DNA from: Arthrobacter roseus
GTDB taxonomy: Bacteria > Actinomycetota > Actinomycetes > Actinomycetales > Micrococcaceae
NCBI RefSeq assembly: GCF_016907875.1
Contig: NZ_JAFBCU010000001.1
Coordinates: 1,240,001 to 1,304,000, forward strand
DNA: 64,000 bases
Direction: 5' to 3'
Below are positions 1 to 64,000 of the stretch, piece by piece; within the stretch, counting starts at the first letter, position 1; each line of letters opens with the position of its first letter. The notes under the pieces were generated by a model. That model ran no database searches. It worked only from the letters and a program-made list of their open reading frames with translations, and had not been told where the DNA came from. Made by a program: the position numbers and the translations under genes.

Positions 1-411
1 GTTCGTAGCCGCCCGTAGCGTGGATACCTCGAGAAAGACGGGTAGCCGGTACTCGAGATTCTGCCCCCGATCCTTTCTAGGCTTTATCCAGGAAGCACAT
101 CCACACCGCTTCCACTGGGTAAAAAATAATTGGGGTCTCGACATGCTTAATCATTTCTTTCTTTGCCACAACGCGCTATTTGTTCCGTCCACGGACGGCA
201 GAGCGCACCGGACGCACACCACTGCAGCGGACCTTTCACGGTCCTCCTGTCGGGTGCGTCCTCTACAGACGGAGCCGGCGGCGTTAGAGCCTTCCGAGAC
301 CAAGGCTTGTCCCCAGCCGTCGTCGGCTCCTTATTCATCAACTGGGGCTCTCCAGGGCAACGCAGTTGCGTTGCCCTGGAGAGAATGTACTCGCGGGGCA
401 CGGTGCCAACA
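1..411. other. Gene-free leader upstream of the exopolysaccharide operon
   Basis: No reading frame here has the character of a real gene. The stretch is locally AT-richer around 120-180, where a promoter for the downstream operon could lie, but I could not fix -35 and -10 boxes. It contains a 6-base inverted repeat (288-293 with 302-307) and the 36-base perfect palindrome described separately. The 3' end of an upstream gene is not recognisable. Confidence 0.6.
348..383. repeat. Perfect 17-base inverted repeat before the first EPS gene
   Basis: Two 17-base arms (348-364 and 367-383) are exact reverse complements around a 2-base centre. The right arm ends in GGAGAG, directly before an ATG at 385, and 28 bases before the ATG at 412 chosen as the start of the sugar transferase. 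There is no T-run after either arm, so it is not a typical intrinsic terminator. An operator for a dimeric regulator, or an RNA hairpin in the leader that attenuates the operon, are both possible. Confidence 0.85.
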
Positions 412-1965
412 ATGACGGAATATCGGGAATTCTTTGTTCCACACACAGGGTGGAGCCTCCAGCCAAAGACCACGCCAAAACCGGCCTGGCCCGGCGATGT
501 GGACGAACACAAAAATTTACCGTCCATCACCCCGGCAAGCACGAAAACCGTCACCGGTGTTCCCTGGCGGATGCGCTACCAGGCGTCTCTGCGCATCACG
601 GACTTCGTGATCATCGCCGCCGCCGCAATCCTCAGCGCGAACCTGCTCGGACGTGGCGTCGAAAGCACGGAGGTGGCTTTCGCACCCTCGTTTGCAGCAT
701 TGGCAGGACTCGTCTGGATTGGCATGATGTCCGGTTTCCGAACCCGTGATGCGCGTATTTTCGGCGTCGGAGCTCTGGAGTACAAACGAATTGTTCACGC
801 CAGTGCCGCCACCTTCGGGGCCTTCGCCGTCGTCGTCGTGCTGACCGGCGTCCAGGACTACCGAGGCCTCTTTCTCGTCACTTTTCCCACCGGCACTCTG
901 GCGTTGGTCGGCAGCCGGTGGATCTGGCGGAACTGGCTGACCAAACAACGCGAGTATGGGCACTTCCTGTCCCGCGTAGTGGTGGTCGGGCGGCTTCAGG
1001 ACGTCGAATACGTGAGCTCCCGTATCGCTAAAACCGCAGGAGCCGCCTATGACGTGGTGGGCGCAGTTGTTGAGGGCCCTTGCCCTGGGGACCGGCTCGG
1101 CGGTGCGGTGCACGGCATTCCACTGACCAGGGGCCTACGCAACGTTGAGCACACCGTCGCGGAGTCGGGAGCCGACGCCGTCATCGTGGCGGGACAGCTC
1201 CGCAAGGGAGGCAACTGGGTACGGGAACTCGGCTGGAACCTCGAACGCTCCGGGACCGAACTCGTCGTGGCATCTTCGCTGACCAATGTCGCAGGGCCTC
1301 GGATTCAGATGCGGCCCGTGGAGGGACTGCCGCTGATGCACGTGGAACTACCTCAGTTCACCGGTGGACGACACGTCGTCAAGCGTTGCATTGACATCAG
1401 CGCGGCCCTGCTGGCGCTCATTGTCCTGATGCCTTTGCTGCTGACCCTGGGCCTGCTCGTCGTCCGCGACAGCACCGGCCCTGCACTGTTCCGCCAGGAG
1501 CGAGTGGGAAGGCAAGGTGGAACCTTCCGAATGCTGAAGTTCCGCTCCATGGTCACCACAGCCGAAGCAGATCTTGAAAAGCTGCGCAAGGAAAATCAGG
1601 GCAATGGTGTTCTGTTCAAGCTGCGCGAAGATCCCCGAGTGACCCGTGTAGGCACGTGGATGCGCAAATACTCGCTCGATGAACTACCTCAGCTCTGGAA
1701 CGTCGTCAGGGGAGAGATGTCGCTCGTGGGCCCGCGCCCTCCGCTGCCCAGCGAAGTGAACTCCTACGCCGGACATACCCACCGCCGGCTCTACATCAAA
1801 CCCGGGCTGACCGGCCTGTGGCAGATTAACGGGCGCTCCGATCTGGACTGGGAAGAGAGCGTGCGGTTGGACCTCTACTACGTGGAGAACTGGTCCGTCA
1901 CCGGAGACCTCATGATCATGTGGCGCACCTTCAAAGTGATGCTCAAGCCGGAAGGGGCTTACTGA
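412..1965 (+). CDS. Polyprenyl-phosphate sugar-1-phosphate transferase (WcaJ/CpsE type), initiating EPS synthesis
   Basis: This enzyme would load the first sugar-phosphate onto undecaprenyl phosphate at the inner face of the membrane. From the ATG at 412 it has 517 residues, normal for the family. About four to five membrane segments lie at residues 65-180, then a CoA-binding-like soluble region, then a further hydrophobic segment at about 325-350. The C-terminal catalytic domain shows the family signatures KFRSM, DELPQLWNV, SLVGPRP and PGLTGLWQINGRS. The ATG at 385 is an alternative start, but its purine-rich stretch sits only a few bases away inside the palindrome. The next gene overlaps as TGATG, so this is the first gene of a coupled operon. 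Confidence 0.9.
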   Translation: MTEYREFFVPHTGWSLQPKTTPKPAWPGDVDEHKNLPSITPASTKTVTGVPWRMRYQASLRITDFVIIAAAAILSANLLGRGVESTEVAFAPSFAALAGLVWIGMMSGFRTRDARIFGVGALEYKRIVHASAATFGAFAVVVVLTGVQDYRGLFLVTFPTGTLALVGSRWIWRNWLTKQREYGHFLSRVVVVGRLQDVEYVSSRIAKTAGAAYDVVGAVVEGPCPGDRLGGAVHGIPLTRGLRNVEHTVAESGADAVIVAGQLRKGGNWVRELGWNLERSGTELVVASSLTNVAGPRIQMRPVEGLPLMHVELPQFTGGRHVVKRCIDISAALLALIVLMPLLLTLGLLVVRDSTGPALFRQERVGRQGGTFRMLKFRSMVTTAEADLEKLRKENQGNGVLFKLREDPRVTRVGTWMRKYSLDELPQLWNVVRGEMSLVGPRPPLPSEVNSYAGHTHRRLYIKPGLTGLWQINGRSDLDWEESVRLDLYYVENWSVTGDLMIMWRTFKVMLKPEGAY

Positions 1966-2663
1966 TGCGTAGCTGGGGAAACAGTCTAGGAAAGGCAGCC
2001 GCGGTGCTATTAACCGCTGCACTCTTGAGCTCGTGCTCAGCCGGTACCGATCCGTCCGTGAAAGGTTCAGCGTCGCCCGGCACGACAGCCAATGATCAGG
2101 CAGCAAGTCAGATCAAAGGGCAGAACAGCAACAAAGTAAAAGACCCCAAGCCGACGCCGGAGCCGGGCGATCCGACAGGACCCAAAGGGGGGCCGGCTTT
2201 TGAGGCGAAAGAATCCGCCCCGGCACCCGTGGAGCGCGGTAAGTCAGCGGCCAAAAATCGAGTCAAGGCAGCCGAGGCGAACTTTCGGAAGCCAGTAAAG
2301 TTCACCGATGGCGTGAGCGTCAGCACCGGCGGGTTTCTGCACGGAACCATCGAGGGAGAGGGCGCTGGCATTGTCCAAGGAGCTCCCTACGTAGTCATCG
2401 ACGTAACCGTGCGAAATAGCTCGAAGAAGCCGTTCGACGTCTCAACTGTGGTTCCAACCATGGTCTATGGGGACGCCAGTATTGCCGCGGCACCCCTGTA
2501 CTCGGGAGTCGAAGTACAGGATCTGTCCGGGACCGTCGCCGCTGGCCAGGAGCAGAAAGCCCGCTACGCATTCCAGGTTCCGGCCGATGCAGCAAAGGGC
2601 ACGCTCTACCTCGATCTCAACGGGACTCACCAGCCCGCGGTATTCACCGGGGACCTACCGTGA
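1965..2663 (+). CDS. Secreted lipoprotein with a DUF4352-like Ig-type domain
   Basis: This 232-residue protein starts with a lipoprotein signal (charged start, hydrophobic AAAVLLTAALL, lipobox LSSC with Cys at about residue 25), so it should be anchored to the outer face of the membrane. A Pro/Gly/Lys-rich linker follows to about residue 85. The C-terminal half (about 100-232) has alternating beta-strand character with YVVIDVTVRNSSKKPFDV, typical of DUF4352-like Ig folds. The start overlaps the sugar transferase stop as TGATG. Its exact job is unknown; its position between the initiating transferase and the flippase suggests a role in export or surface attachment of the polymer. Confidence 0.75.
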   Translation: MRSWGNSLGKAAAVLLTAALLSSCSAGTDPSVKGSASPGTTANDQAASQIKGQNSNKVKDPKPTPEPGDPTGPKGGPAFEAKESAPAPVERGKSAAKNRVKAAEANFRKPVKFTDGVSVSTGGFLHGTIEGEGAGIVQGAPYVVIDVTVRNSSKKPFDVSTVVPTMVYGDASIAAAPLYSGVEVQDLSGTVAAGQEQKARYAFQVPADAAKGTLYLDLNGTHQPAVFTGDLP

Positions 2664-3934
2664 AATCAACGCTGCCTTTCAGCTTTCGGGGAGCCGCAGG
2701 TGCCCTCGGCGCACAGTCCAGTCAAGCGGCCGGCAGCTTCGTTATGCTCACCATCGCTGCCCGGACACTAGACCTAGAAGGACTCGGCCGACTCGCGGTC
2801 CTCTACGGGGTGCTAGTACTCTGTGCAGCGCTAGCCAGCGGTTTCGTCGGAGATTCCCTGACCGTCCTGGATCGGGCGTCACGCCCGCTGCGTGCAGGGC
2901 TGGAACTCTGGCTCCTCATCCTGGGCGGCGGATCCGCCGTCGTCGTGCCCTTCATCTGCCTCATCACGGGCTTCACATCGCCGGTGGAATCGCTGCTCCT
3001 TTCAGTGCTGATCGCAACCTTTGTCGGTGCAGAGATCATGCGCAGAGTGCTGATGGCGAACCTTCTCTTCCCCCGCATCGTCGTCTCCGACACCGTGTCG
3101 CTGGTCATCGGCGTTGTCGTCATCGTCCTCTGGGCCGGATCTGGGCAACTCAGTCTGGCCGCCTTCCTCCTCGGATTCGGGTTGGGGCGCCTGGGAGCGA
3201 CCGTCTGCTCGATCCTGCTCATCCCTGCATCTGAACGGTTCCTCGTCCCGCTGCGGGAGGCCGACTGGCGCGCCGTTGCCGCATACGGCAGCTGGCGTGC
3301 GGCGCAGGCAACTCTTCGACCGGCACTGATGACCGGCATCCGCCTCAGTCTGGTCTTCATCGTGGCCCTTGCCGCAGCAGGTCAACTGGAAATCGCCAGG
3401 ATCTACGCAGCGCCCGCCATGCTGTGCGTAGGCGGAATGTCCTCCTATCTGTTCGCCTCGTTCGCACGAGCCAAGACGTCTTCCATGCGCCGTATGCTCG
3501 CTCAAGCCGACCGCGGAGTGGTGATCCTGCTGCTCGCGACAATGGCGATCACCGCTGTAGCGCTGGCCGCACTTCCAGTGACCGGAGAGCTGCTCACAGG
3601 CAGTGACCCGGACTTCATGGCGGTCCTCGGGTGGCTCGCCTATGCGACTTCCGCCGCTGCCGTCACACCCTATGGCGCCCTGGCCGCAGTCCGTGCCAGT
3701 CCGCGGCGGGTTTTCACGATCCGGCTACTGGACACCACAGTGTCTCTGGGCGCCGTCGTCGTGGTCCTACAGCTAACCGGCGCCTTCGAGTTGGCACCGC
3801 TTGTAGCAGCTATCGGTTCAGTCGCCGGTGGCATCGCTCTCCGCTTCTTCCTGTTGGCGCCACTCGCACGCGTCGACGAGGACAACACTTTCACCACATC
3901 ACTGCACGGAAGGCAGTTGGGCACCCATGTATAA
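2660..3934 (+). CDS. Polysaccharide flippase-like membrane protein (Wzx type)
   Basis: The protein has 424 residues and is hydrophobic throughout, with about twelve predicted membrane helices and few charged loops, as in the MATE/MVF-related polysaccharide exporters. It probably flips lipid-linked repeat units to the outer face. Translation starts at GTG, overlapping the lipoprotein stop as GTGA. The assignment rests on topology, length and operon context rather than on a short diagnostic motif, so another multispanning transporter is possible. Confidence 0.72.
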   Translation: MKSTLPFSFRGAAGALGAQSSQAAGSFVMLTIAARTLDLEGLGRLAVLYGVLVLCAALASGFVGDSLTVLDRASRPLRAGLELWLLILGGGSAVVVPFICLITGFTSPVESLLLSVLIATFVGAEIMRRVLMANLLFPRIVVSDTVSLVIGVVVIVLWAGSGQLSLAAFLLGFGLGRLGATVCSILLIPASERFLVPLREADWRAVAAYGSWRAAQATLRPALMTGIRLSLVFIVALAAAGQLEIARIYAAPAMLCVGGMSSYLFASFARAKTSSMRRMLAQADRGVVILLLATMAITAVALAALPVTGELLTGSDPDFMAVLGWLAYATSAAAVTPYGALAAVRASPRRVFTIRLLDTTVSLGAVVVVLQLTGAFELAPLVAAIGSVAGGIALRFFLLAPLARVDEDNTFTTSLHGRQLGTHV

Positions 3935-6900
3935 GAATCCGGCACCCGGTTTCACCCGCACTCGACGCGGCACTCTGCTCAAACGTGCACTGGCAGTGCT
4001 CGCATCCTTCTCCCTCGTCGCAACGTTCGCGACGGCGATGCCGGCCATGGCCGCTGGCGAACCAGAAGCCGCCGCGCCATTGCCAGCCACCGTTAGCGCC
4101 GACCTCCTGCGGACGCCGCAGATCAACGGCGTCGTCTGGAGCGTTGCGGTCAACGGCAACACCGCTTACGCAGTGGGAGCCTTCACCCGGGCCAGGCCAT
4201 CTGGTGTAGCTGTCGGCGGAGCAGGGGAAGTTGTCCGGAACAACGCCATGGCTTTCGACATCCCCAGCGGCACGATCCTTCCCTGGAACCCCAACTTCAA
4301 TGCGCAGGCCCGAACCGTGGACATCAGCCCGGACAAGACCCAACTGTTCGTCGGTGGCGACTTCACGGCAGCCAGCGGTCAAGCTCGTAGCAAGATCGCA
4401 GCCTTCAGCATGGCCAACGGCGCGCTGAACCCGAACTTTCAGACCAGCGTCGGTGGCACAGTCCTGGCCATCTCCATCACCGCGGACACCGTCTACATCG
4501 GCGGCTCCTTCGGCAGCGTAGGGGCGGAGTCCCGCTCCAACCTTGCCGCCTTGAAACGCTCCAATGCCGAGAGGCTGCCGTGGGCTCCTACCACGGACGA
4601 TATTGTCCACGGAGTGCTGGCCACGGCGGATAACAGCCGAGTGGTAGTCGGTGGCCGGTTCCAGAATCTCAACGGTGCGCGCAAGATCGGGATCGGTGCC
4701 GTGGATGGCTCAAGCGGCGCAACGATTGCGTGGGCCAGCACACCTATCCCCGCCACGCAGGGGACCAACACCTCCTGGGTCACGAACATGATTCTCCGCG
4801 ACGGTGTTGTTTACGCCTCCGCAAACGGCATGGGCGGACACTGGTTTGACGGACGCTTCGCCGCTAAATTCGATACCGGCGACCTCGTCTGGCTGGATAA
4901 TTGCTATGGAGCCAGCACTGACATCACGGTCATGGGCAAGGTCATGTACAGCGTTTCCCACGCCCACGACTGCACCTCAGTGGGGGGATTCCCCGAGGAA
5001 AATCCGCAGGTATGGAAGCGCGCGCTCGCTGAGACCATCTATCCCACCGGAACGGATCAGGCGCCGCCGTCGAATAATAGCTCGTATTCGGGCCAGCCGG
5101 TGCCCACACTGCTGCATTGGTATCCCAGCATCAATACCGGTTTCTACACCGGGCAATATCAGGGTGGTTGGGCCATGGACAACAACGGCACGTACCTTGT
5201 CACAGCCGGTGAATTCACCAGGGTCAACGGTGCAAATCAACAGGGCTTGGCTGTTTTCGCTAACCGCGACACGGCACCGAACAAAGTCCGGCCCGAGTAC
5301 ACCCCTGACCTCAAGCCATCAGTACTTTCGCTCTCCAGCGGTACGGCCCGCGTTGCATGGCCTACCACCTGGGATTACGACGATGAGACGCTCACCTACG
5401 ACGTTCTCAGGGACAACAGTCTGACGCCCGTGGGTTCGGTAGAGCAGGCATCCATTTGGTGGAAGGGCAAGAGCCTCGGGATCGTGGACAAGGACCTTCC
5501 TGTTGGTTCAACGCACACCTACCGGATCAGGGTTAGCGACCCCTCGGGTAACCAGTACATTGGTCCCCGCTCAGAGCCTCTGACAATTAGCGATGCCCAA
5601 ACGGGGCCTTATGCCACCATGATCAAGACCGATGGCGCCACCTCCTACTACCGCCTTGATGAACCAACCGGGCCAGTGGTCTACGATCATGCAGGCTTCT
5701 CGGATGCGGATGCTGGCAACGGCGTGAGCCGTGGGGCAGGCGGTGCTGTTGAAGGCAATGCCGCTTCGGTTCTCAGCGGATCGTCGTCGGCCAGTATCAC
5801 CGGACGCACCTCGCAGCCAGCACCGGACACGTTCACAGCAGAGGCCTGGTTCAAGACCGGCACCAATTTTGGTGGTCGCATCATCGGGTACGGGAATTCG
5901 CGCACCGGCTCCTCCGGCAGCTATGACCGGCATGTATATATGGATAATTCGGGCCGGATCTGGTTTGGAGTGTGGACCGGACAGGCCTCGACTCTGAACA
6001 CAGCCAAGACGTACAACGACAATGAGTGGCACCTGGTGACTGCGTCAATGGGTGCTGAGGGAATGGTACTTTCCATTGACGGCGTGCGGGTGGGCCAGCG
6101 TGCGGATACCACCAAGGGTCAGGCCTACGACGGCTACTGGCGGATCGGACACGACAACCTGAACGGTTGGCCAAGCCGTCCTTTGTCTACTGGCATTGCA
6201 GCAGACATCGATGAAGTTGCCATCTACCCGACCGTGCTGGACCGGAGTACCGTCGCTGCGCACTACAACGCCAGCGGTAGGACAGCGGACATTCCGGCTC
6301 CTCCCACTGATGAGTATGGCAAGGCCGTCTACGCCGATGATCCGTCCATCTACTGGAAGCTCGACGACGCTGCCTCCAGTACGGGCGCCGCGGACACCAG
6401 CCTGTCCAATAACGACGCCCGGACAGAGGGCACCGTGACCAAGGCCGTGGCAGGAGCTATTCCAGGCTCCGGCGGTACGGCCTTCGGTTTCAACGGTTCC
6501 GACGCCATGGCTGCAGCCACTCAATCGGTGACGAATCCGAGCGTCTACTCAGTAGAAGCCTGGTTCAAAACCACCACGGACCGTGGCGGCAAGATCATCG
6601 GTTTCGGTAATTCAAACTCCGGCCTCTCTTCCAATTACGACCGACACGTCTACATGCAGGATGACGGGAAGCTGGTGTTCGGAACGTACACGGGAACCAC
6701 TCACACGATCACCACTGACGGCGCGTTCAACGATGGCACCTGGCACCATGTGGTGGCCTCACAATCCGGGACCGGTATGAAGCTGTATGTCGACAGCGTC
6801 CTTAAAGGCACCGATCCGGAGACCGGCGCTGAACCGTACACCGGTTACTGGCGGATCGGCGGAGACCGCACCTGGGGTTCGGCGAGTTCCTGGTTCAACG

Positions 6901-9383
6901 GCGCCATCGATGAGGCTGCTGTCTACACCCACGAACTCAGCCATGAACGGGTGAAAGCGCACTACGCCTTTGGTGGTTTGGTCAACCAGAATCCGACGGC
7001 CGCGTTCGAGTCAGCGGTGGACGGTCAGAACGTGGTCTTCAATGGCGAATCATCAACGGACCCAGATGGTTCCATCGCCAATTGGGAGTGGGACTTCGGT
7101 GACGGCACAACCGGCACAGGAGACAACATCCAGCACCAGTACGACGGCGTCAAAACGTACACCGTGAAACTCACGGTCACCGATAATGCAGGAGCCAAAA
7201 CCACGCTCTCGCAGGACGTGACAACTGAGTTGGCCAACCAGTTCCCGACGGCTTCGTTCACACAACAGAGCACTGGACTGGCCGCGTCGTTTGACGCAAC
7301 GGGTTCCGCAGACGCGGACGGCACCATTGCCGCCTACAGCTGGGACTTCGGTGACGGAGCTACAGAGACTGGGGCGACGTCGTCGCACACCTACGCAGCC
7401 GATGGCACTTACTCGGTAACTCTGCAGGTCAGTGACGACGACGGCGATTCGACGTCGTTGACGCAGGACATCACCGTGACCAATGGGGCGCCGACGGCGT
7501 CTCTGACAGCAGAGATCTCAGCGCTGGACGTGACGTTTGACGGCGGGGGATCGACGGACTCGGATGGCACCATAGCCGCCTGGGCCTGGGACTTCGGTGA
7601 CGGAACCACGGGCACGGGTAAGACAGCGAATCATGTGTACGCGGCTGCCGGAACGTATGAGGTCGCCCTGACGGTCACAGATGCACTGGGGGCCACGGGC
7701 TCAACGACCACCAGTATCACTGTTGACGCCGCCAACCAGGGGCCGGCAGCAGCATTCACGTCGGAGGTTCAGGATCTGGCCGTTACCGTGGATGCGGCGG
7801 GGTCGACCGATCCTGACGGAACGATCGAAAGTTACGCCTGGAACTTCGGTGATGGGGCAACGGCTACGTCGGTAACGGCGTCGCACACCTACGCTGACGC
7901 CGGAACCTTTTCAGTGACCCTGACGGTAACGGACAACCGAGGCGCTTCGGCAACCAACACTGTTGACGTCACGGTGACCGCCCCTGCGCCTGAGCTACCT
8001 TCAGCGGCATTCACTTCTTCGGTGAATGGCACTACAGCCGTATTCGATGCCAGCGGTTCTAGTGCACCAGCAGGCAATATCGCCGCTTACGAATGGGATT
8101 TCGGTGATGGGACTGCCGGCACCGGCGTCACACCATCGCATGCGTACGCGGAAGCTGGCCAGTTCACCGTCACTCTGACGGTCACCGATAACGTTGGTGG
8201 CAAGGGGACAGTCAGCCAGGAAGTGGTGGTGGAGAGCGTCAGCGCACCAGTAGCCAGCATCGAAACCGTCGTCACTGGACGATCCATCGCTGTCGACGGT
8301 AGCGGATCCACCTCCGGCAACGGCAACATCACCTCCTACGAGTGGGACTTCGGCGACGGCACCACAGCATCGGGCGCGACGGCGGACCACACCTATGGTG
8401 AGGACGGAACCTACACGGTGCAACTCACCGTGACTGACGCCAGTGGAGCGACATCAACAACAAGTTCGCCCATCGAAATCAGCAATGCACTACCGGCTGC
8501 GGAATTTACCTCCACCGTCAACGGACTCAAGGTCACCTTCGATGCTGCGGCTAGTAGTGATCCGGACGGCACAGTAACCGGATATACCTGGAGCTTCGGT
8601 GACGGGGCTACCGCCACGGGAGCAACGGCAGCACATACATATGCGGGAGCCGGAGACCAAGAAGTAAGCCTCACCGTCACCGATAACTCCGGTGGTACCA
8701 ACTCCATCACTCGAACCGTCACAGTGGCAGACCCCGATCCGGAGCCGTTGGCCTACGTGAAGGACTCCTTTACGAGAACGGCTACAAACGGCTGGGCGTC
8801 GGCGGAAACGGGCGGCGCATACGGCTACTTCGGATCGTCGTCGACGTTCACAGTAGACGGCGGCGTGGGCCGAATCCGCATGGCCAGTCCAGGATCCGGA
8901 CCATCGGCGTACCTGAACTCGGTCTCTTCGACGGACACCGAAATTCGGGTGGGGCTGGGCAATGACAAGGCGGCCACCGGAGGCGGAATTTACGATTACG
9001 TGATGGTCCGCGATGTGACCGGAGAGGGTGCCTATCTAGCCAAAGTTCGTTTTCGGGCCAACGGCGACATTGCGATCAGCCTCAATCGGGGCGAGACGTA
9101 CCTGACCAACGAGACGGTCATCTCCGGTCTGGGCTACCAGCCGGGCGACCAGCTGACTCTTCGGGTCCAGGCCGTGGGCACTTCACCAACAACGCTGCGC
9201 GCAAAGATCTGGAAAGCAGGAGCCGCAGAGCCTGTTCAATGGCAGCTGACAGCCTCGGATAACACATCTGCAATGCAGGCTCCTGGCCGGATTCGTTTCA
9301 AGTCATATCTGTCCGGCAGCTCAACCAACGCCCCCGTGCACTCCCTCTGGGACAACGTGTGGGCCGGTCGGACGCAACCATGA
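3927..9383 (+). CDS. Large secreted PKD/LamG surface protein of the EPS locus
   Basis: This is an 1,818-residue exported protein. Modules in order: signal peptide (about 1-45, ending AMPAMAAG); a propeller-like region with repeats of the AVGAFT / VGGDFT / IGGSFG type (about 60-450); an FN3-like domain (about 455-555); two LamG-type jelly rolls (about 560-790 and 795-1015); seven PKD repeats with WDFGDGTT-like motifs (about 1020-1607); and a C-terminal jelly-roll module (about 1609-1818) that recurs in the beta-helix protein at 14014-16566. There is no LPXTG or C-terminal membrane anchor. The start overlaps the flippase stop by 8 bases, with GGAAGG upstream. It probably binds or organises the polysaccharide at the cell surface; this role is inferred. 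Confidence 0.85.
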   Translation: MYKNPAPGFTRTRRGTLLKRALAVLASFSLVATFATAMPAMAAGEPEAAAPLPATVSADLLRTPQINGVVWSVAVNGNTAYAVGAFTRARPSGVAVGGAGEVVRNNAMAFDIPSGTILPWNPNFNAQARTVDISPDKTQLFVGGDFTAASGQARSKIAAFSMANGALNPNFQTSVGGTVLAISITADTVYIGGSFGSVGAESRSNLAALKRSNAERLPWAPTTDDIVHGVLATADNSRVVVGGRFQNLNGARKIGIGAVDGSSGATIAWASTPIPATQGTNTSWVTNMILRDGVVYASANGMGGHWFDGRFAAKFDTGDLVWLDNCYGASTDITVMGKVMYSVSHAHDCTSVGGFPEENPQVWKRALAETIYPTGTDQAPPSNNSSYSGQPVPTLLHWYPSINTGFYTGQYQGGWAMDNNGTYLVTAGEFTRVNGANQQGLAVFANRDTAPNKVRPEYTPDLKPSVLSLSSGTARVAWPTTWDYDDETLTYDVLRDNSLTPVGSVEQASIWWKGKSLGIVDKDLPVGSTHTYRIRVSDPSGNQYIGPRSEPLTISDAQTGPYATMIKTDGATSYYRLDEPTGPVVYDHAGFSDADAGNGVSRGAGGAVEGNAASVLSGSSSASITGRTSQPAPDTFTAEAWFKTGTNFGGRIIGYGNSRTGSSGSYDRHVYMDNSGRIWFGVWTGQASTLNTAKTYNDNEWHLVTASMGAEGMVLSIDGVRVGQRADTTKGQAYDGYWRIGHDNLNGWPSRPLSTGIAADIDEVAIYPTVLDRSTVAAHYNASGRTADIPAPPTDEYGKAVYADDPSIYWKLDDAASSTGAADTSLSNNDARTEGTVTKAVAGAIPGSGGTAFGFNGSDAMAAATQSVTNPSVYSVEAWFKTTTDRGGKIIGFGNSNSGLSSNYDRHVYMQDDGKLVFGTYTGTTHTITTDGAFNDGTWHHVVASQSGTGMKLYVDSVLKGTDPETGAEPYTGYWRIGGDRTWGSASSWFNGAIDEAAVYTHELSHERVKAHYAFGGLVNQNPTAAFESAVDGQNVVFNGESSTDPDGSIANWEWDFGDGTTGTGDNIQHQYDGVKTYTVKLTVTDNAGAKTTLSQDVTTELANQFPTASFTQQSTGLAASFDATGSADADGTIAAYSWDFGDGATETGATSSHTYAADGTYSVTLQVSDDDGDSTSLTQDITVTNGAPTASLTAEISALDVTFDGGGSTDSDGTIAAWAWDFGDGTTGTGKTANHVYAAAGTYEVALTVTDALGATGSTTTSITVDAANQGPAAAFTSEVQDLAVTVDAAGSTDPDGTIESYAWNFGDGATATSVTASHTYADAGTFSVTLTVTDNRGASATNTVDVTVTAPAPELPSAAFTSSVNGTTAVFDASGSSAPAGNIAAYEWDFGDGTAGTGVTPSHAYAEAGQFTVTLTVTDNVGGKGTVSQEVVVESVSAPVASIETVVTGRSIAVDGSGSTSGNGNITSYEWDFGDGTTASGATADHTYGEDGTYTVQLTVTDASGATSTTSSPIEISNALPAAEFTSTVNGLKVTFDAAASSDPDGTVTGYTWSFGDGATATGATAAHTYAGAGDQEVSLTVTDNSGGTNSITRTVTVADPDPEPLAYVKDSFTRTATNGWASAETGGAYGYFGSSSTFTVDGGVGRIRMASPGSGPSAYLNSVSSTDTEIRVGLGNDKAATGGGIYDYVMVRDVTGEGAYLAKVRFRANGDIAISLNRGETYLTNETVISGLGYQPGDQLTLRVQAVGTSPTTLRAKIWKAGAAEPVQWQLTASDNTSAMQAPGRIRFKSYLSGSSTNAPVHSLWDNVWAGRTQP

Positions 9384-9397
9384 ACAGGGGACACACA

Positions 9398-10681
9398 ATG
9401 AAGAATATCCTTCTGCGAAGGAGAGCCCGTCAGGCAAAAGCCAGTCCGCTGCGGATTGCCATGGTGGGCACCCGAGGGGTGCCCGCGCAGTATGGCGGAT
9501 TCGAAACCGCCGTGGAGGAGATCGGGCAGCGCCTTGTCTCTCAAGGGGCAGAGGTCACCGTCTACTGCCGCAACGCTTCGGGGCAACGAAGCCGTGAATA
9601 TCTGGGCATGACGTTGGTGCACCTGCCTGCTCTTCGCTTCAAAGCAGCTGAAACGCTGAGTCACACAGCGCTCTCGGTTCTGCATCTGCTTGTCGGACGC
9701 CGCTATGACGCAATTTTCATGTTCAATGCGGCGAATGCTCCTTTCATCCCGCTGTGCCGGCTTCGGCGTACCCCGGTGGCTGTGCACGTCGACGGGTTGG
9801 AATGGCGCCGGACTAAATGGGGCGGAAAGGGACGCAAGTACTACCGGAAGGCCGAGGAACTAGCGGTGCGTTGGGCTGACTCCCTGATAGCCGACGCCAC
9901 TGGAATCGCCGACTACTACTCGAGCGAATTCGGAGCGGGCACAACACTGCTCACGTACGGGGCGCCAGTACTGCCCCCGCAGTCCTCGCACAAGCTCCAG
10001 GAACACGGGCTGGAAGCCGATAGCTTCCACTTGGTCGTGGCCCGATTCGAACCAGAGAATCACGTTGACGTGATTCTCGAAGGATACATTCGCAGCGAAG
10101 CCACGCTGCCCCTGGTCGTCGTGGGGTCAGCGCCCTACGCCGAGGAACACAGCGCCCGTATCAGGGCGCTAGCGGAACAGGATTCGCGTGTGCGGCTCCT
10201 GGGTGGTGTATGGGATCAAGAGCTGCTCAACCAGCTTTACGGCCATGCACGTACGTACCTTCACGGCCATTCAGTTGGGGGAACCAATCCCTCGCTGCTG
10301 AGGGCCATGGGTGCCGGGACTGCCGTTATTGCCTATGACGTGGTGTTCAACCGGGAAGTTTTGGGCAAGGGCTCCGGAGCGTACTTCCGGGATGCGGCAA
10401 CGGTTGTTGGGCCGCTCGAAGCGTTGGACGCCGACCCGCAGCTGGCCGCCGATCGCGGACTGAAGCTGCAGGAACGGGCGCGTGAGACGTACCGCTGGGA
10501 CGAGGTCGCCGCAGGCTACCTCCAGCTGGCCAAATCATTGGTCAGTGGCACCTCCACTCGAAACCCGTCCGCGCGCAGGCGCCCAGAATCCGCATGGTCA
10601 GCGGAACCAGTCATCGAACCGTCACCGGTTGCCGTCCCCGTAAAGGGTCGGCAGCTGGCAGGAAATCAACGAAAGGAATAA
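9398..10681 (+). CDS. GT4 glycosyltransferase with DUF1972 N-terminus (rhamnosyltransferase-like)
   Basis: The 427-residue protein begins its fold with MVGTRGVPAQYGGFETAVEE, the signature of DUF1972 glycosyltransferases such as Cps2T beta-1,4-rhamnosyltransferase. The C-terminal GT-B half has GGTNPSLLRAMGAGTAV, the usual nucleotide-sugar binding stretch. It should act at the inner face of the membrane, adding a sugar, perhaps rhamnose, to the lipid-linked unit. rmlA further downstream fits a dTDP-sugar donor. I chose the ATG at 9398 because AGGGGA stands 8 bases upstream; an ATG at 9380 overlaps the PKD gene stop as ATGA and is the alternative. Confidence 0.85.
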   Translation: MKNILLRRRARQAKASPLRIAMVGTRGVPAQYGGFETAVEEIGQRLVSQGAEVTVYCRNASGQRSREYLGMTLVHLPALRFKAAETLSHTALSVLHLLVGRRYDAIFMFNAANAPFIPLCRLRRTPVAVHVDGLEWRRTKWGGKGRKYYRKAEELAVRWADSLIADATGIADYYSSEFGAGTTLLTYGAPVLPPQSSHKLQEHGLEADSFHLVVARFEPENHVDVILEGYIRSEATLPLVVVGSAPYAEEHSARIRALAEQDSRVRLLGGVWDQELLNQLYGHARTYLHGHSVGGTNPSLLRAMGAGTAVIAYDVVFNREVLGKGSGAYFRDAATVVGPLEALDADPQLAADRGLKLQERARETYRWDEVAAGYLQLAKSLVSGTSTRNPSARRRPESAWSAEPVIEPSPVAVPVKGRQLAGNQRKE

Positions 10682-10683
10682 CC

Positions 10684-11427
10684 ATGTCCACGAGAGCTGG
10701 GGCTCCGCCAATGTACCGACAGGCACTACTGGATCTTGGCGGTTCGCAAAAGACTTCCAAGGGCGCGCCTGCATACTCACGGTACGTTAATCGAAGGCTG
10801 GGCCGGTATCTTGCCGCAGCGGCCTACGCCCGCGGGATGACACCAAACCAGGTGACGTTCCTTAGTGCGGTGTGTACGTTCTCAGCGATCCTCCTACTCG
10901 CGCTGCACACCCCTGAACTCTGGACGGGCCTCGTCATCGCGGTGTTGTTGGCCCTCGGCTACGCTTTGGATTCAGCGGACGGACAACTCGCCCGGCTCAC
11001 CGGGACTGGATCTCCGGCTGGTGAGTGGCTGGACCACGTGGTGGACGCCGTGAAAATCGCCACGCTCCATGTGGCTGTGCTGCTGTGCTGGTGGCAGCAC
11101 TACGACGTCGGGGACCTGTGGCTACTGGTTCCGCTGCTCTTTCAGTCCGTGGTCACAGTCCAATTCTTCGCCATGATTCTCACCGATCAGCTGCGGCGTG
11201 GCCGACGGCGCGATCATGGGACGCTGCTGCAGGGCGACGGAAATTCATCGCCCCTCTACGCGCTCACAGTGCTCCCGACGGACTTTGGCCTCATGTGCCT
11301 ACTATTTGTGTTGCTCTGGCTTCCGCCAGCCTTCATCACCGTCTACACATTGCTTGCTCTCGCGAACACGGCATTCCTGGTTCTGGCGCTTGGCAAGTGG
11401 TACAGGGAGGTGCGGGCATGGAACTAA
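10684..11427 (+). CDS. CDP-alcohol phosphotransferase family membrane protein
   Basis: The protein has 247 residues and about six membrane helices. The catalytic signature of the family is complete: DSADGQLARLTG followed by GEWLDHVVD, matching DxxDGxxARx(8)GxxxDxxxD with all acidic residues. The enzyme transfers a phospho-alcohol from a CDP-activated donor to an acceptor alcohol. It lies inside the EPS operon, with a glycerol-3-phosphate-type cytidylyltransferase at 16694, so it may add a phosphodiester-linked alcohol to the polymer or its lipid anchor. A housekeeping phospholipid role is less likely from context. The start has AAAGGA 8 bases upstream. Confidence 0.88.
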   Translation: MSTRAGAPPMYRQALLDLGGSQKTSKGAPAYSRYVNRRLGRYLAAAAYARGMTPNQVTFLSAVCTFSAILLLALHTPELWTGLVIAVLLALGYALDSADGQLARLTGTGSPAGEWLDHVVDAVKIATLHVAVLLCWWQHYDVGDLWLLVPLLFQSVVTVQFFAMILTDQLRRGRRRDHGTLLQGDGNSSPLYALTVLPTDFGLMCLLFVLLWLPPAFITVYTLLALANTAFLVLALGKWYREVRAWN

Positions 11428-12758
11428 CTGACTACCTTCAGGCCTTCCGCAGGCACTGGCTCCTGATTGCTTTCATCATTTTTCTCGCCGTGGATGCAGC
11501 TGCGCTGGTGAATTGGAAGATGCCTAAAATCTACGAAGCCAACGCCATGGTTTTCATCACGGCGGATTCGCGCACCAGCTCATCCTACGAGAACTCGCAG
11601 TTCAGCATGCAGCGGGTGAAGTCTTACCCTGACCTCGTCTATAGTCCTGAAGTTCTGAATCCGGTGGAAGCCAACCGTGAGTTGAACATGTCGCAGAGCG
11701 AGATCCGGGCAAGCGTCAGTGCCACCAACCCCACGGAAACCGTTTATGTCAAGGTGACAGCAGACGCCAACGACGCCGACAAAGCAGCGCTGCTTGCCAA
11801 TCTTGTCGCCAGCAGCCTGGTTAACCACATCAAGGATGTAGAGTCCTCGGGCTCGTCGCAGACCACCGCGGTACTGCCCGTGGTCGCTGTCCCCGCGGTT
11901 GCCTCCAGCTGGGCTAAATCTCCGAACATCGCTGTCAATCTGGCGCTCGGTGCTCTGGCTGGATTGTCCGTAGGCATGCTAGTGGCACTTGCACGTTCGC
12001 GGTATAGCAGGCGAATTTGCTCACCCTCAGATGTAGAGAGTGCCACTGGGCTACCGGTTCTGGCACAAATAGCTGAAGAGCCGGTTAATCGCAGAGTTAC
12101 TAAACATCAAGACACCAACGAACTGGCCTATCGGGAGCTGTGGACTTCCGTCCTCTTGCGGACATCGGGTCAGCTGCCGCGGGTGATGCTGCTGACCTCG
12201 GCGGGAGACAGTCCTTCGGACGGGAGCGGCCCGGTGCTGCGCGGTGCGTCACGGTTCCTTGCCTCGACTGGACGCAGTGTATGCGCTTTGGATCTGGATT
12301 CGACCGGAGAGCCAGCCTTTCCCGGACATGTTGACCACTTGGGCTTCACTGAAGTTCTTGCCGAGAAGGCGGCACTACCCGAGGCCTCCTACAAGGTCGA
12401 CGACGGACCGTTGACCGTGGTCCCCAGGGGAATCCACACCATCAGCCCAGGAGACACCCACATCACACGACGGGCCGGCACCGTCGTCAAAGAAATTGCC
12501 GACAACTTTGAAATCGTTATCACTCACGCTGGCTACTACCCGAACCCCATCGGCATGGCGCTGGTGGCCCCAGTGGCCGACGGCGTATTGATTCTTGCCA
12601 GTTACGGGGTCACAACATCCACCCAACTGGGCCGGGCATCCCTGGAGCTCAAAGCCCTCGGGGTAACTCCCCTTGGCGTCGTCCTCATCGACGTGCCCCT
12701 GCGGCAGCGGACCTACGGAATGCCGCCGGTCGGACAGCACAAGCAGGCGGCGCACTAA
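11418..12758 (+). CDS. Wzz-like chain-length protein with a degenerate BY-kinase domain
   Basis: The 446-residue protein has a Wzz-type N-terminus (ELTDYLQAFRRHWLLIAF, first membrane helix at about 14-32), an extracytoplasmic stretch and a second helix at about 172-195. The cytoplasmic half aligns with bacterial tyrosine-kinase domains by order of elements: LLTSAGDSPSDGSG where the Walker A loop should be, VCALDLDSTGEP at the A' position, and FEIVITHAG at Walker B. The Walker A lysine and the Walker B aspartate are absent, so ATP hydrolysis and autophosphorylation are unlikely. GGGAGG stands 8 bases before the ATG, which lies inside the preceding gene. It probably controls polymer length or export. 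Confidence 0.82.
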   Translation: MELTDYLQAFRRHWLLIAFIIFLAVDAAALVNWKMPKIYEANAMVFITADSRTSSSYENSQFSMQRVKSYPDLVYSPEVLNPVEANRELNMSQSEIRASVSATNPTETVYVKVTADANDADKAALLANLVASSLVNHIKDVESSGSSQTTAVLPVVAVPAVASSWAKSPNIAVNLALGALAGLSVGMLVALARSRYSRRICSPSDVESATGLPVLAQIAEEPVNRRVTKHQDTNELAYRELWTSVLLRTSGQLPRVMLLTSAGDSPSDGSGPVLRGASRFLASTGRSVCALDLDSTGEPAFPGHVDHLGFTEVLAEKAALPEASYKVDDGPLTVVPRGIHTISPGDTHITRRAGTVVKEIADNFEIVITHAGYYPNPIGMALVAPVADGVLILASYGVTTSTQLGRASLELKALGVTPLGVVLIDVPLRQRTYGMPPVGQHKQAAH

Positions 12759-14038
12759 TGAGTACGGGGGAAAGTAGAACACCGGCGAGGCTGTACGTGG
12801 TGTGGCTGCTCATTGTCGCGAGTCTTGTTTCGTGGCGACAGGGCGTCTTCTACGATGGCGGTGCTGATCTTGTGGTGATCGCGAAAGCGGCATGCCAGAT
12901 GACTGCCCTGTACCTTGCGGTTCGAGCACTGCTGCGAAGCCCGGTACGCCAGCCCATGGGCGGTGCTGTCCTGTTGCTTATCGGTGCGATCATCGCCATC
13001 TCCTGCGTCGGAGCCCTAGCGGCCGGAGACACCGGAGCCTCCTGGGTGCTTTCCGTCCGCGTAGTGCTGCTGACCCTGACAACAGCAGCACTCATTCGGA
13101 CCTATCCGGCGGACCTGGTCATCCGGGCGCTGCTCACCATCATGGGCGGCATTGGGCTCCTTTCCGCGACAAGCGGGATCGGAGAGTGGGCTGCAGGAGG
13201 CAGATTGGCCGGCGTCGTGCCTCCGTTGAGTCCCAATGCAATTGCCATGCTTTGTGCACTGCCAGCACTGGCGTGCCTGCATTCGATCCTGCTCGGACGG
13301 ATGCGTTTACGGACCACTGTGGCGTTCGCTCTGCTGACACTAATTTTACTGGCCACAGGCTCCAGAACGGCTTTAGCGGCAACGTTGGTGGCTTCCCTTA
13401 TGGTGTTCCTGCATATGCGGCGATTGAAAGTATCCGTGGCGGTATGGCTCATCACTCTGGCTCCGGTGCTGTTCGCGGTCCTCATGTTCAGCAACGTGGT
13501 GCAGGATCTAGCCATCCGGCAGGACGGCGCGTCCATCAGCACCCTGAACTCACGCACCATCGCCTGGTCTGCCGTACTGAACACACCTGGAGACACCTGG
13601 CAGTGGTGGATCGGTGCCGGTCTCGCCGTCAAAACGGTGGCAGTGAAAGGTCAGTACTGGGAGGAACAGGTTCTCGATTCGAGCTGGATTTCCATGCTTG
13701 CGCAATCTGGCGCACTTGGAGCCTCGCTGCTTGTCCTGCTGTGCCTGTTGGTGGTCCTGCGCAGCCTCGGGGCTCGAGACTTACGATCACTGACGACACC
13801 AATTCTGGTGTTCGTGTTGGCCCGCAGCGTCCTTGAGAACGGACTGATCGGCGACAACGTGATGTTCGTCGTGTTCCTCACGGTTGCCCTCGCCGTCGAA
13901 CGCCCGCCGGCGGCCAGATACGGTTTAGGGACTCATGAAGACAGCCAACTGGCGGCGCACTCTGAACCGGCCGCTTCCGGCCGTCTCGGCCCGTGGGCCG
14001 AGACGGATATGTCCTACCGGGAGAAGGCCCCGAGATGA
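12758..14038 (+). CDS. O-antigen ligase/polymerase-like membrane protein (Wzy type)
   Basis: The 426-residue protein has ten or more membrane helices and a larger periplasmic loop around residues 245-300 (SRTIAWSAVLNTPGDTWQWW), the layout of Wzy/WaaL proteins. It should polymerise or ligate repeat units at the outer face of the membrane. The start overlaps the preceding stop as TAATG. The last 35 or so residues form a polar tail whose codons contain the hairpin at 13981-14006, and the 3' end overlaps the convergent beta-helix gene by 25 bases. Confidence 0.8.
   Translation: MSTGESRTPARLYVVWLLIVASLVSWRQGVFYDGGADLVVIAKAACQMTALYLAVRALLRSPVRQPMGGAVLLLIGAIIAISCVGALAAGDTGASWVLSVRVVLLTLTTAALIRTYPADLVIRALLTIMGGIGLLSATSGIGEWAAGGRLAGVVPPLSPNAIAMLCALPALACLHSILLGRMRLRTTVAFALLTLILLATGSRTALAATLVASLMVFLHMRRLKVSVAVWLITLAPVLFAVLMFSNVVQDLAIRQDGASISTLNSRTIAWSAVLNTPGDTWQWWIGAGLAVKTVAVKGQYWEEQVLDSSWISMLAQSGALGASLLVLLCLLVVLRSLGARDLRSLTTPILVFVLARSVLENGLIGDNVMFVVFLTVALAVERPPAARYGLGTHEDSQLAAHSEPAASGRLGPWAETDMSYREKAPR
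13981..14006. terminator. Perfect 12-base hairpin between convergent EPS genes
   Basis: Two 12-base arms (CCGTCTCGGCCC and GGGCCGAGACGG) surround a 2-base centre. The hairpin lies inside the last codons of the Wzy-like gene and 8 bases beyond the stop of the convergent beta-helix gene. Its placement fits a bidirectional transcription block, but there is no T-run on either side, so termination would need a factor or the hairpin may instead stabilise the 3' ends. Confidence 0.6.
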
Positions 14039-16566
14039 CGTACACCGGATGTCAAAGCGGCCAGGTGCGCGAGCGACGCGGGCAGTGGCACTGCGACGGA
14101 CGCGGCTTTGGAGCGCACAGCCGTCGATGGGGTGTATCCGGGGCCGACCGGACTCTGTCCGGTCATTTCCAGAAAACTTCCGCCCTGGCCTGTGGCTCGC
14201 CTGAATTCGGCGGCCGTGGTGTAAACGGACGGGTTGCCTGCTCCGTTGGACCAGACCACGCTCCATCTCGGAGCCGAGTTGGATGCCCGGTGATAGACGT
14301 TGCCCTGGGCAGTGACATTCATTTGTTCGGCGGAGAACTCGTGCGAGTAATCCTCCACGCACAGCAGGCAGTTCGCGGATGCCTTGGCATCGGCCATGAT
14401 GTTGTTTCGTACTGTGGCGGGACCATTGAGCCAGGTCATGGTTGGATCGGGGAACGCCTGACGCGGGTCGTGGCCGGGCGTGCTGCGGTTCGCTGCTCGT
14501 CGGTCATCCTGAACAATATTGAGGGCGCGACCGTTGGCGGCGAACGTGTTGTTCCATACCTGCACGTCACTGGTGTTGTTGATCTTGGCTCCGTGGCCAG
14601 CGTTGCCGGCAATAACGTTATTGATGAGCACCGCCTTTGCGGAGATCTCCACAGAGACACCGTGGCTGCTGTTCTCCAACATGTTGTTCCCGCTGATCTG
14701 CATGTTGTAGACGGACTCGTCGAACCAGAGGCCGGTGCCGTCGTTTTTGACGAACTCGCTTCCGCTGATATTCACTCCGCGGGTTCGGGCCACTTTCAGC
14801 CCTCCCGCCACAGGGGAAGAATTGAAGTGTTCGCGGTTGTTTTCGGTGGCACTGAGCCCTCGGACTTTCAGGTTGTCGGCATAAGTGGCGGTAGCACCGA
14901 GCATCCCGTTGCGTGCCACAGTCACGTTTGTCACCGTGTTATTCGCGGCTCCAACGGCAAAACCAGTGGTCGCGTTGTCCGTGATGACAAGGTTCTCCAG
15001 CGTGATGCCGGACTGCTCTGCGGTCAGAGTTCCCATGTGGGGGACCGACGGAGCATAGCGGCGAATCCCGATCCCGCGGACCGTGGTGCCTGCCGATCGG
15101 ATGCTCATGGCTTTCTCCAGAGTGCTGGCACTTACCGTCTTTCCTGCCGGGTTGCTACCCAGATACAGTCGGTCGGAGGCATTGTCGACGAAGAATGTTC
15201 CAGAGGCGACTTTGTCCCGGGCAGAGACCTGCCGCTGGGCAGCCCCGTCGATCCACACCTGGTCAGGGTGGGCAGCCATTGGATACTTCGGGTTGACAAA
15301 CGTCCAGCCATTTTCGTGCCCATCGCCGGCGCCCCACGTGTAGGTGGGGCTCGGATCGAACTCATGTTTCCAGCCATTGACAACAAACGCCGAGCCGGTT
15401 CTGGTGAATCCATCGACCACGCTGCTGCCGTCCAGCCAGACCGCCTCGCGAGGGTAGGGCTGAATGGTCAGGCGCTTCCCGTCAGGAATTGTGACCTTCT
15501 CGTGGTAAGTCCCAGCGCGAAGGACGATCGTTTGTCCGGATGTTGCAGCACTGACTGCGTGGGCCAAGGAACGGTACGGCGAGGCAGCCGAGCCCTTGCC
15601 TGCGTCGCTCCCCTTGGGAGAAACCACGACGGCACCGGACGGTACTGCGTACGCGGTGGAACCGACTGGCGCCGATCCTGCCTTCAACTCCCTCGGTGCG
15701 GGGGCCGGTGTTGGTTTGGGCGCCGGGACCGGTTGAACCACGGTCTTCGGTTTGTACGTGCGTACGTCGAGATTGTCGTAGGCCACGGTGGCAGCCTGAC
15801 TACCGGAGGACACATAGGTGCTGATTCGGGTAGTTCCGGGTTTAGTCACGCGTTGCCGCGAGCTATCGCGGGCAGTGACTTGCCAATCGGGCTTCGTGGT
15901 TCCGGTCACCCAAGCGCGGGCTTTGAGCCCCACACTCGACGTACCAAATGCTTCGAACTCCACCGAAACGTTTTGACCAGCACGGACGCGAAGAGGCAGC
16001 AACGTATCCGCGAGCACTGTATCGGTTCCTCCGGATACACGGGTGACGAGCAGACCGAGTTTGCCTCCGGGCATGAAACGCAACCGGCTCTGATAGTACG
16101 CATTGCCATGAGTGCGCAGCTGCAGCGAGGAGTAGATACCTCCACCCGAGGTCGGAATGTTTTTTGTCCTGGTACTCACACTGGCCCGCACATCGACTGC
16201 TGGTGCGGTGGATGCCGAAATGGTGCGCGAGGTTCCGGGCTTGAAGATCTCCACGATGCCGGTACCCGATGCCACGGAAAGCGCGGGATTCCAGCTGGAG
16301 GTATAGCGGACTCCGTTGGGGGCCTTTCCCCAACCGGAGCGGACGTTTCGGGTCATCGGGTCACGGAGCAGGACACCGGACTCGGTCCATGTGGTTCGTG
16401 TACTGGCCGTTTCAGCGTCCTGAACGGTCGAGGCAGGTTCCGCCGGCGGCTGCGAGTAGGCCGGAGGAGCGGCTCCCAGAATGAGGGCCCCCACAACAGA
16501 GGCAATCGGGAGGAACCGGCGCAGAGGCGGCAGTCGGTGGGACACGGGGGCAGTCAATGGACGCAT
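14014..16566 (-). CDS. Secreted right-handed beta-helix protein with an N-terminal jelly-roll module
   Basis: The 850-residue protein has a Sec signal (about 1-40, hydrophobic IASVVGALILGA, cleavage near AYSQ). A jelly-roll module at about 55-265 is homologous to the C-terminus of the PKD protein at 3927-9383. A Pro/Lys linker (VPAPKPTPAPAP) follows, then a parallel beta-helix from about 300 to the end, starting with VVSPKGSDAGKGSAASPYRS and rich in VxNxxIxxN coils, as in pectate-lyase-like and alginate-epimerase-like folds. It may cleave, modify or bind the locus polysaccharide; catalytic residues cannot be assigned by eye. It is the only minus-strand gene of the EPS locus. Confidence 0.83.
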   Translation of the reverse strand: MRPLTAPVSHRLPPLRRFLPIASVVGALILGAAPPAYSQPPAEPASTVQDAETASTRTTWTESGVLLRDPMTRNVRSGWGKAPNGVRYTSSWNPALSVASGTGIVEIFKPGTSRTISASTAPAVDVRASVSTRTKNIPTSGGGIYSSLQLRTHGNAYYQSRLRFMPGGKLGLLVTRVSGGTDTVLADTLLPLRVRAGQNVSVEFEAFGTSSVGLKARAWVTGTTKPDWQVTARDSSRQRVTKPGTTRISTYVSSGSQAATVAYDNLDVRTYKPKTVVQPVPAPKPTPAPAPRELKAGSAPVGSTAYAVPSGAVVVSPKGSDAGKGSAASPYRSLAHAVSAATSGQTIVLRAGTYHEKVTIPDGKRLTIQPYPREAVWLDGSSVVDGFTRTGSAFVVNGWKHEFDPSPTYTWGAGDGHENGWTFVNPKYPMAAHPDQVWIDGAAQRQVSARDKVASGTFFVDNASDRLYLGSNPAGKTVSASTLEKAMSIRSAGTTVRGIGIRRYAPSVPHMGTLTAEQSGITLENLVITDNATTGFAVGAANNTVTNVTVARNGMLGATATYADNLKVRGLSATENNREHFNSSPVAGGLKVARTRGVNISGSEFVKNDGTGLWFDESVYNMQISGNNMLENSSHGVSVEISAKAVLINNVIAGNAGHGAKINNTSDVQVWNNTFAANGRALNIVQDDRRAANRSTPGHDPRQAFPDPTMTWLNGPATVRNNIMADAKASANCLLCVEDYSHEFSAEQMNVTAQGNVYHRASNSAPRWSVVWSNGAGNPSVYTTAAEFRRATGQGGSFLEMTGQSPVGPGYTPSTAVRSKAASVAVPLPASLAHLAALTSGVRHLGAFSR

Positions 16567-16693
16567 GGGATGGCTCTCAAAACACGGTTGCCGTCAACAG
16601 ACAGCAATCACTGGGGCGGATTCAGTTGAGACCGCGCATAAGTAAATCACACCACACTTTTGTTTCAAAATCGTTATCAACGGAGGAAATTCA

Positions 16694-17158
16694 ATGTCCG
16701 CGCATCGTGTAGGTTACGCCGCAGGCGCATTTGACCTGTTCCACATTGGCCACCTGAACGTCCTGCGACAGGCCAAAAGCCGCTGTGATTATCTCATTGC
16801 AGGGGTAGTCTCTGACGAACTATGCGCCCAGACCAAGGGCACCAGGCCCATGATTCCGCTCGCCGAACGCCTTGAAATAGTCCGCAGCATCAACTGTGTG
16901 GACCAAGCCGTCGCCGAAGACGTGCCCGACAAGCTCCAGATGTGGGAACAGCTCCAATTCAACCTGTTCTTCAAGGGTGATGACTGGCGCGGAACCCCCA
17001 AAGGACTGGCTCTGGAGGAACGCTTCAGCGCTGTCGGCGTCGAAGTCATCTACTTCCCGTACACCATTCACACCTCGAGCACGGCGCTCCGCCAAGCACT
17101 CAGCATGATATCCGTCCGCCAGCCCTCAGTAGATGCTGTGGCAGGGGCCCAGCGATGA
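16694..17158 (+). CDS. Cytidylyltransferase-family protein (glycerol-3-phosphate cytidylyltransferase/TagD-like)
   Basis: The 154-residue protein matches the TagD size. It has GAFDLFHIGHLNVL with the HxGH nucleotide-binding motif, DYLIAGVVSDE, and the C-terminal FFKGDDWRGTP that corresponds to the MGDDWxG stretch of glycerol-3-phosphate cytidylyltransferases. The RTxGISTT signature is degenerate here (TIHTSSTALR). It should make a CDP-activated alcohol in the cytoplasm, likely feeding the CDP-alcohol phosphotransferase at 10684. The start has a strong GGAGGA 7 bases upstream, following a 127-base divergent gap that should carry its promoter. Substrates other than glycerol 3-phosphate are possible. 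Confidence 0.82.
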   Translation: MSAHRVGYAAGAFDLFHIGHLNVLRQAKSRCDYLIAGVVSDELCAQTKGTRPMIPLAERLEIVRSINCVDQAVAEDVPDKLQMWEQLQFNLFFKGDDWRGTPKGLALEERFSAVGVEVIYFPYTIHTSSTALRQALSMISVRQPSVDAVAGAQR

Positions 17159-18339
17159 GCATCCACACCATCCTCGTTGCCCACCCCTCAGCAGACCTCT
17201 ACGGTTCCGACCGGATGCTGCTCGAAAGCGTTGAAGGCCTTGTTGGAACGGGCGCACATGTGGTCGTGACCATGCCCGGAACAGGACCCCTCACCGCCGA
17301 ACTCGAAGCCCGCGGAGCCCAGGTCCGCATCTGCCCCAGCCCTGTGCTGCGCAAAAGTCACCTGACGCCCTCAGGCCTCATCGGTCTCATCGGCCAGAGC
17401 GCGACGGCCGCGGTGAAATCCCTGCGACTACTCGCTGCCCTGCAACCCGACGCCGTCTACGTCAACACCGTAACCATCCCCCTCTGGCCTGTCCTGGCCC
17501 GTCTGACCGGACGCCGCGTGGTCATCCATGTCCACGAATCCGAAGCCCAATCTCCACGCATCCTCCGCAGGGCGCTTAACCTGCCGCTCTTCGCCGCCCA
17601 CCGAATCCTTATCAACAGCCGCTACAGTTCGCGAACTCTCGTGGGTAGCTGGAAAAAACTTCACGGCAGGGACACCCTCATTTACAACGGCATACCCGGG
17701 CCAGCTATCCATACACCCCCGCGCGACACTGTGCGCGACGGCATCCGGCTGCTGTACGTGGGCAGGCTCTCCCACCGCAAGGGCGTGGCTGTAGCCATCG
17801 AGGCGCTCGCCGAACTCAAACAGCGCGGAGTCAGTGCTCAACTGGACATCGTCGGAGCCGTTTACCCCGGCAATGAAGAGTTCGAAATGGGGCTGAAGCA
17901 GGCCGTCCTGGACCACGGGCTTGAGCGCAACGTTACGTTCCACGGATTTCAGTCTCCAGTGTGGCCGTTCCTGGCAACCTCGGACATCGTTCTTATCCCT
18001 TCACGCTTTGACGAACCGTTTGGCAACACAGCCGTCGAGGGAATTCTCGCAGCACGGCCAGTCATTGTGAGCAACACCTCTGGCCTGCGGGAGGCCGCGG
18101 GTCCCTACGGTTGTACACGGTTCGTGCCGCCGTCGGACGTCCACGGACTGGCCGACGCCGTCCAGGAAGTGAGCGAGCAATGGTCCCGGTACAGCGCGCT
18201 CGCCGTCACCGACGCCGAAACGGCTGCCGTACGGCACGATCCGGCCGTCTACCGGCGCCGGATAGCCCGCGCGGTGCTGAGAAAACCGGACGAGGCGCTA
18301 CCGGCAACCTTGAGAAGTACCCGGAGCGCAGGATCATGA
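17155..18339 (+). CDS. GT4-family glycosyltransferase
   Basis: The 394-residue GT-B enzyme has an N-terminal acceptor-binding half (LVAHPSADLYGSDRMLLES) and a C-terminal donor half with LLYVGRLSHRKGVAVAIEAL and DEPFGNTAVEGILAARPVIV, the retaining GT4 E-x7-E region. It should extend the lipid-linked repeat unit. The start overlaps the cytidylyltransferase stop as ATGA, and its own stop overlaps the next start as ATGA, so the three are translationally coupled. Donor and acceptor cannot be told from sequence. Confidence 0.85.
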   Translation: MSIHTILVAHPSADLYGSDRMLLESVEGLVGTGAHVVVTMPGTGPLTAELEARGAQVRICPSPVLRKSHLTPSGLIGLIGQSATAAVKSLRLLAALQPDAVYVNTVTIPLWPVLARLTGRRVVIHVHESEAQSPRILRRALNLPLFAAHRILINSRYSSRTLVGSWKKLHGRDTLIYNGIPGPAIHTPPRDTVRDGIRLLYVGRLSHRKGVAVAIEALAELKQRGVSAQLDIVGAVYPGNEEFEMGLKQAVLDHGLERNVTFHGFQSPVWPFLATSDIVLIPSRFDEPFGNTAVEGILAARPVIVSNTSGLREAAGPYGCTRFVPPSDVHGLADAVQEVSEQWSRYSALAVTDAETAAVRHDPAVYRRRIARAVLRKPDEALPATLRSTRSAGS

Positions 18340-18605
18340 CCTCCGTCCCTACCCAGAGCAGGACCCATCAACGTCGGGATGTGCAGGGGTTGAGGGCTGT
18401 CGCGGTCATCGCCGTCGTCCTGACGCACCTGTTTGCCTGGCCGACCGGCGGCTTTGTGGGCGTGGACGTATTCTTCGTCATCAGCGGGTTCCTCATTACC
18501 GGACTGCTCTTGCGCGAGTTTCGAGCCACCGGGCGAATCAGTTTTTCTACCTTTTACCCGCGTTCTTCCCGGAGCGTGGAACGTTGTACGCGATGGTGGC
18601 GCTGA
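18336..18605 (+). pseudogene. N-terminal fragment of an OafA-type acyltransferase-3 gene
   Basis: The frame starts correctly (ATGA overlap with the GT4 gene) and encodes the classic first part of an acyltransferase-3: RRDVQGLRAVAVIAVVLTHL, GGFVGVDVFFVISGFLITG, LLREFRATGRISFSTFYPR. After about residue 74 the reading becomes nonsense and stops at residue 89. The sequence that follows, in another frame, encodes the last membrane helix of the same family (LSVASFHWVEDPIRR). Roughly 280 codons that normally separate these two motifs are missing, with the junction near 18555-18565. The transferase domain cannot be functional. Confidence 0.85.
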
Positions 18606-18706
18606 CCGTGATGACAGGACTATCGGTGGCGTCTTTCCATTGGGTCGAGGATCCGATCAGACGGTCTCATTGGCTCGAGAAGTCGCTGCCAGCCCAAGGA
18701 TCTTGG

Positions 18707-19756
18707 ATGAGTCGAAACCGTAGGCCATTGCGTCGGCTCGGCTATGTGGGCATAGCGGTCCATGGCGGGTTGACTCTGGTGGTGGTGACCGCACTGGCGA
18801 TCAACCCCAGTGGGAATTTACCAACGGCAAAGACCGTAGCGGGAGTCGTGGCCTCTGCAGGTGAGCCGGACGTTCAGGGGACTGCCGATGCAGATTCCCT
18901 CGGCGCTGCCATCAAAACGGCCCTTGCAGCCCAAGACTTTCCTGACCTGAGTCCCTCGGTGGATGAGCTGGGCACCGAATCATGGATTGGGAAAGTCAAC
19001 GAGACCGGTTGTGCAGACGTCAGCGCAGAGACTGCTGCGCAATGCATCACGGGGCCGAAGGATGCCAAAAAGACAGCGGCTGTCCTTGGCGACTCCTTCG
19101 CCATCGCCTGGATGCCAGGTATCCGAGCCGCACTGGAACCCGCGGGATATCGAGTTCAGGCGCTCACACGGGGACAGTGTCCAGCGGCAAACGTGACCGT
19201 GACCAAAGATGGCGGTACTGCCTTCCCCGGATGCGGAGACCATCGGCAATGGGCACTGAAAACCATCAACGACATGAAGCCGGAACTCGTGGTCCTCGCC
19301 GATGCCGATAACACACTCGACCGACTGGCGTCGGGTGACGGAGGGGAAGCCGGGGCCAAGGCCGTGGGAGCGGGTTTGAGCGCCACAATCGCCGAGATCG
19401 AAGCAAGCGGCAGCCGCGTCGTCGTCCTTGCCCCGCCGCCGGAGGGCAAGAACCTGCAGGAATGCGTCACCAACTTTGGATCGCCGTCGGACTGTACGCG
19501 TGGGGTGTCACCGCGCTGGCAACTGTTCCACGAGGCCTCGAGGGCCGCGGCCGTTGAGGCTGGTGCAGAGTACGTAGACACCCTGAACTGGTTCTGTAGC
19601 CCGTCGGGAGAGTGCCCTGGATTTGTGAAAAGCATCCCTGTCCGGACGGATACCAGCCACCTGACCATCGACTATTCAACGTTCCTGGCTCCACACATCG
19701 CCCAGGTACTTGTCCCGAAAGACGCGTCACCAGAGGAAGAGGAGAAAGACTCATGA
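18707..19756 (+). CDS. Membrane-anchored SGNH domain, the surviving half of the broken acyltransferase
   Basis: The open frame runs from 18584, but the ATG at 18707 has AAGGA 6 bases upstream and gives 349 residues: one membrane helix at about 12-30 and an extracytoplasmic SGNH hydrolase-like domain. Block I is [13 protein letters not shown] with the nucleophile Ser, and the C-terminal DTSHLT supplies the Asp/His pair. In intact OafA-like proteins this domain moves acyl groups onto the glycan after the membrane domain brings them across. Here the membrane domain is gone, so the frame is either a decaying remnant or a stand-alone esterase/acyl transferase. The frame is undamaged over 350 codons. 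Confidence 0.6.
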
Positions 19757-20664
19757 AGGGCATCATCCTGGCCGGCGGGACCGGCTCCCGGCTCCACCCC
19801 ATTACCCACGGCGTCAGCAAGCAGCTTGTCCCTGTCTACGACAAACCGATGATCTATTATCCCTTGTCCACGCTGATCCTCGCGGGCATCCACGACATCC
19901 TGGTGATCACCACCCCCCAGGATGCCGATCAGTTTGAACGACTTCTGGGCGACGGTTCACGGTTCGGAATCTCGTTGACCTATGTGCAGCAGCCGGCGCC
20001 GGAGGGACTTGCCCAAGCATTCGTTCTGGGCGCCGACCACATTGGTTCTGGTCCGGTGGCGTTGGTCCTGGGGGACAACATTTTTTATGGTCCAGGCATG
20101 GGCACGCAGCTGAGCCGGTTCGGCGGGATCAACGGAGCCGCGGTGTTTGGCTATCAGGTAGCTGATCCTTCCGCCTACGGCGTGATTGAATTCGATGAGC
20201 TCGGTATGGCCGTTTCCCTGGAAGAAAAACCTGTCCGGCCCAAGAGCAATTTCGCGGTTCCGGGGCTCTATTTTTATGACAACGACGTCGTGGAGATTGC
20301 CCACAATCTGCGACCCTCGCCACGTGGCGAACTCGAAATCACTGATGTGAACATGGCATATCTGAACGCAGGCAAGCTGCATGTGGAAATCCTTCCCCGC
20401 GGCACAGCATGGCTGGATACCGGTACCTTCGACAGCTTGTTGGATGCCTCGGACTTCATTCGCACGGTGCAGAAACGACAAGGGCTCTCCATCGGCTGCC
20501 CAGAGGAAACCGCGTGGCGTCAGGGTTTTCTGGACGACGACGGTCTACAAACCGCTGCCGCAGCCTACGCGAAAAGCGGGTACGGCGATTACCTGCTGGG
20601 CTTGCTGGCCGATGCGCCAAAGCCGCAGTTGGGCCGGCTCATCCTGCAGACTTCGGATCTCTAG
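19753..20664 (+). CDS. rmlA: Glucose-1-phosphate thymidylyltransferase
   Basis: The 303-residue enzyme makes dTDP-glucose from glucose 1-phosphate and dTTP, the first step of dTDP-rhamnose synthesis. The N-terminal signature [20 protein letters not shown] followed by [18 protein letters not shown] is nearly canonical; [30 protein letters not shown] and [12 protein letters not shown] are also present. The start overlaps the preceding stop as ATGA. rmlB, rmlC and rmlD are not in the window, so the later steps must be encoded elsewhere. Confidence 0.93.
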
Positions 20665-20702
20665 CTGGCAGCCTGCCGGGCTCATCGTGCCGTCGCGTCA
20701 CG

Positions 20703-20728
20703 GATCCCGTCCCACTATGGGAGGGGTC
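20703..20728 (+). terminator. Hairpin after rmlA
   Basis: GATCCC-g-TCCCA pairs with TGGGAGGGGTC across the loop CTA, giving about eleven pairs with one bulged G and one G-T wobble. It lies 39 bases after the rmlA stop and is a plausible end for the EPS transcript. No clear T-run follows. Confidence 0.45.
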
Positions 20729-20895
20729 GACGGCGTGTCACCCGGCTGACAAGGCATGATGCCGATGCTGTCCTTCAAATGTGGTCAGGCTCCGCGGCCC
20801 ACGGAGCACGAAGCGAAGGCTTTTGGCGGGCGTGAAACAATTGAGTGTCGCTCACTTCACGCGGGCGACGACGAATTGTGTCCCTGACGCGCTAG

Positions 20896-22221
<1,326 letters not shown>

Positions 22222-22226
22222 GACGT

Positions 22227-22673
22227 ATGGCACAACTCGACCAGCTTTATCAGCAGATCATCCTCGATCACGCGAAGGAACGTCACGGCAGGGGGCTGAT
22301 TGATCCTGAGCCCGGGCACCGCCACGGGGAATCCCACCAGCTGAATCCTGTATGTGGCGATGAAATCACGTTGCGCACCTGTTTGGACCACGGGACCATC
22401 ACCTCCCTCACGTGGGAGGGCGACGGCTGCGCTATTTCGCAGGCATCCGCCTCGATCCTCGCGGACTTGGGGCCAGGGCTGACCCGCGATGATCTTATTG
22501 TTCGCGTCGACGCTTTCCGGGACCTCATGCGATCCCGTGGCAAGGGTGAAGCAGATGAAGAACTGCTCGGAGACGCGGCTGCACTGACAGGAGTGTCCCG
22601 GTTTCCTGCACGCGTAAAATGCGCCATGCTGGCCTGGGTTGCCCTCGAAGAGGCACTTCTGGCAGCGAACTAG
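22227..22673 (+). CDS. sufU: Zinc-dependent sulfurtransferase SufU
   Basis: The 148-residue partner of SufS accepts persulfide sulfur on a zinc-bound cysteine. The three conserved cysteines and the aspartate ligand are present: NPVCGDE, GDGCAIS and RVKCAML. The stop overlaps the end of the convergent VanZ gene by 4 bases. Confidence 0.93.
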   Translation: MAQLDQLYQQIILDHAKERHGRGLIDPEPGHRHGESHQLNPVCGDEITLRTCLDHGTITSLTWEGDGCAISQASASILADLGPGLTRDDLIVRVDAFRDLMRSRGKGEADEELLGDAAALTGVSRFPARVKCAMLAWVALEEALLAAN

Positions 22674-23131
22674 TAGGGTCGTGGCTGCGTTGTCCTCTTC
22701 CGCTGCAGCCAGGCGTAAACAATGACAACTCCAAGCGCCGCGCCAAAGCCGTTTGCCAACACATCCTGACTGGTCGAGACCCTGTCTGGGAGGAAAAGGC
22801 CCTGCCCCACCTCGAACAGGATCGAGATCGCGATGCCGGCTGGCACAGCGAGCCACTTCCATTGCAGCGGGAGCGAGGCTGCCACGAGTAGCCCGAACGG
22901 GAGGAAGAGAGCAACGTTCGACAGTGACTCGATGAGCGCGTAATTGATCCAAGCCAGCCCTCCATTGTCGTGTAACCAAAGGAGAGCAGTGTCTATGGTC
23001 TGTGCGCCAACAGCGTCCACGGGACTGGGCCAGTACGCGATCAGCAAGAGGGCAACGCCATACATGGCGAGTAGCCCCTGCGGAATCCAGGACCGCCGCG
23101 GTCCTCGAATTATAGAGTCGCGGTCATCCAA
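22670..23131 (-). CDS. VanZ-like membrane protein
   Basis: The 153-residue protein has four predicted helices and the VanZ-family features NVALFLPFGLL and LFEVGQGLFLPDRVSTSQDVLANGFGA (residues about 76-128; quoted in part). TTG at 23131 is the likely start, with AGGA 5 bases upstream. It lies 7 bases after nhaA on the same strand and may share its transcript. VanZ homologues are linked to glycopeptide tolerance and cell-envelope lipids, but the function in this setting is unknown. Confidence 0.78.
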   Translation of the reverse strand: MDDRDSIIRGPRRSWIPQGLLAMYGVALLLIAYWPSPVDAVGAQTIDTALLWLHDNGGLAWINYALIESLSNVALFLPFGLLVAASLPLQWKWLAVPAGIAISILFEVGQGLFLPDRVSTSQDVLANGFGAALGVVIVYAWLQRKRTTQPRPY

Positions 23132-23137
23132 GTTGTC

Positions 23138-24496
23138 CTAGCGTCCCTCGTAAACATCGGGGATGCCGTCCTCGTCGCTGTCCACTTTTTCCTCTTCCTG
23201 AATACGTCGGTAGTGCCTGTTACGTATCCGCAGGATGATGGTGGCGAAAATGGCCGAGATCAATGATCCGGCGAGAATGCCCAGCTTGGCATGGTTGTTG
23301 TGCTCTGTTCCCTGCGCAAAGCTGAGGTCGTTGACCAACAATGAAACGGTGAAACCGACACCAGCCAGTACGCCAACACCGAGAATATCCACCCACTTCA
23401 GGTTGGGGTCGAGATTGGCGCGCGTGGTTTTTGTCAGCGTCCACGTGGTTGCCATGATGCCTATGGGCTTGCCCAGGACCAGGCCCGCTACAATACCGAT
23501 GGTCACCGGATCCGTGGCCGCCTTGATCATGCCTTCAACCCCGCCGAGGACAACACCGGCGGAGAAGAATGCGAACAGCGGAATAGCGATCCCGGTTGAG
23601 AGGGGACGGAACCGGTGCTCGAAGACTTCCGCGAGACCCGGCTTATTAGGCCTGGGTGTGACTGCACGACCGTCTTTCCGGCGCAATACCGGAATCATGA
23701 AACCGAGTAAAACCCCAGCAACAGTGGAGTGAACGCCGGAGGCGTGCATAAGTCCCCAGACAACCATGCCGATGGGCAGCAGGATGAACCAGGCAGCGGA
23801 GATACGTTTTCCAAAGAATTTTGGATTTTTCTGAGCCAGGAAGGCAAAGAGTGCCAACGGTAGCAGCATCCATAGTAGGTAGACCAGCTCAACGTCCTCG
23901 GAATAGAAGAACGCGATGATCGCGATGGCAATCAGATCGTCCATGACAGCCAGCGTGAGCAGGAAGATCCGCAGGGCGCTTGGCAGATGCGAGCTGATGA
24001 CGGCAAGAACGGCCAGCGCAAAGGCGATATCCGTTGCCGTGGGGATGGCCCAGCCGCGCAGTGTCTCCGGTGAGGTCAGGTTGACGATCACGTAGAAGAT
24101 CGCCGGGACCATGACGCCGCCGAAGGCAGCGGCCACGGGAACAATGGCCCGGCTGATGCGGCGCAGGTCCCCGGCGATGAATTCACGCTTGAGTTCAAGG
24201 CCTGTGAGGAAGAAGAAGATCGCGAGGAGTCCATCCGCAGCCCACTCGCCCACGCTGAGCTTCAAATGCCACGGTTCATACCCAAACTCGAAGTCCCGGA
24301 TGGCGAAATAGCTGTCCGCTACCGGTGAATTGGCCCATGCAAGCGCGAGCACCGTAACAATGAGCAGTAAGATCCCGCCAACGGTTTCCTTGCGCAGGAT
24401 CTCGTTGATCCGCAGCGTTTCACCATAGCTGCCCCTGGACAAAGTGGTGTTGCCTGGACCGGCTCCGGTGCCAGCGGGCGGATCTTCCTTGGCCAT
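23138..24496 (-). CDS. nhaA: Na+/H+ antiporter NhaA
   Basis: The 452-residue protein has about twelve helices. The key elements of NhaA are visible: the discontinuous-helix region [20 protein letters not shown] and the ion-binding pair in [20 protein letters not shown]. It exchanges external H+ for internal Na+ or Li+ for pH and sodium homeostasis. The start at 24496 was chosen over an upstream one because GGAG stands 7 bases before it. The C-terminal tail is acidic ([18 protein letters not shown]), resembling a calcium-binding thrombospondin type 3-like stretch. Confidence 0.93.
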
Positions 24497-24595
24497 TGAG
24501 GGCTCCTTACGCTTCTGGGGCGCGGCCCGGGGCACGGCATGCCCGGTCTTCCCAGTACCGGTTGCCCACTTTACCGGTGAGCGGTGTCACATGGG

Positions 24596-24623
24596 AAAAG
24601 CGGGCCCTATGGGACCCGCTTTT
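24596..24623. terminator. Bidirectional intrinsic terminator
   Basis: AAAAGCGGG (24596-24604) pairs exactly with CCCGCTTTT (24615-24623), and CCC/GGG in the loop extend the stem with a bulged A. The A/T runs at both ends give a T-run on either strand. It lies just after the SCO4848-type gene on the minus strand, for which it should be the terminator, and isolates that gene from nhaA. Confidence 0.8.
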
Positions 24624-24642
24624 AAGCCGTGCCCGGTCGTGC

Positions 24643-24864
24643 TCAGCCCATGAGGGCACGGACGCCGATGACGGCCGTTGCCACCCCGAGGATGATCGAC
24701 GTGCTGATCAGCATCAGGTGAATCGTCATGAATCGAGTTGGCTGGCCGTTCTCGTTGCGTGCGCGCGGATCCTTGAGGATCCTGCGAAGGAACGCCGGCC
24801 ACACAATGATGGTCCAGATCCCGTTCAGAATGAGGATCAGGGCCAATGGGGTTGGCATGGACAT
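24643..24864 (-). CDS. SCO4848-type small membrane protein
   Basis: The 73-residue protein has two hydrophobic helices (about 5-22 and 45-70) with the intervening FLRRILKDPRARNENG, the arrangement of the actinobacterial SCO4848 family. Function is unknown. An intrinsic terminator lies 20 bases after its stop, and the DUF2505 gene starts upstream on the same strand with 39 bases between them. Confidence 0.7.
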   Translation of the reverse strand: MSMPTPLALILILNGIWTIIVWPAFLRRILKDPRARNENGQPTRFMTIHLMLISTSIILGVATAVIGVRALMG

Positions 24865-24903
24865 GGTGTTACCTCTGCAATCTTAATGGGACGGACGCAT
24901 GCC

Positions 24904-25401
24904 CTAGCGGGACTCGAGCCACTTTTCGGCTTCAGCGGCCTGAATGTTCAGTGCTTTGCCAATCATAGGTTCAGCGGCGTCCGCAATTTTTCCACCGAGG
25001 AACGGAATGGAGGACGTGACCTTGCCATCAACCTCGACGCGGGTGCTTTCGCCGTCGGCCACCAGCTTCTGGACGGCATTGACGTTGATTGGAACGCCAC
25101 CAACGGAAAGCTCAACGGTGGCCTGCCGGGAGCCGTCCTCAGCGGGAGCGGACCAGTTTTCTTTCTGGGTCACGGTCAGCGTCGCGCCAACGAACTTCTT
25201 GGCGATGTCCGGGAGCCGATCGGTGGGAAGCGTGCGCACAACGGTCAGACGGAACGGACCGTCAGTGGCGCCCTCGACCTCCAACGACTGCAGCTCACCG
25301 CCCACATGCTCGCTGGTGTGCTTCAGGAAGGCTTCGTCCGTGAAGACTCCGGTAATGGTGGCGGGGCTGTACGGCAGGGTGGTTGAGGCGTTCAATGCCA
25401 T
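24904..25401 (-). CDS. DUF2505 domain protein
   Basis: The 165-residue soluble protein opens with NASTTLPYSPATITGVFTDE and has VTQKENWSAPAEDG in the middle, fitting DUF2505, an SRPBCC/START-like fold with a hydrophobic pocket found mainly in actinobacteria. The ligand is unknown. GGAGG stands 6 bases before the ATG, and the 11-base tandem repeat at 25424-25467 lies just upstream of it. Confidence 0.8.
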   Translation of the reverse strand: MALNASTTLPYSPATITGVFTDEAFLKHTSEHVGGELQSLEVEGATDGPFRLTVVRTLPTDRLPDIAKKFVGATLTVTQKENWSAPAEDGSRQATVELSVGGVPINVNAVQKLVADGESTRVEVDGKVTSSIPFLGGKIADAAEPMIGKALNIQAAEAEKWLESR

Positions 25402-25423
25402 GGGGATCCTCCGGTGGTGGTCT

Positions 25424-25467
25424 GGGGCTGGCTAGGGACTGGCTTGGGGCTGGCTTGGGGTTGGCCC
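25424..25467. repeat. Four tandem 11-base repeats upstream of the DUF2505 gene
   Basis: Four contiguous units read GGGGCTGGCTA, GGGACTGGCTT, GGGGCTGGCTT and GGGGTTGGCCC. The 11-base period places each unit on about the same face of the helix. They lie 23-66 bases before the DUF2505 start on the minus strand and about 200 bases before mfd on the plus strand. They could be stacked regulator sites or a simple slippage repeat. Confidence 0.85.
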
Positions 25468-25672
25468 GGCGGCGCTCTGCGCGCGGGGGCCACTGAACAT
25501 TCTAGGCGTTGGGAGCCCACCGAATACGTCGTCGTAACCATCCCGCTATCTGCCGGTAAGCTGGACATGCGGCCCGGAGTTCACCAGAACTTCGGGTAAA
25601 TGCATTGCGCTGTGTCGTGCCCGATTCCCGGTTGGGCGAGACCAGAAGCCAAGGAAATCAAGGAGAGCGTAC

Positions 25673-28600
25673 ATGAGCCTCAACGGACTGCGCACAGCCC
25701 TTGCCGAGGATCCGTCCTACCAGCGGGTCCGCGCCTACGCCTCTCGGCCAGTAGATTCGCGCGCTGACGATCTCCAGGTATCGGCCCCACCCGGCATGAG
25801 GGCGGCACTCCTTGCCGAGATGATCGATGGCTTGAGAACTCACACCCACGACGACGGCGCCGCGCTGCCTGTCGTGCTGGCTGTCACCGCCACGGGACGT
25901 GAGGCAGAAGATCTGGCCGCGGCATTGCGAAGCTATGTGCCGTTGTCAGGCATCGAGGAATTCCCCAGTTGGGAGACGCTTCCGCACGAGCGCTTGTCCC
26001 CGAGGTCAGACACCGTTGGACGACGACTTTCCGTCCTCAGGCGCTTGAACCACCCCGGCAGTAGCCCCATCGACATCATCATTGCTCCGGTCCGGTCCGT
26101 GGTTCAACCCATCGTCTCTGGACTCGGTGATCTCAGTCCGGTATCGCTGAAGGTGGGACAGGAAGTACCGTTCACCGACGTCGTGCGTTCCCTGGCAGAA
26201 GCGGCCTATGCCCGCGTGGACATGGTGACGCACCGTGGCGAGTTCGCGGTCCGCGGAGGCATTCTTGATGTCTTCCCGCCCACCGAGGATCATGCGTTGC
26301 GCATTGAGTTCTTTGGTGACGAAGTGGAGCAGATGCGTTGGTTCTCCGTGGCAGACCAGCGCTCGCTGGACACAGCCAATGAGAACCCGCCGCAGGAACT
26401 CTACGCGCCGCCGTGCCGCGAACTCCTGATCACGCCCTCGGTCATGTCCAGGGCCGCCCGGCTGAAAGACCAGATGCCCGCGGCCGCAGACATGCTCGAG
26501 AAGATCGCGGGAGGCAACGCCGTCGAAGGCATGGAATCGTTGGCCCCGGTTCTGGTTGATCAGATGGTTCCGTTTCTGGAGGAGCTACCGAAGGGCTCGA
26601 TCGCCGTGGTGATCGAGCCGGAAAAGGTCCGCGCCCGAGCCCATGACCTGGAGACCACCAACGAGGAATTCCTCGCCGCCGCATGGTCAACGGCGTCGGA
26701 CGGAACGGCAGCACCGGTGGACCTGGCGCTTCAGGGGGACCTGGAGACGGCCAGTTTCCGGTCCATCGCAGAGACCCGCACTGTTGCACAGGCGCACGGA
26801 GTCTCCTGGTGGTCCATCACCACCTTCGCCCAGGACGACGAACTGGTGTTGGACATCGATTCCTTGACCGTGAACGCGCGCGAACCGCGCGGTTATCAGG
26901 GCGACGTCGCGGAGATGATGGAATTCATCGGCAGCCGCATCCGGGACCAGTGGCGCGTGGTCGTGGCCACTGAGGGCCCCGGCCCAGCCCAGCGACTGGC
27001 CGAACTCTTCCACGATTCAGACATCCCCGCTGCGCGCGTTGACGAGCTGAAAGACTCGCCGCAGCCGGGCATCATTGAAATCACGACGGCGACTGCCGGC
27101 CGCGGATTTGTCCTCGACGGACTGAAACTGGGCTTACTCACCGAGGCAGATCTACTGGGACGAACCAGTGCCGGCTCTACCCGCGACATGCGGCGCATGC
27201 CCTCCCGCCGCCGAAACGCCGTCGACCCCCTCCAGCTACACGAGGGCGATTCCGTGGTGCACGAACAGCATGGTGTGGGCCGGTTCGTGGAGCTGATCCA
27301 GCGGACCACCGGCGCCGGTACCGCAAAGGTGCTGCGCGAATACCTGGTCCTTGAGTACGCGCCCTCCAAGCGCGGCGCACCAGGGGACCGGCTTTTTGTG
27401 CCCACCGATCAACTCGACCAGGTCACCCGTTACGTGGGAGGGGACGCGCCTGCCCTGTCCAAGATGGGCGGCTCGGACTGGTCCAGAACCAAGAACCAGG
27501 CCCGTAAGGCTGTTAAAGAGATCGCCGGAGAGCTGATCCGCCTCTACTCGGCGCGCATGTCCTCCCGCGGTCACGCCTTTGGCCCAGACACACCATGGCA
27601 GCGCGAGCTCGAAGAAGCTTTCCCCTATGTGGAGACGCCGGATCAGTTGACCACTATCAACGAGGTCAAGGCAGACATGGAACGAGAAGTCCCCATGGAC
27701 CGCCTGATCTCCGGAGACGTTGGGTACGGAAAGACCGAGATTGGTGTTCGCGCCGCGTTCAAAGCCGTGCAGGACGGCAAACAGGTGGCGGTACTGGTGC
27801 CCACCACACTCCTGTCGCAACAGCACTACGAAACGTTTTCAGAACGGTTCTCCGGATTCCCCGTCCGCATTCGGGCACTGTCGCGCTTTCAGAATGCCAA
27901 AGAAGTCCGTGAGACCGTTCAGGGTCTCAAAGAAGGAAGCGTGGACGTCGTCATCGGGACGCACCGCCTCCTGTCCAAGGAGATGGAGTTCAAGGACCTG
28001 GGCCTGGTGATCGTCGACGAGGAACAACGTTTTGGTGTCGAACACAAGGAAGCGCTCAAGAAGATGCGCACCAACGTCGACGTCCTGGCCATGAGCGCAA
28101 CCCCCATTCCACGAACACTCGAAATGTCGCTCACGGGCATCCGCGAAACCTCCACTCTGGCGACGCCGCCCGAAGAACGACACCCGGTCCTGACTTACGT
28201 GGGCCCGTACACCGACAAACAGGTATCCGCCGCAGTCCGCCGCGAACTCATGCGCGAAGGGCAGGTGTTCTTTGTCCACAACAGGGTGTCCTCCATCGAC
28301 AGGACCGCAGCAACCCTGCGAGAGCTTGTCCCCGAGGCACGGATTGAAGTGGCCCACGGACAAATGAGCGAGGCACGGCTCGAACAGATCATCGTGGACT
28401 TCTGGGAAAAACGTTTCGATGTTCTGGTGTGCACCACCATCATTGAAACGGGCCTGGACATCTCCAACGCCAATACCCTCATCGTGGACCGGGCCAATAA
28501 CTTTGGGCTGTCCCAGCTTCACCAGCTGCGCGGACGCGTGGGTCGCGGCCGCGAACGTGCGTACGCCTACTTCCTGTATGCGGTGGACAAGCCGCTCAAC

Positions 28601-29272
28601 GAAGTGGCTCTGGAGCGGCTCAAGGCTGTGGCCTCACACAACGAACTTGGTGCGGGGATGCAGTTGGCGTTGAAGGACCTCGAGATTCGTGGCGCCGGAA
28701 ATATGCTCGGTGGCGAACAGTCAGGGCACATTGCCGGCGTCGGCTTTGACCTCTACCTGAGGCTCGTTGGGGAAGCAGTGGCTGATTACCGCGGCGAAAC
28801 CGAGGAAAAGGTCGCGGAGATGAAGATCGAGTTGCCGGTCAACGCTCATCTTCCGCACGACTACGTGCCGGGGGAGAGGCTGCGCCTGGAGGCTTATCGC
28901 AAACTCGCCTCAGCGGTAACGTATGCGGCCATTGATGAAGTGGTCGAGGAGCTCAACGACCGCTACGGCGAGCCACCTCAGACCGTCATGAACCTGATCA
29001 ACGTAGCCCGTTTCCGTGTCCGCGCACGCGCTGCAGGCCTCACCGATGTTGCCCTGCAAGGCAATTTCGTCAAGTTTGCCCCGGCCGCAGACCTGCCCGA
29101 ATCCCGTGCCATGCGGCTACAGCGTATGTACCCGGGTTCGCAGGTCAAAGCCACGCTCAACGCGGTGATGGTACCCAAACCGAAAACCGCCCGGGTTGGT
29201 GGGCGCGACCTCACGGACGCTGCCGTCCTTGACTGGGCGCAAGGCGTCCTTGATGCGGTTTTCGGCGAGTGA
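25673..29272 (+). CDS. mfd: Transcription-repair coupling factor Mfd
   Basis: The 1,199-residue ATP-driven translocase removes stalled RNA polymerase at DNA lesions and recruits UvrA. The order is standard: UvrB-like N-terminal region (about 1-400), RNA polymerase interaction domain (about 515-600, LHEGDSVVHEQHGVGRFVEL), helicase lobes with Walker A GDVGYGKTEIG (about 680) and DEEQRFGVEHKE (about 782), QLHQLRGRVGRG (about 946), and the C-terminal TRCF domain. AGGAG precedes the ATG. Length and motifs are normal for the family. Confidence 0.97.
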   Translation: MSLNGLRTALAEDPSYQRVRAYASRPVDSRADDLQVSAPPGMRAALLAEMIDGLRTHTHDDGAALPVVLAVTATGREAEDLAAALRSYVPLSGIEEFPSWETLPHERLSPRSDTVGRRLSVLRRLNHPGSSPIDIIIAPVRSVVQPIVSGLGDLSPVSLKVGQEVPFTDVVRSLAEAAYARVDMVTHRGEFAVRGGILDVFPPTEDHALRIEFFGDEVEQMRWFSVADQRSLDTANENPPQELYAPPCRELLITPSVMSRAARLKDQMPAAADMLEKIAGGNAVEGMESLAPVLVDQMVPFLEELPKGSIAVVIEPEKVRARAHDLETTNEEFLAAAWSTASDGTAAPVDLALQGDLETASFRSIAETRTVAQAHGVSWWSITTFAQDDELVLDIDSLTVNAREPRGYQGDVAEMMEFIGSRIRDQWRVVVATEGPGPAQRLAELFHDSDIPAARVDELKDSPQPGIIEITTATAGRGFVLDGLKLGLLTEADLLGRTSAGSTRDMRRMPSRRRNAVDPLQLHEGDSVVHEQHGVGRFVELIQRTTGAGTAKVLREYLVLEYAPSKRGAPGDRLFVPTDQLDQVTRYVGGDAPALSKMGGSDWSRTKNQARKAVKEIAGELIRLYSARMSSRGHAFGPDTPWQRELEEAFPYVETPDQLTTINEVKADMEREVPMDRLISGDVGYGKTEIGVRAAFKAVQDGKQVAVLVPTTLLSQQHYETFSERFSGFPVRIRALSRFQNAKEVRETVQGLKEGSVDVVIGTHRLLSKEMEFKDLGLVIVDEEQRFGVEHKEALKKMRTNVDVLAMSATPIPRTLEMSLTGIRETSTLATPPEERHPVLTYVGPYTDKQVSAAVRRELMREGQVFFVHNRVSSIDRTAATLRELVPEARIEVAHGQMSEARLEQIIVDFWEKRFDVLVCTTIIETGLDISNANTLIVDRANNFGLSQLHQLRGRVGRGRERAYAYFLYAVDKPLNEVALERLKAVASHNELGAGMQLALKDLEIRGAGNMLGGEQSGHIAGVGFDLYLRLVGEAVADYRGETEEKVAEMKIELPVNAHLPHDYVPGERLRLEAYRKLASAVTYAAIDEVVEELNDRYGEPPQTVMNLINVARFRVRARAAGLTDVALQGNFVKFAPAADLPESRAMRLQRMYPGSQVKATLNAVMVPKPKTARVGGRDLTDAAVLDWAQGVLDAVFGE

Positions 29273-29279
29273 GTATCGA

Positions 29280-29534
29280 CTAAATACGGTTTAGCCCGCC
29301 GCCGGAAGAATCGCGGCCCATCATAGTGTCCGAGCGCCCCAAGATGGTCTGGGGAATCCAGAACGCCAGGCCAAACAGGACCAGCGCGAGCGCCCACGGC
29401 CATACATTGGTCAAGGTCCCGAAACTCAGAGCCCAGAGGGAACCCAGGAAGAGCGCGAACATGAGGATGAAAACCAGGAGGTTTCCCACGAGGAAGCCTT
29501 CGCCGGAGTGGGTTGGGTGAGTGGGACGGGGCAT
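29280..29534 (-). CDS. Small membrane protein of unknown function
   Basis: The 84-residue protein has two hydrophobic helices (about 15-37 and 43-66) and a Gly/Ser-rich end. I do not recognise the family. It follows deoC on the same strand after 26 bases and converges with mfd with a gap of 7 bases, so it may be the last gene of the nucleoside-salvage transcript. Confidence 0.65.
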   Translation of the reverse strand: MPRPTHPTHSGEGFLVGNLLVFILMFALFLGSLWALSFGTLTNVWPWALALVLFGLAFWIPQTILGRSDTMMGRDSSGGGLNRI

Positions 29535-29560
29535 GATGATTCTCCTTGTGTCGTGACCAG

Positions 29561-30238
29561 CTAGTACGCTGACGTTCCTTGTTCACCCTTAACAATAGCG
29601 ATACCGGAGCTGGCCCCGATACGTGTGGCGCCGGCGTCGATCATTGCCATGGCATCCTCTACTGAACGAACGCCGCCGGAGGCCTTCACCCCAACGTCCG
29701 GACCCACGGTCTGACGCATCAGGGCTACGTCCTCAACGGTGGCTCCGCCGCCGTTGAACCCGGTGGACGTCTTCACAAAATCGGCCCCTGCAGCGACAGC
29801 CGCTTGGCACGCGAGTACTTTTTCCTCGCCGTTGAGCAGTGATGTTTCGATGATGACTTTGAGGATCGCGCCACTCTCGTGTACTGCCTTCGCTACGGCC
29901 GCAATGTCCGCGCTCAGGCGCTCGCTATCCCCGGCGCGTGCAGCCGCGATGTTGATGACCATGTCGATCTCGTCCGCGCCGTCAGCAACAGCTCCCCGGG
30001 CCTCGAACACTTTGACCTCGGTGGGCGTGGCACCCAACGGGAACCCGATGACCGAACACGTGAGCACTCCGCTGCCCTTGAGCTCATTGCGGACGGTACT
30101 GACCCATACGGGGTTCACGCACACAGCTTTGAACCGGTATTCCGCAGCCTCGCGGCACACCGTGAGAATGTCCTCACGGCTTGCCTCGGGCTTCAGGAGC
30201 GTGTGGTCGATGTAGGAGGCGATCGGCTGTGCCGTCAT
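29561..30238 (-). CDS. deoC: Deoxyribose-phosphate aldolase
   Basis: The 225-residue class I aldolase splits 2-deoxyribose 5-phosphate into glyceraldehyde 3-phosphate and acetaldehyde. [22 protein letters not shown] and [14 protein letters not shown], with the Schiff-base lysine, are canonical. The start at 30238 has AAAGGA 10 bases upstream. It lies 28 bases after the phosphomutase gene, and with pnp further upstream forms a route from nucleosides to central metabolism. Confidence 0.95.
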
Positions 30239-30266
30239 GTTCAGGGGTCCTTTCGTGGAGGCTGTA

Positions 30267-32018
30267 CTACTGTGCGGGGTTGGTGAGCCCAAGGGCGGCG
30301 CGGACGTCCGCGAGCGCGGTGTCCATGGTGTTACGGGCGCGGCTTCGTGCCGCACCGACGTCGCCGTCGGCCGTGTTTTCGATGACTTCGAGGTAGCACT
30401 TGAGTTTTGGCTCGGTGCCGCTGGGACGGACAATGACGCGGGTGCGGTTCTGGGTCAGGTACAGCATGCCGTCGGTCGGCGGTAGCTGCGCAGTTCCTGC
30501 GACCAGGTCCACCACGTTTTCCACCGGTGATCCAGCGAACGACGACGGCGGTTCGTTGCGCAGACGATCCATCATGGTGCCGAGCAGGTCCACATCCTCC
30601 ACGCGCACGGAGAGCTGGTCACTCAGGTGCAGACCGTGGCTGAGCGCCAGGTCATCCAGCAGGTCGAACAGGGTGCGCCCCGCGGCGTGAGTGTGGGCGG
30701 CGAGTTCCGCGATGAGCAGTGCAGCGGAGATGCCATCCTTGTCCTTGACGAGGTCCGGTGCCACACAGTAACCGAGTGCTTCCTCGTAGCCATAGGACAG
30801 GTGCGGGACACGGGAGATCCATTTGAAGCCCGTCAGGGTTTCCACATGCGCGTAACCAGCTTCCGCGGCGATCGACGCCAACAGTCTGGACGAGACGATC
30901 GAGTTCGCGAACACCGGCACAGCTGAGCCGGGTTCGTTGCCGAGCCTGGCGACCATATGCGCTCCCAGCAGGGCACCTACTTCATCGCCGCGCAGCATGC
31001 GCCAGGTGGCGGTGGCCGTGTCAAGGGCTGCCACCGCTGCACGGTCGGCGTCCGGGTCATTGGCCAGGACGATGTCCGCGCCCACATCCGCGGCGGCTTT
31101 CAGGGCCAGGTCCAAGGCCCCTGGTTCTTCCGGGTTGGGGAAATCCACGGTAGGGAAGTCCGGATCAGGGTCAGCTTGCTCGGCCACCAGTAGGACGTCG
31201 TCGAACCCGGCTGACTCCAAGACCTGTATGGCTGTTGCACCGCCCACCCCGTGCAGGGGTGTGAGCACAATTTTCAGGTCGCGTTCGGGATAAAGGGCCG
31301 GACGGGCGAGCGCGGTCACTGATGCCACGTAGTCGGTGACGATGACGTCAGGGAGAACTGTCCAGCCGTCGTCGGCCAGTTCAATGCTGCCGCCGTCGCG
31401 TGCATCCTGAATACAAACCGCTATTCGGGCGTCGTAGGGCGAAACGATCTGAGATCCTCGCCCCGACTCCTCCACCGCACGGCCGCCGAGGTAGACCTTG
31501 TACCCGTTGTCCTGTGGCGGATTGTGGCTGGCGGTGACCATGACACCGCCGTCGCAGTCCAGTGCCCGCACCGCATAGGCCAGCACCGGCGTCGGCAAGG
31601 CAGAAGGGAGGAGGAAAGTGGTAATGCCCGCAGCCGCAAACACGGCCGCCGTGTCCAGGGCAAACACATCCGAGTTGTGACGGGCATCGAATCCAATCAC
31701 AGCCCGCGGCGGCCCACCTTCGCGAACAGCGTCGGTCAGAAAACGGGCAACACCGGAGGCAGTGTGGCGTACCACCACACGATTCATCCTCATGGGCCCC
31801 GCACCCAAGGGTGCCCTGAGGCCCGCCGTACCGAACTCAAGGGTCCCGCTGAACCTGTCCTCGATGTCCAGCAGGGCGACCGCGCTCGCAGGGCCGGCGT
31901 CGCTGACTTGGACCAGAAGATCCAGTAGTTCCTGTTGGGTTGCCGGGTCCGGATCGGCCTCAGCCCACTGCTGGGCGGCAGCGAGAATCGCGGAGTCGTG
32001 GCTAGCGCTCGAAGACAT
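30267..32018 (-). CDS. Phospho-sugar mutase (PGM2/PmmB-like)
   Basis: The 583-residue alpha-D-phosphohexomutase-family enzyme has the phosphoserine loop [20 protein letters not shown], the metal loop [13 protein letters not shown], and the C-terminal phosphate-binding [14 protein letters not shown]. Sequences of this length belong to the PGM2 branch, which contains glucose-1,6-bisphosphate-linked and pentose-phosphate mutases. Its position between pnp and deoC suggests it converts (deoxy)ribose 1-phosphate to the 5-phosphate, although phosphomannomutase or phosphoglucomutase activity is equally consistent with the motifs. Confidence 0.88.
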
Positions 32019-32054
32019 GCCTCAAACCTACCGCGTACATGAGGACAAAAGCCG

Positions 32055-32861
32055 TTAGAGCCTTCCCAAGATGTCCGCGAGAAGCCGTGAAATCCGGTCT
32101 CCGGCAGTCTGTCCAGCCTCGATGACTTCGGCGTGGCTCAGGGGGCTGTCGCTGATGCCGGCTGCCAGGTTCGTGACCAGCGACATGCCGAAGACCTCCA
32201 TGCCCGCATGGCGCGCTGCGATGGCCTCCAGCGCTGTCGACATACCGACGAGATCGGCGCCTATGGTCCGCGCATAGCGCACCTCGGCAGGAGTTTCGTA
32301 GTGCGGACCGGTGAACTGCGCGTACACACCCTCATCCAACGAGGAGTCCGCCGTGCGCGCAATGTCACGGATGCGCGACGAGTACAGATTCGTCAGGTCC
32401 ACGAAGGTGGCACCTTCCAGAGGCGAAGCCGTCGTCAGATTGATGTGATCGCTGATGAGGACCGGCGTACCCGGTGTCCAGAGTGGGTTCAAACCGCCAC
32501 AACCGTTGGTCAGCACCATGATGCCGGCGCCGGTGGCAGCAGCGGTACGCACTCCATGGACGACCGAACGCACACCGCGGCCCTCATAGAAATGGGTTCT
32601 CGCCCCCAACACCAGAACGCGCTTGCCCTGCGGGGTAAGGATAGAGCGGATGGTGCCTACATGACCCTCAACGGCTGGCGCCGAGAATCCAGGGATGTCC
32701 GTGGCGTTGAGCGTGTGCGTGGTTTCGCCAATGAGGTCGGCGGCGCCACCCCAGCCGGAGCCGAGCACCAGTGCGATGTCGTGCGACGGTACGCCGGTCA
32801 GCTCCGAGATCGTTGAAGCGGCCTGCTCTGCAAGGTCAAAAGGTTCGATAGTCACTCGCAT
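32055..32861 (-). CDS. Purine-nucleoside phosphorylase (trimeric type)
   Basis: The 268-residue enzyme cleaves purine nucleosides with phosphate to base and (deoxy)ribose 1-phosphate. LVLGSGWGGAADLIG, VLVLGARTHFYEGRG, VLTNGCGGLNP, FTGPHYETPAEVRY and VGMSTALEAIAARHAGMEVF are characteristic of the trimeric PNP class. The phosphomutase gene follows after 36 bases. A 51-base gap separates the start from the divergent quinone reductase gene, so both promoters must be compact. Confidence 0.93.
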   Translation of the reverse strand: MRVTIEPFDLAEQAASTISELTGVPSHDIALVLGSGWGGAADLIGETTHTLNATDIPGFSAPAVEGHVGTIRSILTPQGKRVLVLGARTHFYEGRGVRSVVHGVRTAAATGAGIMVLTNGCGGLNPLWTPGTPVLISDHINLTTASPLEGATFVDLTNLYSSRIRDIARTADSSLDEGVYAQFTGPHYETPAEVRYARTIGADLVGMSTALEAIAARHAGMEVFGMSLVTNLAAGISDSPLSHAEVIEAGQTAGDRISRLLADILGRL

Positions 32862-32912
32862 ACCGTACCCGCCTCTTTGATGCATTGGGCGCAATGGGCG
32901 AGAATTGAGTAC

Positions 32913-34313
32913 GTGAGTAATCAAATTGACTTCCATGCCCTCAAGCTCGCCATTCTGGGAGGTGGACCTGGTGGCTATGAGGCTGCCATGGTTGCCTCCG
33001 CCCTTGGGGCTGAGGTCACCATCGTTGAGGACAAGGGGCTCGGTGGTTCGGCTGTCCTGACCGACGTCGTGCCATCCAAAACGCTCATTGCGACAGCGGA
33101 CACCATGGACGGGGTGGCCAGTGCACACACCCTTGGAGTGAAGTTTGACAACCCGAATGCGGCCTTCGCTGATATGGGGCAGGTCCACCAACGACTGCTG
33201 GGCCTTGCACGCGAACAGTCCGCGGATATCACGCAGGTTCTGGAACGATCAGGTGTGCGGATCATCATTGGCCGCGGACGGCTCACCGACAATTACGGCC
33301 TTGAGGTGGAGACGGAGACCGGGACGGAAACGGTGGAGGCCGACGCCGTTCTGCTGGCGGTCGGCTCTCATCCGCGGGAATTGCCCACGGCAGTTCCGGA
33401 CGGCGAGCGGATTTTTAACTGGACACAGATCTACAACATCACCGAGGTCCCCGAGCATCTGATCGTCATTGGCTCAGGCGTTACCGGGGCGGAGTTCGCC
33501 TCCGCCTACAACGGACTCGGCGCCAAGGTAACCCTGGTGTCCAGCCGTGAGCGGGTCCTACCCGGGGAGGACGTGGATGCAGCCGAAGTTCTGGAGAAGG
33601 TTTTCCGCGACAGCGGAATGACTGTGCTCTCTCGTTCGCGGGCGGCAGGCGTGGAAAGAACGGCCGATGGCGTCCGCGTCACGCTGGACGATGGGAAAAC
33701 GGTTGACGGCTCACATGCACTGATCGCCGTCGGTGCCATTCCCAACACGCAAGACATCGGACTGGAGGAGGCTGGAGTTGCCCTCACCGAGTCCGGTCAC
33801 ATCAAGGTCGACGGCGTCTCCCGCACCACTGCGCCCAATGTTTACGCCGCCGGTGACTGTACCGGCGTGTTCGCCCTTGCTTCTGTTGCTGCCATGCAGG
33901 GACGAATCGCGATTGCCCACCTTCTGGGCGACAGCGTGAAACCGCTGAAGCTGAACCAGGTGGCATCCAACATTTTCACGTCACCGGAAATCGCGTCCGT
34001 GGGAGTTTCCGAGGCCGACGTCGAATCAGGCAAGTTTCAGGGCGACATCATCAAGTTGAGCCTTCACACCAATGCTCGCGCGAAAATGATGGGTGTGCGT
34101 GATGGTTTCGTGAAGATCATTGCGCGTAAGGGATCGGGAACTGTGATCGGAGGAGTTGTTGTTGGTCCTCGGGCTTCGGAACTGATTTTTCCCGTGGCCA
34201 TTGCCGTGACGCATAAACTGCACGTCGACGATCTAGCGAACACTTTCACGGTCTACCCGTCATTGACGGGCTCCATTTCCGAAGCGGCGCGAAGGCTTCA
34301 CGTCCACCTCTAA
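32913..34313 (+). CDS. NAD(P)H-quinone dehydrogenase, LpdA/Rv3303c type without redox cysteines
   Basis: The 466-residue flavoprotein of the pyridine nucleotide-disulfide reductase fold has FAD motif LAILGGGPGGYEAAMVA and NAD motif VIGSGVTGAEFASAY. Where lipoamide dehydrogenases have CxxxxC, it reads GLGGSAVLTDVVPSKTL, with no cysteines. That matches the mycobacterial LpdA group that reduces quinones rather than disulfides. The C-terminal dimerisation domain is present (FTSPEIASVG). Start is GTG. The E1/E2 partners of a dehydrogenase complex are absent nearby, supporting the quinone reductase reading. Confidence 0.88.
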   Translation: MSNQIDFHALKLAILGGGPGGYEAAMVASALGAEVTIVEDKGLGGSAVLTDVVPSKTLIATADTMDGVASAHTLGVKFDNPNAAFADMGQVHQRLLGLAREQSADITQVLERSGVRIIIGRGRLTDNYGLEVETETGTETVEADAVLLAVGSHPRELPTAVPDGERIFNWTQIYNITEVPEHLIVIGSGVTGAEFASAYNGLGAKVTLVSSRERVLPGEDVDAAEVLEKVFRDSGMTVLSRSRAAGVERTADGVRVTLDDGKTVDGSHALIAVGAIPNTQDIGLEEAGVALTESGHIKVDGVSRTTAPNVYAAGDCTGVFALASVAAMQGRIAIAHLLGDSVKPLKLNQVASNIFTSPEIASVGVSEADVESGKFQGDIIKLSLHTNARAKMMGVRDGFVKIIARKGSGTVIGGVVVGPRASELIFPVAIAVTHKLHVDDLANTFTVYPSLTGSISEAARRLHVHL

Positions 34314-34367
34314 GGTGTCCACGTACTGGGTCACGACAACGTTTCGACGGTCCCCACAAGGGCTCTG

Positions 34368-36137
34368 CTAGTCAAGGATCGCGGCGATGACAGCGCCAGC
34401 CGACACCGTTGCCCCTGCGGTTGCCATCAACCCTGAGATAGTGCCAGACTTATGTGCTGTCAGCGGCTGCTCCATCTTCATGGCTTCCAGAACCACCACC
34501 AGATCGCCCTCGGCAACTGTGTCGCCGTCGGACACGGCAACTTTGACAATGGTTCCCTGCATGGGCGAGGTCAGGTCGTCGCCGTTCGCGGCAGCCGCTG
34601 CAGCCCGGCCACGGCCCTTCTTGGGCTTCCGGCCGTTCTTGGCCGGCGAAGCACCCAACCCGGCGGGTAGCACCACTTCGAGGCGCTTGCCGCTCACTTC
34701 TACCGTGATGCGCTGACGCTCACCGTTTGAGCTGTCTGCTGATGCGGCAGGCTCAAATGGGGCAATGGTGTTCTCAAACTCCGTCTCGATCCAGCGGGTG
34801 TGAATACTGAACGGCCCACTGACCGGGGCGAACGCCACATCGGAGACGACTGCTTGGTGAAAGGGCAGAACCGTGGGCATGCCGTCAATTTTCATTTCGG
34901 CCAGTGCGCGCCGGGACCGCTGAAGAGCTTGCTCGCGGGTTGACCCCGTGATGATGAGCTTGGCCAGCATGGAGTCGAAGTTGCCGCCGATGACCTCGCC
35001 TGCCTCAACGCCCGAATCCACGCGTACCCCGGGACCGGTAGGAAGTTTGAGAGTCTCGACAACGCCGGGAGCCGGCATGAAGTTGCGGCCGGCATCTTCG
35101 CCATTGATACGGAACTCAAAAGCGTGGCCGCGAACCTCCGGATCGGTATAGCCGAGCTCCTCACCGCGGGCCAGTCGGAACTGCTCACGGACCAGATCGA
35201 TCCCCGTGACTTCTTCAGAGACAGGGTGTTCCACCTGCAACCGTGTGTTGACCTCGAGGAACGAAATCACACCATCCTGACCAACCAGGAATTCACAGGT
35301 GCCCGCGCCTTGGTACTTGGCCTCACGCAGGATCGCCTTGGACGCTTCGTACAGTCGCCGGTTCTGGTCATCGCTGAGGAATGGCGCCGGAGCCTCCTCC
35401 ACAAGTTTCTGGTTGCGGCGCTGCAGGGAGCAGTCGCGGGTGGAAACCACCACTACGTTGCCGCGCGCGTCCGCCAGGCACTGAGTTTCAACGTGACGGG
35501 GCGCATCGAGGAAGCGTTCAATGAAGCACTCACCGCGACCAAATGCCGCCGTGGCCTCACGGACAGCCGATTCGTACAGTTCTGGGATTTCTTCGCGGTT
35601 CCGGGCAACCTTGATGCCGCGGCCTCCTCCACCAAAAGCGGCCTTGATAGCCACCGGTAGACCGAATTCGTCCGCGAAGACCAAAACTTCCTCGGCGGAC
35701 TGCACGGGATCGGCGGTACCCGGTACCAGTGGGGCGCCAACCTTTTCCGCAATGTGGCGCGCCTGCACCTTATCGCCGAGCTGACTGATAGCCGATGCAG
35801 ACGGACCAATCCAGGTGAGGCCGGAATCGACGACTTTCTGCGCGAACTCGGCGTTCTCGGAGAGGAACCCATAGCCGGGATGAACCGCATCCGCTCCACA
35901 ACGAAGAGCGACGTCCAAGATTTTGTCCATGACAAGGTATGAGTCCGCGGCAGTCTCGCCGCCGAGCGCATAGGCTTCGTCCGCGAGCCGAACATGCAGC
36001 GCGTCTCGATCCGGGTCGGCATAGACCGCGACAGAGGTGATCCCCTCATCGCGCGCGGCTCTGATAACTCGGACGGCAATCTCGCCGCGGTTGGCGATCA
36101 GGACCTTGGTCATGGAAGCGGGGCTGCTATGGCTCAT
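34368..36137 (-). CDS. Acyl-CoA carboxylase alpha chain (biotin carboxylase plus biotin carrier domain)
   Basis: The 589-residue AccA3-like subunit carboxylates its own biotin with ATP and bicarbonate. The biotin carboxylase part starts [18 protein letters not shown] and contains the ATP-grasp elements [14 protein letters not shown] and [14 protein letters not shown]. After a Lys/Arg/Ala linker (about 500-520) comes the carrier domain, with the biotinylated lysine in [12 protein letters not shown]. The start at 36137 has GGAG 13 bases upstream; 36113 is an alternative. It would pair with AccD/AccE at 41749-43568 and be biotinylated by BirA at 44654. Confidence 0.94.
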
Positions 36138-36288
36138 GGGTGTGCGTGTGCTCCTTTGTGTCCTTTGGAGCCTAGCGCGCTTTTGTTGTGTCCGCCCATG
36201 ATCTATGCCGGTTCTGCGGGACATCGGCTAAATTTTTGTAGAGTTGCTACAACGTGCGTGGGTGGCCCTCGCCGTCGACCCTCCCGTT

Positions 36289-36343
36289 TGTTGTGCAGGT
36301 CAGGGGCTCTGTGGTCAAAAGACAACCCTTGACCTGCACGACA
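36289..36343. repeat. 55-base palindromic unit, left copy
   Basis: Outer arms TGTTGTGCAGGTCAGGGG and CCCTTGACCTGCACGACA pair over 18 positions with two G-T wobbles. The centre contains GTC-AAAA-GAC, a second small stem. The same 55-base unit occurs at 37441-37495, in the same orientation and with 49 of 55 identical bases, so the two copies bracket the DUF559 gene. Confidence 0.9.
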
Positions 36344-36407
36344 GACATACTGCTAGGTCCGCGATCTGCACGACAGACATACTGCTAGGCCCGCGATCTG
36401 CACGACA
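36334..36407. repeat. Tandem 32-base repeats, about two and a third copies
   Basis: Copies at 36334-36365 and 36366-36397 differ at one base; a third copy, starting at 36398, keeps only about its first 10 bases. Each begins CTGCACGACA, which is the end of the right arm of the 55-base unit, so the array seems to have grown from that palindrome. The copies are directly adjacent with no spacers, unlike a CRISPR array. Confidence 0.88.
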
Positions 36408-36478
36408 GAATAGGGCCCCTCTGCTCAGGCTGTGGATAACTTCTGCACCCCGGGTCCGTTTCTGACCTAATAGGTAGG

Positions 36479-37411
36479 GTGACTGCCGCCAAACCGCTAC
36501 CGAATGGCCTGGAAACCTCGCCGTTCATCCTCGAACACGCCATGTCCATGGGAGTGTCCAGGGACAGGTTGCGCGCCGGTGATCTCAGATCACCCAGTAG
36601 GTCCGTGCGAGTGTCAGTGCATAGCGCCTTCGACTTGGCCGCAAGCTGCAGTCCCTACGTGCAATTACTGCCGGGTAGCGTCATCAGTCACGGAACGGCC
36701 GGCCGTTTGCACAAGTTGGTGTTGCCCCAAGAGGTCGACGACGAACCGCGCCTTCACCTGGCGCGAAGTCCTGGGCAGGCAGTACCGAGGCGGAAACACA
36801 TTATTGGGCACCGTTTGGCGCTGGAGCAGGATGAAGTGGTGCTGGTGAAGGGAGTTCGAGTGACGTCTATAGCCAGGACGTGGCTGGATCTGTCCTCGCA
36901 GCTGTCGCTGGACGAACTTGTCGTTGCCGGGGACCAGATCGTCAGTGAGCATCAGCGGAATTTTGGCCGTCGGCGCACCCCGAAAGTCTCGATGGAAGAC
37001 CTCAACGCCTACATTGCCAGCAAGTCAGCCACTTCCGGGTTGTCCAAGGCACGGAAAGCGCTGGCCCTGATGCGGTTGGGCGTGGACTCGCCGCCCGAAA
37101 CTCGTCTGCGGCTCATCCTGCAGCGCCAAGGACTTCCCGAATTTGTGCCGAACACCCCGATCTTTGATGAAACCGGCGATCCACAGATCTGGACCGATCT
37201 GGGGTGTCCGGCGTTCCGCATCTGCATTGAGTACGAGGGCGCGCACCATCTCACCACCGCGCAGCAAAGCCGCGACCACGAGCGGGACTACACAACAGCG
37301 CAGCTTGGGTGGATCCAGGTGAAGATCAATAAGGACGACATGGGTTCAGGTGAAAATTGGGTGACCGCCAAGGTGCAGCGCGCTCTGAAACGGCGTGGTT
37401 GGCAGGGGTAG
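36479..37411 (+). CDS. DUF559 Vsr-like endonuclease with AbiEi-like N-terminal domain
   Basis: The 310-residue protein has an N-terminal winged-helix-like region (FILEHAMSMGVSRDRLRAGD) and an AbiEi-like middle (VKGVRVTSIARTWLDLSSQL). The C-terminal PD-(D/E)XK fold of the DUF559/Vsr group carries SPPETRLRLIL, WTDLGCPAFRICIEYEG, HH, and a conserved RDHERDYTTAQLGW segment. The Asp and Glu expected at the active site are present. The GTG start has no well-spaced ribosome site, so the mRNA may be nearly leaderless. The gene stands alone between two copies of a 55-base palindrome. Such nucleases occur in many actinobacteria, with no established role that I can name. Confidence 0.82.
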   Translation: MTAAKPLPNGLETSPFILEHAMSMGVSRDRLRAGDLRSPSRSVRVSVHSAFDLAASCSPYVQLLPGSVISHGTAGRLHKLVLPQEVDDEPRLHLARSPGQAVPRRKHIIGHRLALEQDEVVLVKGVRVTSIARTWLDLSSQLSLDELVVAGDQIVSEHQRNFGRRRTPKVSMEDLNAYIASKSATSGLSKARKALALMRLGVDSPPETRLRLILQRQGLPEFVPNTPIFDETGDPQIWTDLGCPAFRICIEYEGAHHLTTAQQSRDHERDYTTAQLGWIQVKINKDDMGSGENWVTAKVQRALKRRGWQG

Positions 37412-37440
37412 CGCGGACCGGCGTCGCACCCTAGCTCGTC

Positions 37441-37495
37441 TGTTGTGCAGGTCAGGGGCTCTGACGGCAAAAGATAGCCCTTGACCTGCACAACA
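37441..37495. repeat. 55-base palindromic unit, right copy
   Basis: The unit lies 30 bases after the DUF559 stop. Outer arms TGTTGTGCAGGTCAGGGG and CCCTTGACCTGCACAACA pair with one wobble. The centre differs most from the left copy but keeps GGC-AAAA-G. The arms of the two copies are nearly identical while the loops differ, consistent with selection or active maintenance of the hairpin. Confidence 0.9.
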
Positions 37496-37522
37496 TTTGA
37501 GGCTGCAGTCCTTGATGTGCAC

Positions 37523-37615
37523 AACAGGCGTGGTGGGAGCCCCTGATCTCCACGGAAGAGGGGCGCCGGGCACTGAACAGGCGTGGTGGGAGCCACTGAT
37601 CTCCACGGAAGAGGG
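37523..37615. repeat. Pair of 40-base direct repeats downstream of the DUF559 gene
   Basis: Copies at 37523-37562 and 37576-37615 match at 39 of 40 bases. Read on the minus strand each contains GTGGAGATCAGGGGCTC or its one-base variant, which matches 15 of 17 bases of GTGCAGGTCAGGGGCTC in the 55-base units. They are therefore diverged half-units in inverse orientation. A further degenerate right half-arm (CCTTGATGTGCACAACA) lies just before the first copy. Confidence 0.88.
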
Positions 37616-37648
37616 TGCAGCGCGAAAAAAGGTGACGCCCCGTCCGGA

Positions 37649-38299
37649 CTAAACCCAGAGGTCGACGATGGAGAGCCCGGTCTTGCCGAGTAGGTCCCTC
37701 AGGGTCGAGATGGAGAGGCCGACGACGGCGTGGGGGTCCCCGTCCACGCCCGTGATGAATGCGCCTCCGCGTCCGTCGATGGTGAATCCACCGGCGCAGG
37801 GCAGGGGCTCACCGGTGGCAACGTAGGCGTCAATCTCCTCATCGCTCACCTGGGCGAAACTGACACTGGCTGAGGCTACAGCGCCGATGGTGGCACCCGA
37901 ACCAGCCGATAGCCCGGCCCCGCCTGAATCCGCGTCGCGGTTATCGATCAGCCAGTGGCCGGTGTGAAGCACACCGGTTTGGCCACGCATGTGCGTCCAG
38001 CGTTCGCGGGCGACGTCGGGCTCGTACGGTTTTCCATAAGCAACGCCGCCGAGTTCAAAGACGGAGTCGCAGCCGAGCACCACTGCTCCCTCGGCTTCTG
38101 GCCGGGCGGCGACGGACTCCGCCTTGGCCCGCGCCAGCAGCAGCGCTAGTTCGTGGGGCTCGGGCGTCCCATAGTGGGTTGCCACGGCAGCTTCGTCGAC
38201 GTCTGAGACGAGCACATCGAAGCCGATGCTGGCGTCGGCCAGCAATTTTGCGCGTCCGGGGGAGGCTGAGGCCAGGATCAGGAGAGGGGAATCGGTCAT
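37649..38299 (-). CDS. maf: Maf-family nucleotide pyrophosphatase
   Basis: The 216-residue house-cleaning enzyme hydrolyses non-canonical or modified nucleoside triphosphates. Family motifs are LILASASPGRAKLL, VSDVDE, AKAESVAA, and VVLGCDSVFELGGVAYGKP. The start at 38299 was preferred to an upstream GTG because it places the conserved ASASP segment near the N-terminus. The central part has an unusual Gly/Ala/Ser-rich insertion (DADSGGAGLSAGSGATIG). Confidence 0.88.
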   Translation of the reverse strand: MTDSPLLILASASPGRAKLLADASIGFDVLVSDVDEAAVATHYGTPEPHELALLLARAKAESVAARPEAEGAVVLGCDSVFELGGVAYGKPYEPDVARERWTHMRGQTGVLHTGHWLIDNRDADSGGAGLSAGSGATIGAVASASVSFAQVSDEEIDAYVATGEPLPCAGGFTIDGRGGAFITGVDGDPHAVVGLSISTLRDLLGKTGLSIVDLWV

Positions 38300-38317
38300 G
38301 AGACCCAGCCTAACGAA

Positions 38318-38352
38318 GAGGAGCCGCACACCATGATGGCATGCGGCTCCTC
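38318..38352. terminator. Hairpin terminator after the dicarboxylate/amino-acid symporter gene
   Basis: GAGGAGCCGCA (38318-38328) pairs exactly with TGCGGCTCCTC (38342-38352); CCAT/ATGG in the loop form a second stem. It lies 16 bases beyond the stop of the minus-strand symporter gene and upstream of maf. No strong T-run follows on the minus strand. Confidence 0.65.
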
Positions 38353-38367
38353 CTGCCCTGGATTGCC

Positions 38368-39804
38368 TCAGGCGTCTCGAGTGCCTGAACCAGAGCCGAC
38401 CAGAGCAGGCACGGCGCCGGATTCTTCCATAGGAACGGCATGTTCGACTGGTGCTGAATCATCGGCGAACGGGTCGCCGGTGCGCTCCGCGTTGTAGAGG
38501 CCGTGATCCAGGATGCCTTCGCGCTTGGCAACGATGGTGGGTATGAGCGCTTGCCCGGCCACGTTCACGGCGGTGCGTCCCATGTCCAGGATCGGGTCAA
38601 CGGCGAGCAGCAACCCGACGCCGGCCAACGGCAGTCCCAGCGTGGATAGCGTGAGGGTGAGCATGACGACGGCGCCGGTGGTTCCGGCGGTCGCGGCAGA
38701 GCCAAGCACTGACACAAGGGCAATGAGCAGGTAGTGCACGAGTTCGAGGTCCACACCGAAGAACTGGGCCACGAAGATCGCAGAAATTGCGGGGTAAATT
38801 GCCGCGCAACCATCCATCTTGGTGGTCGCGCCGAGGGGGACAGCGAAGGATGCGTAGGCACGCGGTACTCCGAGGTTGCGCTCTGCGACGCGCTGCGTCA
38901 GTGGAAGCGTTCCCACGGAGGAGCGTGAAACAAAAGCCAGTTGGATGGCGGGCCAAGCGCCCGAGAAGTACTGCTTCACTGATAGGCCGTGCATTCGGAT
39001 CAGGATGGGGTAGACCACAAAGAGCACGAGGGCGAGACCAACGTAGATGGCCAGGGTGAATTTTCCGAGGGAGCCGATGGTGTCCCAGCCATAGGTGGCG
39101 ACGGCGCGTCCAATCAACCCAACGGTTCCCAGCGGTGCCAGCCGGATGATCCACCAGAGGACTTTCTGAATGACGGCCAGAGCGGAGGCGTTGAAGGCCA
39201 GGAACGGTTCGGCTGGCTTGCCGACCTTCAGGGCGGCTATGCCGATGGCGGCGGCGACGACAAGAACCTGCAGCACGTTGAAGCTCAAGGATGTGGTGAG
39301 GTCACCGGTGTCGACGGCTTGCGTTGAAGCTTCGAGACCAAGGAAGTTCGCGGGAATCAGTCCCTCGAGGAATGCCCACCAGCTGCCGGTGCCGCCCGTG
39401 TAGTCCTCGGGCGGGGTAGCCGAGGAGTTCGCTCCCGGCTGCAGGACGGTGCCGAGCACCATGCCGATACTTACGGCGATCAATGCGGTGATCCCGAACC
39501 ACAGCAGGGTTTGTCCTGCCAAGCGCGCCGCGTTGGTGACCTCCCGCAGGTTAGCGATGGAACTGACGACGGCGGTGAAGATGAGCGGGACAACAGCTGC
39601 CTTGAGCAGAGTGACGTAGCTCGAACCGATAGTCGAGAGAGTGGTGCCGAGGGCATTGGGGGTCTCAGTTGTGTGACCGGTGTACTTGGCGATCAGTCCA
39701 AGGACGAGGCCAAGGAGTAGTCCGGCGATGATCTGGGGGCCGAAGGAAGTCATCCACCGGGGAATTTTCCTGCGCGTTGGCTGGGGGCTGATGTTTGTGC
39801 TCAC
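38368..39804 (-). CDS. Dicarboxylate/amino-acid:cation symporter homologue (glutamate transporter fold)
   Basis: The 478-residue protein has eight helices and two hairpins of the GltPh family. HP1 SSVGTLPLTQRV and the substrate-binding DPILDMGRTAVN are present, with the conserved Asp and Arg that bind amino and carboxyl groups. Three positions of the sodium sites differ from the usual motifs: NMDGT reads KMDGC, and NVxGD reads NVAGQ. The HP2 tip reads TAGTTGA instead of TAGVPGA. This suggests altered ion coupling. Start GTG at 39804 is tentative; a TTG at 39834 and an ATG at 39753 are alternatives. Confidence 0.85.
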   Translation of the reverse strand: MSTNISPQPTRRKIPRWMTSFGPQIIAGLLLGLVLGLIAKYTGHTTETPNALGTTLSTIGSSYVTLLKAAVVPLIFTAVVSSIANLREVTNAARLAGQTLLWFGITALIAVSIGMVLGTVLQPGANSSATPPEDYTGGTGSWWAFLEGLIPANFLGLEASTQAVDTGDLTTSLSFNVLQVLVVAAAIGIAALKVGKPAEPFLAFNASALAVIQKVLWWIIRLAPLGTVGLIGRAVATYGWDTIGSLGKFTLAIYVGLALVLFVVYPILIRMHGLSVKQYFSGAWPAIQLAFVSRSSVGTLPLTQRVAERNLGVPRAYASFAVPLGATTKMDGCAAIYPAISAIFVAQFFGVDLELVHYLLIALVSVLGSAATAGTTGAVVMLTLTLSTLGLPLAGVGLLLAVDPILDMGRTAVNVAGQALIPTIVAKREGILDHGLYNAERTGDPFADDSAPVEHAVPMEESGAVPALVGSGSGTRDA

Positions 39805-39887
39805 TTGGAAACCGTAAAGGTGAACATTTAGCAAGAAAACTCTAGATTGAGAAATGTTACGCGGACGCTCATGTTGGTGAACAGTAA

Positions 39888-39932
39888 TATAGCTGCGGGA
39901 TGAGCGTAAATGTCCGTCATCTCGCAGCTATA
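39888..39932. terminator. Long hairpin between the DUF885 gene and the symporter gene
   Basis: TATAGCTGCGGGATGA (39888-39903) pairs with TCATCTCGCAGCTATA (39917-39932), 16 positions with one G-T wobble around a 13-base loop. It begins 20 bases after the DUF885 stop on the minus strand, where a terminator is expected, but it also lies about 85 bases upstream of the symporter start, so an operator role is possible. Confidence 0.6.
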
Positions 39933-39952
39933 GGTGGTAGAAAGCCCTTGCA

Positions 39953-41671
39953 TCAGTCCAGAAGTGCACGCCTGAGTGTGTCCAGTCCCACAGATCCCAT
40001 ATTCAGTGCACGGCTGTGGAAAGCCTTGAGGTCAAAGCTGCTGCCCTCGCGCTCGCGAAGTTCGTCGCGGATCTGCTCCCAGAGACGCTGGCCAATCTTG
40101 TAGGACGGTGCTTGGCCTGGCCAGCCGAGGTAGCGGGTGAACTCAAACTTCAGTTGCCCCTCGCTGATCGCGATGTTCTTCCGCAGGAATTCATAGCCTG
40201 ACTCCGGTGTCCAGGTGCCATGGCCCCAACGCTCAGGGATATCGAGTTCCAGATGGACGCCGATGTCGAAGACAACGCGGGCGGCGCGCATGCGCTGGGC
40301 ATCGAGCATGCCCATCCGGTCGCCGGGATCTTTCAGATAGCCCAGTTCTTCCATGAGCCGTTCCGCATAGAGCGCCCAGCCTTCACCGTGACCGGAGGTC
40401 CAGCACATGTTGCGCCGCCAGTTGTTGAGGATATCGCGGCGGTAGGTGGCCGTGGCAACCTGCAGATGGTGTCCCGGAACACCCTCGTGGTAGACGGTGC
40501 TGGTTTCGTTCCAGGTGGTGAAAGTTTCCTCGCCGGCTGGAATGGACCACCACATACGTCCGGGCCGGGAGAAATCGTCTGTTGGCCCGGTGTAGTAGAT
40601 GCCGCCTTCATCGGTGGGCGCGATCATGCATTCGATGGTGCGCATGATGTCGGGGATGTCGAAGTGGACGCCAGCGAGCTCCGATACGGCTTTGTCCGAG
40701 AGTTTCTGCATCCACTGCTGGAGTTCTTCCTTGCTGTGCAGCTGCCGCGAGGGATCCTCGTTGAGGATCTTCATGGCCTCTTCGACGGTGGCGCCGTCCT
40801 TGATTTCGTTGGCAACCTGCTCCTGCTCCGCAATAATGCGGGCCAGCTCTTCAACGCCCCAGGTGTAGGTTTCCTCGAGGTTGACCTCGGATCCGAGGAA
40901 GCGGCGGGACATCAGCGAGTAGTGTTCGCGTCCCACGGCGTCCTTTGCCGGTGCCACGGGCAGGAGTTCCTGTTCGAGGAAGTCAGCGAGTGAGTTGTAG
41001 GCGTTCCTGGCGGATTCTGCACCGGATGCAAGATCTGCCCGGGATACATCGTTCAGTTCGCCCTCAGCAGCTGAAGCCTCAGCCACCATGGTGGCAAAAA
41101 AGCCGTCCGCGGCTGCGTAGCGGCGGGTCTGTTCAATGACGATCTGAACCTGGCGGGTAGCGGAGACGATACCGCGGTCGCGGGCTTCGCGAAGCGAGGT
41201 GATGTAGCCGCCCAGAGCTTCCGTCACGTTGGCCAGGCGCCCAGCGATATGGCCCCACTGCTCCGCCGTGTCGGTGGGCATGAGGTCGAAGATCGCCCGG
41301 ATGTCCTGCGCAGGGCAGGCAATGTTGTTAAGGTCCGCGAGGTTGAGGCCAGTTTCGTGGATCTCGAGTTCCAGACCAAGACGTTCACGCATCGCGTCAA
41401 GGGTGACGGCATCGACGTCGTCACTGGGCTGAAGGTCCGACAGCCGCCGAAGAGTCTCACTGGTCACTTCCGCGAAGGCTTCGTGGCCGGCGGGGGAGTA
41501 ATCCCGGTATTCGGTCTCACGGCCCGGCATACCCATGCTGGTGGCGAACCCAGGATCGAGTTCCAGGGCGGATTCCGCGTAGGCGTCTGCCACTGCGTCA
41601 ATGGCCGTTTTAGGCCGGGCAGAGTCATCCGCTAGGTCGGTCAGAGGCGTAAAATCTGTTTCGTAGGTCAC
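39953..41671 (-). CDS. DUF885 family protein (putative metallopeptidase-like)
   Basis: The roughly 572-residue protein is largely alpha-helical. Near residue 400 it has VYHEGVPGHHLQVATATYRR followed by GHGEGWALYAERLMEELGY, the defining motifs of DUF885; the His/Glu arrangement (HEGxPGHH, then HGEGWALY) resembles zinc-peptidase sites. There is no signal peptide, so it should be cytoplasmic. The start is GTG at 41671 or TTG at 41677. It follows accE on the same strand after 77 bases. Confidence 0.85.
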   Translation of the reverse strand: MTYETDFTPLTDLADDSARPKTAIDAVADAYAESALELDPGFATSMGMPGRETEYRDYSPAGHEAFAEVTSETLRRLSDLQPSDDVDAVTLDAMRERLGLELEIHETGLNLADLNNIACPAQDIRAIFDLMPTDTAEQWGHIAGRLANVTEALGGYITSLREARDRGIVSATRQVQIVIEQTRRYAAADGFFATMVAEASAAEGELNDVSRADLASGAESARNAYNSLADFLEQELLPVAPAKDAVGREHYSLMSRRFLGSEVNLEETYTWGVEELARIIAEQEQVANEIKDGATVEEAMKILNEDPSRQLHSKEELQQWMQKLSDKAVSELAGVHFDIPDIMRTIECMIAPTDEGGIYYTGPTDDFSRPGRMWWSIPAGEETFTTWNETSTVYHEGVPGHHLQVATATYRRDILNNWRRNMCWTSGHGEGWALYAERLMEELGYLKDPGDRMGMLDAQRMRAARVVFDIGVHLELDIPERWGHGTWTPESGYEFLRKNIAISEGQLKFEFTRYLGWPGQAPSYKIGQRLWEQIRDELREREGSSFDLKAFHSRALNMGSVGLDTLRRALLD

Positions 41672-41748
41672 ACCCAAAGCCTAACCGCAACGTGGCCTTT
41701 GATTCCAAGCCGAGCAGGACGTTCGTGCTGCTGAGCAGGAAATGTTAC

Positions 41749-41976
41749 CTAGTGAGCGCCGCGTTTCCACGCTCCACGGCCGGGTGAAAGCCGTCGTCGT
41801 GCCAGCTCCCGCCTACCCCACGTTCGCGGGTTTCCCGCCGGTGTCGAGTCTTCCGGCACTGAACCCAAACCGGCGACGACGGCGGTCAAGGCAGCTAATT
41901 CCTCTGGCGTCGGGTGGCCGGAAACCACCTGCAGCAGCGGTTCTGGGCGGTCGCCGTCGTCCTCTAGCGTGGTCAT
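41749..41976 (-). CDS. Acyl-CoA carboxylase epsilon subunit
   Basis: The 75-residue protein has the AccE pattern: [20 protein letters not shown] near the N-terminus and a C-terminal [14 protein letters not shown]. Epsilon subunits stabilise or stimulate actinobacterial acyl-CoA carboxylases by bridging alpha and beta subunits. The start overlaps the accD stop as ATGA, so both are coupled. Confidence 0.88.
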
Positions 41977-43568
41977 AGCGGAATGTTCCCGTGCTTCTTG
42001 ACTGGTAGCGAAGCGCGTTTTTCGCGCAGCGCCCTCAGCCCGCGCACAATCTGTAGGCGCGTATCCGACGGGGCGATCACGGCGTCAATATAGCCAAGTT
42101 CGGCAGCCTGGTACGGGTTCAGGAGTTCATCTTCGTAGTGACGGACCAGCTCTGCCCGCTTCTGCTCAACGTCCTCACCATTTTCTGCGGCAGCGACGAG
42201 GTCCCGGCGGTAGAGAATATTGACGGCTCCCTGAGCGCCCATGACGCCAATCTGCGCGGTGGGCCAGGCAAGGTTGATGTCCGCGCCGAGCTTCTTGGAG
42301 CCCATCACAATGTACGCACCGCCGTACGCCTTGCGTGTGATAACCGTTAGTTTGGGCACTGTCGCCTCGGCGTAGGCAAACAGCAGCTTGGCACCCCGGC
42401 GGATGATCCCGTTGAATTCCTGGTCCTTGCCAGGCAGGAAACCCGGCACATCGACCAGGGTCAGGAGGGGAATGTTGAAGGCGTCGCAGTGACGAACAAA
42501 GCGTGCTGCTTTCTCGGAGGCACTGATGTCCAGTGTCCCGGCGAACTGCATGGGCTGGTTCGCGACGATCCCCACGGTATGACCCTCCACGCGTGCGTAT
42601 CCCACTACAACGTTGGGTGCGTAGAGCGCGTGCATTTCCAGGAAGTGGCCGTCATCGGCAATGTTCTCAATGACCTTGTGCATGTCATAAGGCTGGTTGG
42701 CGGAGTCGGGGATGAGTGTGTCCAGCGCCCGGTCTTCGTCCGTGATCTCGAGCTCTTCGTCAAACTCTGCCGGAGGAGCTTCAGCGAGGTTGTTCGAGGG
42801 AAGGAAGTCCAGAAGCTCACGGACAAACTCGATGGCGTCGCGCTCATCGGAGGCAAGATAGGTGGACGTCCCCGTAGTCGTGCTGTGTTGCCGGGCACCA
42901 CCGAGAGTTTCCATGTCGACGTCCTCACCCGTGACGGTCTTGATGACGTCTGGTCCGGTGATGAACATGTGTGAGCTCTTGTCCACCATCACCACGTAAT
43001 CCGTCAGCGCCGGTGAGTACGCTGCGCCACCGGCGCACGGACCCATGATGAGAGAGATCTGCGGGACCACTCCCGAGGCATGGACGTTATTACGGAAGAT
43101 ATCAGCGAACATCGCCAGGGAGGCAACGCCCTCTTGGATCCGGGCGCCTCCGCCATCGTTGATGCCCACGACGGGGCAGCCATTGCGCAGCGCAAATTCC
43201 TGGACCTTGACAATTTTCTCGCCGTTGACCTTGCTCAATGACCCGCCATAGACGCTGAAGTCTTGAGCGTAAACAGCGATCAGACGCCCGTCGACCGTCG
43301 CGTAACCGGAGACGACGCCGTCGCCCAGGGGTTTTTTGCGTTCCATACCAAAGGAGGTGGACCGGTGAACGGCAAGGGCATCGAACTCCACAAACGATCC
43401 CGGATCCGCGAGCATGTCAATGCGCTCGCGGGCGGTGTTCCTGCCACGGCTGTGCTGTTTCTCTATGGCAGCGGCGCCCGAGGGTTGCAGGGACTCCGCC
43501 TCCCGCCGGCGAAAGTCCGCGATTCTTCCCGCAGTGGTGGAAAGGTCAATCGCCTGTTCGCTGCTCAT
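41973..43568 (-). CDS. Acyl-CoA carboxylase beta chain (carboxyltransferase)
   Basis: The 531-residue subunit transfers the carboxyl group from carboxybiotin to acyl-CoA, probably acetyl- or propionyl-CoA. The two crotonase-like halves are clear: [16 protein letters not shown] and [16 protein letters not shown] in the first, [19 protein letters not shown] and [14 protein letters not shown] in the second. GGAG stands 6 bases before the ATG at 43568. accE follows by ATGA overlap, and the biotin ligase gene lies on the other side of the divergent dehydrogenase. Substrate preference cannot be read reliably by eye. Confidence 0.94.
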
Positions 43569-43711
43569 CAATTCTCCGGATCGCGGTTGCTAGTTTCGGG
43601 ACTTAAGTAGGTTATCTACAACAATCCCGGTGTCCAGTTCAGTCTAGTGGGCTCTTTATGTCGTTTAGCTGTGGAGACCCTACAAGGTCGGTCGATATGA
43701 GTTGGCCCGAA

Positions 43712-43738
43712 TTGCATATTACTGACGGGTAACATAAT
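43712..43738 (+). promoter_or_regulatory. Candidate promoter/operator between accD and the HSDL2-like gene
   Basis: TTGCAT (43712-43717) and CATAAT (43733-43738) could be -35 and -10 boxes, although the 15-base spacing is short. Between them lies TTACTGACGGGTAA, whose ends TTAC and GTAA are inverted, as in operators of TetR-type fatty-acid regulators. The site could serve the divergent accD and dehydrogenase genes. Confidence 0.3.
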
Positions 43739-43764
43739 AAATGACCCTGGTTTAGGCTGGTGTC

Positions 43765-44631
43765 ATGACAACAGATGCGCTCACGTCAACCGCCCAAAGC
43801 CACTCGGGGCGTTCCCTTCAGGGACGCACTATCCTCATGTCCGGTGGAAGCCGCGGAATCGGGTTGGCCATTGCCTTACGCGCGGCCCGCGACGGCGCCA
43901 ACGTTGCCATCATGGCCAAGACGGGGGAGCCACATCCCAAGCTCGAAGGCACCGTGCACACCGCGGCGGCAGCTATTGAGCAGGCCGGCGGCCGTGCTCT
44001 GGCAATCGTGGGGGACGTCCGCAACGACGACGACGTCGTGGGCGCCGTTGAACGCACCGTCAAGGAATTCGGCGGGATCGACATTGTGGTCAACAACGCT
44101 TCGGCTATCGACCTCTCCTCCACGAGCGAGGTATCGATGAAGCGCTATGACCTGATGCACGACATCAACGTCCGCGGGACACTCATGCTGTCCAAGTTCT
44201 CCATCGAGGCCTTGAAGAACTCGACGGCGGCGCACATCTTGACTCTGTCACCACCGCTGAATCTGGACCCGAAGTGGGCGGGTTCGCATCTTCCTTACAC
44301 CATGGCTAAGTATGGGATGAGCCTGACAACGCTTGGTCTAGCCGAGGAGCTGCGTCCGGACGGCATTGGCGTGAATTCGTTGTGGCCCTGCACCCTCATT
44401 GATACTGCGGCGATCCGTAATATGCCTGGCGGCCAGAAGATGGTCCAGGCCGCCCGCAGCGCGGACATCGTTGCCGATGCTGCACACGCAATTCTTACCC
44501 GTGACCCGCGCAGCTGTACCGGAAACTTCTACACCGATGAGCAGGCACTCGGCGAGGAAGGCGTCAGTGACTTCACCACCTACAGTCTGGGCGCGCCGGA
44601 GGACCAGCTGGTCCGCGACATGTTCCTCTAG
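43765..44631 (+). CDS. Short-chain dehydrogenase, HSDL2-like
   Basis: The 288-residue NAD(P)-dependent oxidoreductase has the nucleotide motif SGGSRGIGLAIA, NNASAI and the catalytic YTMAKYG. KTGEPHPKLEGTVHTAA and LTLSPPLNLDPKWAGSHLPY are characteristic of the hydroxysteroid dehydrogenase-like protein 2 branch; the SCP2 domain of animal HSDL2 is absent. The substrate is unknown, perhaps an acyl-chain intermediate given the adjacent carboxylase. birA begins 22 bases after its stop and may share the transcript. Confidence 0.88.
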   Translation: MTTDALTSTAQSHSGRSLQGRTILMSGGSRGIGLAIALRAARDGANVAIMAKTGEPHPKLEGTVHTAAAAIEQAGGRALAIVGDVRNDDDVVGAVERTVKEFGGIDIVVNNASAIDLSSTSEVSMKRYDLMHDINVRGTLMLSKFSIEALKNSTAAHILTLSPPLNLDPKWAGSHLPYTMAKYGMSLTTLGLAEELRPDGIGVNSLWPCTLIDTAAIRNMPGGQKMVQAARSADIVADAAHAILTRDPRSCTGNFYTDEQALGEEGVSDFTTYSLGAPEDQLVRDMFL

Positions 44632-44653
44632 AGTCCCGCCTAGGATTGAGCTC

Positions 44654-45538
44654 ATGAGCCATCGTTATTCCAATCTGGAACGTCCGGGCCTAAATGAACG
44701 TGAGCTGGTTGAGGCTCTGTGTGCTCCCCGGGGACCGTTTTCCCGCCTTGAGCTGGTGAATGAAACGGGGTCCACGAATACGGATCTGGTTGCCCATGCG
44801 CTGGAGGGCCGGGAGGTTTGGCCCGATCTCAGTGTCCTGACCGCGGAAATGCAGACGGCCGGCCGTGGCCGTTTGGAGCGCACCTGGACCGCCCCTGAGC
44901 GCAGCTCGATCATTGTCAGCGTCCTGCTGCGTCCGGCGAATGCGGACCAGATTCCCGTTCCCACCCGTAGCTATTCGTGGCTCTCGCTGCTGGCTGCGCT
45001 CTCACTTGTTGACGCTGTCCGTGACCGTGCGCAGGTGCCGGCGACCATCAAATGGCCCAATGATGTTCAGGTGGATGACCGTAAGCTCGCAGGTCTGCTG
45101 GCGCAGATGGTGCACAGCCCGGACGGCACGCCGCCAGCCGTCGTCGTCGGTGCCGGAGTGAACGTTTGCCTGACCGACGACGAGCTGCCGGTGACCAGCG
45201 CAACCTCCCTATTGTTGGAGTATGCGACGACGACAGACCGAAACATTCTCCTCAAGGCCTATCTGCGTGCCCTGGCGCGTAACTACCGCAGCTTCTGCGA
45301 TGTCGGCGGTGACGCGTTCACACCATGGCCGGACGGTACCTCGCTGGCCGCGAAGATTGCTGCTGTCATGAACACGATCGGAGAGCACGTCCGTGCGGAG
45401 CTTCCTGGAGGTGAACAGGTGGTGGGCTATGCCACCGGTCTCGACCGGGATGGTTGCCTGCAGATTCGAGATAACCAGAACGTCATGCACACAGTGTCAG
45501 CCGGCGACGTGGTCCATCTGAGACGGACCGGACCCTAG
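44654..45538 (+). CDS. birA: Biotin-[acetyl-CoA-carboxylase] ligase
   Basis: The 294-residue enzyme activates biotin as biotinyl-AMP and attaches it to the carrier lysine of the carboxylase alpha chain. ETGSTNTDLVAHA, AGRGRLERTWTAP and TIKWPNDVQVDDRKLAGLL form the catalytic core, with the C-terminal SH3-like domain at about 245-294. The N-terminal winged helix of the repressor type is missing, so it should not regulate transcription directly. It neighbours the carboxylase genes, as in mycobacteria. Confidence 0.93.
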   Translation: MSHRYSNLERPGLNERELVEALCAPRGPFSRLELVNETGSTNTDLVAHALEGREVWPDLSVLTAEMQTAGRGRLERTWTAPERSSIIVSVLLRPANADQIPVPTRSYSWLSLLAALSLVDAVRDRAQVPATIKWPNDVQVDDRKLAGLLAQMVHSPDGTPPAVVVGAGVNVCLTDDELPVTSATSLLLEYATTTDRNILLKAYLRALARNYRSFCDVGGDAFTPWPDGTSLAAKIAAVMNTIGEHVRAELPGGEQVVGYATGLDRDGCLQIRDNQNVMHTVSAGDVVHLRRTGP

Positions 45539-45602
45539 CCACCGGTAATCTGGTGGTGGCTGGATATTGGTCAGCGAAACTCTACCGGGCAGGAGGCACA
45601 CC

Positions 45603-46178
45603 ATGCGGTTGCGCTTACATGCCGGTGAGCACGTCATTGTCGCTGCCCGGCCGCAGGGTCGGTGTTTGTTGTGGCCGGTCCTGCTGGGGCTGATTCTCAC
45701 TGGTGCGGCGGCATATTGGTTGGGCTGGGCGGGCCGCTCGGCCCACCCCTCGGGGCTTGCGCAGTGGCTTCCGGTGCTGGTGCCGACCGTTCTGGTGGTG
45801 CTGATGCTGATGTTCCTGCGATGGGTGTTCTACCCGTTGCTGGCGTGGTTATTCACGAGGTTTGTCTTGACCAATAGGCGGCTGATTTTCAGGCGAGGCA
45901 TCCTGAGCCGGCGTGAACATGACCTGCCACTGCCGGTGATTTATCAGCTGGATAGTTCCCAGTCCCTGACGGACCGGATGTTCGGTGGCGGGACGCTGAG
46001 CGTGGATCTGGGCCGGGACCGCAGCGTGCAGTATCGGGACGTGCCGCATATTCACGCGTTCAAGGAGTATGTTGTGGGAGCCGTTGAGGAACTTCCCATG
46101 ACCGTGATGTTTGATGGTGTAGATATGGACGTGGAACTCGGACGCGAAACGGAATGGATCGATGATGACCGGCGGTAG
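45603..46178 (+). CDS. PH-domain membrane protein (bPH2/DUF304 type)
   Basis: The 191-residue protein has two adjacent membrane helices (about 23-44 and 55-84) followed by a bacterial PH-like domain beginning FVLTNRRLIFRRGILSRREH, typical of the YdbT/DUF304 group. AGGAGG stands 6 bases before the ATG. The end overlaps the cyclase gene by 17 bases, so the two are likely expressed together. Function is unknown. Confidence 0.82.
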   Translation: MRLRLHAGEHVIVAARPQGRCLLWPVLLGLILTGAAAYWLGWAGRSAHPSGLAQWLPVLVPTVLVVLMLMFLRWVFYPLLAWLFTRFVLTNRRLIFRRGILSRREHDLPLPVIYQLDSSQSLTDRMFGGGTLSVDLGRDRSVQYRDVPHIHAFKEYVVGAVEELPMTVMFDGVDMDVELGRETEWIDDDRR

Positions 46179-47295
46179 TGACGGGTGGGATGAACTGCCC
46201 CAGACGCCGCATGGTGGTTCGGCGGATGAGCCTGCCGAGCAGGAGTCCACGGAAGACGTCAACCGACGCACCATCCGCGACCTGGAAATTGAACTTCTAG
46301 GCTCAGAGCGCACCCTTAAGCGACGCGAAGTCGCAGCCGGCGCAGGGGTGTCCCTGTTGTCTGCCCGCAAATTCTGGCGTGCTATGGGTTTCGCGAACCT
46401 CGGGGACGAGGACGTCGCGTTCACCCCGAATGACCAGGAGGCGTTGACAACCATGGTGGGCATGGTCCGCACAGAGCAGCTCACGGAGGAAGCTGTCATC
46501 TCGATTGCCCGGTCGATCGGTCAGATGACGGACCGCATGGTGGTGTGGCAGGTCGAGGCCCTCGTGGAGGAATTGGTGGACCAGCACCAGCTCACCGATG
46601 TGGACGCGCGCAAGCGGCTCGTGGCTGGGTTGCCTGCTCTCATCGAACCGCTGGAGAAAACGCTGGTCTACGCATGGCGGCGCCAGTTGAATGCCGCGGT
46701 GCAGCGGCTGGCACTGCGCGCGGAGGCGGGTCTGGTCACAGAGGGTGATGTCCCGTCCACGCCGGACGACGACGCCCCGTTGCCCTTGGCCCGCGCGGTG
46801 GGATTCGCAGATCTGGTGTCCTACACGAGTTTGTCCCGGCAGATGAATGAAAAGACGCTCGCCCAGTTGGTGCAGCGGTTCGAGAATATGTGCGCGGAGA
46901 TCATTGCGGTCGGTGGTGGGCGCCTGGTGAAAACGATCGGCGATGAAGTCCTCTACATCGCGGATACGCCGGTGGAGGGTGCGCAAATTTCGCTCGCCCT
47001 GGCCAAGGCGTTCACCGAAGATGAGCTTCTGCCTTCGGCGCGTGTGTCGATGGTGTGGGGGAGGATCCTTTCCCGGTTGGGCGATATCTACGGCCCTACC
47101 GTCAATCTGGCAGCACGGTTGACGGCCCTGGCGGAGCCGGGAACGGTGCTTGTGGATGCTTCAACTGCCGTGACTCTGCAGGACAATGACAGGTTTGTGT
47201 TGGTGCCTGGGGAAGTAAAGTCCGTTCGGGGTTTCGGTGAGATCTACCCGGTGACGGTGTATCAGGGAACGGGTTCCGGACTCGTCGTGGACTGA
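46162..47295 (+). CDS. Class III adenylate/guanylate cyclase with N-terminal regulatory domain
   Basis: The 377-residue protein has an N-terminal helical region (about 35-200) resembling the autoinhibitory domain of pH-sensing mycobacterial cyclases, including a helix-turn-helix-like segment LKRREVAAGAGVSLLSARKF. The catalytic domain (about 210-370) has the metal aspartates in VGFADLVSYTSLS and TIGDEVLYIA and the transition-state Asn/Arg in GPTVNLAARLTALA. It should make cAMP or cGMP in the cytosol. ATGATG at 46162 gives two possible starts three bases apart. The first giant Ig-repeat gene begins 35 bases later. Confidence 0.88.
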   Translation: MMTGGSDGWDELPQTPHGGSADEPAEQESTEDVNRRTIRDLEIELLGSERTLKRREVAAGAGVSLLSARKFWRAMGFANLGDEDVAFTPNDQEALTTMVGMVRTEQLTEEAVISIARSIGQMTDRMVVWQVEALVEELVDQHQLTDVDARKRLVAGLPALIEPLEKTLVYAWRRQLNAAVQRLALRAEAGLVTEGDVPSTPDDDAPLPLARAVGFADLVSYTSLSRQMNEKTLAQLVQRFENMCAEIIAVGGGRLVKTIGDEVLYIADTPVEGAQISLALAKAFTEDELLPSARVSMVWGRILSRLGDIYGPTVNLAARLTALAEPGTVLVDASTAVTLQDNDRFVLVPGEVKSVRGFGEIYPVTVYQGTGSGLVVD

Positions 47296-47330
47296 CGGTA
47301 TGACTGTCTGATTCGAGGGGAGTTCTGCCC

Positions 47331-50300
47331 ATGTCAAGGGGTTGGCCGGACGGACCCCGCATGGCATTCTTAGAGGGGACTTTTTTGTCCGCCTCCACTA
47401 TCCCTCGAATCGCCTGGATCTCCTCTGTGAAGTTTTTCAGTCAAGGCCTGCTGGCTCTTCGCCAACGACGTCGTGTCCTCACCACCGCCGGTGTCTCCGC
47501 GCTGTCCGTTGCCCTGGTTGCCGGTGCTGTGCTGTACCCGGGATTCGCCACCGCGGATGTTGAACTGAACGACGGCGGCGTGTGGGTCACCAATCAGAAC
47601 CTGGGCATGGTGGGTCACCTCAATTATCAGTCGCAACTCATCGACGGCGGCTACACGGCTAACAGCGACGGTTTCGATGTGGCGCAGGCTGGGCGGAACG
47701 TGTTGAACCTGAACACGGATCAGGCGATGGTCTCTCCCGTGGACATCGCCAATGTGATGCGCGGTACGGAGACACAGCTTCCAGGCTCGGCGGATATCGC
47801 GATGGGCTCAGACGTTGTGGCCATCACGGAGAAAGCCACCGGAACAATCTGGATCACGAAGGCTGGGGAGATCGGGGGATTCAGTGACAAGACGGAGAAT
47901 CCGGTCCTCAAAGAATCCCCTGGGGCCGTGGCCGCTGTGTCGTCCACGGACACCGTGGTGGTCGCGGATCCGTCGGCGTCTTCCATTTTCACGTATACCG
48001 TGGCCGACGACGGCAGCTGGCCGAAACCTTCTGTCATTAAGGCTGAGCAATTATCGGACTTCGGTAACGCGCAGATCGCCGCTGTGGGGAATCAGCCCGT
48101 GGTTTTCGACAGTGAGTCCGGCGTCCTGATTCTGCCCGACGGTCAAGCCGTGACAGTGGCGAATTCCCGGGACGCCCGGTTGCAGCAAAGCGGCGCCGCG
48201 TCGGATCACGTGGCGGTGGCCACCACTGACGGGCTTGTCAAGCAACCACTCGACGGCGGAGAGCCGGTTGTCACAGACCTCGACGTACCGGGGCCTCCCG
48301 CCGCTCCAGTCCAGCAGGGAGATTGCATCTATGCAGCGTGGGCCAGCGCCCGCTACATTCGTGACTGCGCGGATGATTCCAGTGACCGTCAAGAGGAAAT
48401 CAAGGGCATTGGCGGAAGCGCGGATCTGGTTTTTCGCGTGAACAGGGACGTTGTGGTCCTCAACGACATGAACGCCGGTGATATCTGGCTTGTGAACCAG
48501 AACATGCTGCTGGTCAACAACTGGGGCGACATCATGCCTCCTCAGGACGAGGCAGATAACGAAGAGGATGAATCTGCCAACGAGTCCCTCGTGACGACGC
48601 TCCCAGACAGGACCAAGGAGAACCGGCCGCCAGTAGCCGAAGACGATTCATTCGGTGCCCGCGCCGGGCAGACCACCATCCTCACCGTCCTGGACAATGA
48701 CACAGACCCTGACGGCGACCTTCTCAGAGCCAAGCTGGTGGGGGACGCGCCGGAGGGCATGGGCGTACAACCGGTGTACGACGGTGGCGGCCTGCAGGTG
48801 GTTGTGCCCGAAAATGCTTCACCGGGTCAGAAGCAGTTCAGCTATGAGGTGGGTGACGGCCGCGGTGGCAAAGCCACCGCTAACGTGACGGTGCGGATCA
48901 AGGGCATCGACAGTAACGAACCGCCCAAGGCCAAGCGTGCCACCACCATTTTGGTGGAAGAGGGCAAAAGCGTCAGCCAGAATATCCTCAGCAACTGGAC
49001 GGACCCAGACGGCGACGACCTCTTCCTTGTTGGTGCTGAACCAACCGATGTTGGCGACCAGGTGCGGAGCCGGTATGATGGCATGCTGACTTTTCGTGAT
49101 ATCGGGAAAACGCTGGGACCCAAAGAGGTCAGGATTGAGGTCTCGGATGGCCGAGAGACGACGTCGGGCGTAGTCACCATGGACGTTCAGGCGATTGGGT
49201 TACTGCCGCCGGTGGTCAATTTCGACCACGTGAGCGCGACAGTGGGACAACAGGCAGAAATCGCACCGCTGAAGAACGATATTGACGCCACCGGTGGCGA
49301 ACTCCGGTTGGCGAAGGTGACCTTCACCGGGGACGCGAAAGCTGTTCCGGACTACGAGACTGGAACCGTGAAGTTCACCCCGACCAAGGCTGGTACCTAC
49401 TACATCGAGTATCTGGCCACCAATGGGCCTAAGAGCGCCAGCGGTCTGATCAGAGTGGACGCGGAAGCTGACGCCGACGCCGGTGCACCGATTGCGGTGC
49501 GTGACGTGGCACTGCTGCCTGGACACGGCGCGGTGTTGGTAGACGTTCTGGGAAATGATTCCGATTCAGCAGGCGGAATTCTGGTGGTTCAGTCGGTCGA
49601 GGTGGCAGCTGGTTCGCCCCTGAAGGTTGCTGTCTTGGAACACAATGTTCTGCGCATCCACGACGTCGGTGACCTGGCCGGCCAGGAAACCATCAAATAC
49701 ACGGTCTCCAACGGTAAAACGTCGGCTACCGGTGAGGTCAACGTCCTCTCCATCGAGAGCGAGGCGGAGATCCTTCCACCTCGAGCCGAAGCGGACACGG
49801 CCATTGTCAGGAGCGGCGATGTGGTGAACATCCCTGTACTGGATAACGACACTCACCCCAATGGCGACGAACTGGCACTTGACCCGATCATCGCCCAGGA
49901 CGTGGCCACTAAGGATGGGCAACTGTTTGTCTCCGAGAACACGCTGCGTTTCGTTGCCGGTGATACAGCCAAGACTGTTTACGCCATCTACGAGGTGGTG
50001 GACAGCGCCGGCCAGAAGGACTCAGCCGAGGTCCGCATCACCATTCGACCCAAGGACGGGCGGAACACGCCACCAACGCCCAGCAACGTCGACGCGCGGG
50101 TGATCGCCGGATCCACCGTCCGTATTCCCATTCCGCTCTCGGGCTTGGATGCAGACGGCGACTCCGTGTCTCTGACGGGTATCGACCAAGCCCCTGAGCT
50201 TGGCGCAGCCGTTGCAGGGCCCCACTACATTGACTACACGGCCTCCGCTACAGCCGGTGGAACGGACTCCTTCACCTACGCGGTACAGGACAGGCTGGGC

Positions 50301-53300
50301 GCAGTTGCCACCGCAACTGTCCAGGTGGGCATTGCCCCGCTCGCTGAGAAGAATCAGAAACCCGTCGCTGTGGATGATGGTGTCGCCCTGAGACCGGGTC
50401 GAGCCATCGCCGTTGACGCTCTGCGCAACGATTCAGACCCCGACGGCGACCCCATCGCTTTGGTCGGAGAAGGCGTTGCAGCCACACCGGAAACCATGGC
50501 CGTAGAAGTGAAGAAGGGCAGAGTGCTCTTCACCGCGCCCGAGCAGGGCGGTACCTACAACGTGCGTTACATGGTGAAGGACAGTCGTGGCGCGGACGCG
50601 GTGGGTAATATTCGGGTCTCCGTGGACAAGAACGCCCCTCTGATTGCTCCCATTGCCCGGGATGATCGGGTGGAACCGGCTGAAACGATGGGCCGCGAAG
50701 CCGTGGACGTCCCGGTGCTCGAAAACGACGAAGACCCGGATGGCGTGGCCGAGGACCTGGCCATCACCGTGGACACGGCCAAGTACCAGGGCGTCAGCGT
50801 CGTTGGCGGGGTTGTCAAAGTGGAGCTCGCCGATGGCCCGCGCACCATCCCCTACACCGTGGAGGACATCGACGGCGGCCTCGGAACGGCACTGATCTGG
50901 GTACCAGGGCGTGGACAACAGCACCCTGTCCTGACGGAAAAGGGCCCCATCGACGTCACTGCCGGACAGGAACTCACCCTCGAACTTGCCGACTACGTCC
51001 GTGTGCGCGAGGGCCGTACGCCACGGATCACCGTGCAGGACAACGTTTCAGCCATCGGCACCTCTACCAAAGATTGGGTTTCCGACGAAAACACGTTGAG
51101 CTACAAGGCCGACATCGACTACGCAGGCACCGGATCCATCACCTTCGAGGTCACGGACGGATCTGGACCTGACGATCCCGAGGGCCTGAAATCCACTCTC
51201 ACAGTGCTCACGAACGTCATCCCCGATAAGGACCGTAACTTCCCGCCCACGTTCACGTCCGGCTCACTCGAGGTTGCCAAGGCCGAATCCGCCGTATCCC
51301 TTGACCTTCGCGCGCTCGCAGATGATCCCAACCCGGATGACGCGGACAAGCTGGAGTTCGCCTTGGAAGGTGAACTGCCGAATGGATTCCGGGGTTCGTT
51401 GGACGGGTCCACGCTGAGTATTGAGGCTGACTCGGACACTGCAGTGGGTGCCACGGGCAAAGTGTCGGTGTCCGTCACGGATGGCCGCAGCGCAAAGGTG
51501 ACCTCCTCCGTAGATCTGGTTGTTCTGGCCTCCTCTCGTCCGCTTCCAGTGGCCAACGAAGACACAGTTCCAGAGGCAGTGCAGGGTAAATCCGTCCCGG
51601 TGGATGTGCTCGCTAATGACGTCAATCCGTTCCCGGATTCGCCGCTGGAGATTGTTGATGTCGTGGCGGACGGGAATGGGACGGCGTCGAAGGATGGCGA
51701 CCGCATCGTCGTCACTCCGGCAGAGACCTTCGTGGGAAGCATGAGCGTGACCTACACGGTCCGCGACAAGACCCAGGAAGATTCCAGACGGGTTTCTGCG
51801 CAGATTCTGCTGACTGTGGAGGGAAAACCCGGTGTTCCCAGCACACCCGCGGTGGAAAGCGTGCGGAATCAGACGGTGGTGATGGCCTGGGATCCACCGG
51901 CGAGTAACGGCTCGGCCATCACGTCCTATGAAGTGACGAGCAACCGCGGCTTCAGCCAGGAGTGCGCCACGACCACGTGCACTCTTACGGGCCTGACCAA
52001 CAACACCGAGTACATTTTCCGTGTAGCCGCTGTCAACGAGCACGGGACCTCGGATCCATCGCCGGAATCGGCTCCCGCCAGGCCAGATGCAAAACCTGAG
52101 CAGCCCCAGCCGCCGGCCCTGACCTTTGGCGACGGCGAACTGGCTGTGAAGTGGACTCCGCCCGCGAACGAGGGCTCACCGATCGAAAAGTACACGCTGC
52201 AGATTTCTCCGGCCCCGGCCAGCGGCGCCAGCCAGAAGACCTCAACGGGCACCATGGTGACCTGGACTGGGCTACAGAACGGCACCGCATACAAGGTGCG
52301 GGTCCAGGCACAGAACAAGGCTCCGGATCCCTCCGACTGGAGTGATTACTCCGCTGCGGAGATTCCTGCGGGGAAGCCGGCGGTACCTGCGGCACCAAAT
52401 ACACAGCGCGTGGAGTCGGTTGGCTCACAGAGTCAATTGAGCGTGGACTGGAACGACGTCGCCAACAACGGCGCAGCGGTAGCTGCTTACGAGGTGCGTG
52501 AGTACGTGGGCAATACGCTGCGGCGCACTCTGCCGGTGACCAGCGTTTCAGAGCAGACCATCACGGTTCCCAATGCTGAGCAGGACTATACCTACGACGT
52601 CCGGGCCAAGAACAAGGCCGGCTGGAGTGAATACGGTGCCCAGTCAGCACCGCGGCGCGCGGTCGGAGCACCGGCTGCACCGGCTGCCCCACAACTGAAG
52701 CCCACTCATACTGGTGGTGCCGGAGAAAGCGTGTCGATCACGTTCAGCGCGCTCGCTGCGGCGCAACGCAACGGGGCACGCGCCGGAGAAGTCAGCTATC
52801 AGGCCAGCTTCAACGGCGGCGGATGGCGCGGGATCAACTCGGGTGATGTTGTGGGTGGCTTCGCCAACGGCAGCAACGTTTCAGCGACAGTGCGCGCAGT
52901 TGTGAACAGTGACGGCGCAAAGATGAACGGGGCCCCCAGCGGCGGCTCCAATGCGGTGGTCCCGTACGGACGGCCTCACGTACCGAATGCTTCCTCTGGT
53001 ACCAGCAAACGGGGGGATAAGAGGGTGTACTTCACATGGTCAGCACCTTCGCCCAACGGACGGGCTGTGGACTATGTTCGCTACCGACACCTAGCGCCAA
53101 CCAAGGAATGGATCAACGGCGGCACATCGGGGAAAGCGGATTTCCCTGCTGATAATTACGGAAAATCCGTCACCCTCGAGTTCCAGACCTGCGACGTCAC
53201 GGGGCAATGCTCCGGTGGAAAGCAGGTGAGCGGTCTTGCCGGAGACCGCGACCAGTGGACTACTCAGCTCAACACGGGAATGGAACGAAGCTGCACAGAT

Positions 53301-53549
53301 CCCGCCAATCGTGCCACCTACGACACCAAACGGTTCACCTGCGAAGGAAAAGGTGGAAACCAACCGCCTTGGTTCTACGCTGGCCAAAAGATCGTCGTCC
53401 AGTGCTGGATCGATCATAAAGACGGGTATGGGGTCAAGGGACCCTGGTACCGGGTTGAACCAGGGTCATCAAGGAATGTGGGCCGTTATGTCGACGCCGG
53501 CCACACATCCATTGGCCGGCCACAGTCAAGCGGTGCCCCACGTTGCTGA
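47331..53549 (+). CDS. Giant Ig-like/FN3 repeat surface protein, copy 1
   Basis: The 2,072-residue protein has a signal-anchor helix (about 48-70) followed by DVELNDGGVWVTNQNLGMVG and a propeller-like head to about 410. About eleven Ig-like repeats of the NxPPVAxDD...DNDTDPDGD type run from about 429 to 1490, then five FN3-like domains (about 1497-1970; the first includes MAWDPPASNGSAITSYEVT), and a Cys-containing end domain (about 1975-2072). There is no sortase signal. GGGGAG precedes the ATG. It should form a long rod projecting from the membrane. Its paralogue follows directly, and moxR, DUF58 and transglutaminase-like genes follow that. Confidence 0.87.
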   Translation: MSRGWPDGPRMAFLEGTFLSASTIPRIAWISSVKFFSQGLLALRQRRRVLTTAGVSALSVALVAGAVLYPGFATADVELNDGGVWVTNQNLGMVGHLNYQSQLIDGGYTANSDGFDVAQAGRNVLNLNTDQAMVSPVDIANVMRGTETQLPGSADIAMGSDVVAITEKATGTIWITKAGEIGGFSDKTENPVLKESPGAVAAVSSTDTVVVADPSASSIFTYTVADDGSWPKPSVIKAEQLSDFGNAQIAAVGNQPVVFDSESGVLILPDGQAVTVANSRDARLQQSGAASDHVAVATTDGLVKQPLDGGEPVVTDLDVPGPPAAPVQQGDCIYAAWASARYIRDCADDSSDRQEEIKGIGGSADLVFRVNRDVVVLNDMNAGDIWLVNQNMLLVNNWGDIMPPQDEADNEEDESANESLVTTLPDRTKENRPPVAEDDSFGARAGQTTILTVLDNDTDPDGDLLRAKLVGDAPEGMGVQPVYDGGGLQVVVPENASPGQKQFSYEVGDGRGGKATANVTVRIKGIDSNEPPKAKRATTILVEEGKSVSQNILSNWTDPDGDDLFLVGAEPTDVGDQVRSRYDGMLTFRDIGKTLGPKEVRIEVSDGRETTSGVVTMDVQAIGLLPPVVNFDHVSATVGQQAEIAPLKNDIDATGGELRLAKVTFTGDAKAVPDYETGTVKFTPTKAGTYYIEYLATNGPKSASGLIRVDAEADADAGAPIAVRDVALLPGHGAVLVDVLGNDSDSAGGILVVQSVEVAAGSPLKVAVLEHNVLRIHDVGDLAGQETIKYTVSNGKTSATGEVNVLSIESEAEILPPRAEADTAIVRSGDVVNIPVLDNDTHPNGDELALDPIIAQDVATKDGQLFVSENTLRFVAGDTAKTVYAIYEVVDSAGQKDSAEVRITIRPKDGRNTPPTPSNVDARVIAGSTVRIPIPLSGLDADGDSVSLTGIDQAPELGAAVAGPHYIDYTASATAGGTDSFTYAVQDRLGAVATATVQVGIAPLAEKNQKPVAVDDGVALRPGRAIAVDALRNDSDPDGDPIALVGEGVAATPETMAVEVKKGRVLFTAPEQGGTYNVRYMVKDSRGADAVGNIRVSVDKNAPLIAPIARDDRVEPAETMGREAVDVPVLENDEDPDGVAEDLAITVDTAKYQGVSVVGGVVKVELADGPRTIPYTVEDIDGGLGTALIWVPGRGQQHPVLTEKGPIDVTAGQELTLELADYVRVREGRTPRITVQDNVSAIGTSTKDWVSDENTLSYKADIDYAGTGSITFEVTDGSGPDDPEGLKSTLTVLTNVIPDKDRNFPPTFTSGSLEVAKAESAVSLDLRALADDPNPDDADKLEFALEGELPNGFRGSLDGSTLSIEADSDTAVGATGKVSVSVTDGRSAKVTSSVDLVVLASSRPLPVANEDTVPEAVQGKSVPVDVLANDVNPFPDSPLEIVDVVADGNGTASKDGDRIVVTPAETFVGSMSVTYTVRDKTQEDSRRVSAQILLTVEGKPGVPSTPAVESVRNQTVVMAWDPPASNGSAITSYEVTSNRGFSQECATTTCTLTGLTNNTEYIFRVAAVNEHGTSDPSPESAPARPDAKPEQPQPPALTFGDGELAVKWTPPANEGSPIEKYTLQISPAPASGASQKTSTGTMVTWTGLQNGTAYKVRVQAQNKAPDPSDWSDYSAAEIPAGKPAVPAAPNTQRVESVGSQSQLSVDWNDVANNGAAVAAYEVREYVGNTLRRTLPVTSVSEQTITVPNAEQDYTYDVRAKNKAGWSEYGAQSAPRRAVGAPAAPAAPQLKPTHTGGAGESVSITFSALAAAQRNGARAGEVSYQASFNGGGWRGINSGDVVGGFANGSNVSATVRAVVNSDGAKMNGAPSGGSNAVVPYGRPHVPNASSGTSKRGDKRVYFTWSAPSPNGRAVDYVRYRHLAPTKEWINGGTSGKADFPADNYGKSVTLEFQTCDVTGQCSGGKQVSGLAGDRDQWTTQLNTGMERSCTDPANRATYDTKRFTCEGKGGNQPPWFYAGQKIVVQCWIDHKDGYGVKGPWYRVEPGSSRNVGRYVDAGHTSIGRPQSSGAPRC

Positions 53550-53654
53550 CGTCACTGCCAGCGTCCGGACCCGCGGAGCCTGTGTTGACTCGTCCGGCTA
53601 GACTGGATCCGGTCCGTCGTCCGCGGACTCGTTAGGTGTTGCTGAGGGGCATTC

Positions 53655-56600
53655 TTGGGGATTAGGTTCACATGGGGTAGGTCTCGCGCGGTCTCGGCGC
53701 TGGCCTTTGGTGCTGCCGCCAGTGTGGCCGTGACCGGTGCCGTGCTGTATCCAGGGTTCAAAACGGCCGAGCTGGAGCTGCACGACGGCGGCGTCTGGGT
53801 GACGAATAACGCGGCTGGCATGGTCGGTCACCTCAATTACCAGTCCAAGGTGCTCGACGGCGGCTTCGTCGCCAAAGCGGCTTCCTTCGACGTCATACAG
53901 GACGATGCAACCGTTTTCATGACGGATCAGGAACAGTCCGGCATCAGCACCGTGGACGTTGCCACCGTGACCCAGAGCCAGCCCACCGGAGTTCCCGGTG
54001 GTTCAGACATCGATCTGGGAACAGAAACCGTAGCGATCACTGATCCGGTCTCCGGTTCTCTCTGGGCGGTTACCACCGACACCCTTGCCTCATTTTCACC
54101 CGAAAGCATCGAACCGTTGGTCAAGGATGCCAAGGGGCTCGTGACTGCGGTCGGGGAAGATGACACGATTTACACTGTTTCCCCGGAAACGGGTCAACTC
54201 ACCACATTCGTGCGCGAGGACGACGGAAGCTACACCAAATCTTCGAAGAACGGGTTGTCCGGCTTCGAACAAGCTAGCGAATTGCAGATAGCGGCCGCCG
54301 GCGACACTCCCGTGGTGCTCGATGCCGACGCCGGGCGGCTGTACCTGCCCGGTGAATCCGCCGTCGAACTAGAGGGAACGGCCCTTACCCTGCAGCTGAG
54401 CAGTCGCGGCGAATCCATCAACGTGGCTGTGGCCGGTGCCGACGCCCTGTTCACGGTGCCGCTGGACGGCGGAGATGTTCGCCGGATTGACGCACCCGGG
54501 GGAGGCCAGCCCGCAGCTCCTGCGGTTGTGGACCAGTGCGTCCACTCCGCCTGGGCAGGCAGCCAGACCTACATCCGCTCCTGCGCGGACCCTTCGCAGG
54601 ACAAGAACGAGCCCATCCCGTCCCTGGGAGCACAGTCTGAACTATCGTTCCGCGTCAACCGCGACGTCGTCGTCCTCAATGACATGAACGGCGGCAGCAT
54701 CTGGTTGGTCACAGACCAGATGCAGGTGGTGGATAACTGGGATGACCTGATTCCGCCCCCCGGTGAGGATGACAAGAAGTCCGAGGAAGAGTCCAACGAG
54801 ATCAGCCGTGAGACTGCGCTGCCGGACCGCACCAAAGAAAACCGCAAGCCCGTTGCCGAAGACGACGAATTTGGCGTCAGACCCGGACGAACCACGGTTC
54901 TGCCCATCTTGTTCAACGATTCCGATCCCGACGGCGACCTCCTGACCGCGAAACTCGACAAAGACCAACCAAAAATCGGAACGGTCCAATCCATCTACAA
55001 CAAGACGGGTCTGCAGATCGTTGTGCCACCGGACGCTGAAGGGTCCGAGACCATCAGCTATACGGTCGACGACGGCCGCGGCGGAGAGGATACCGCGAGC
55101 GTCCGCCTCCGGGTGGTGGGCGCGGAGAGTAACGGGGCGCCGGTTCAGGAGCGCAAGTCCGTCATCACTGTCGAGCAGGGTGGAGAGATCACCCAGAACA
55201 TCCTGACCGACTGGGTTGACCCGGATAGCGATCCACTTCAGCTTGTGGGCGCCGCTGTTGAGAACCAGCAAGACATTGTCCGGACCAGGGCGGACGGCGT
55301 TCTGACGTTCCAGGATGTTGGGCTCAGTCTGGGTGAGAAAACGGTTGCGGTGACGGTGTCGGACGGCCGCGAACGAACGACGTCGAACATGACGTTCAAG
55401 GTGGAACCGGCCGGGAAGCTGCCGCCGGTGGCGAACGCCGACCACGTGCGGGTGAGCGTCGGGGAGGACGCCACGATCTCGCCGTTGAAGAATGACACGA
55501 GCCCAACGGATGCCCGTCTGCGTCTGGCCCAGGTTGACCAGGTGGAGGATGCCACGGTCACTATGAACTCGGACGTCGGCACGATCACGTTCCGCTCTGC
55601 AGCCGTGGGCACCTTTTACCTCACGTATCTGGTCAGCAACGGTCCGGCCAGCGCCACGGGACTGATTCGGGTGGACGTCGAAGCGGCGAACGAAGACGAC
55701 GGCGCCCCTGTCGCGGTCCACGACACAGCCTTGCTGCCGGCCGGTGGGGAAACGCTTGTTGATGTGCTCGGCAATGACTCGGACCCGTCCGGCGGAGTGC
55801 TGGTGGTCCAGTCGGTGACGCAGCCAAGCGAAAAGGCGATCACCGTCTCCGTGGTGGATCACAGCGTCCTGCGTATTACGGACACACGTGGTCTCGCGGC
55901 TCCTGCGGTGGTGAAGTACACGGTCTCAAACGGCCTGGAAAGTTCAGTCGGTGAGGTCTCGATAGTTCCCGTGCCGCGGCCAGCGAAGCTACAGCCTCCT
56001 CGCGCCAACCCGGACGAGGTCACGGTCCGCGTCAATGATGTCGTCACTATCCCGGTCCTTGCCAATGACGAACATCCCAACGGTGCTCCCATCACGCTGG
56101 TTCCGGAGCTGGTGGAGACCGTGGACGACGCCGACGGTCTGCTGGCCATGTCCGGGGAGGAACTTCGGTTCCGCGCCGGTTCCGAGCCCAAGACGGTGCG
56201 AGCGATTTATGCCGTGGCCGGCCCGGACGGACAGGAGTCATCCGCCCAGGTCACCATCCACATCCAGCCACTGAATGTTGAAGATAACTCTCCTCCGCAG
56301 CCCAAGAGCCTCACGGGGCGTGTCTTTGAAGGTCAGAGCACCCGTATTGCTGTTCCGCTGGACAGCATTGATCCCGACGGCGATTCGGTCACCCTGATCG
56401 GCATCGAGCAGTCGCCGGCGAAGGGCGCGGCGAAGGTCGGGGCGTCGTATATTGACTACACGGCGGGCGGAAACACGGGGGGAACGGACACGTTCAGCTA
56501 TGTTGTGTCGGACCGTCTTGGGGTGCGTTCCACCGCCACTGTGTCAGTGGGAATTGCACCAAAGGCCAACAACAACCAGCCTCCCGTGGCACTGGATGAC

Positions 56601-59600
56601 TCCACCATCATTCGCCCTGGCCGCACTGTTGCGGTGGATGTCCTCAAAAATGATACCGATGCCGACGGTGACCGGATTGTCTTCGCGCCGGGTGGGCTGG
56701 AAGCCGATGAGTCGGTTCCTGTAAGCATCGAAAAGGGCAAGGTCCTGGTCACGGCGCCAGAAATTCCCGGCCACACCGTGGTTCGCTATACCGCCTCTGA
56801 TGGAAGGGGTGGAACCGATACAGCCACCCTCACCGTTGATGCGCGCGCTGACGCACCCCTGCTGGCACCCATCGCCCGCGATGACCGTTTCCCGTTCCCC
56901 GAGACCGTGGGCGAGACAGAGGTCACTGTACCGTTTTTGAAGAACGACGAGGACCCGGACGGCGTCGTTGCCGACGTGAGCGCAAGCCTTCCCGGTACCC
57001 CGGACAATGTCTCATTGGGAGAGGACGGCACGGCCGTTGTCCAGCTAACGGCCAAAGCCCAGATCATTCCCTACACGTTGACGGACCTGGACGGATTGAG
57101 TGCTACCGCGTTCATGATGGTCCCTGGGTCCGCTGAGCCACATCCCACCCTGAAGGATTTCGCTCCGCTGGAGGTTCAGTCGGGTGAGAAACTGACCCTT
57201 GAACTCGATGACCTGGTCAAGGTCCGGAACGGCCGAGCCCCTCGTTTGACCGCGGCCGACGGCGTCACAGCCGTGGGTGGCGAGGTGTCCGCCACTGACG
57301 CGGATACCATGGTCTTCACCTCGGCTGAGGGTTACTCCGGTCCCGCATCGGTGGTCTTTGAAGTCACCGACGGCTCCGGACCCGATGATCCCGACGGTCT
57401 GAAATCGACGCTGAGCGCAGGCATCACTGTTCTGCCGGATCCCGAAGAGAACCTGCCGCCCACCCTTGCAGGCAACACCCTGGAGGCCGCGCAGGGGGAA
57501 GCCGCGGCCACACTGGACCTGCGGCAGGCGGCGTCGGACCCTAACCCTGAGGACGTTCCGAATCTCGAATTTGCCCTTACCAAGTCCACCATCGACGGTG
57601 TGCAGGTATCTCTGAACGGCAGCGTTCTGAGCGCGAAGGCTGATGCCGATGCTCCGAAGGGCAACGCTGGATCCGTGACCGTATCCGTGTCCGATGGAAC
57701 CAATGAGCCGGTTTCAGCGGTGGTCGACATCATTGTCCTGGCCACAGACCGCCCGCTGCCGGTGGCCAATGACGACGTCGTTCCGGAGGCCGAATCCGGA
57801 AAGCCCGTGACGGTGAACGTGCTGGAGAACGACGTCAACCCGTTCCCGGATGAGCCGTTGAAGATCATTTCAGCCGCAACGAGCACCGGTCAGGGATCAA
57901 CGTCCGTGAATGGTTCGTCCATTGAGATCACGCCGGCGCAGGAATTCGTTGGCACCATGACGGTGACCTACCGGGTCCAGGACCGCACCGGTGATCCTGA
58001 GCGTGAAGTGGATGGACAGGTGCTGCTCACGGTCAAGAGCACCCCCGATGCGCCGCTGACCCCGGTGGTGGAACGGACCGGTGATCAGCTGGTGGTGCTC
58101 TCCTGGGACCCACCGGCGAACAACGGTTCAGCCATCACCGGCTACACCGTCACGGCCGCAAACTTTAGCCAGCAATGTTCATCGACCACCTGTGAGCTCA
58201 AAGGCTTGACCAACAACGTTGAGTACACGTTCACCGTGGTCGCGGCCAACGCGCTGGGTGAGTCCGAGCCGTCGTCGCCATCGGCCGTTGCCCGCCCGGA
58301 CGTTCGCCCGGAGGCGCCAGCGGCGCCGGTCCTGACATTGGGCGATAGCAAGATCGCTGTCAGCTGGAACGTCCCCGTATCCAAGGGGTCGCCGGTCAAG
58401 GCGTACAACCTGGAGATTTCTCCCGCGCCGGCCAATGGAGTCACCCAGAAAACCGGTGTCACCGGGACATCTGTTTCGTGGGGCGGGCTGACCAACGGTA
58501 CGGCCTACCAGATCAGGGCTCAGGCTGTTAACGATGCGTCCGAACCGTCAGATTGGAGCCCGGTCTCTGCCGCCGAAACTCCCGCCGGGCCGCCTGCGGC
58601 GCCACTGGCACCGCGAGCAGACCGCAATACGGATGCCGTCAATGGTGGTTCCATTGTGGTCTCCTGGAAGGCGCCCGCCAACAACGGGGCACCGCTCCAG
58701 AGCTACGATGTGCGTGTCTACCGGGATGGAAGCCTGGATTCCGGTCAGTCGCGCAGCGTCGCTGCTGGCAATACCGGCCTCACACTCACGGGTTTGAACA
58801 AGAGCTCCAATTACCGCTTTGCTGTTCTTGCCAAGAACAAGGCCGGAGCATCCGGGGCGAGTGCGCAGTCAGGGGCAGTGGTTCCCTTCGGCATTCCCGG
58901 CGCAGTGGGTCAGGTATCGGCGAAGGCCACGGGCGAGGACGGTCGCGCGAAACTGAATTTTAGCGCCCCAGCGGCCAATGGCAGTGCTATCAGGGATTAC
59001 CAGGTCAGTGTCAACGGCGGTAGCTGGCAAGGCTATGGCGGTCCGGGGAGTGCGGTCAATGGCCTGTCCAACGGCAACTCGTACTCGTTCCGGGTCCGTG
59101 CGAGAAACGAAGCGGGACCTGGGCCGGCCAGCGGCCCCTCCAATGCGGTGACCCCGTTCGGTCCCCTTCGTAATGCCTCGAATATCGGCAGCTCCGTCAA
59201 CGGGTTCAAGGTGACATTCACCTGGGAGAAGAACGGATCTGCGTATGCCAACGGAAAACCTGGCGGCGCCACCGTCAAGGTAAGCGTCGATGGCAACTCT
59301 GTAACGAACTCGGGCTCCTGGTCCGGGGGTAATAGCCCCGAGGATCGACACGACATTCGGATCGACGTCTGCCGCGGTGGTGGTGACTGCCGGACTTTCA
59401 CTGCCTCTGAGCGCTCGGCATCACCTACGTTGACCCTGAAACAGGGGAAGGACACTGGGTACATCATGCGACCGAATCCCGACGGCGACCCCGTCTGTGG
59501 CGACAGTAAGTGCAACTACTACCACATGGTGGCGGAGCTCCTTCCGCCAAACACCATGGTCACTTTCCATTGCTACACGGAAGGGACCGGAGACATCGGT

Positions 59601-59765
59601 GCTGACCGTACAGTGAAAACCAGTTCGCGTGGCTATGCCGAAATCGGTTCCGGTTGTCTCATCGAGCGGGAAGACTCGGAGAACTACAACGAGGACTGGA
59701 ATGGATTCTTCTTCAGGGTAACCACCGGAGACCGGTCCTGGGAGTCGAACCATAGGATTTGGTAG
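53655..59765 (+). CDS. Giant Ig-like/FN3 repeat surface protein, copy 2
   Basis: The 2,036-residue paralogue of the preceding gene has the same order of parts: signal anchor (about 10-32), ELELHDGGVWVTNNAAGMVG, head domain to about 390, about eleven Ig-like repeats, then FN3-like domains (about 1465-1860) and a Cys-containing end. Long stretches match copy 1, such as LPDRTKENR and GVWVTN, while the C-terminal domain is quite different. The start is TTG with GAGG upstream. The two genes are separated by 105 bases with no clear terminator. The second copy may have a different tip ligand. Confidence 0.86.
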   Translation: MGIRFTWGRSRAVSALAFGAAASVAVTGAVLYPGFKTAELELHDGGVWVTNNAAGMVGHLNYQSKVLDGGFVAKAASFDVIQDDATVFMTDQEQSGISTVDVATVTQSQPTGVPGGSDIDLGTETVAITDPVSGSLWAVTTDTLASFSPESIEPLVKDAKGLVTAVGEDDTIYTVSPETGQLTTFVREDDGSYTKSSKNGLSGFEQASELQIAAAGDTPVVLDADAGRLYLPGESAVELEGTALTLQLSSRGESINVAVAGADALFTVPLDGGDVRRIDAPGGGQPAAPAVVDQCVHSAWAGSQTYIRSCADPSQDKNEPIPSLGAQSELSFRVNRDVVVLNDMNGGSIWLVTDQMQVVDNWDDLIPPPGEDDKKSEEESNEISRETALPDRTKENRKPVAEDDEFGVRPGRTTVLPILFNDSDPDGDLLTAKLDKDQPKIGTVQSIYNKTGLQIVVPPDAEGSETISYTVDDGRGGEDTASVRLRVVGAESNGAPVQERKSVITVEQGGEITQNILTDWVDPDSDPLQLVGAAVENQQDIVRTRADGVLTFQDVGLSLGEKTVAVTVSDGRERTTSNMTFKVEPAGKLPPVANADHVRVSVGEDATISPLKNDTSPTDARLRLAQVDQVEDATVTMNSDVGTITFRSAAVGTFYLTYLVSNGPASATGLIRVDVEAANEDDGAPVAVHDTALLPAGGETLVDVLGNDSDPSGGVLVVQSVTQPSEKAITVSVVDHSVLRITDTRGLAAPAVVKYTVSNGLESSVGEVSIVPVPRPAKLQPPRANPDEVTVRVNDVVTIPVLANDEHPNGAPITLVPELVETVDDADGLLAMSGEELRFRAGSEPKTVRAIYAVAGPDGQESSAQVTIHIQPLNVEDNSPPQPKSLTGRVFEGQSTRIAVPLDSIDPDGDSVTLIGIEQSPAKGAAKVGASYIDYTAGGNTGGTDTFSYVVSDRLGVRSTATVSVGIAPKANNNQPPVALDDSTIIRPGRTVAVDVLKNDTDADGDRIVFAPGGLEADESVPVSIEKGKVLVTAPEIPGHTVVRYTASDGRGGTDTATLTVDARADAPLLAPIARDDRFPFPETVGETEVTVPFLKNDEDPDGVVADVSASLPGTPDNVSLGEDGTAVVQLTAKAQIIPYTLTDLDGLSATAFMMVPGSAEPHPTLKDFAPLEVQSGEKLTLELDDLVKVRNGRAPRLTAADGVTAVGGEVSATDADTMVFTSAEGYSGPASVVFEVTDGSGPDDPDGLKSTLSAGITVLPDPEENLPPTLAGNTLEAAQGEAAATLDLRQAASDPNPEDVPNLEFALTKSTIDGVQVSLNGSVLSAKADADAPKGNAGSVTVSVSDGTNEPVSAVVDIIVLATDRPLPVANDDVVPEAESGKPVTVNVLENDVNPFPDEPLKIISAATSTGQGSTSVNGSSIEITPAQEFVGTMTVTYRVQDRTGDPEREVDGQVLLTVKSTPDAPLTPVVERTGDQLVVLSWDPPANNGSAITGYTVTAANFSQQCSSTTCELKGLTNNVEYTFTVVAANALGESEPSSPSAVARPDVRPEAPAAPVLTLGDSKIAVSWNVPVSKGSPVKAYNLEISPAPANGVTQKTGVTGTSVSWGGLTNGTAYQIRAQAVNDASEPSDWSPVSAAETPAGPPAAPLAPRADRNTDAVNGGSIVVSWKAPANNGAPLQSYDVRVYRDGSLDSGQSRSVAAGNTGLTLTGLNKSSNYRFAVLAKNKAGASGASAQSGAVVPFGIPGAVGQVSAKATGEDGRAKLNFSAPAANGSAIRDYQVSVNGGSWQGYGGPGSAVNGLSNGNSYSFRVRARNEAGPGPASGPSNAVTPFGPLRNASNIGSSVNGFKVTFTWEKNGSAYANGKPGGATVKVSVDGNSVTNSGSWSGGNSPEDRHDIRIDVCRGGGDCRTFTASERSASPTLTLKQGKDTGYIMRPNPDGDPVCGDSKCNYYHMVAELLPPNTMVTFHCYTEGTGDIGADRTVKTSSRGYAEIGSGCLIEREDSENYNEDWNGFFFRVTTGDRSWESNHRIW

Positions 59766-59825
59766 GAGACAACTGCCCATCGAGGAGTAGGTGTTTACTC
59801 GCTAGAATACTCAAGGCCCTATTGT

Positions 59826-59845
59826 GGCCGGGCGCGGGCCCGGCC
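59826..59845. other. GC-only hairpin in the moxR leader
   Basis: GGCCGGGC pairs exactly with GCCCGGCC around GCGG, 28 bases before the moxR start. No T-run follows. It could reduce read-through from the giant genes or affect moxR translation. Confidence 0.5.
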
Positions 59846-59873
59846 GCATCGAAGACGTGAAGGAACAAACACT

Positions 59874-60845
59874 ATGGCGATGACCGCTGAGCAGGCTACC
59901 TGGTTTGCCGGAACCTTTGACAAGCTAGTGGGCAACGTTGGCCAAGCCATTTTGGGGAAGTCACACGTGATACGCCTCATCCTCACAGCCATGCTCACGG
60001 ACGGCCACGTCCTGCTCGAGGACGCCCCCGGGACCGGTAAAACCATGCTGGCCCGGTCCCTCGCCGCCACGGTTCAGGGATCACATTCCCGCATCCAGTT
60101 CACCCCTGACCTGCTGCCGTCGGACGTCACGGGCATCACCGTGTATGACCAGAAGACTCAGGTGTTCGAGTTTCACAAGGGCCCGATCTTCGCGAACATC
60201 GTGCTGGCCGATGAAATCAACCGTGCGTCGCCCAAAACACAGTCGGCGCTGCTGGAGGTCATGGAGGAATCCCGGGTCACCGTGGACGGTGTCACCCATT
60301 CCAACCCGCGTCCCTTCATGGTCATCGCCACCCAGAACCCGATCGAGCAGGCGGGAACCTACCGCCTCCCCGAGGCGCAGCTGGACCGCTTCCTCATCAA
60401 GACGCACATCGGCTACCCGGACCACGCCTCAACCGTAGAGCTCCTCGGTGGTGCCGCTACGCGTGACCGCTCACTGGCACTGACGCCCATCATCACCACG
60501 CAGGCGGTCAACGACATGGCTGACCTCGCGGCCACCACTCACGTGGACCCGGCCATTCTCGAATACATCTCCCGGCTCACCGAAGAAACCCGCAACGCTC
60601 CCGAGAGCCGCCTCGGCGTCAGCGTCCGTGGTGCCCTGGCCATGGTCCGTGCAGCGAAGGTATGGGCTGCCAGCCAAGACCGCAACTATGTCCTGCCAGA
60701 TGACGTGAAGGAACTGGCGCCCTACGTCTGGACTCACCGATTCGTCATGGACCCCGAGGCCGAATTTGCCGGTGCTACCGCCGAAGCTGTCCTCAAGAGA
60801 GTTCTGGCGGACGTCTCAGCTCCGCAGCAGCGCGCTGGCGTCTAG
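59874..60845 (+). CDS. MoxR-family AAA+ ATPase
   Basis: The 323-residue chaperone-like ATPase has Walker A EDAPGTGKTMLARSLA, Walker B IVLADEINRASPKTQSALLE, sensor I VIATQNPIEQAGTY and the lid RLGVSVRGALAMVRAA. MoxR proteins work with neighbouring DUF58 or von Willebrand-type proteins to activate or assemble partners. GAAGGA stands 9 bases upstream of the ATG, with a second in-frame ATG at codon 3. The DUF58 gene follows after 18 bases. Confidence 0.93.
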   Translation: MAMTAEQATWFAGTFDKLVGNVGQAILGKSHVIRLILTAMLTDGHVLLEDAPGTGKTMLARSLAATVQGSHSRIQFTPDLLPSDVTGITVYDQKTQVFEFHKGPIFANIVLADEINRASPKTQSALLEVMEESRVTVDGVTHSNPRPFMVIATQNPIEQAGTYRLPEAQLDRFLIKTHIGYPDHASTVELLGGAATRDRSLALTPIITTQAVNDMADLAATTHVDPAILEYISRLTEETRNAPESRLGVSVRGALAMVRAAKVWAASQDRNYVLPDDVKELAPYVWTHRFVMDPEAEFAGATAEAVLKRVLADVSAPQQRAGV

Positions 60846-60863
60846 GCCGAGCACCAACACACC

Positions 60864-62147
60864 ATGAGTACTTCAACGGATACACGGCGCCGGTTTCACC
60901 CCTCGTCCCTGTGGGCGGAGGGCGCCGGTGTTGCGAGGGAATACCTGCAGCCTGCGGGCACCAGAGCGTCCGCTATCTGGACTAGACGACTCCAACCGTT
61001 CATCGGCGTCGTCAGCCCCCTGGGATGGGTATTGATTGCCGTTGTCCTCATTCTTGGTGTTCCCGGGCTGATCTTCACCTGGGCGGAAGCGATCGCCGTG
61101 GCCGTCATTAGTGTCTCACTGCTGATCCTTGCCGTGGTTTTCATCATCGGCCGGTCCTCCTACGGTGTGGACCTGGATCTGGCACGCACCCGTGTGGCCG
61201 TGGGCGACCATGCGGTAGGCAGCGTCTCGGTGTCAAACACCTCCAATAAAGCACTGCTCCCGGCCTCTCTCGAACTGCCGGTAGGCGGCGCAACCGCTAT
61301 CTTTCACCTGCCGCGGATGAAACCGGAACAGGTCCACGAAGACCTGTTCACCATTCCCACGCAACGCCGCGCCGTCATTGTCGTTGGCCCGGTCCGCTCC
61401 GTGCGCTCGGATCCCTTGAGCCTGATGCGACGGCAGGTCCGGTGGACGGAACCGACGGACCTCTTTGTTCACCCCCGTACCACGCCACTTGGGGGTTCGG
61501 CAGCCGGTTTCATCAAGGACCTGGAGGGTTTACCCACGCGCGAACTCTCCAGTGCCGACGTCTCATTCCATGCCCTGCGCGACTACGTCCCAGGCGATGA
61601 TCGCAGGCACATTCACTGGAAAACGACGGCTCGCACCAACAAGCTCATGGTCCGCCAGTTCGAGGAGACGCGAAGGTCCCATCTCGCCGTCGCGCTGTCC
61701 ACCCAACCCGCAGAATATGACGACGCAGCAGAATTTGAGCTCGCCGTATCAGTGGCCGGATCGATCGGGCTGCAGGCTATCCGTGAGCAGCGGAACCTCA
61801 ACGTGCTGACGCAGGGCGGCCCCCTGCGCTCCGAAACCGGTAGGAATCTTCTTGACGAGCTGACCCGAGTGGACGGGCACACCGGCCGCACCACCGCGGT
61901 GGATCTGGCCCGAATGACAGCCGATGCCGTGCCGAATGCGTCCGTCGTGTTTTTCGTCTTGGGTCCGCAGGTCACGCCCAGACAGCTGCGCAGCGCTGCG
62001 GCGTCCGTACCTCCAGGAATTCGCTGTATCGCCGTCCGCTGCAAAAGTGGACAGGAACCGGCGCGGGCCAGCATCGGAGACCTCACGGTCGTTTCACTCG
62101 GCGAACTCGATGATCTTGCTCTGGTTTTGCGGAAGGCGGCCGCATGA
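60864..62147 (+). CDS. DUF58 membrane protein
   Basis: The 427-residue protein has two membrane helices (about 50-95), a beta-rich stretch, and the DUF58 signature DFHALRDYVPGDDRRHIHWK as variant VSFHALRDYVPGDDRRHIHW at about residue 233, followed by a von Willebrand A-like C-terminal region. Such proteins are the usual partners of MoxR ATPases. The stop overlaps the next start as ATGA. Confidence 0.9.
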   Translation: MSTSTDTRRRFHPSSLWAEGAGVAREYLQPAGTRASAIWTRRLQPFIGVVSPLGWVLIAVVLILGVPGLIFTWAEAIAVAVISVSLLILAVVFIIGRSSYGVDLDLARTRVAVGDHAVGSVSVSNTSNKALLPASLELPVGGATAIFHLPRMKPEQVHEDLFTIPTQRRAVIVVGPVRSVRSDPLSLMRRQVRWTEPTDLFVHPRTTPLGGSAAGFIKDLEGLPTRELSSADVSFHALRDYVPGDDRRHIHWKTTARTNKLMVRQFEETRRSHLAVALSTQPAEYDDAAEFELAVSVAGSIGLQAIREQRNLNVLTQGGPLRSETGRNLLDELTRVDGHTGRTTAVDLARMTADAVPNASVVFFVLGPQVTPRQLRSAAASVPPGIRCIAVRCKSGQEPARASIGDLTVVSLGELDDLALVLRKAAA

Positions 62148-64000
62148 GTGCCACGCGCGCCCCGGAAAAGCAGACCAGCCGGCGTTCTGAGCGAACGGGC
62201 AGGCGGCGCACCAGCAGTAGACAACAGCTGATCGACACCGGCGTGCTGATCCTCGCACTCAGCCTAGGTGTCCTTGGTTTTGGAACCGCCTTCGGTTCAG
62301 ATGCGCGCTATCTGCTCGCCGGCATGGGCGGCGTCGTCATGGGGCTTGCCATCGCGTGGACTTCCGCCCGATTCCGGCTGGGTCTGTGGAGTACTGCTGG
62401 CATCGTCTGTGGAACTTACCTGCTGCTGGGTAATGCTCTGGCAGCGCCGTCGGAATCATTCCTCGGCTTTCTGCCCACTCTGGAGTCTTTGCGGGTTCTC
62501 ATCCTCGGTGTCGTCACCTCGTGGAAAGACATCTTGACCGTGGCCGCGCCCGTGGGCATATCGCGGGGGATGCTGATCGTGCCCTTCCTGAGCGCGCTGC
62601 TGACCTCCGTCGTCGCCGGTCTCCTGGCGTGGAGGGTGCGCACCCCATACTGGGTGCTCCTGCCGGTCATCGCGCTGTTCGGTGCCAGCATCATTTTCGG
62701 AACCAACCGCGCCAGTCTGCCCGAGCTTCGGGGCATCATGCTCATCGTGGCCATGCTCGCCTGGCTCGCCTACCGTCGCGACATCGCCAGAACGGACAAC
62801 GGCACGCGCGTATCGGGGAATCCGGCATCCAGCGACGCCACGGCCACCCGAAGTGGAACGGTCCGCCGGCTCGGCTACGGTGCCGCGATGGTGGCCGGCG
62901 CAACGGCCATCACCGTTCTGGCCGTCCCGCTCCTCACCTCCCATGGCCAACGGCAAGTGCTGCGCGACGTCGTCGTTCCTCCCGTTGAACTCTTTGACTA
63001 TCCCAGCCCGCTCATGGATTTCCGGCAGTACGTGAAGACCAACGAGGACAAGACGCTGTTCACCGTGGACGGTCTGCCAGAGGGCGAAAGAGTTCGCCTC
63101 GCCGCGCTGGACGCTTACAACGGCGTCGTCTACAACGTGAACCCCCAGGCGGCGGGCAATTTTGCGCGGGTCGGTGATGCTCAGCAGCTTGGGGCCTCCA
63201 ACCGCGCCACCGATGGCACCAGCGCCACACTGGACATCAACATTAAGGAGTACGACGGCGTGTGGCTACCTTCCGGTGGTCAGTTGGAGGGCATCGCCCT
63301 CAGCGGTCCGCGCGAAGGGTCCTTGGAAAAGGCCCTCTATTACAACGACGACGCTCGCACAGCCCTGTCCACGATCGGTTTGCAGGAGGGCGACAGCTAC
63401 CAGGTCAACGTGACTTTCCCTGATTTTCCGACGGACGAGCAGCTCGCTCAGTATGACTTCGCGGGCTTGAACCTTCCGCGGGTGGAGAGCGAGCCACCGA
63501 TCATTGCCAGCCGTGCCACGGAGTACGTTGGTGCTGCCTCCAAGCCTATTGAGCGGGTGCGCCGGCTGCAGCAGGTGCTACATTCGCAGGGGTATTTCAG
63601 CAACGGTAAGGACGGCGAGCCGCCCTCGCTTCCCGGACACGGTGCCAAACGTATGACCACCCTGCTCGATGCCGAACAGATGGTGGGCGATGACGAACAG
63701 TACGCCGTCGCCATGGCTCTGATGGCCCGAAAACTGAATATTCCTGCTCGCGTGGTGATGGGCTTCTATCCAGATTGGGACGACGTGAAGAACCCTGGCG
63801 GCACCATTGCCATCAAGGGTAAGGACGTCCACGCGTGGGTTGAAGTTGCCTTCGATGACGCGGGCTGGATTCCCTTTGACCCGACGCCGGATGAGGACAA
63901 CGAGCCGATCCCGCCGCAGCAGCAACCGAAGTCCACGCCCAAACCCCAGGTTCTGCAGCCGCCACCGCCGCCTCAGGAACCGGCCGAATTGCCGCCGGAC
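62144..64000 (+). CDS. TgpA-type transglutaminase-like membrane protein (partial, runs off the window)
   Basis: At least 619 residues are visible from the ATG at 62144. Five or six membrane helices occupy about 30-215 and one more about 245-265, followed by an extracytoplasmic region. The transglutaminase-like core is at about 505-585: MVGDDEQYAVAMALMARKLN, then IPARVVMGF, VHAWVEVAF and WIPFDPTP. The catalytic His and Asp are present, but Asp occupies the position of the catalytic Cys (GDDEQY instead of GxCEQ/F). A Pro/Gln-rich linker begins near 595, where the window ends. It belongs to the moxR-DUF58 unit by ATGA overlap. Confidence 0.88.
   Translation, partial: MSATRAPEKQTSRRSERTGRRRTSSRQQLIDTGVLILALSLGVLGFGTAFGSDARYLLAGMGGVVMGLAIAWTSARFRLGLWSTAGIVCGTYLLLGNALAAPSESFLGFLPTLESLRVLILGVVTSWKDILTVAAPVGISRGMLIVPFLSALLTSVVAGLLAWRVRTPYWVLLPVIALFGASIIFGTNRASLPELRGIMLIVAMLAWLAYRRDIARTDNGTRVSGNPASSDATATRSGTVRRLGYGAAMVAGATAITVLAVPLLTSHGQRQVLRDVVVPPVELFDYPSPLMDFRQYVKTNEDKTLFTVDGLPEGERVRLAALDAYNGVVYNVNPQAAGNFARVGDAQQLGASNRATDGTSATLDINIKEYDGVWLPSGGQLEGIALSGPREGSLEKALYYNDDARTALSTIGLQEGDSYQVNVTFPDFPTDEQLAQYDFAGLNLPRVESEPPIIASRATEYVGAASKPIERVRRLQQVLHSQGYFSNGKDGEPPSLPGHGAKRMTTLLDAEQMVGDDEQYAVAMALMARKLNIPARVVMGFYPDWDDVKNPGGTIAIKGKDVHAWVEVAFDDAGWIPFDPTPDEDNEPIPPQQQPKSTPKPQVLQPPPPPQEPAELPPD

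Follow-up and report, generated by a model that had tools for sequence, protein, structure and literature searches.

The gene considered here lies in a 64,000-nucleotide stretch of the Arthrobacter roseus genome (contig NZ_JAFBCU010000001.1, positions 1,240,001 to 1,304,000; hereafter the window, whose numbering we use), where a GTG-initiated frame on the forward strand (36479..37411) encodes a 310-residue AbiEi-like/DUF559 protein and is bracketed by two palindromes, neither assigned to a strand. The upstream palindrome (36287..36345; model R1, E 2.2e-16) consists of two inverted half-sites of about 22 nt around a 15-nt centre, with the start codon 133 nt further on; the downstream palindrome (37439..37497; R1, E 7.4e-18) matches the upstream unit and follows the stop codon by 27 nt. 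A sequence-only reading of the locus had described two 55-base palindromes around a 310-residue gene, 49/55 identical, in the same orientation and with near-perfect arms, and this description is borne out: the units at 36289-36343 and 37441-37495 share one orientation and differ at six positions, and the arms agree at 17/20 and 19/20 positions within the two palindromes. As single strands, the upstream unit folds at -17.3 kcal/mol (z -4.6) and the downstream unit at -21.8 kcal/mol (z -8.0). An Rfam identity was rejected, the sole match being to an animal microRNA model at 27.4 bits against a gathering score of 66, which we took as a chance fold.

Scoring with a profile of the arms shows that each palindrome is accompanied by further half-sites, repeated in tandem every 31-32 bp. 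On the minus strand, a direct repeat (36356..36377; 25.6 bits) lies 32 bp from the right arm of the upstream palindrome, with another (36388..36409; 30.8 bits) 32 bp beyond it, and two degenerate minus-strand half-sites (37507..37528, 23.6 bits, and 37538..37559, 18.0 bits) follow the right arm of the downstream palindrome in successive steps of 31 bp, with a weaker copy at 37591-37612 (12.7 bits). The stretch beyond the downstream palindrome also contains two direct repeats of 40 nt (37523-37615), which are 98% identical, lie 53 bp from each other and include degenerate half-sites. By Pfam, the four neighbours of the gene encode an oxidoreductase, a biotin carboxylase, Maf and an SDF symporter, the biotin carboxylase and Maf genes directly enclosing it.

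The protein joins an AbiEi-like region (36662..36925, forward strand; residues 62-149, E 6.8e-9) to a DUF559 region (37196..37387, forward strand; residues 240-303), which we take to be a nuclease of the Vsr/PD-(D/E)XK type. On the window protein alone the Pfam DUF559 model scores 19.0 bits against a cut-off of 20.6, and in the genome scan 20.6 bits, counted as over the cut-off; of 33 aligned relatives, 20 match DUF559 and all 33 match an AbiEi model at E<=0.01. Residues E207, H257, D266, R269 and W278 are invariant in this alignment and D240 is conserved at 90% or more, and a sequence search at E<=1 recovers a single relative of solved structure, 3hrl_A (E 4.1e-4), in keeping with the DUF559 assignment. 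A Pfam search of the window protein returned no transposase-like domain, and AlphaFold2, given two sequences only, modelled it at pLDDT 35.6. Relatives at E<=1e-30 are present in a patchy manner, in 118 of 197 Micrococcaceae genomes; 50,697 phage records yielded one distant relative, at 29.6% identity, and none was confirmed in the viral contigs searched.

Bracketing palindromes are not peculiar to the window, having first been seen at orthologues in other genera, alike in build and different in sequence. When 94 Micrococcaceae loci were scanned de novo for inverted repeats (18-base arms with 15 or more pairs, centre of 3-50), one was found upstream of the family gene in 66, downstream in 64 and on both sides in 49, where 7.6% per side is expected from the 0.15 palindromes per kb in the remaining DNA of the same loci. 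This set comprises the window, 13 loci from its own and the sister species and the best 80 places of a longer list of relatives, leaving out the remnants L128 and L135, the near-duplicate G047:3412983 and lower-ranked places; the boundaries of L126, L127, L129, L130 and L134 in it were tblastn ends lying partly inside the gene, and these were later redone with full open reading frames. Palindromes occupy 85 of 153 intergenic gaps beside a family gene and 35 of 155 other gaps, and because other gaps also hold inverted repeats, the stronger test is the match between the two sides. Among the 46 loci with both sides in tighter windows, the best 16-base match averages 14.5, compared with 10.46 between loci, and 0 of 2000 permutations were as high. 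Matched palindromes (at least 13/16) flank 40 of the 94 family genes and none of 347 other genes in the same loci, four of which have palindromes on both sides when those of the family gene are set aside.

Flanks compared without hairpin detection match at 15/16 or better in 55/94 of these loci and in 30/40 loci from other actinobacterial families, against 10/394 mismatched and 3/186 shifted pairs; they match at less than 14/16 in 21/94 and 5/40 loci, and the background is such that 55 of the 394 mismatched pairs reach 14/16 or more. The 40 outside loci, 20 from the same order and 20 from the same class, were picked by E-value and near-full coverage, family f11, with its many mostly partial matches, not being sampled; 34 have an upstream palindrome, 30 a downstream one and 28 both, and in these 28 the two sides match at 12-16 of 16, where flanks of different loci average 10.7. 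Matched flanks also occur on the Arthrobacter sp. ERGS1:01 plasmid NZ_CP012477.1 (WP_054009319.1) and in Tsukamurella tyrosinosolvens NZ_LR134454.1 (WP_170181047.1); the four named plasmid loci include two with matched flanks, one with an upstream palindrome only and one with a downstream palindrome only.

Each nuclease lineage has a private palindrome that diverges together with its protein, and paralogues within one genome share none. Palindrome similarity is about 14-16 of 16 at protein identities of at least 70% and 10.4-10.9 below 50%, and over 58 same-genome pairs it averages 10.7, which is background. Exceptions occur in both directions, with a similarity of only 11 for two pairs of close proteins, L236/L262 (81% identity) and L251/L252 (70%), and of 15 for three pairs whose proteins are less than 50% identical. 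More distant paralogues, taken as full open reading frames, have flanks matching at 16/16 (L129, L130 and the sister species' L134), 14/16 (L126, L123 and the sister's L131) and 12/16 (L127); since 14/16 alone lies within the background, the cases of L126 and L123 lean on their inverted repeats as well. The eight other related loci of A. roseus (L123-L130, L128 being a remnant) carry no window-type half-site above 12.7 bits, the background level, over about 5 kb or more on each side. An early conclusion from these loci, that the repeat is without a link to DUF559 genes, was overturned by the de novo palindrome search. Such an unlinked spread had been raised by the sequence-only reading as evidence against its proposal, and it holds insofar as the window palindrome is not found at the other DUF559-related genes of its genome, but most of those genes carry a private repeat of their own.

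The window-type palindrome is dispersed. Model R1, built from 12 units that are mostly among those it then found (L026 was dropped from the alignment), identifies 13 copies in the 3.08 Mb single-contig genome of A. roseus (G000), all with a best E no higher than 3.8e-6, and five sure copies and one weak copy in the sister species (G025), the only other species of the genus in the comparison. The half-site differs between the species in a consistent way, all 10 arms of the five sure G025 units reading GTACA and 22 of 26 G000 arms reading GTGCA, and this difference holds at orthologous sites too (window/L046, L112/L118 and L116/L120), so that the sites of each species have changed together, as they should if all are read by a single factor. 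One G000 unit, at 864422, lies in a stretch that is missing from the collinear sister sequence (6015-6090 of L110 against 7 bases in L135), the one clear case of an empty site; CCCCAC stands on both sides of the insertion, a single instance from which target duplication is uncertain. For another unit, at 280037, the sister sequence is likewise empty, though the alignment there is less clean. The copies at 257710 and 582184 have an 82-base stretch in common (92.7%; L106 5987-6068 and L107 5961-6042), including 24 bases to the left of the palindrome; as the shared stretch reaches beyond the palindrome, flanking DNA can be copied along. At G000:C1:382494-382721 (L038) there is a possible remnant of a related gene (E 0.04, three stops). 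The sister orthologue of the window gene (L046, CANNAD010000003.1, around 5000-5240; G025:C3:180248-181152) is split into two frames near residue 57-62, by decay or assembly error, and keeps its upstream palindrome, while a downstream one was not found there. The unbroken part of the window protein stands at 80.8%, against 93.9, 89.5, 76.7 (Maf), 90.6 and 91.6% for its neighbours, figures that give no clear-cut sign of the faster evolution typical of RAYT genes.

Further afield, the window-type model matches 13 of the 197 Micrococcaceae genomes at E<=1e-4. The arm profile shows clear half-sites at the fetched loci of G079, G145, G171, G182 and G130, and weak or absent ones at the loci checked in G099, G142, G158, G181, G192 and G193. 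A plain pattern search of the 197 genomes gives a match in 88, mostly single one-mismatch matches elsewhere. The model finds 21 places in G145, and in G145 and G079 arrays abut the 3' side of the orthologue; long mixed half-site arrays, resembling BIME clusters, are seen at G145:C1 and at L136, L147, L151 (nine half-sites) and L155. Six of the seven genomes with sequence-verified repeats, the genus of A. roseus included, fall among the 17 of 197 that have a close orthologue (p 1.1e-6), as do four of five without that genus (p 1.1e-4), where a close orthologue is one whose best score is at least 300 bits, a cut of our own choosing, and where shared ancestry inflates these p values; G130 is the verified genome without one. 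The corresponding figure for all 13 model-positive genomes (11/13, p 2.8e-12) was dropped because six of them fail the arm-profile check. An unrelated palindrome belonging to another relative, CGAGTTGCCACNTNTGGTGTCCA, is dispersed likewise, with 26 half-sites each in G127 and G169, 13 in G052, 7 in G112 and none in G000 or G025, against 0-1 per strand for reversed-pattern controls. In G127, which belongs to another genus, these make up 11 complete palindromes and four single half-sites, and because the counts in G127 and G169 are equal, no insertion polymorphism was seen between the two. The ERGS1:01 palindrome occurs at 10 places in its own record and that of Tsukamurella at 20 places in eight same-species records with the same sample description, counts in which one palindrome can appear twice.

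The geometry of the half-sites bears on the form in which they may be recognised. Half-site spacing changes in steps of about 10 bp, about one helical turn: same-strand half-sites lie 29-33 apart in 25 cases (31 in 19 of them), 40-41 in seven and 62 in one, and inverted half-sites 37 apart in 20 cases and 47 in eight (L152 was skipped), although the 37-bp spacing is partly built in, the units having been found with a model that has it, and duplication may have produced the tandem half-sites, so that these steps are not independent counts. According to PMC7319586, the inverted repeats bound by AbiEi are of 23 bp with a 3-bp gap, and for Rv2827c the gap is 13 bp, giving outer lengths of 49 and 59, compared with 59 and 69 for window-type palindromes. 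Spacing and AbiEi-like geometry together point to protomers on duplex DNA, and the form recognised may be double-stranded half-sites of the AbiEi type, not only a hairpin. The two arms co-vary within elements, with 10 mismatches against 30.5 expected in the 11 complete pairs of G127 (0/20000 shuffles as low; four unpaired half-sites excluded) and 36 against 45.4 in 11 of the 13 G000 elements (149/20000; 1095125 and 2595927 left out). This favours a hairpin or fold-back step in the origin of the copies, one that plain double-strand binding does not need.

Before most of the family genes in Micrococcaceae lies a DnaA box. The window has a perfect copy, the 11-mer CTGTGGATAAC, on the forward strand (36430..36440), with TTATCCACA on the other strand. 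Within 160 bp before the gene, TTATCCACA is perfect in 63 of the 94 loci, with 0.17 expected, and present with at most one mismatch in 80, with 1.1 expected, mostly 47-65 nt before the start and extending to CTGTGGATAAC; it is weaker in the 40 outside-family loci (6 perfect, 18 with at most one mismatch). The 11-mer occurs 15 times in G000, including two copies in the dnaA-dnaN gap and three before family genes, and 16 times in G025, five of them before family genes. We set oriC at the dnaA-dnaN gap, about 360.8 kb in G000, where the two boxes lie and where dnaA and dnaN were identified by Pfam. Twelve independent G000 palindrome sites lie on average 414 kb from it, and 214 of 100000 uniform draws were as close in this post hoc test. 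A second conserved cluster (G000:C1:374458-374588 and G025:C1:924388-924411), with two direct boxes 13 bp apart and a third in G000, lies next to the gene of a membrane protein, some 14 kb away from the dnaA-dnaN gap. The box and the ori-ward bias of the G000 copies hint at a replication link; whether expression of the family genes is tied to replication initiation through the box is, in our judgement, evenly balanced.

From the cognate bracketing, privacy, co-divergence, dispersal, single clear empty site, spacing and DnaA box described above, we suggest that the window gene probably encodes an AbiEi-type DNA-binding nuclease with private REP-like sites, following the logic of RAYT and REP with an unrelated enzyme. 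The protein would be an AbiEi-type DNA-binding protein fused to a nuclease domain of the Vsr/PD-(D/E)XK type, whose protomers would bind half-sites of about 20-23 bp, present both as inverted pairs flanking the gene and as tandem repeats in helical phase. By analogy with AbiEi, the protein very probably binds the half-sites of its own palindrome, and the private half-site of each lineage would co-evolve with the protein. The upstream copy may, with fair probability, also serve autoregulation in the style of an AbiEi operator. The most likely source of the scattered copies would be nicking or cutting by the nuclease at paired half-sites followed by repair or replication, and we put such nuclease-driven spread forward tentatively, at a little short of an even chance; the palindromes would then be small elements that are not autonomous and depend on a resident enzyme passed on vertically. 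Taken to its furthest, this would give actinomycetes a large class of self-labelled, wHTH-guided, site-specific nucleases, selfish and transposase-free, each displaying its site in its own flanks, nicking or cutting the centre as a dimer and copied replicatively with DnaA-set timing, an extension that we consider rather doubtful. FokI-type engineered nucleases (TALEN) are the counterpart for a dimer acting on two inverted half-sites.

The main rival is a function as operator only, with plain autoregulation, in which the palindromes would be AbiEi-type sites that regulate or loop the gene, the scattered copies either a small regulon or by-products that arose passively, and the nuclease directed at other DNA, for example of phage. 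Several observations suit this explanation: AbiEi models match every aligned relative, half-site size and spacing are akin to those of the AbiEi and Rv2827c operators given in PMC7319586, spacing moves in steps of about 10 bp, and the species-specific change common to orthologous sites is what a single factor would produce. However, promoter occlusion leaves the matched copy just past the stop codon unexplained, the upstream copy of the window lies at -192 to -134, upstream of the position of the DnaA box, at least one of the dispersed copies (L116) lies between convergent genes as placed by a simple gene caller, and an insertion faces an empty site. We consider an operator-only function unlikely.

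Other explanations fare less well against the same observations. Were the gene and its palindromic ends mobile as one unit, an insertion sequence with DUF559 as the transposase, the presence of one palindrome at both ends and the patchy distribution of relatives would follow, but the window gene and four further locus pairs (L123/L131, L124/L133, L125/L132 and L127/L134) are syntenic between G000 and G025, and none of the 58 same-genome pairs exceeds 61% identity, so that no recent copies of the unit are seen. With this synteny and the lack of recent unit copies among the compared pairs, the arrangement does not look like an active insertion sequence, a reading we disfavour as quite improbable. 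Bidirectional terminators, insulators or mRNA hairpins that flank the gene by coincidence would account for the many downstream palindromes 10-40 nt past the gene end, for the stable folding of the two window units and for the inverted repeats in other gaps; against this, no terminator-like site was found in the window between 36100 and 37700, the arm sequence is lineage-private and common to the upstream and downstream copies, and no control gene had a matched pair. This explanation, too, is disfavoured, and highly improbable. Chance or assembly artefact is suggested by usual caution alone, several of the genomes being drafts, and has a negligible probability given that the arrangement recurs in the sets of 94 and 40 loci and on two of the four named plasmid records, with the permutations, the control genes and the detection-free flank match all contrary.

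If the preferred reading of a nuclease with private REP-like sites is true, it gives a testable role to a widespread group of proteins, those with DUF559 behind an AbiEi-like region, that had no known function, and the principle of REP and RAYT would have arisen once more around an enzyme of unrelated type. One could then predict what each nuclease probably targets from the DNA on either side of its gene, so that recognition rules could be tested on many pairs supplied by nature, and the family might be a source of new DNA-binding nucleases with site specificity.

Among known systems, RAYT and REP (with REPIN and BIME) are the closest in arrangement. As set out in PMC2817692, they share with the present family an enzyme gene bracketed by cognate palindromes that are private to each lineage and co-evolve with it, as well as genome-wide copies, doublets, tandem clusters and a stable gene position. 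In contrast, the RAYT enzyme is a Y1 tyrosine transposase where here it is AbiEi-like/DUF559, the half-sites here are of about 20-23 bp and form inverted pairs in helical phase, and 37-427 copies there (from the same paper) compare with 5 to 21 palindromes here where counted. The Y1 transposase PF01797 is absent from G000 in a search that was positive in five of 14 control genomes, and an aligned consensus of the window's repeat family, inspected by eye, has no GT(A/G)G head. The sequence-only reading had proposed an arrangement of just this REP/RAYT kind in which a nuclease with a different fold takes part; bracketing, co-divergence, dispersal and the empty site speak for it, whereas the absence of a Y1 transposase and the lower copy number mark where the likeness ends.

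The DUF559, MTES_1575 and Vsr-type nucleases resemble the present protein in its C-terminal domain, and we know of no DUF559 protein that is tied to palindromes. Among the papers listed by our literature search, which for the most part did not extend to subscription journals, none is about palindromes flanking DUF559 genes, and of 87 that contain DUF559 or AbiEi none contains the two together. Insertion sequences and MITEs have in common with the present system short inverted-repeat elements and, here, one empty site, but differ in that here the ends are palindromic, the loci show vertical synteny and the protein has no transposase-like domain that Pfam would detect. AbiEi antitoxins and Rv2827c, of the type IV toxin-antitoxin systems, share the AbiEi-like DNA-binding region and, by PMC7319586, the operator geometry, which here is the same or one helical turn longer. 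In contrast to these, the present system has a nuclease fusion, a second matched site behind the gene and dispersed copies; an AbiE toxin-antitoxin pair was rejected, as none of the four neighbours examined by Pfam is an AbiEii/DUF1814 toxin gene. Because every known kind with which it was compared has a defining feature that is lacking here, we set the system apart as new, with RAYT and REP as its working analogue: it has the look of a selfish or regulatory DNA system not described before.
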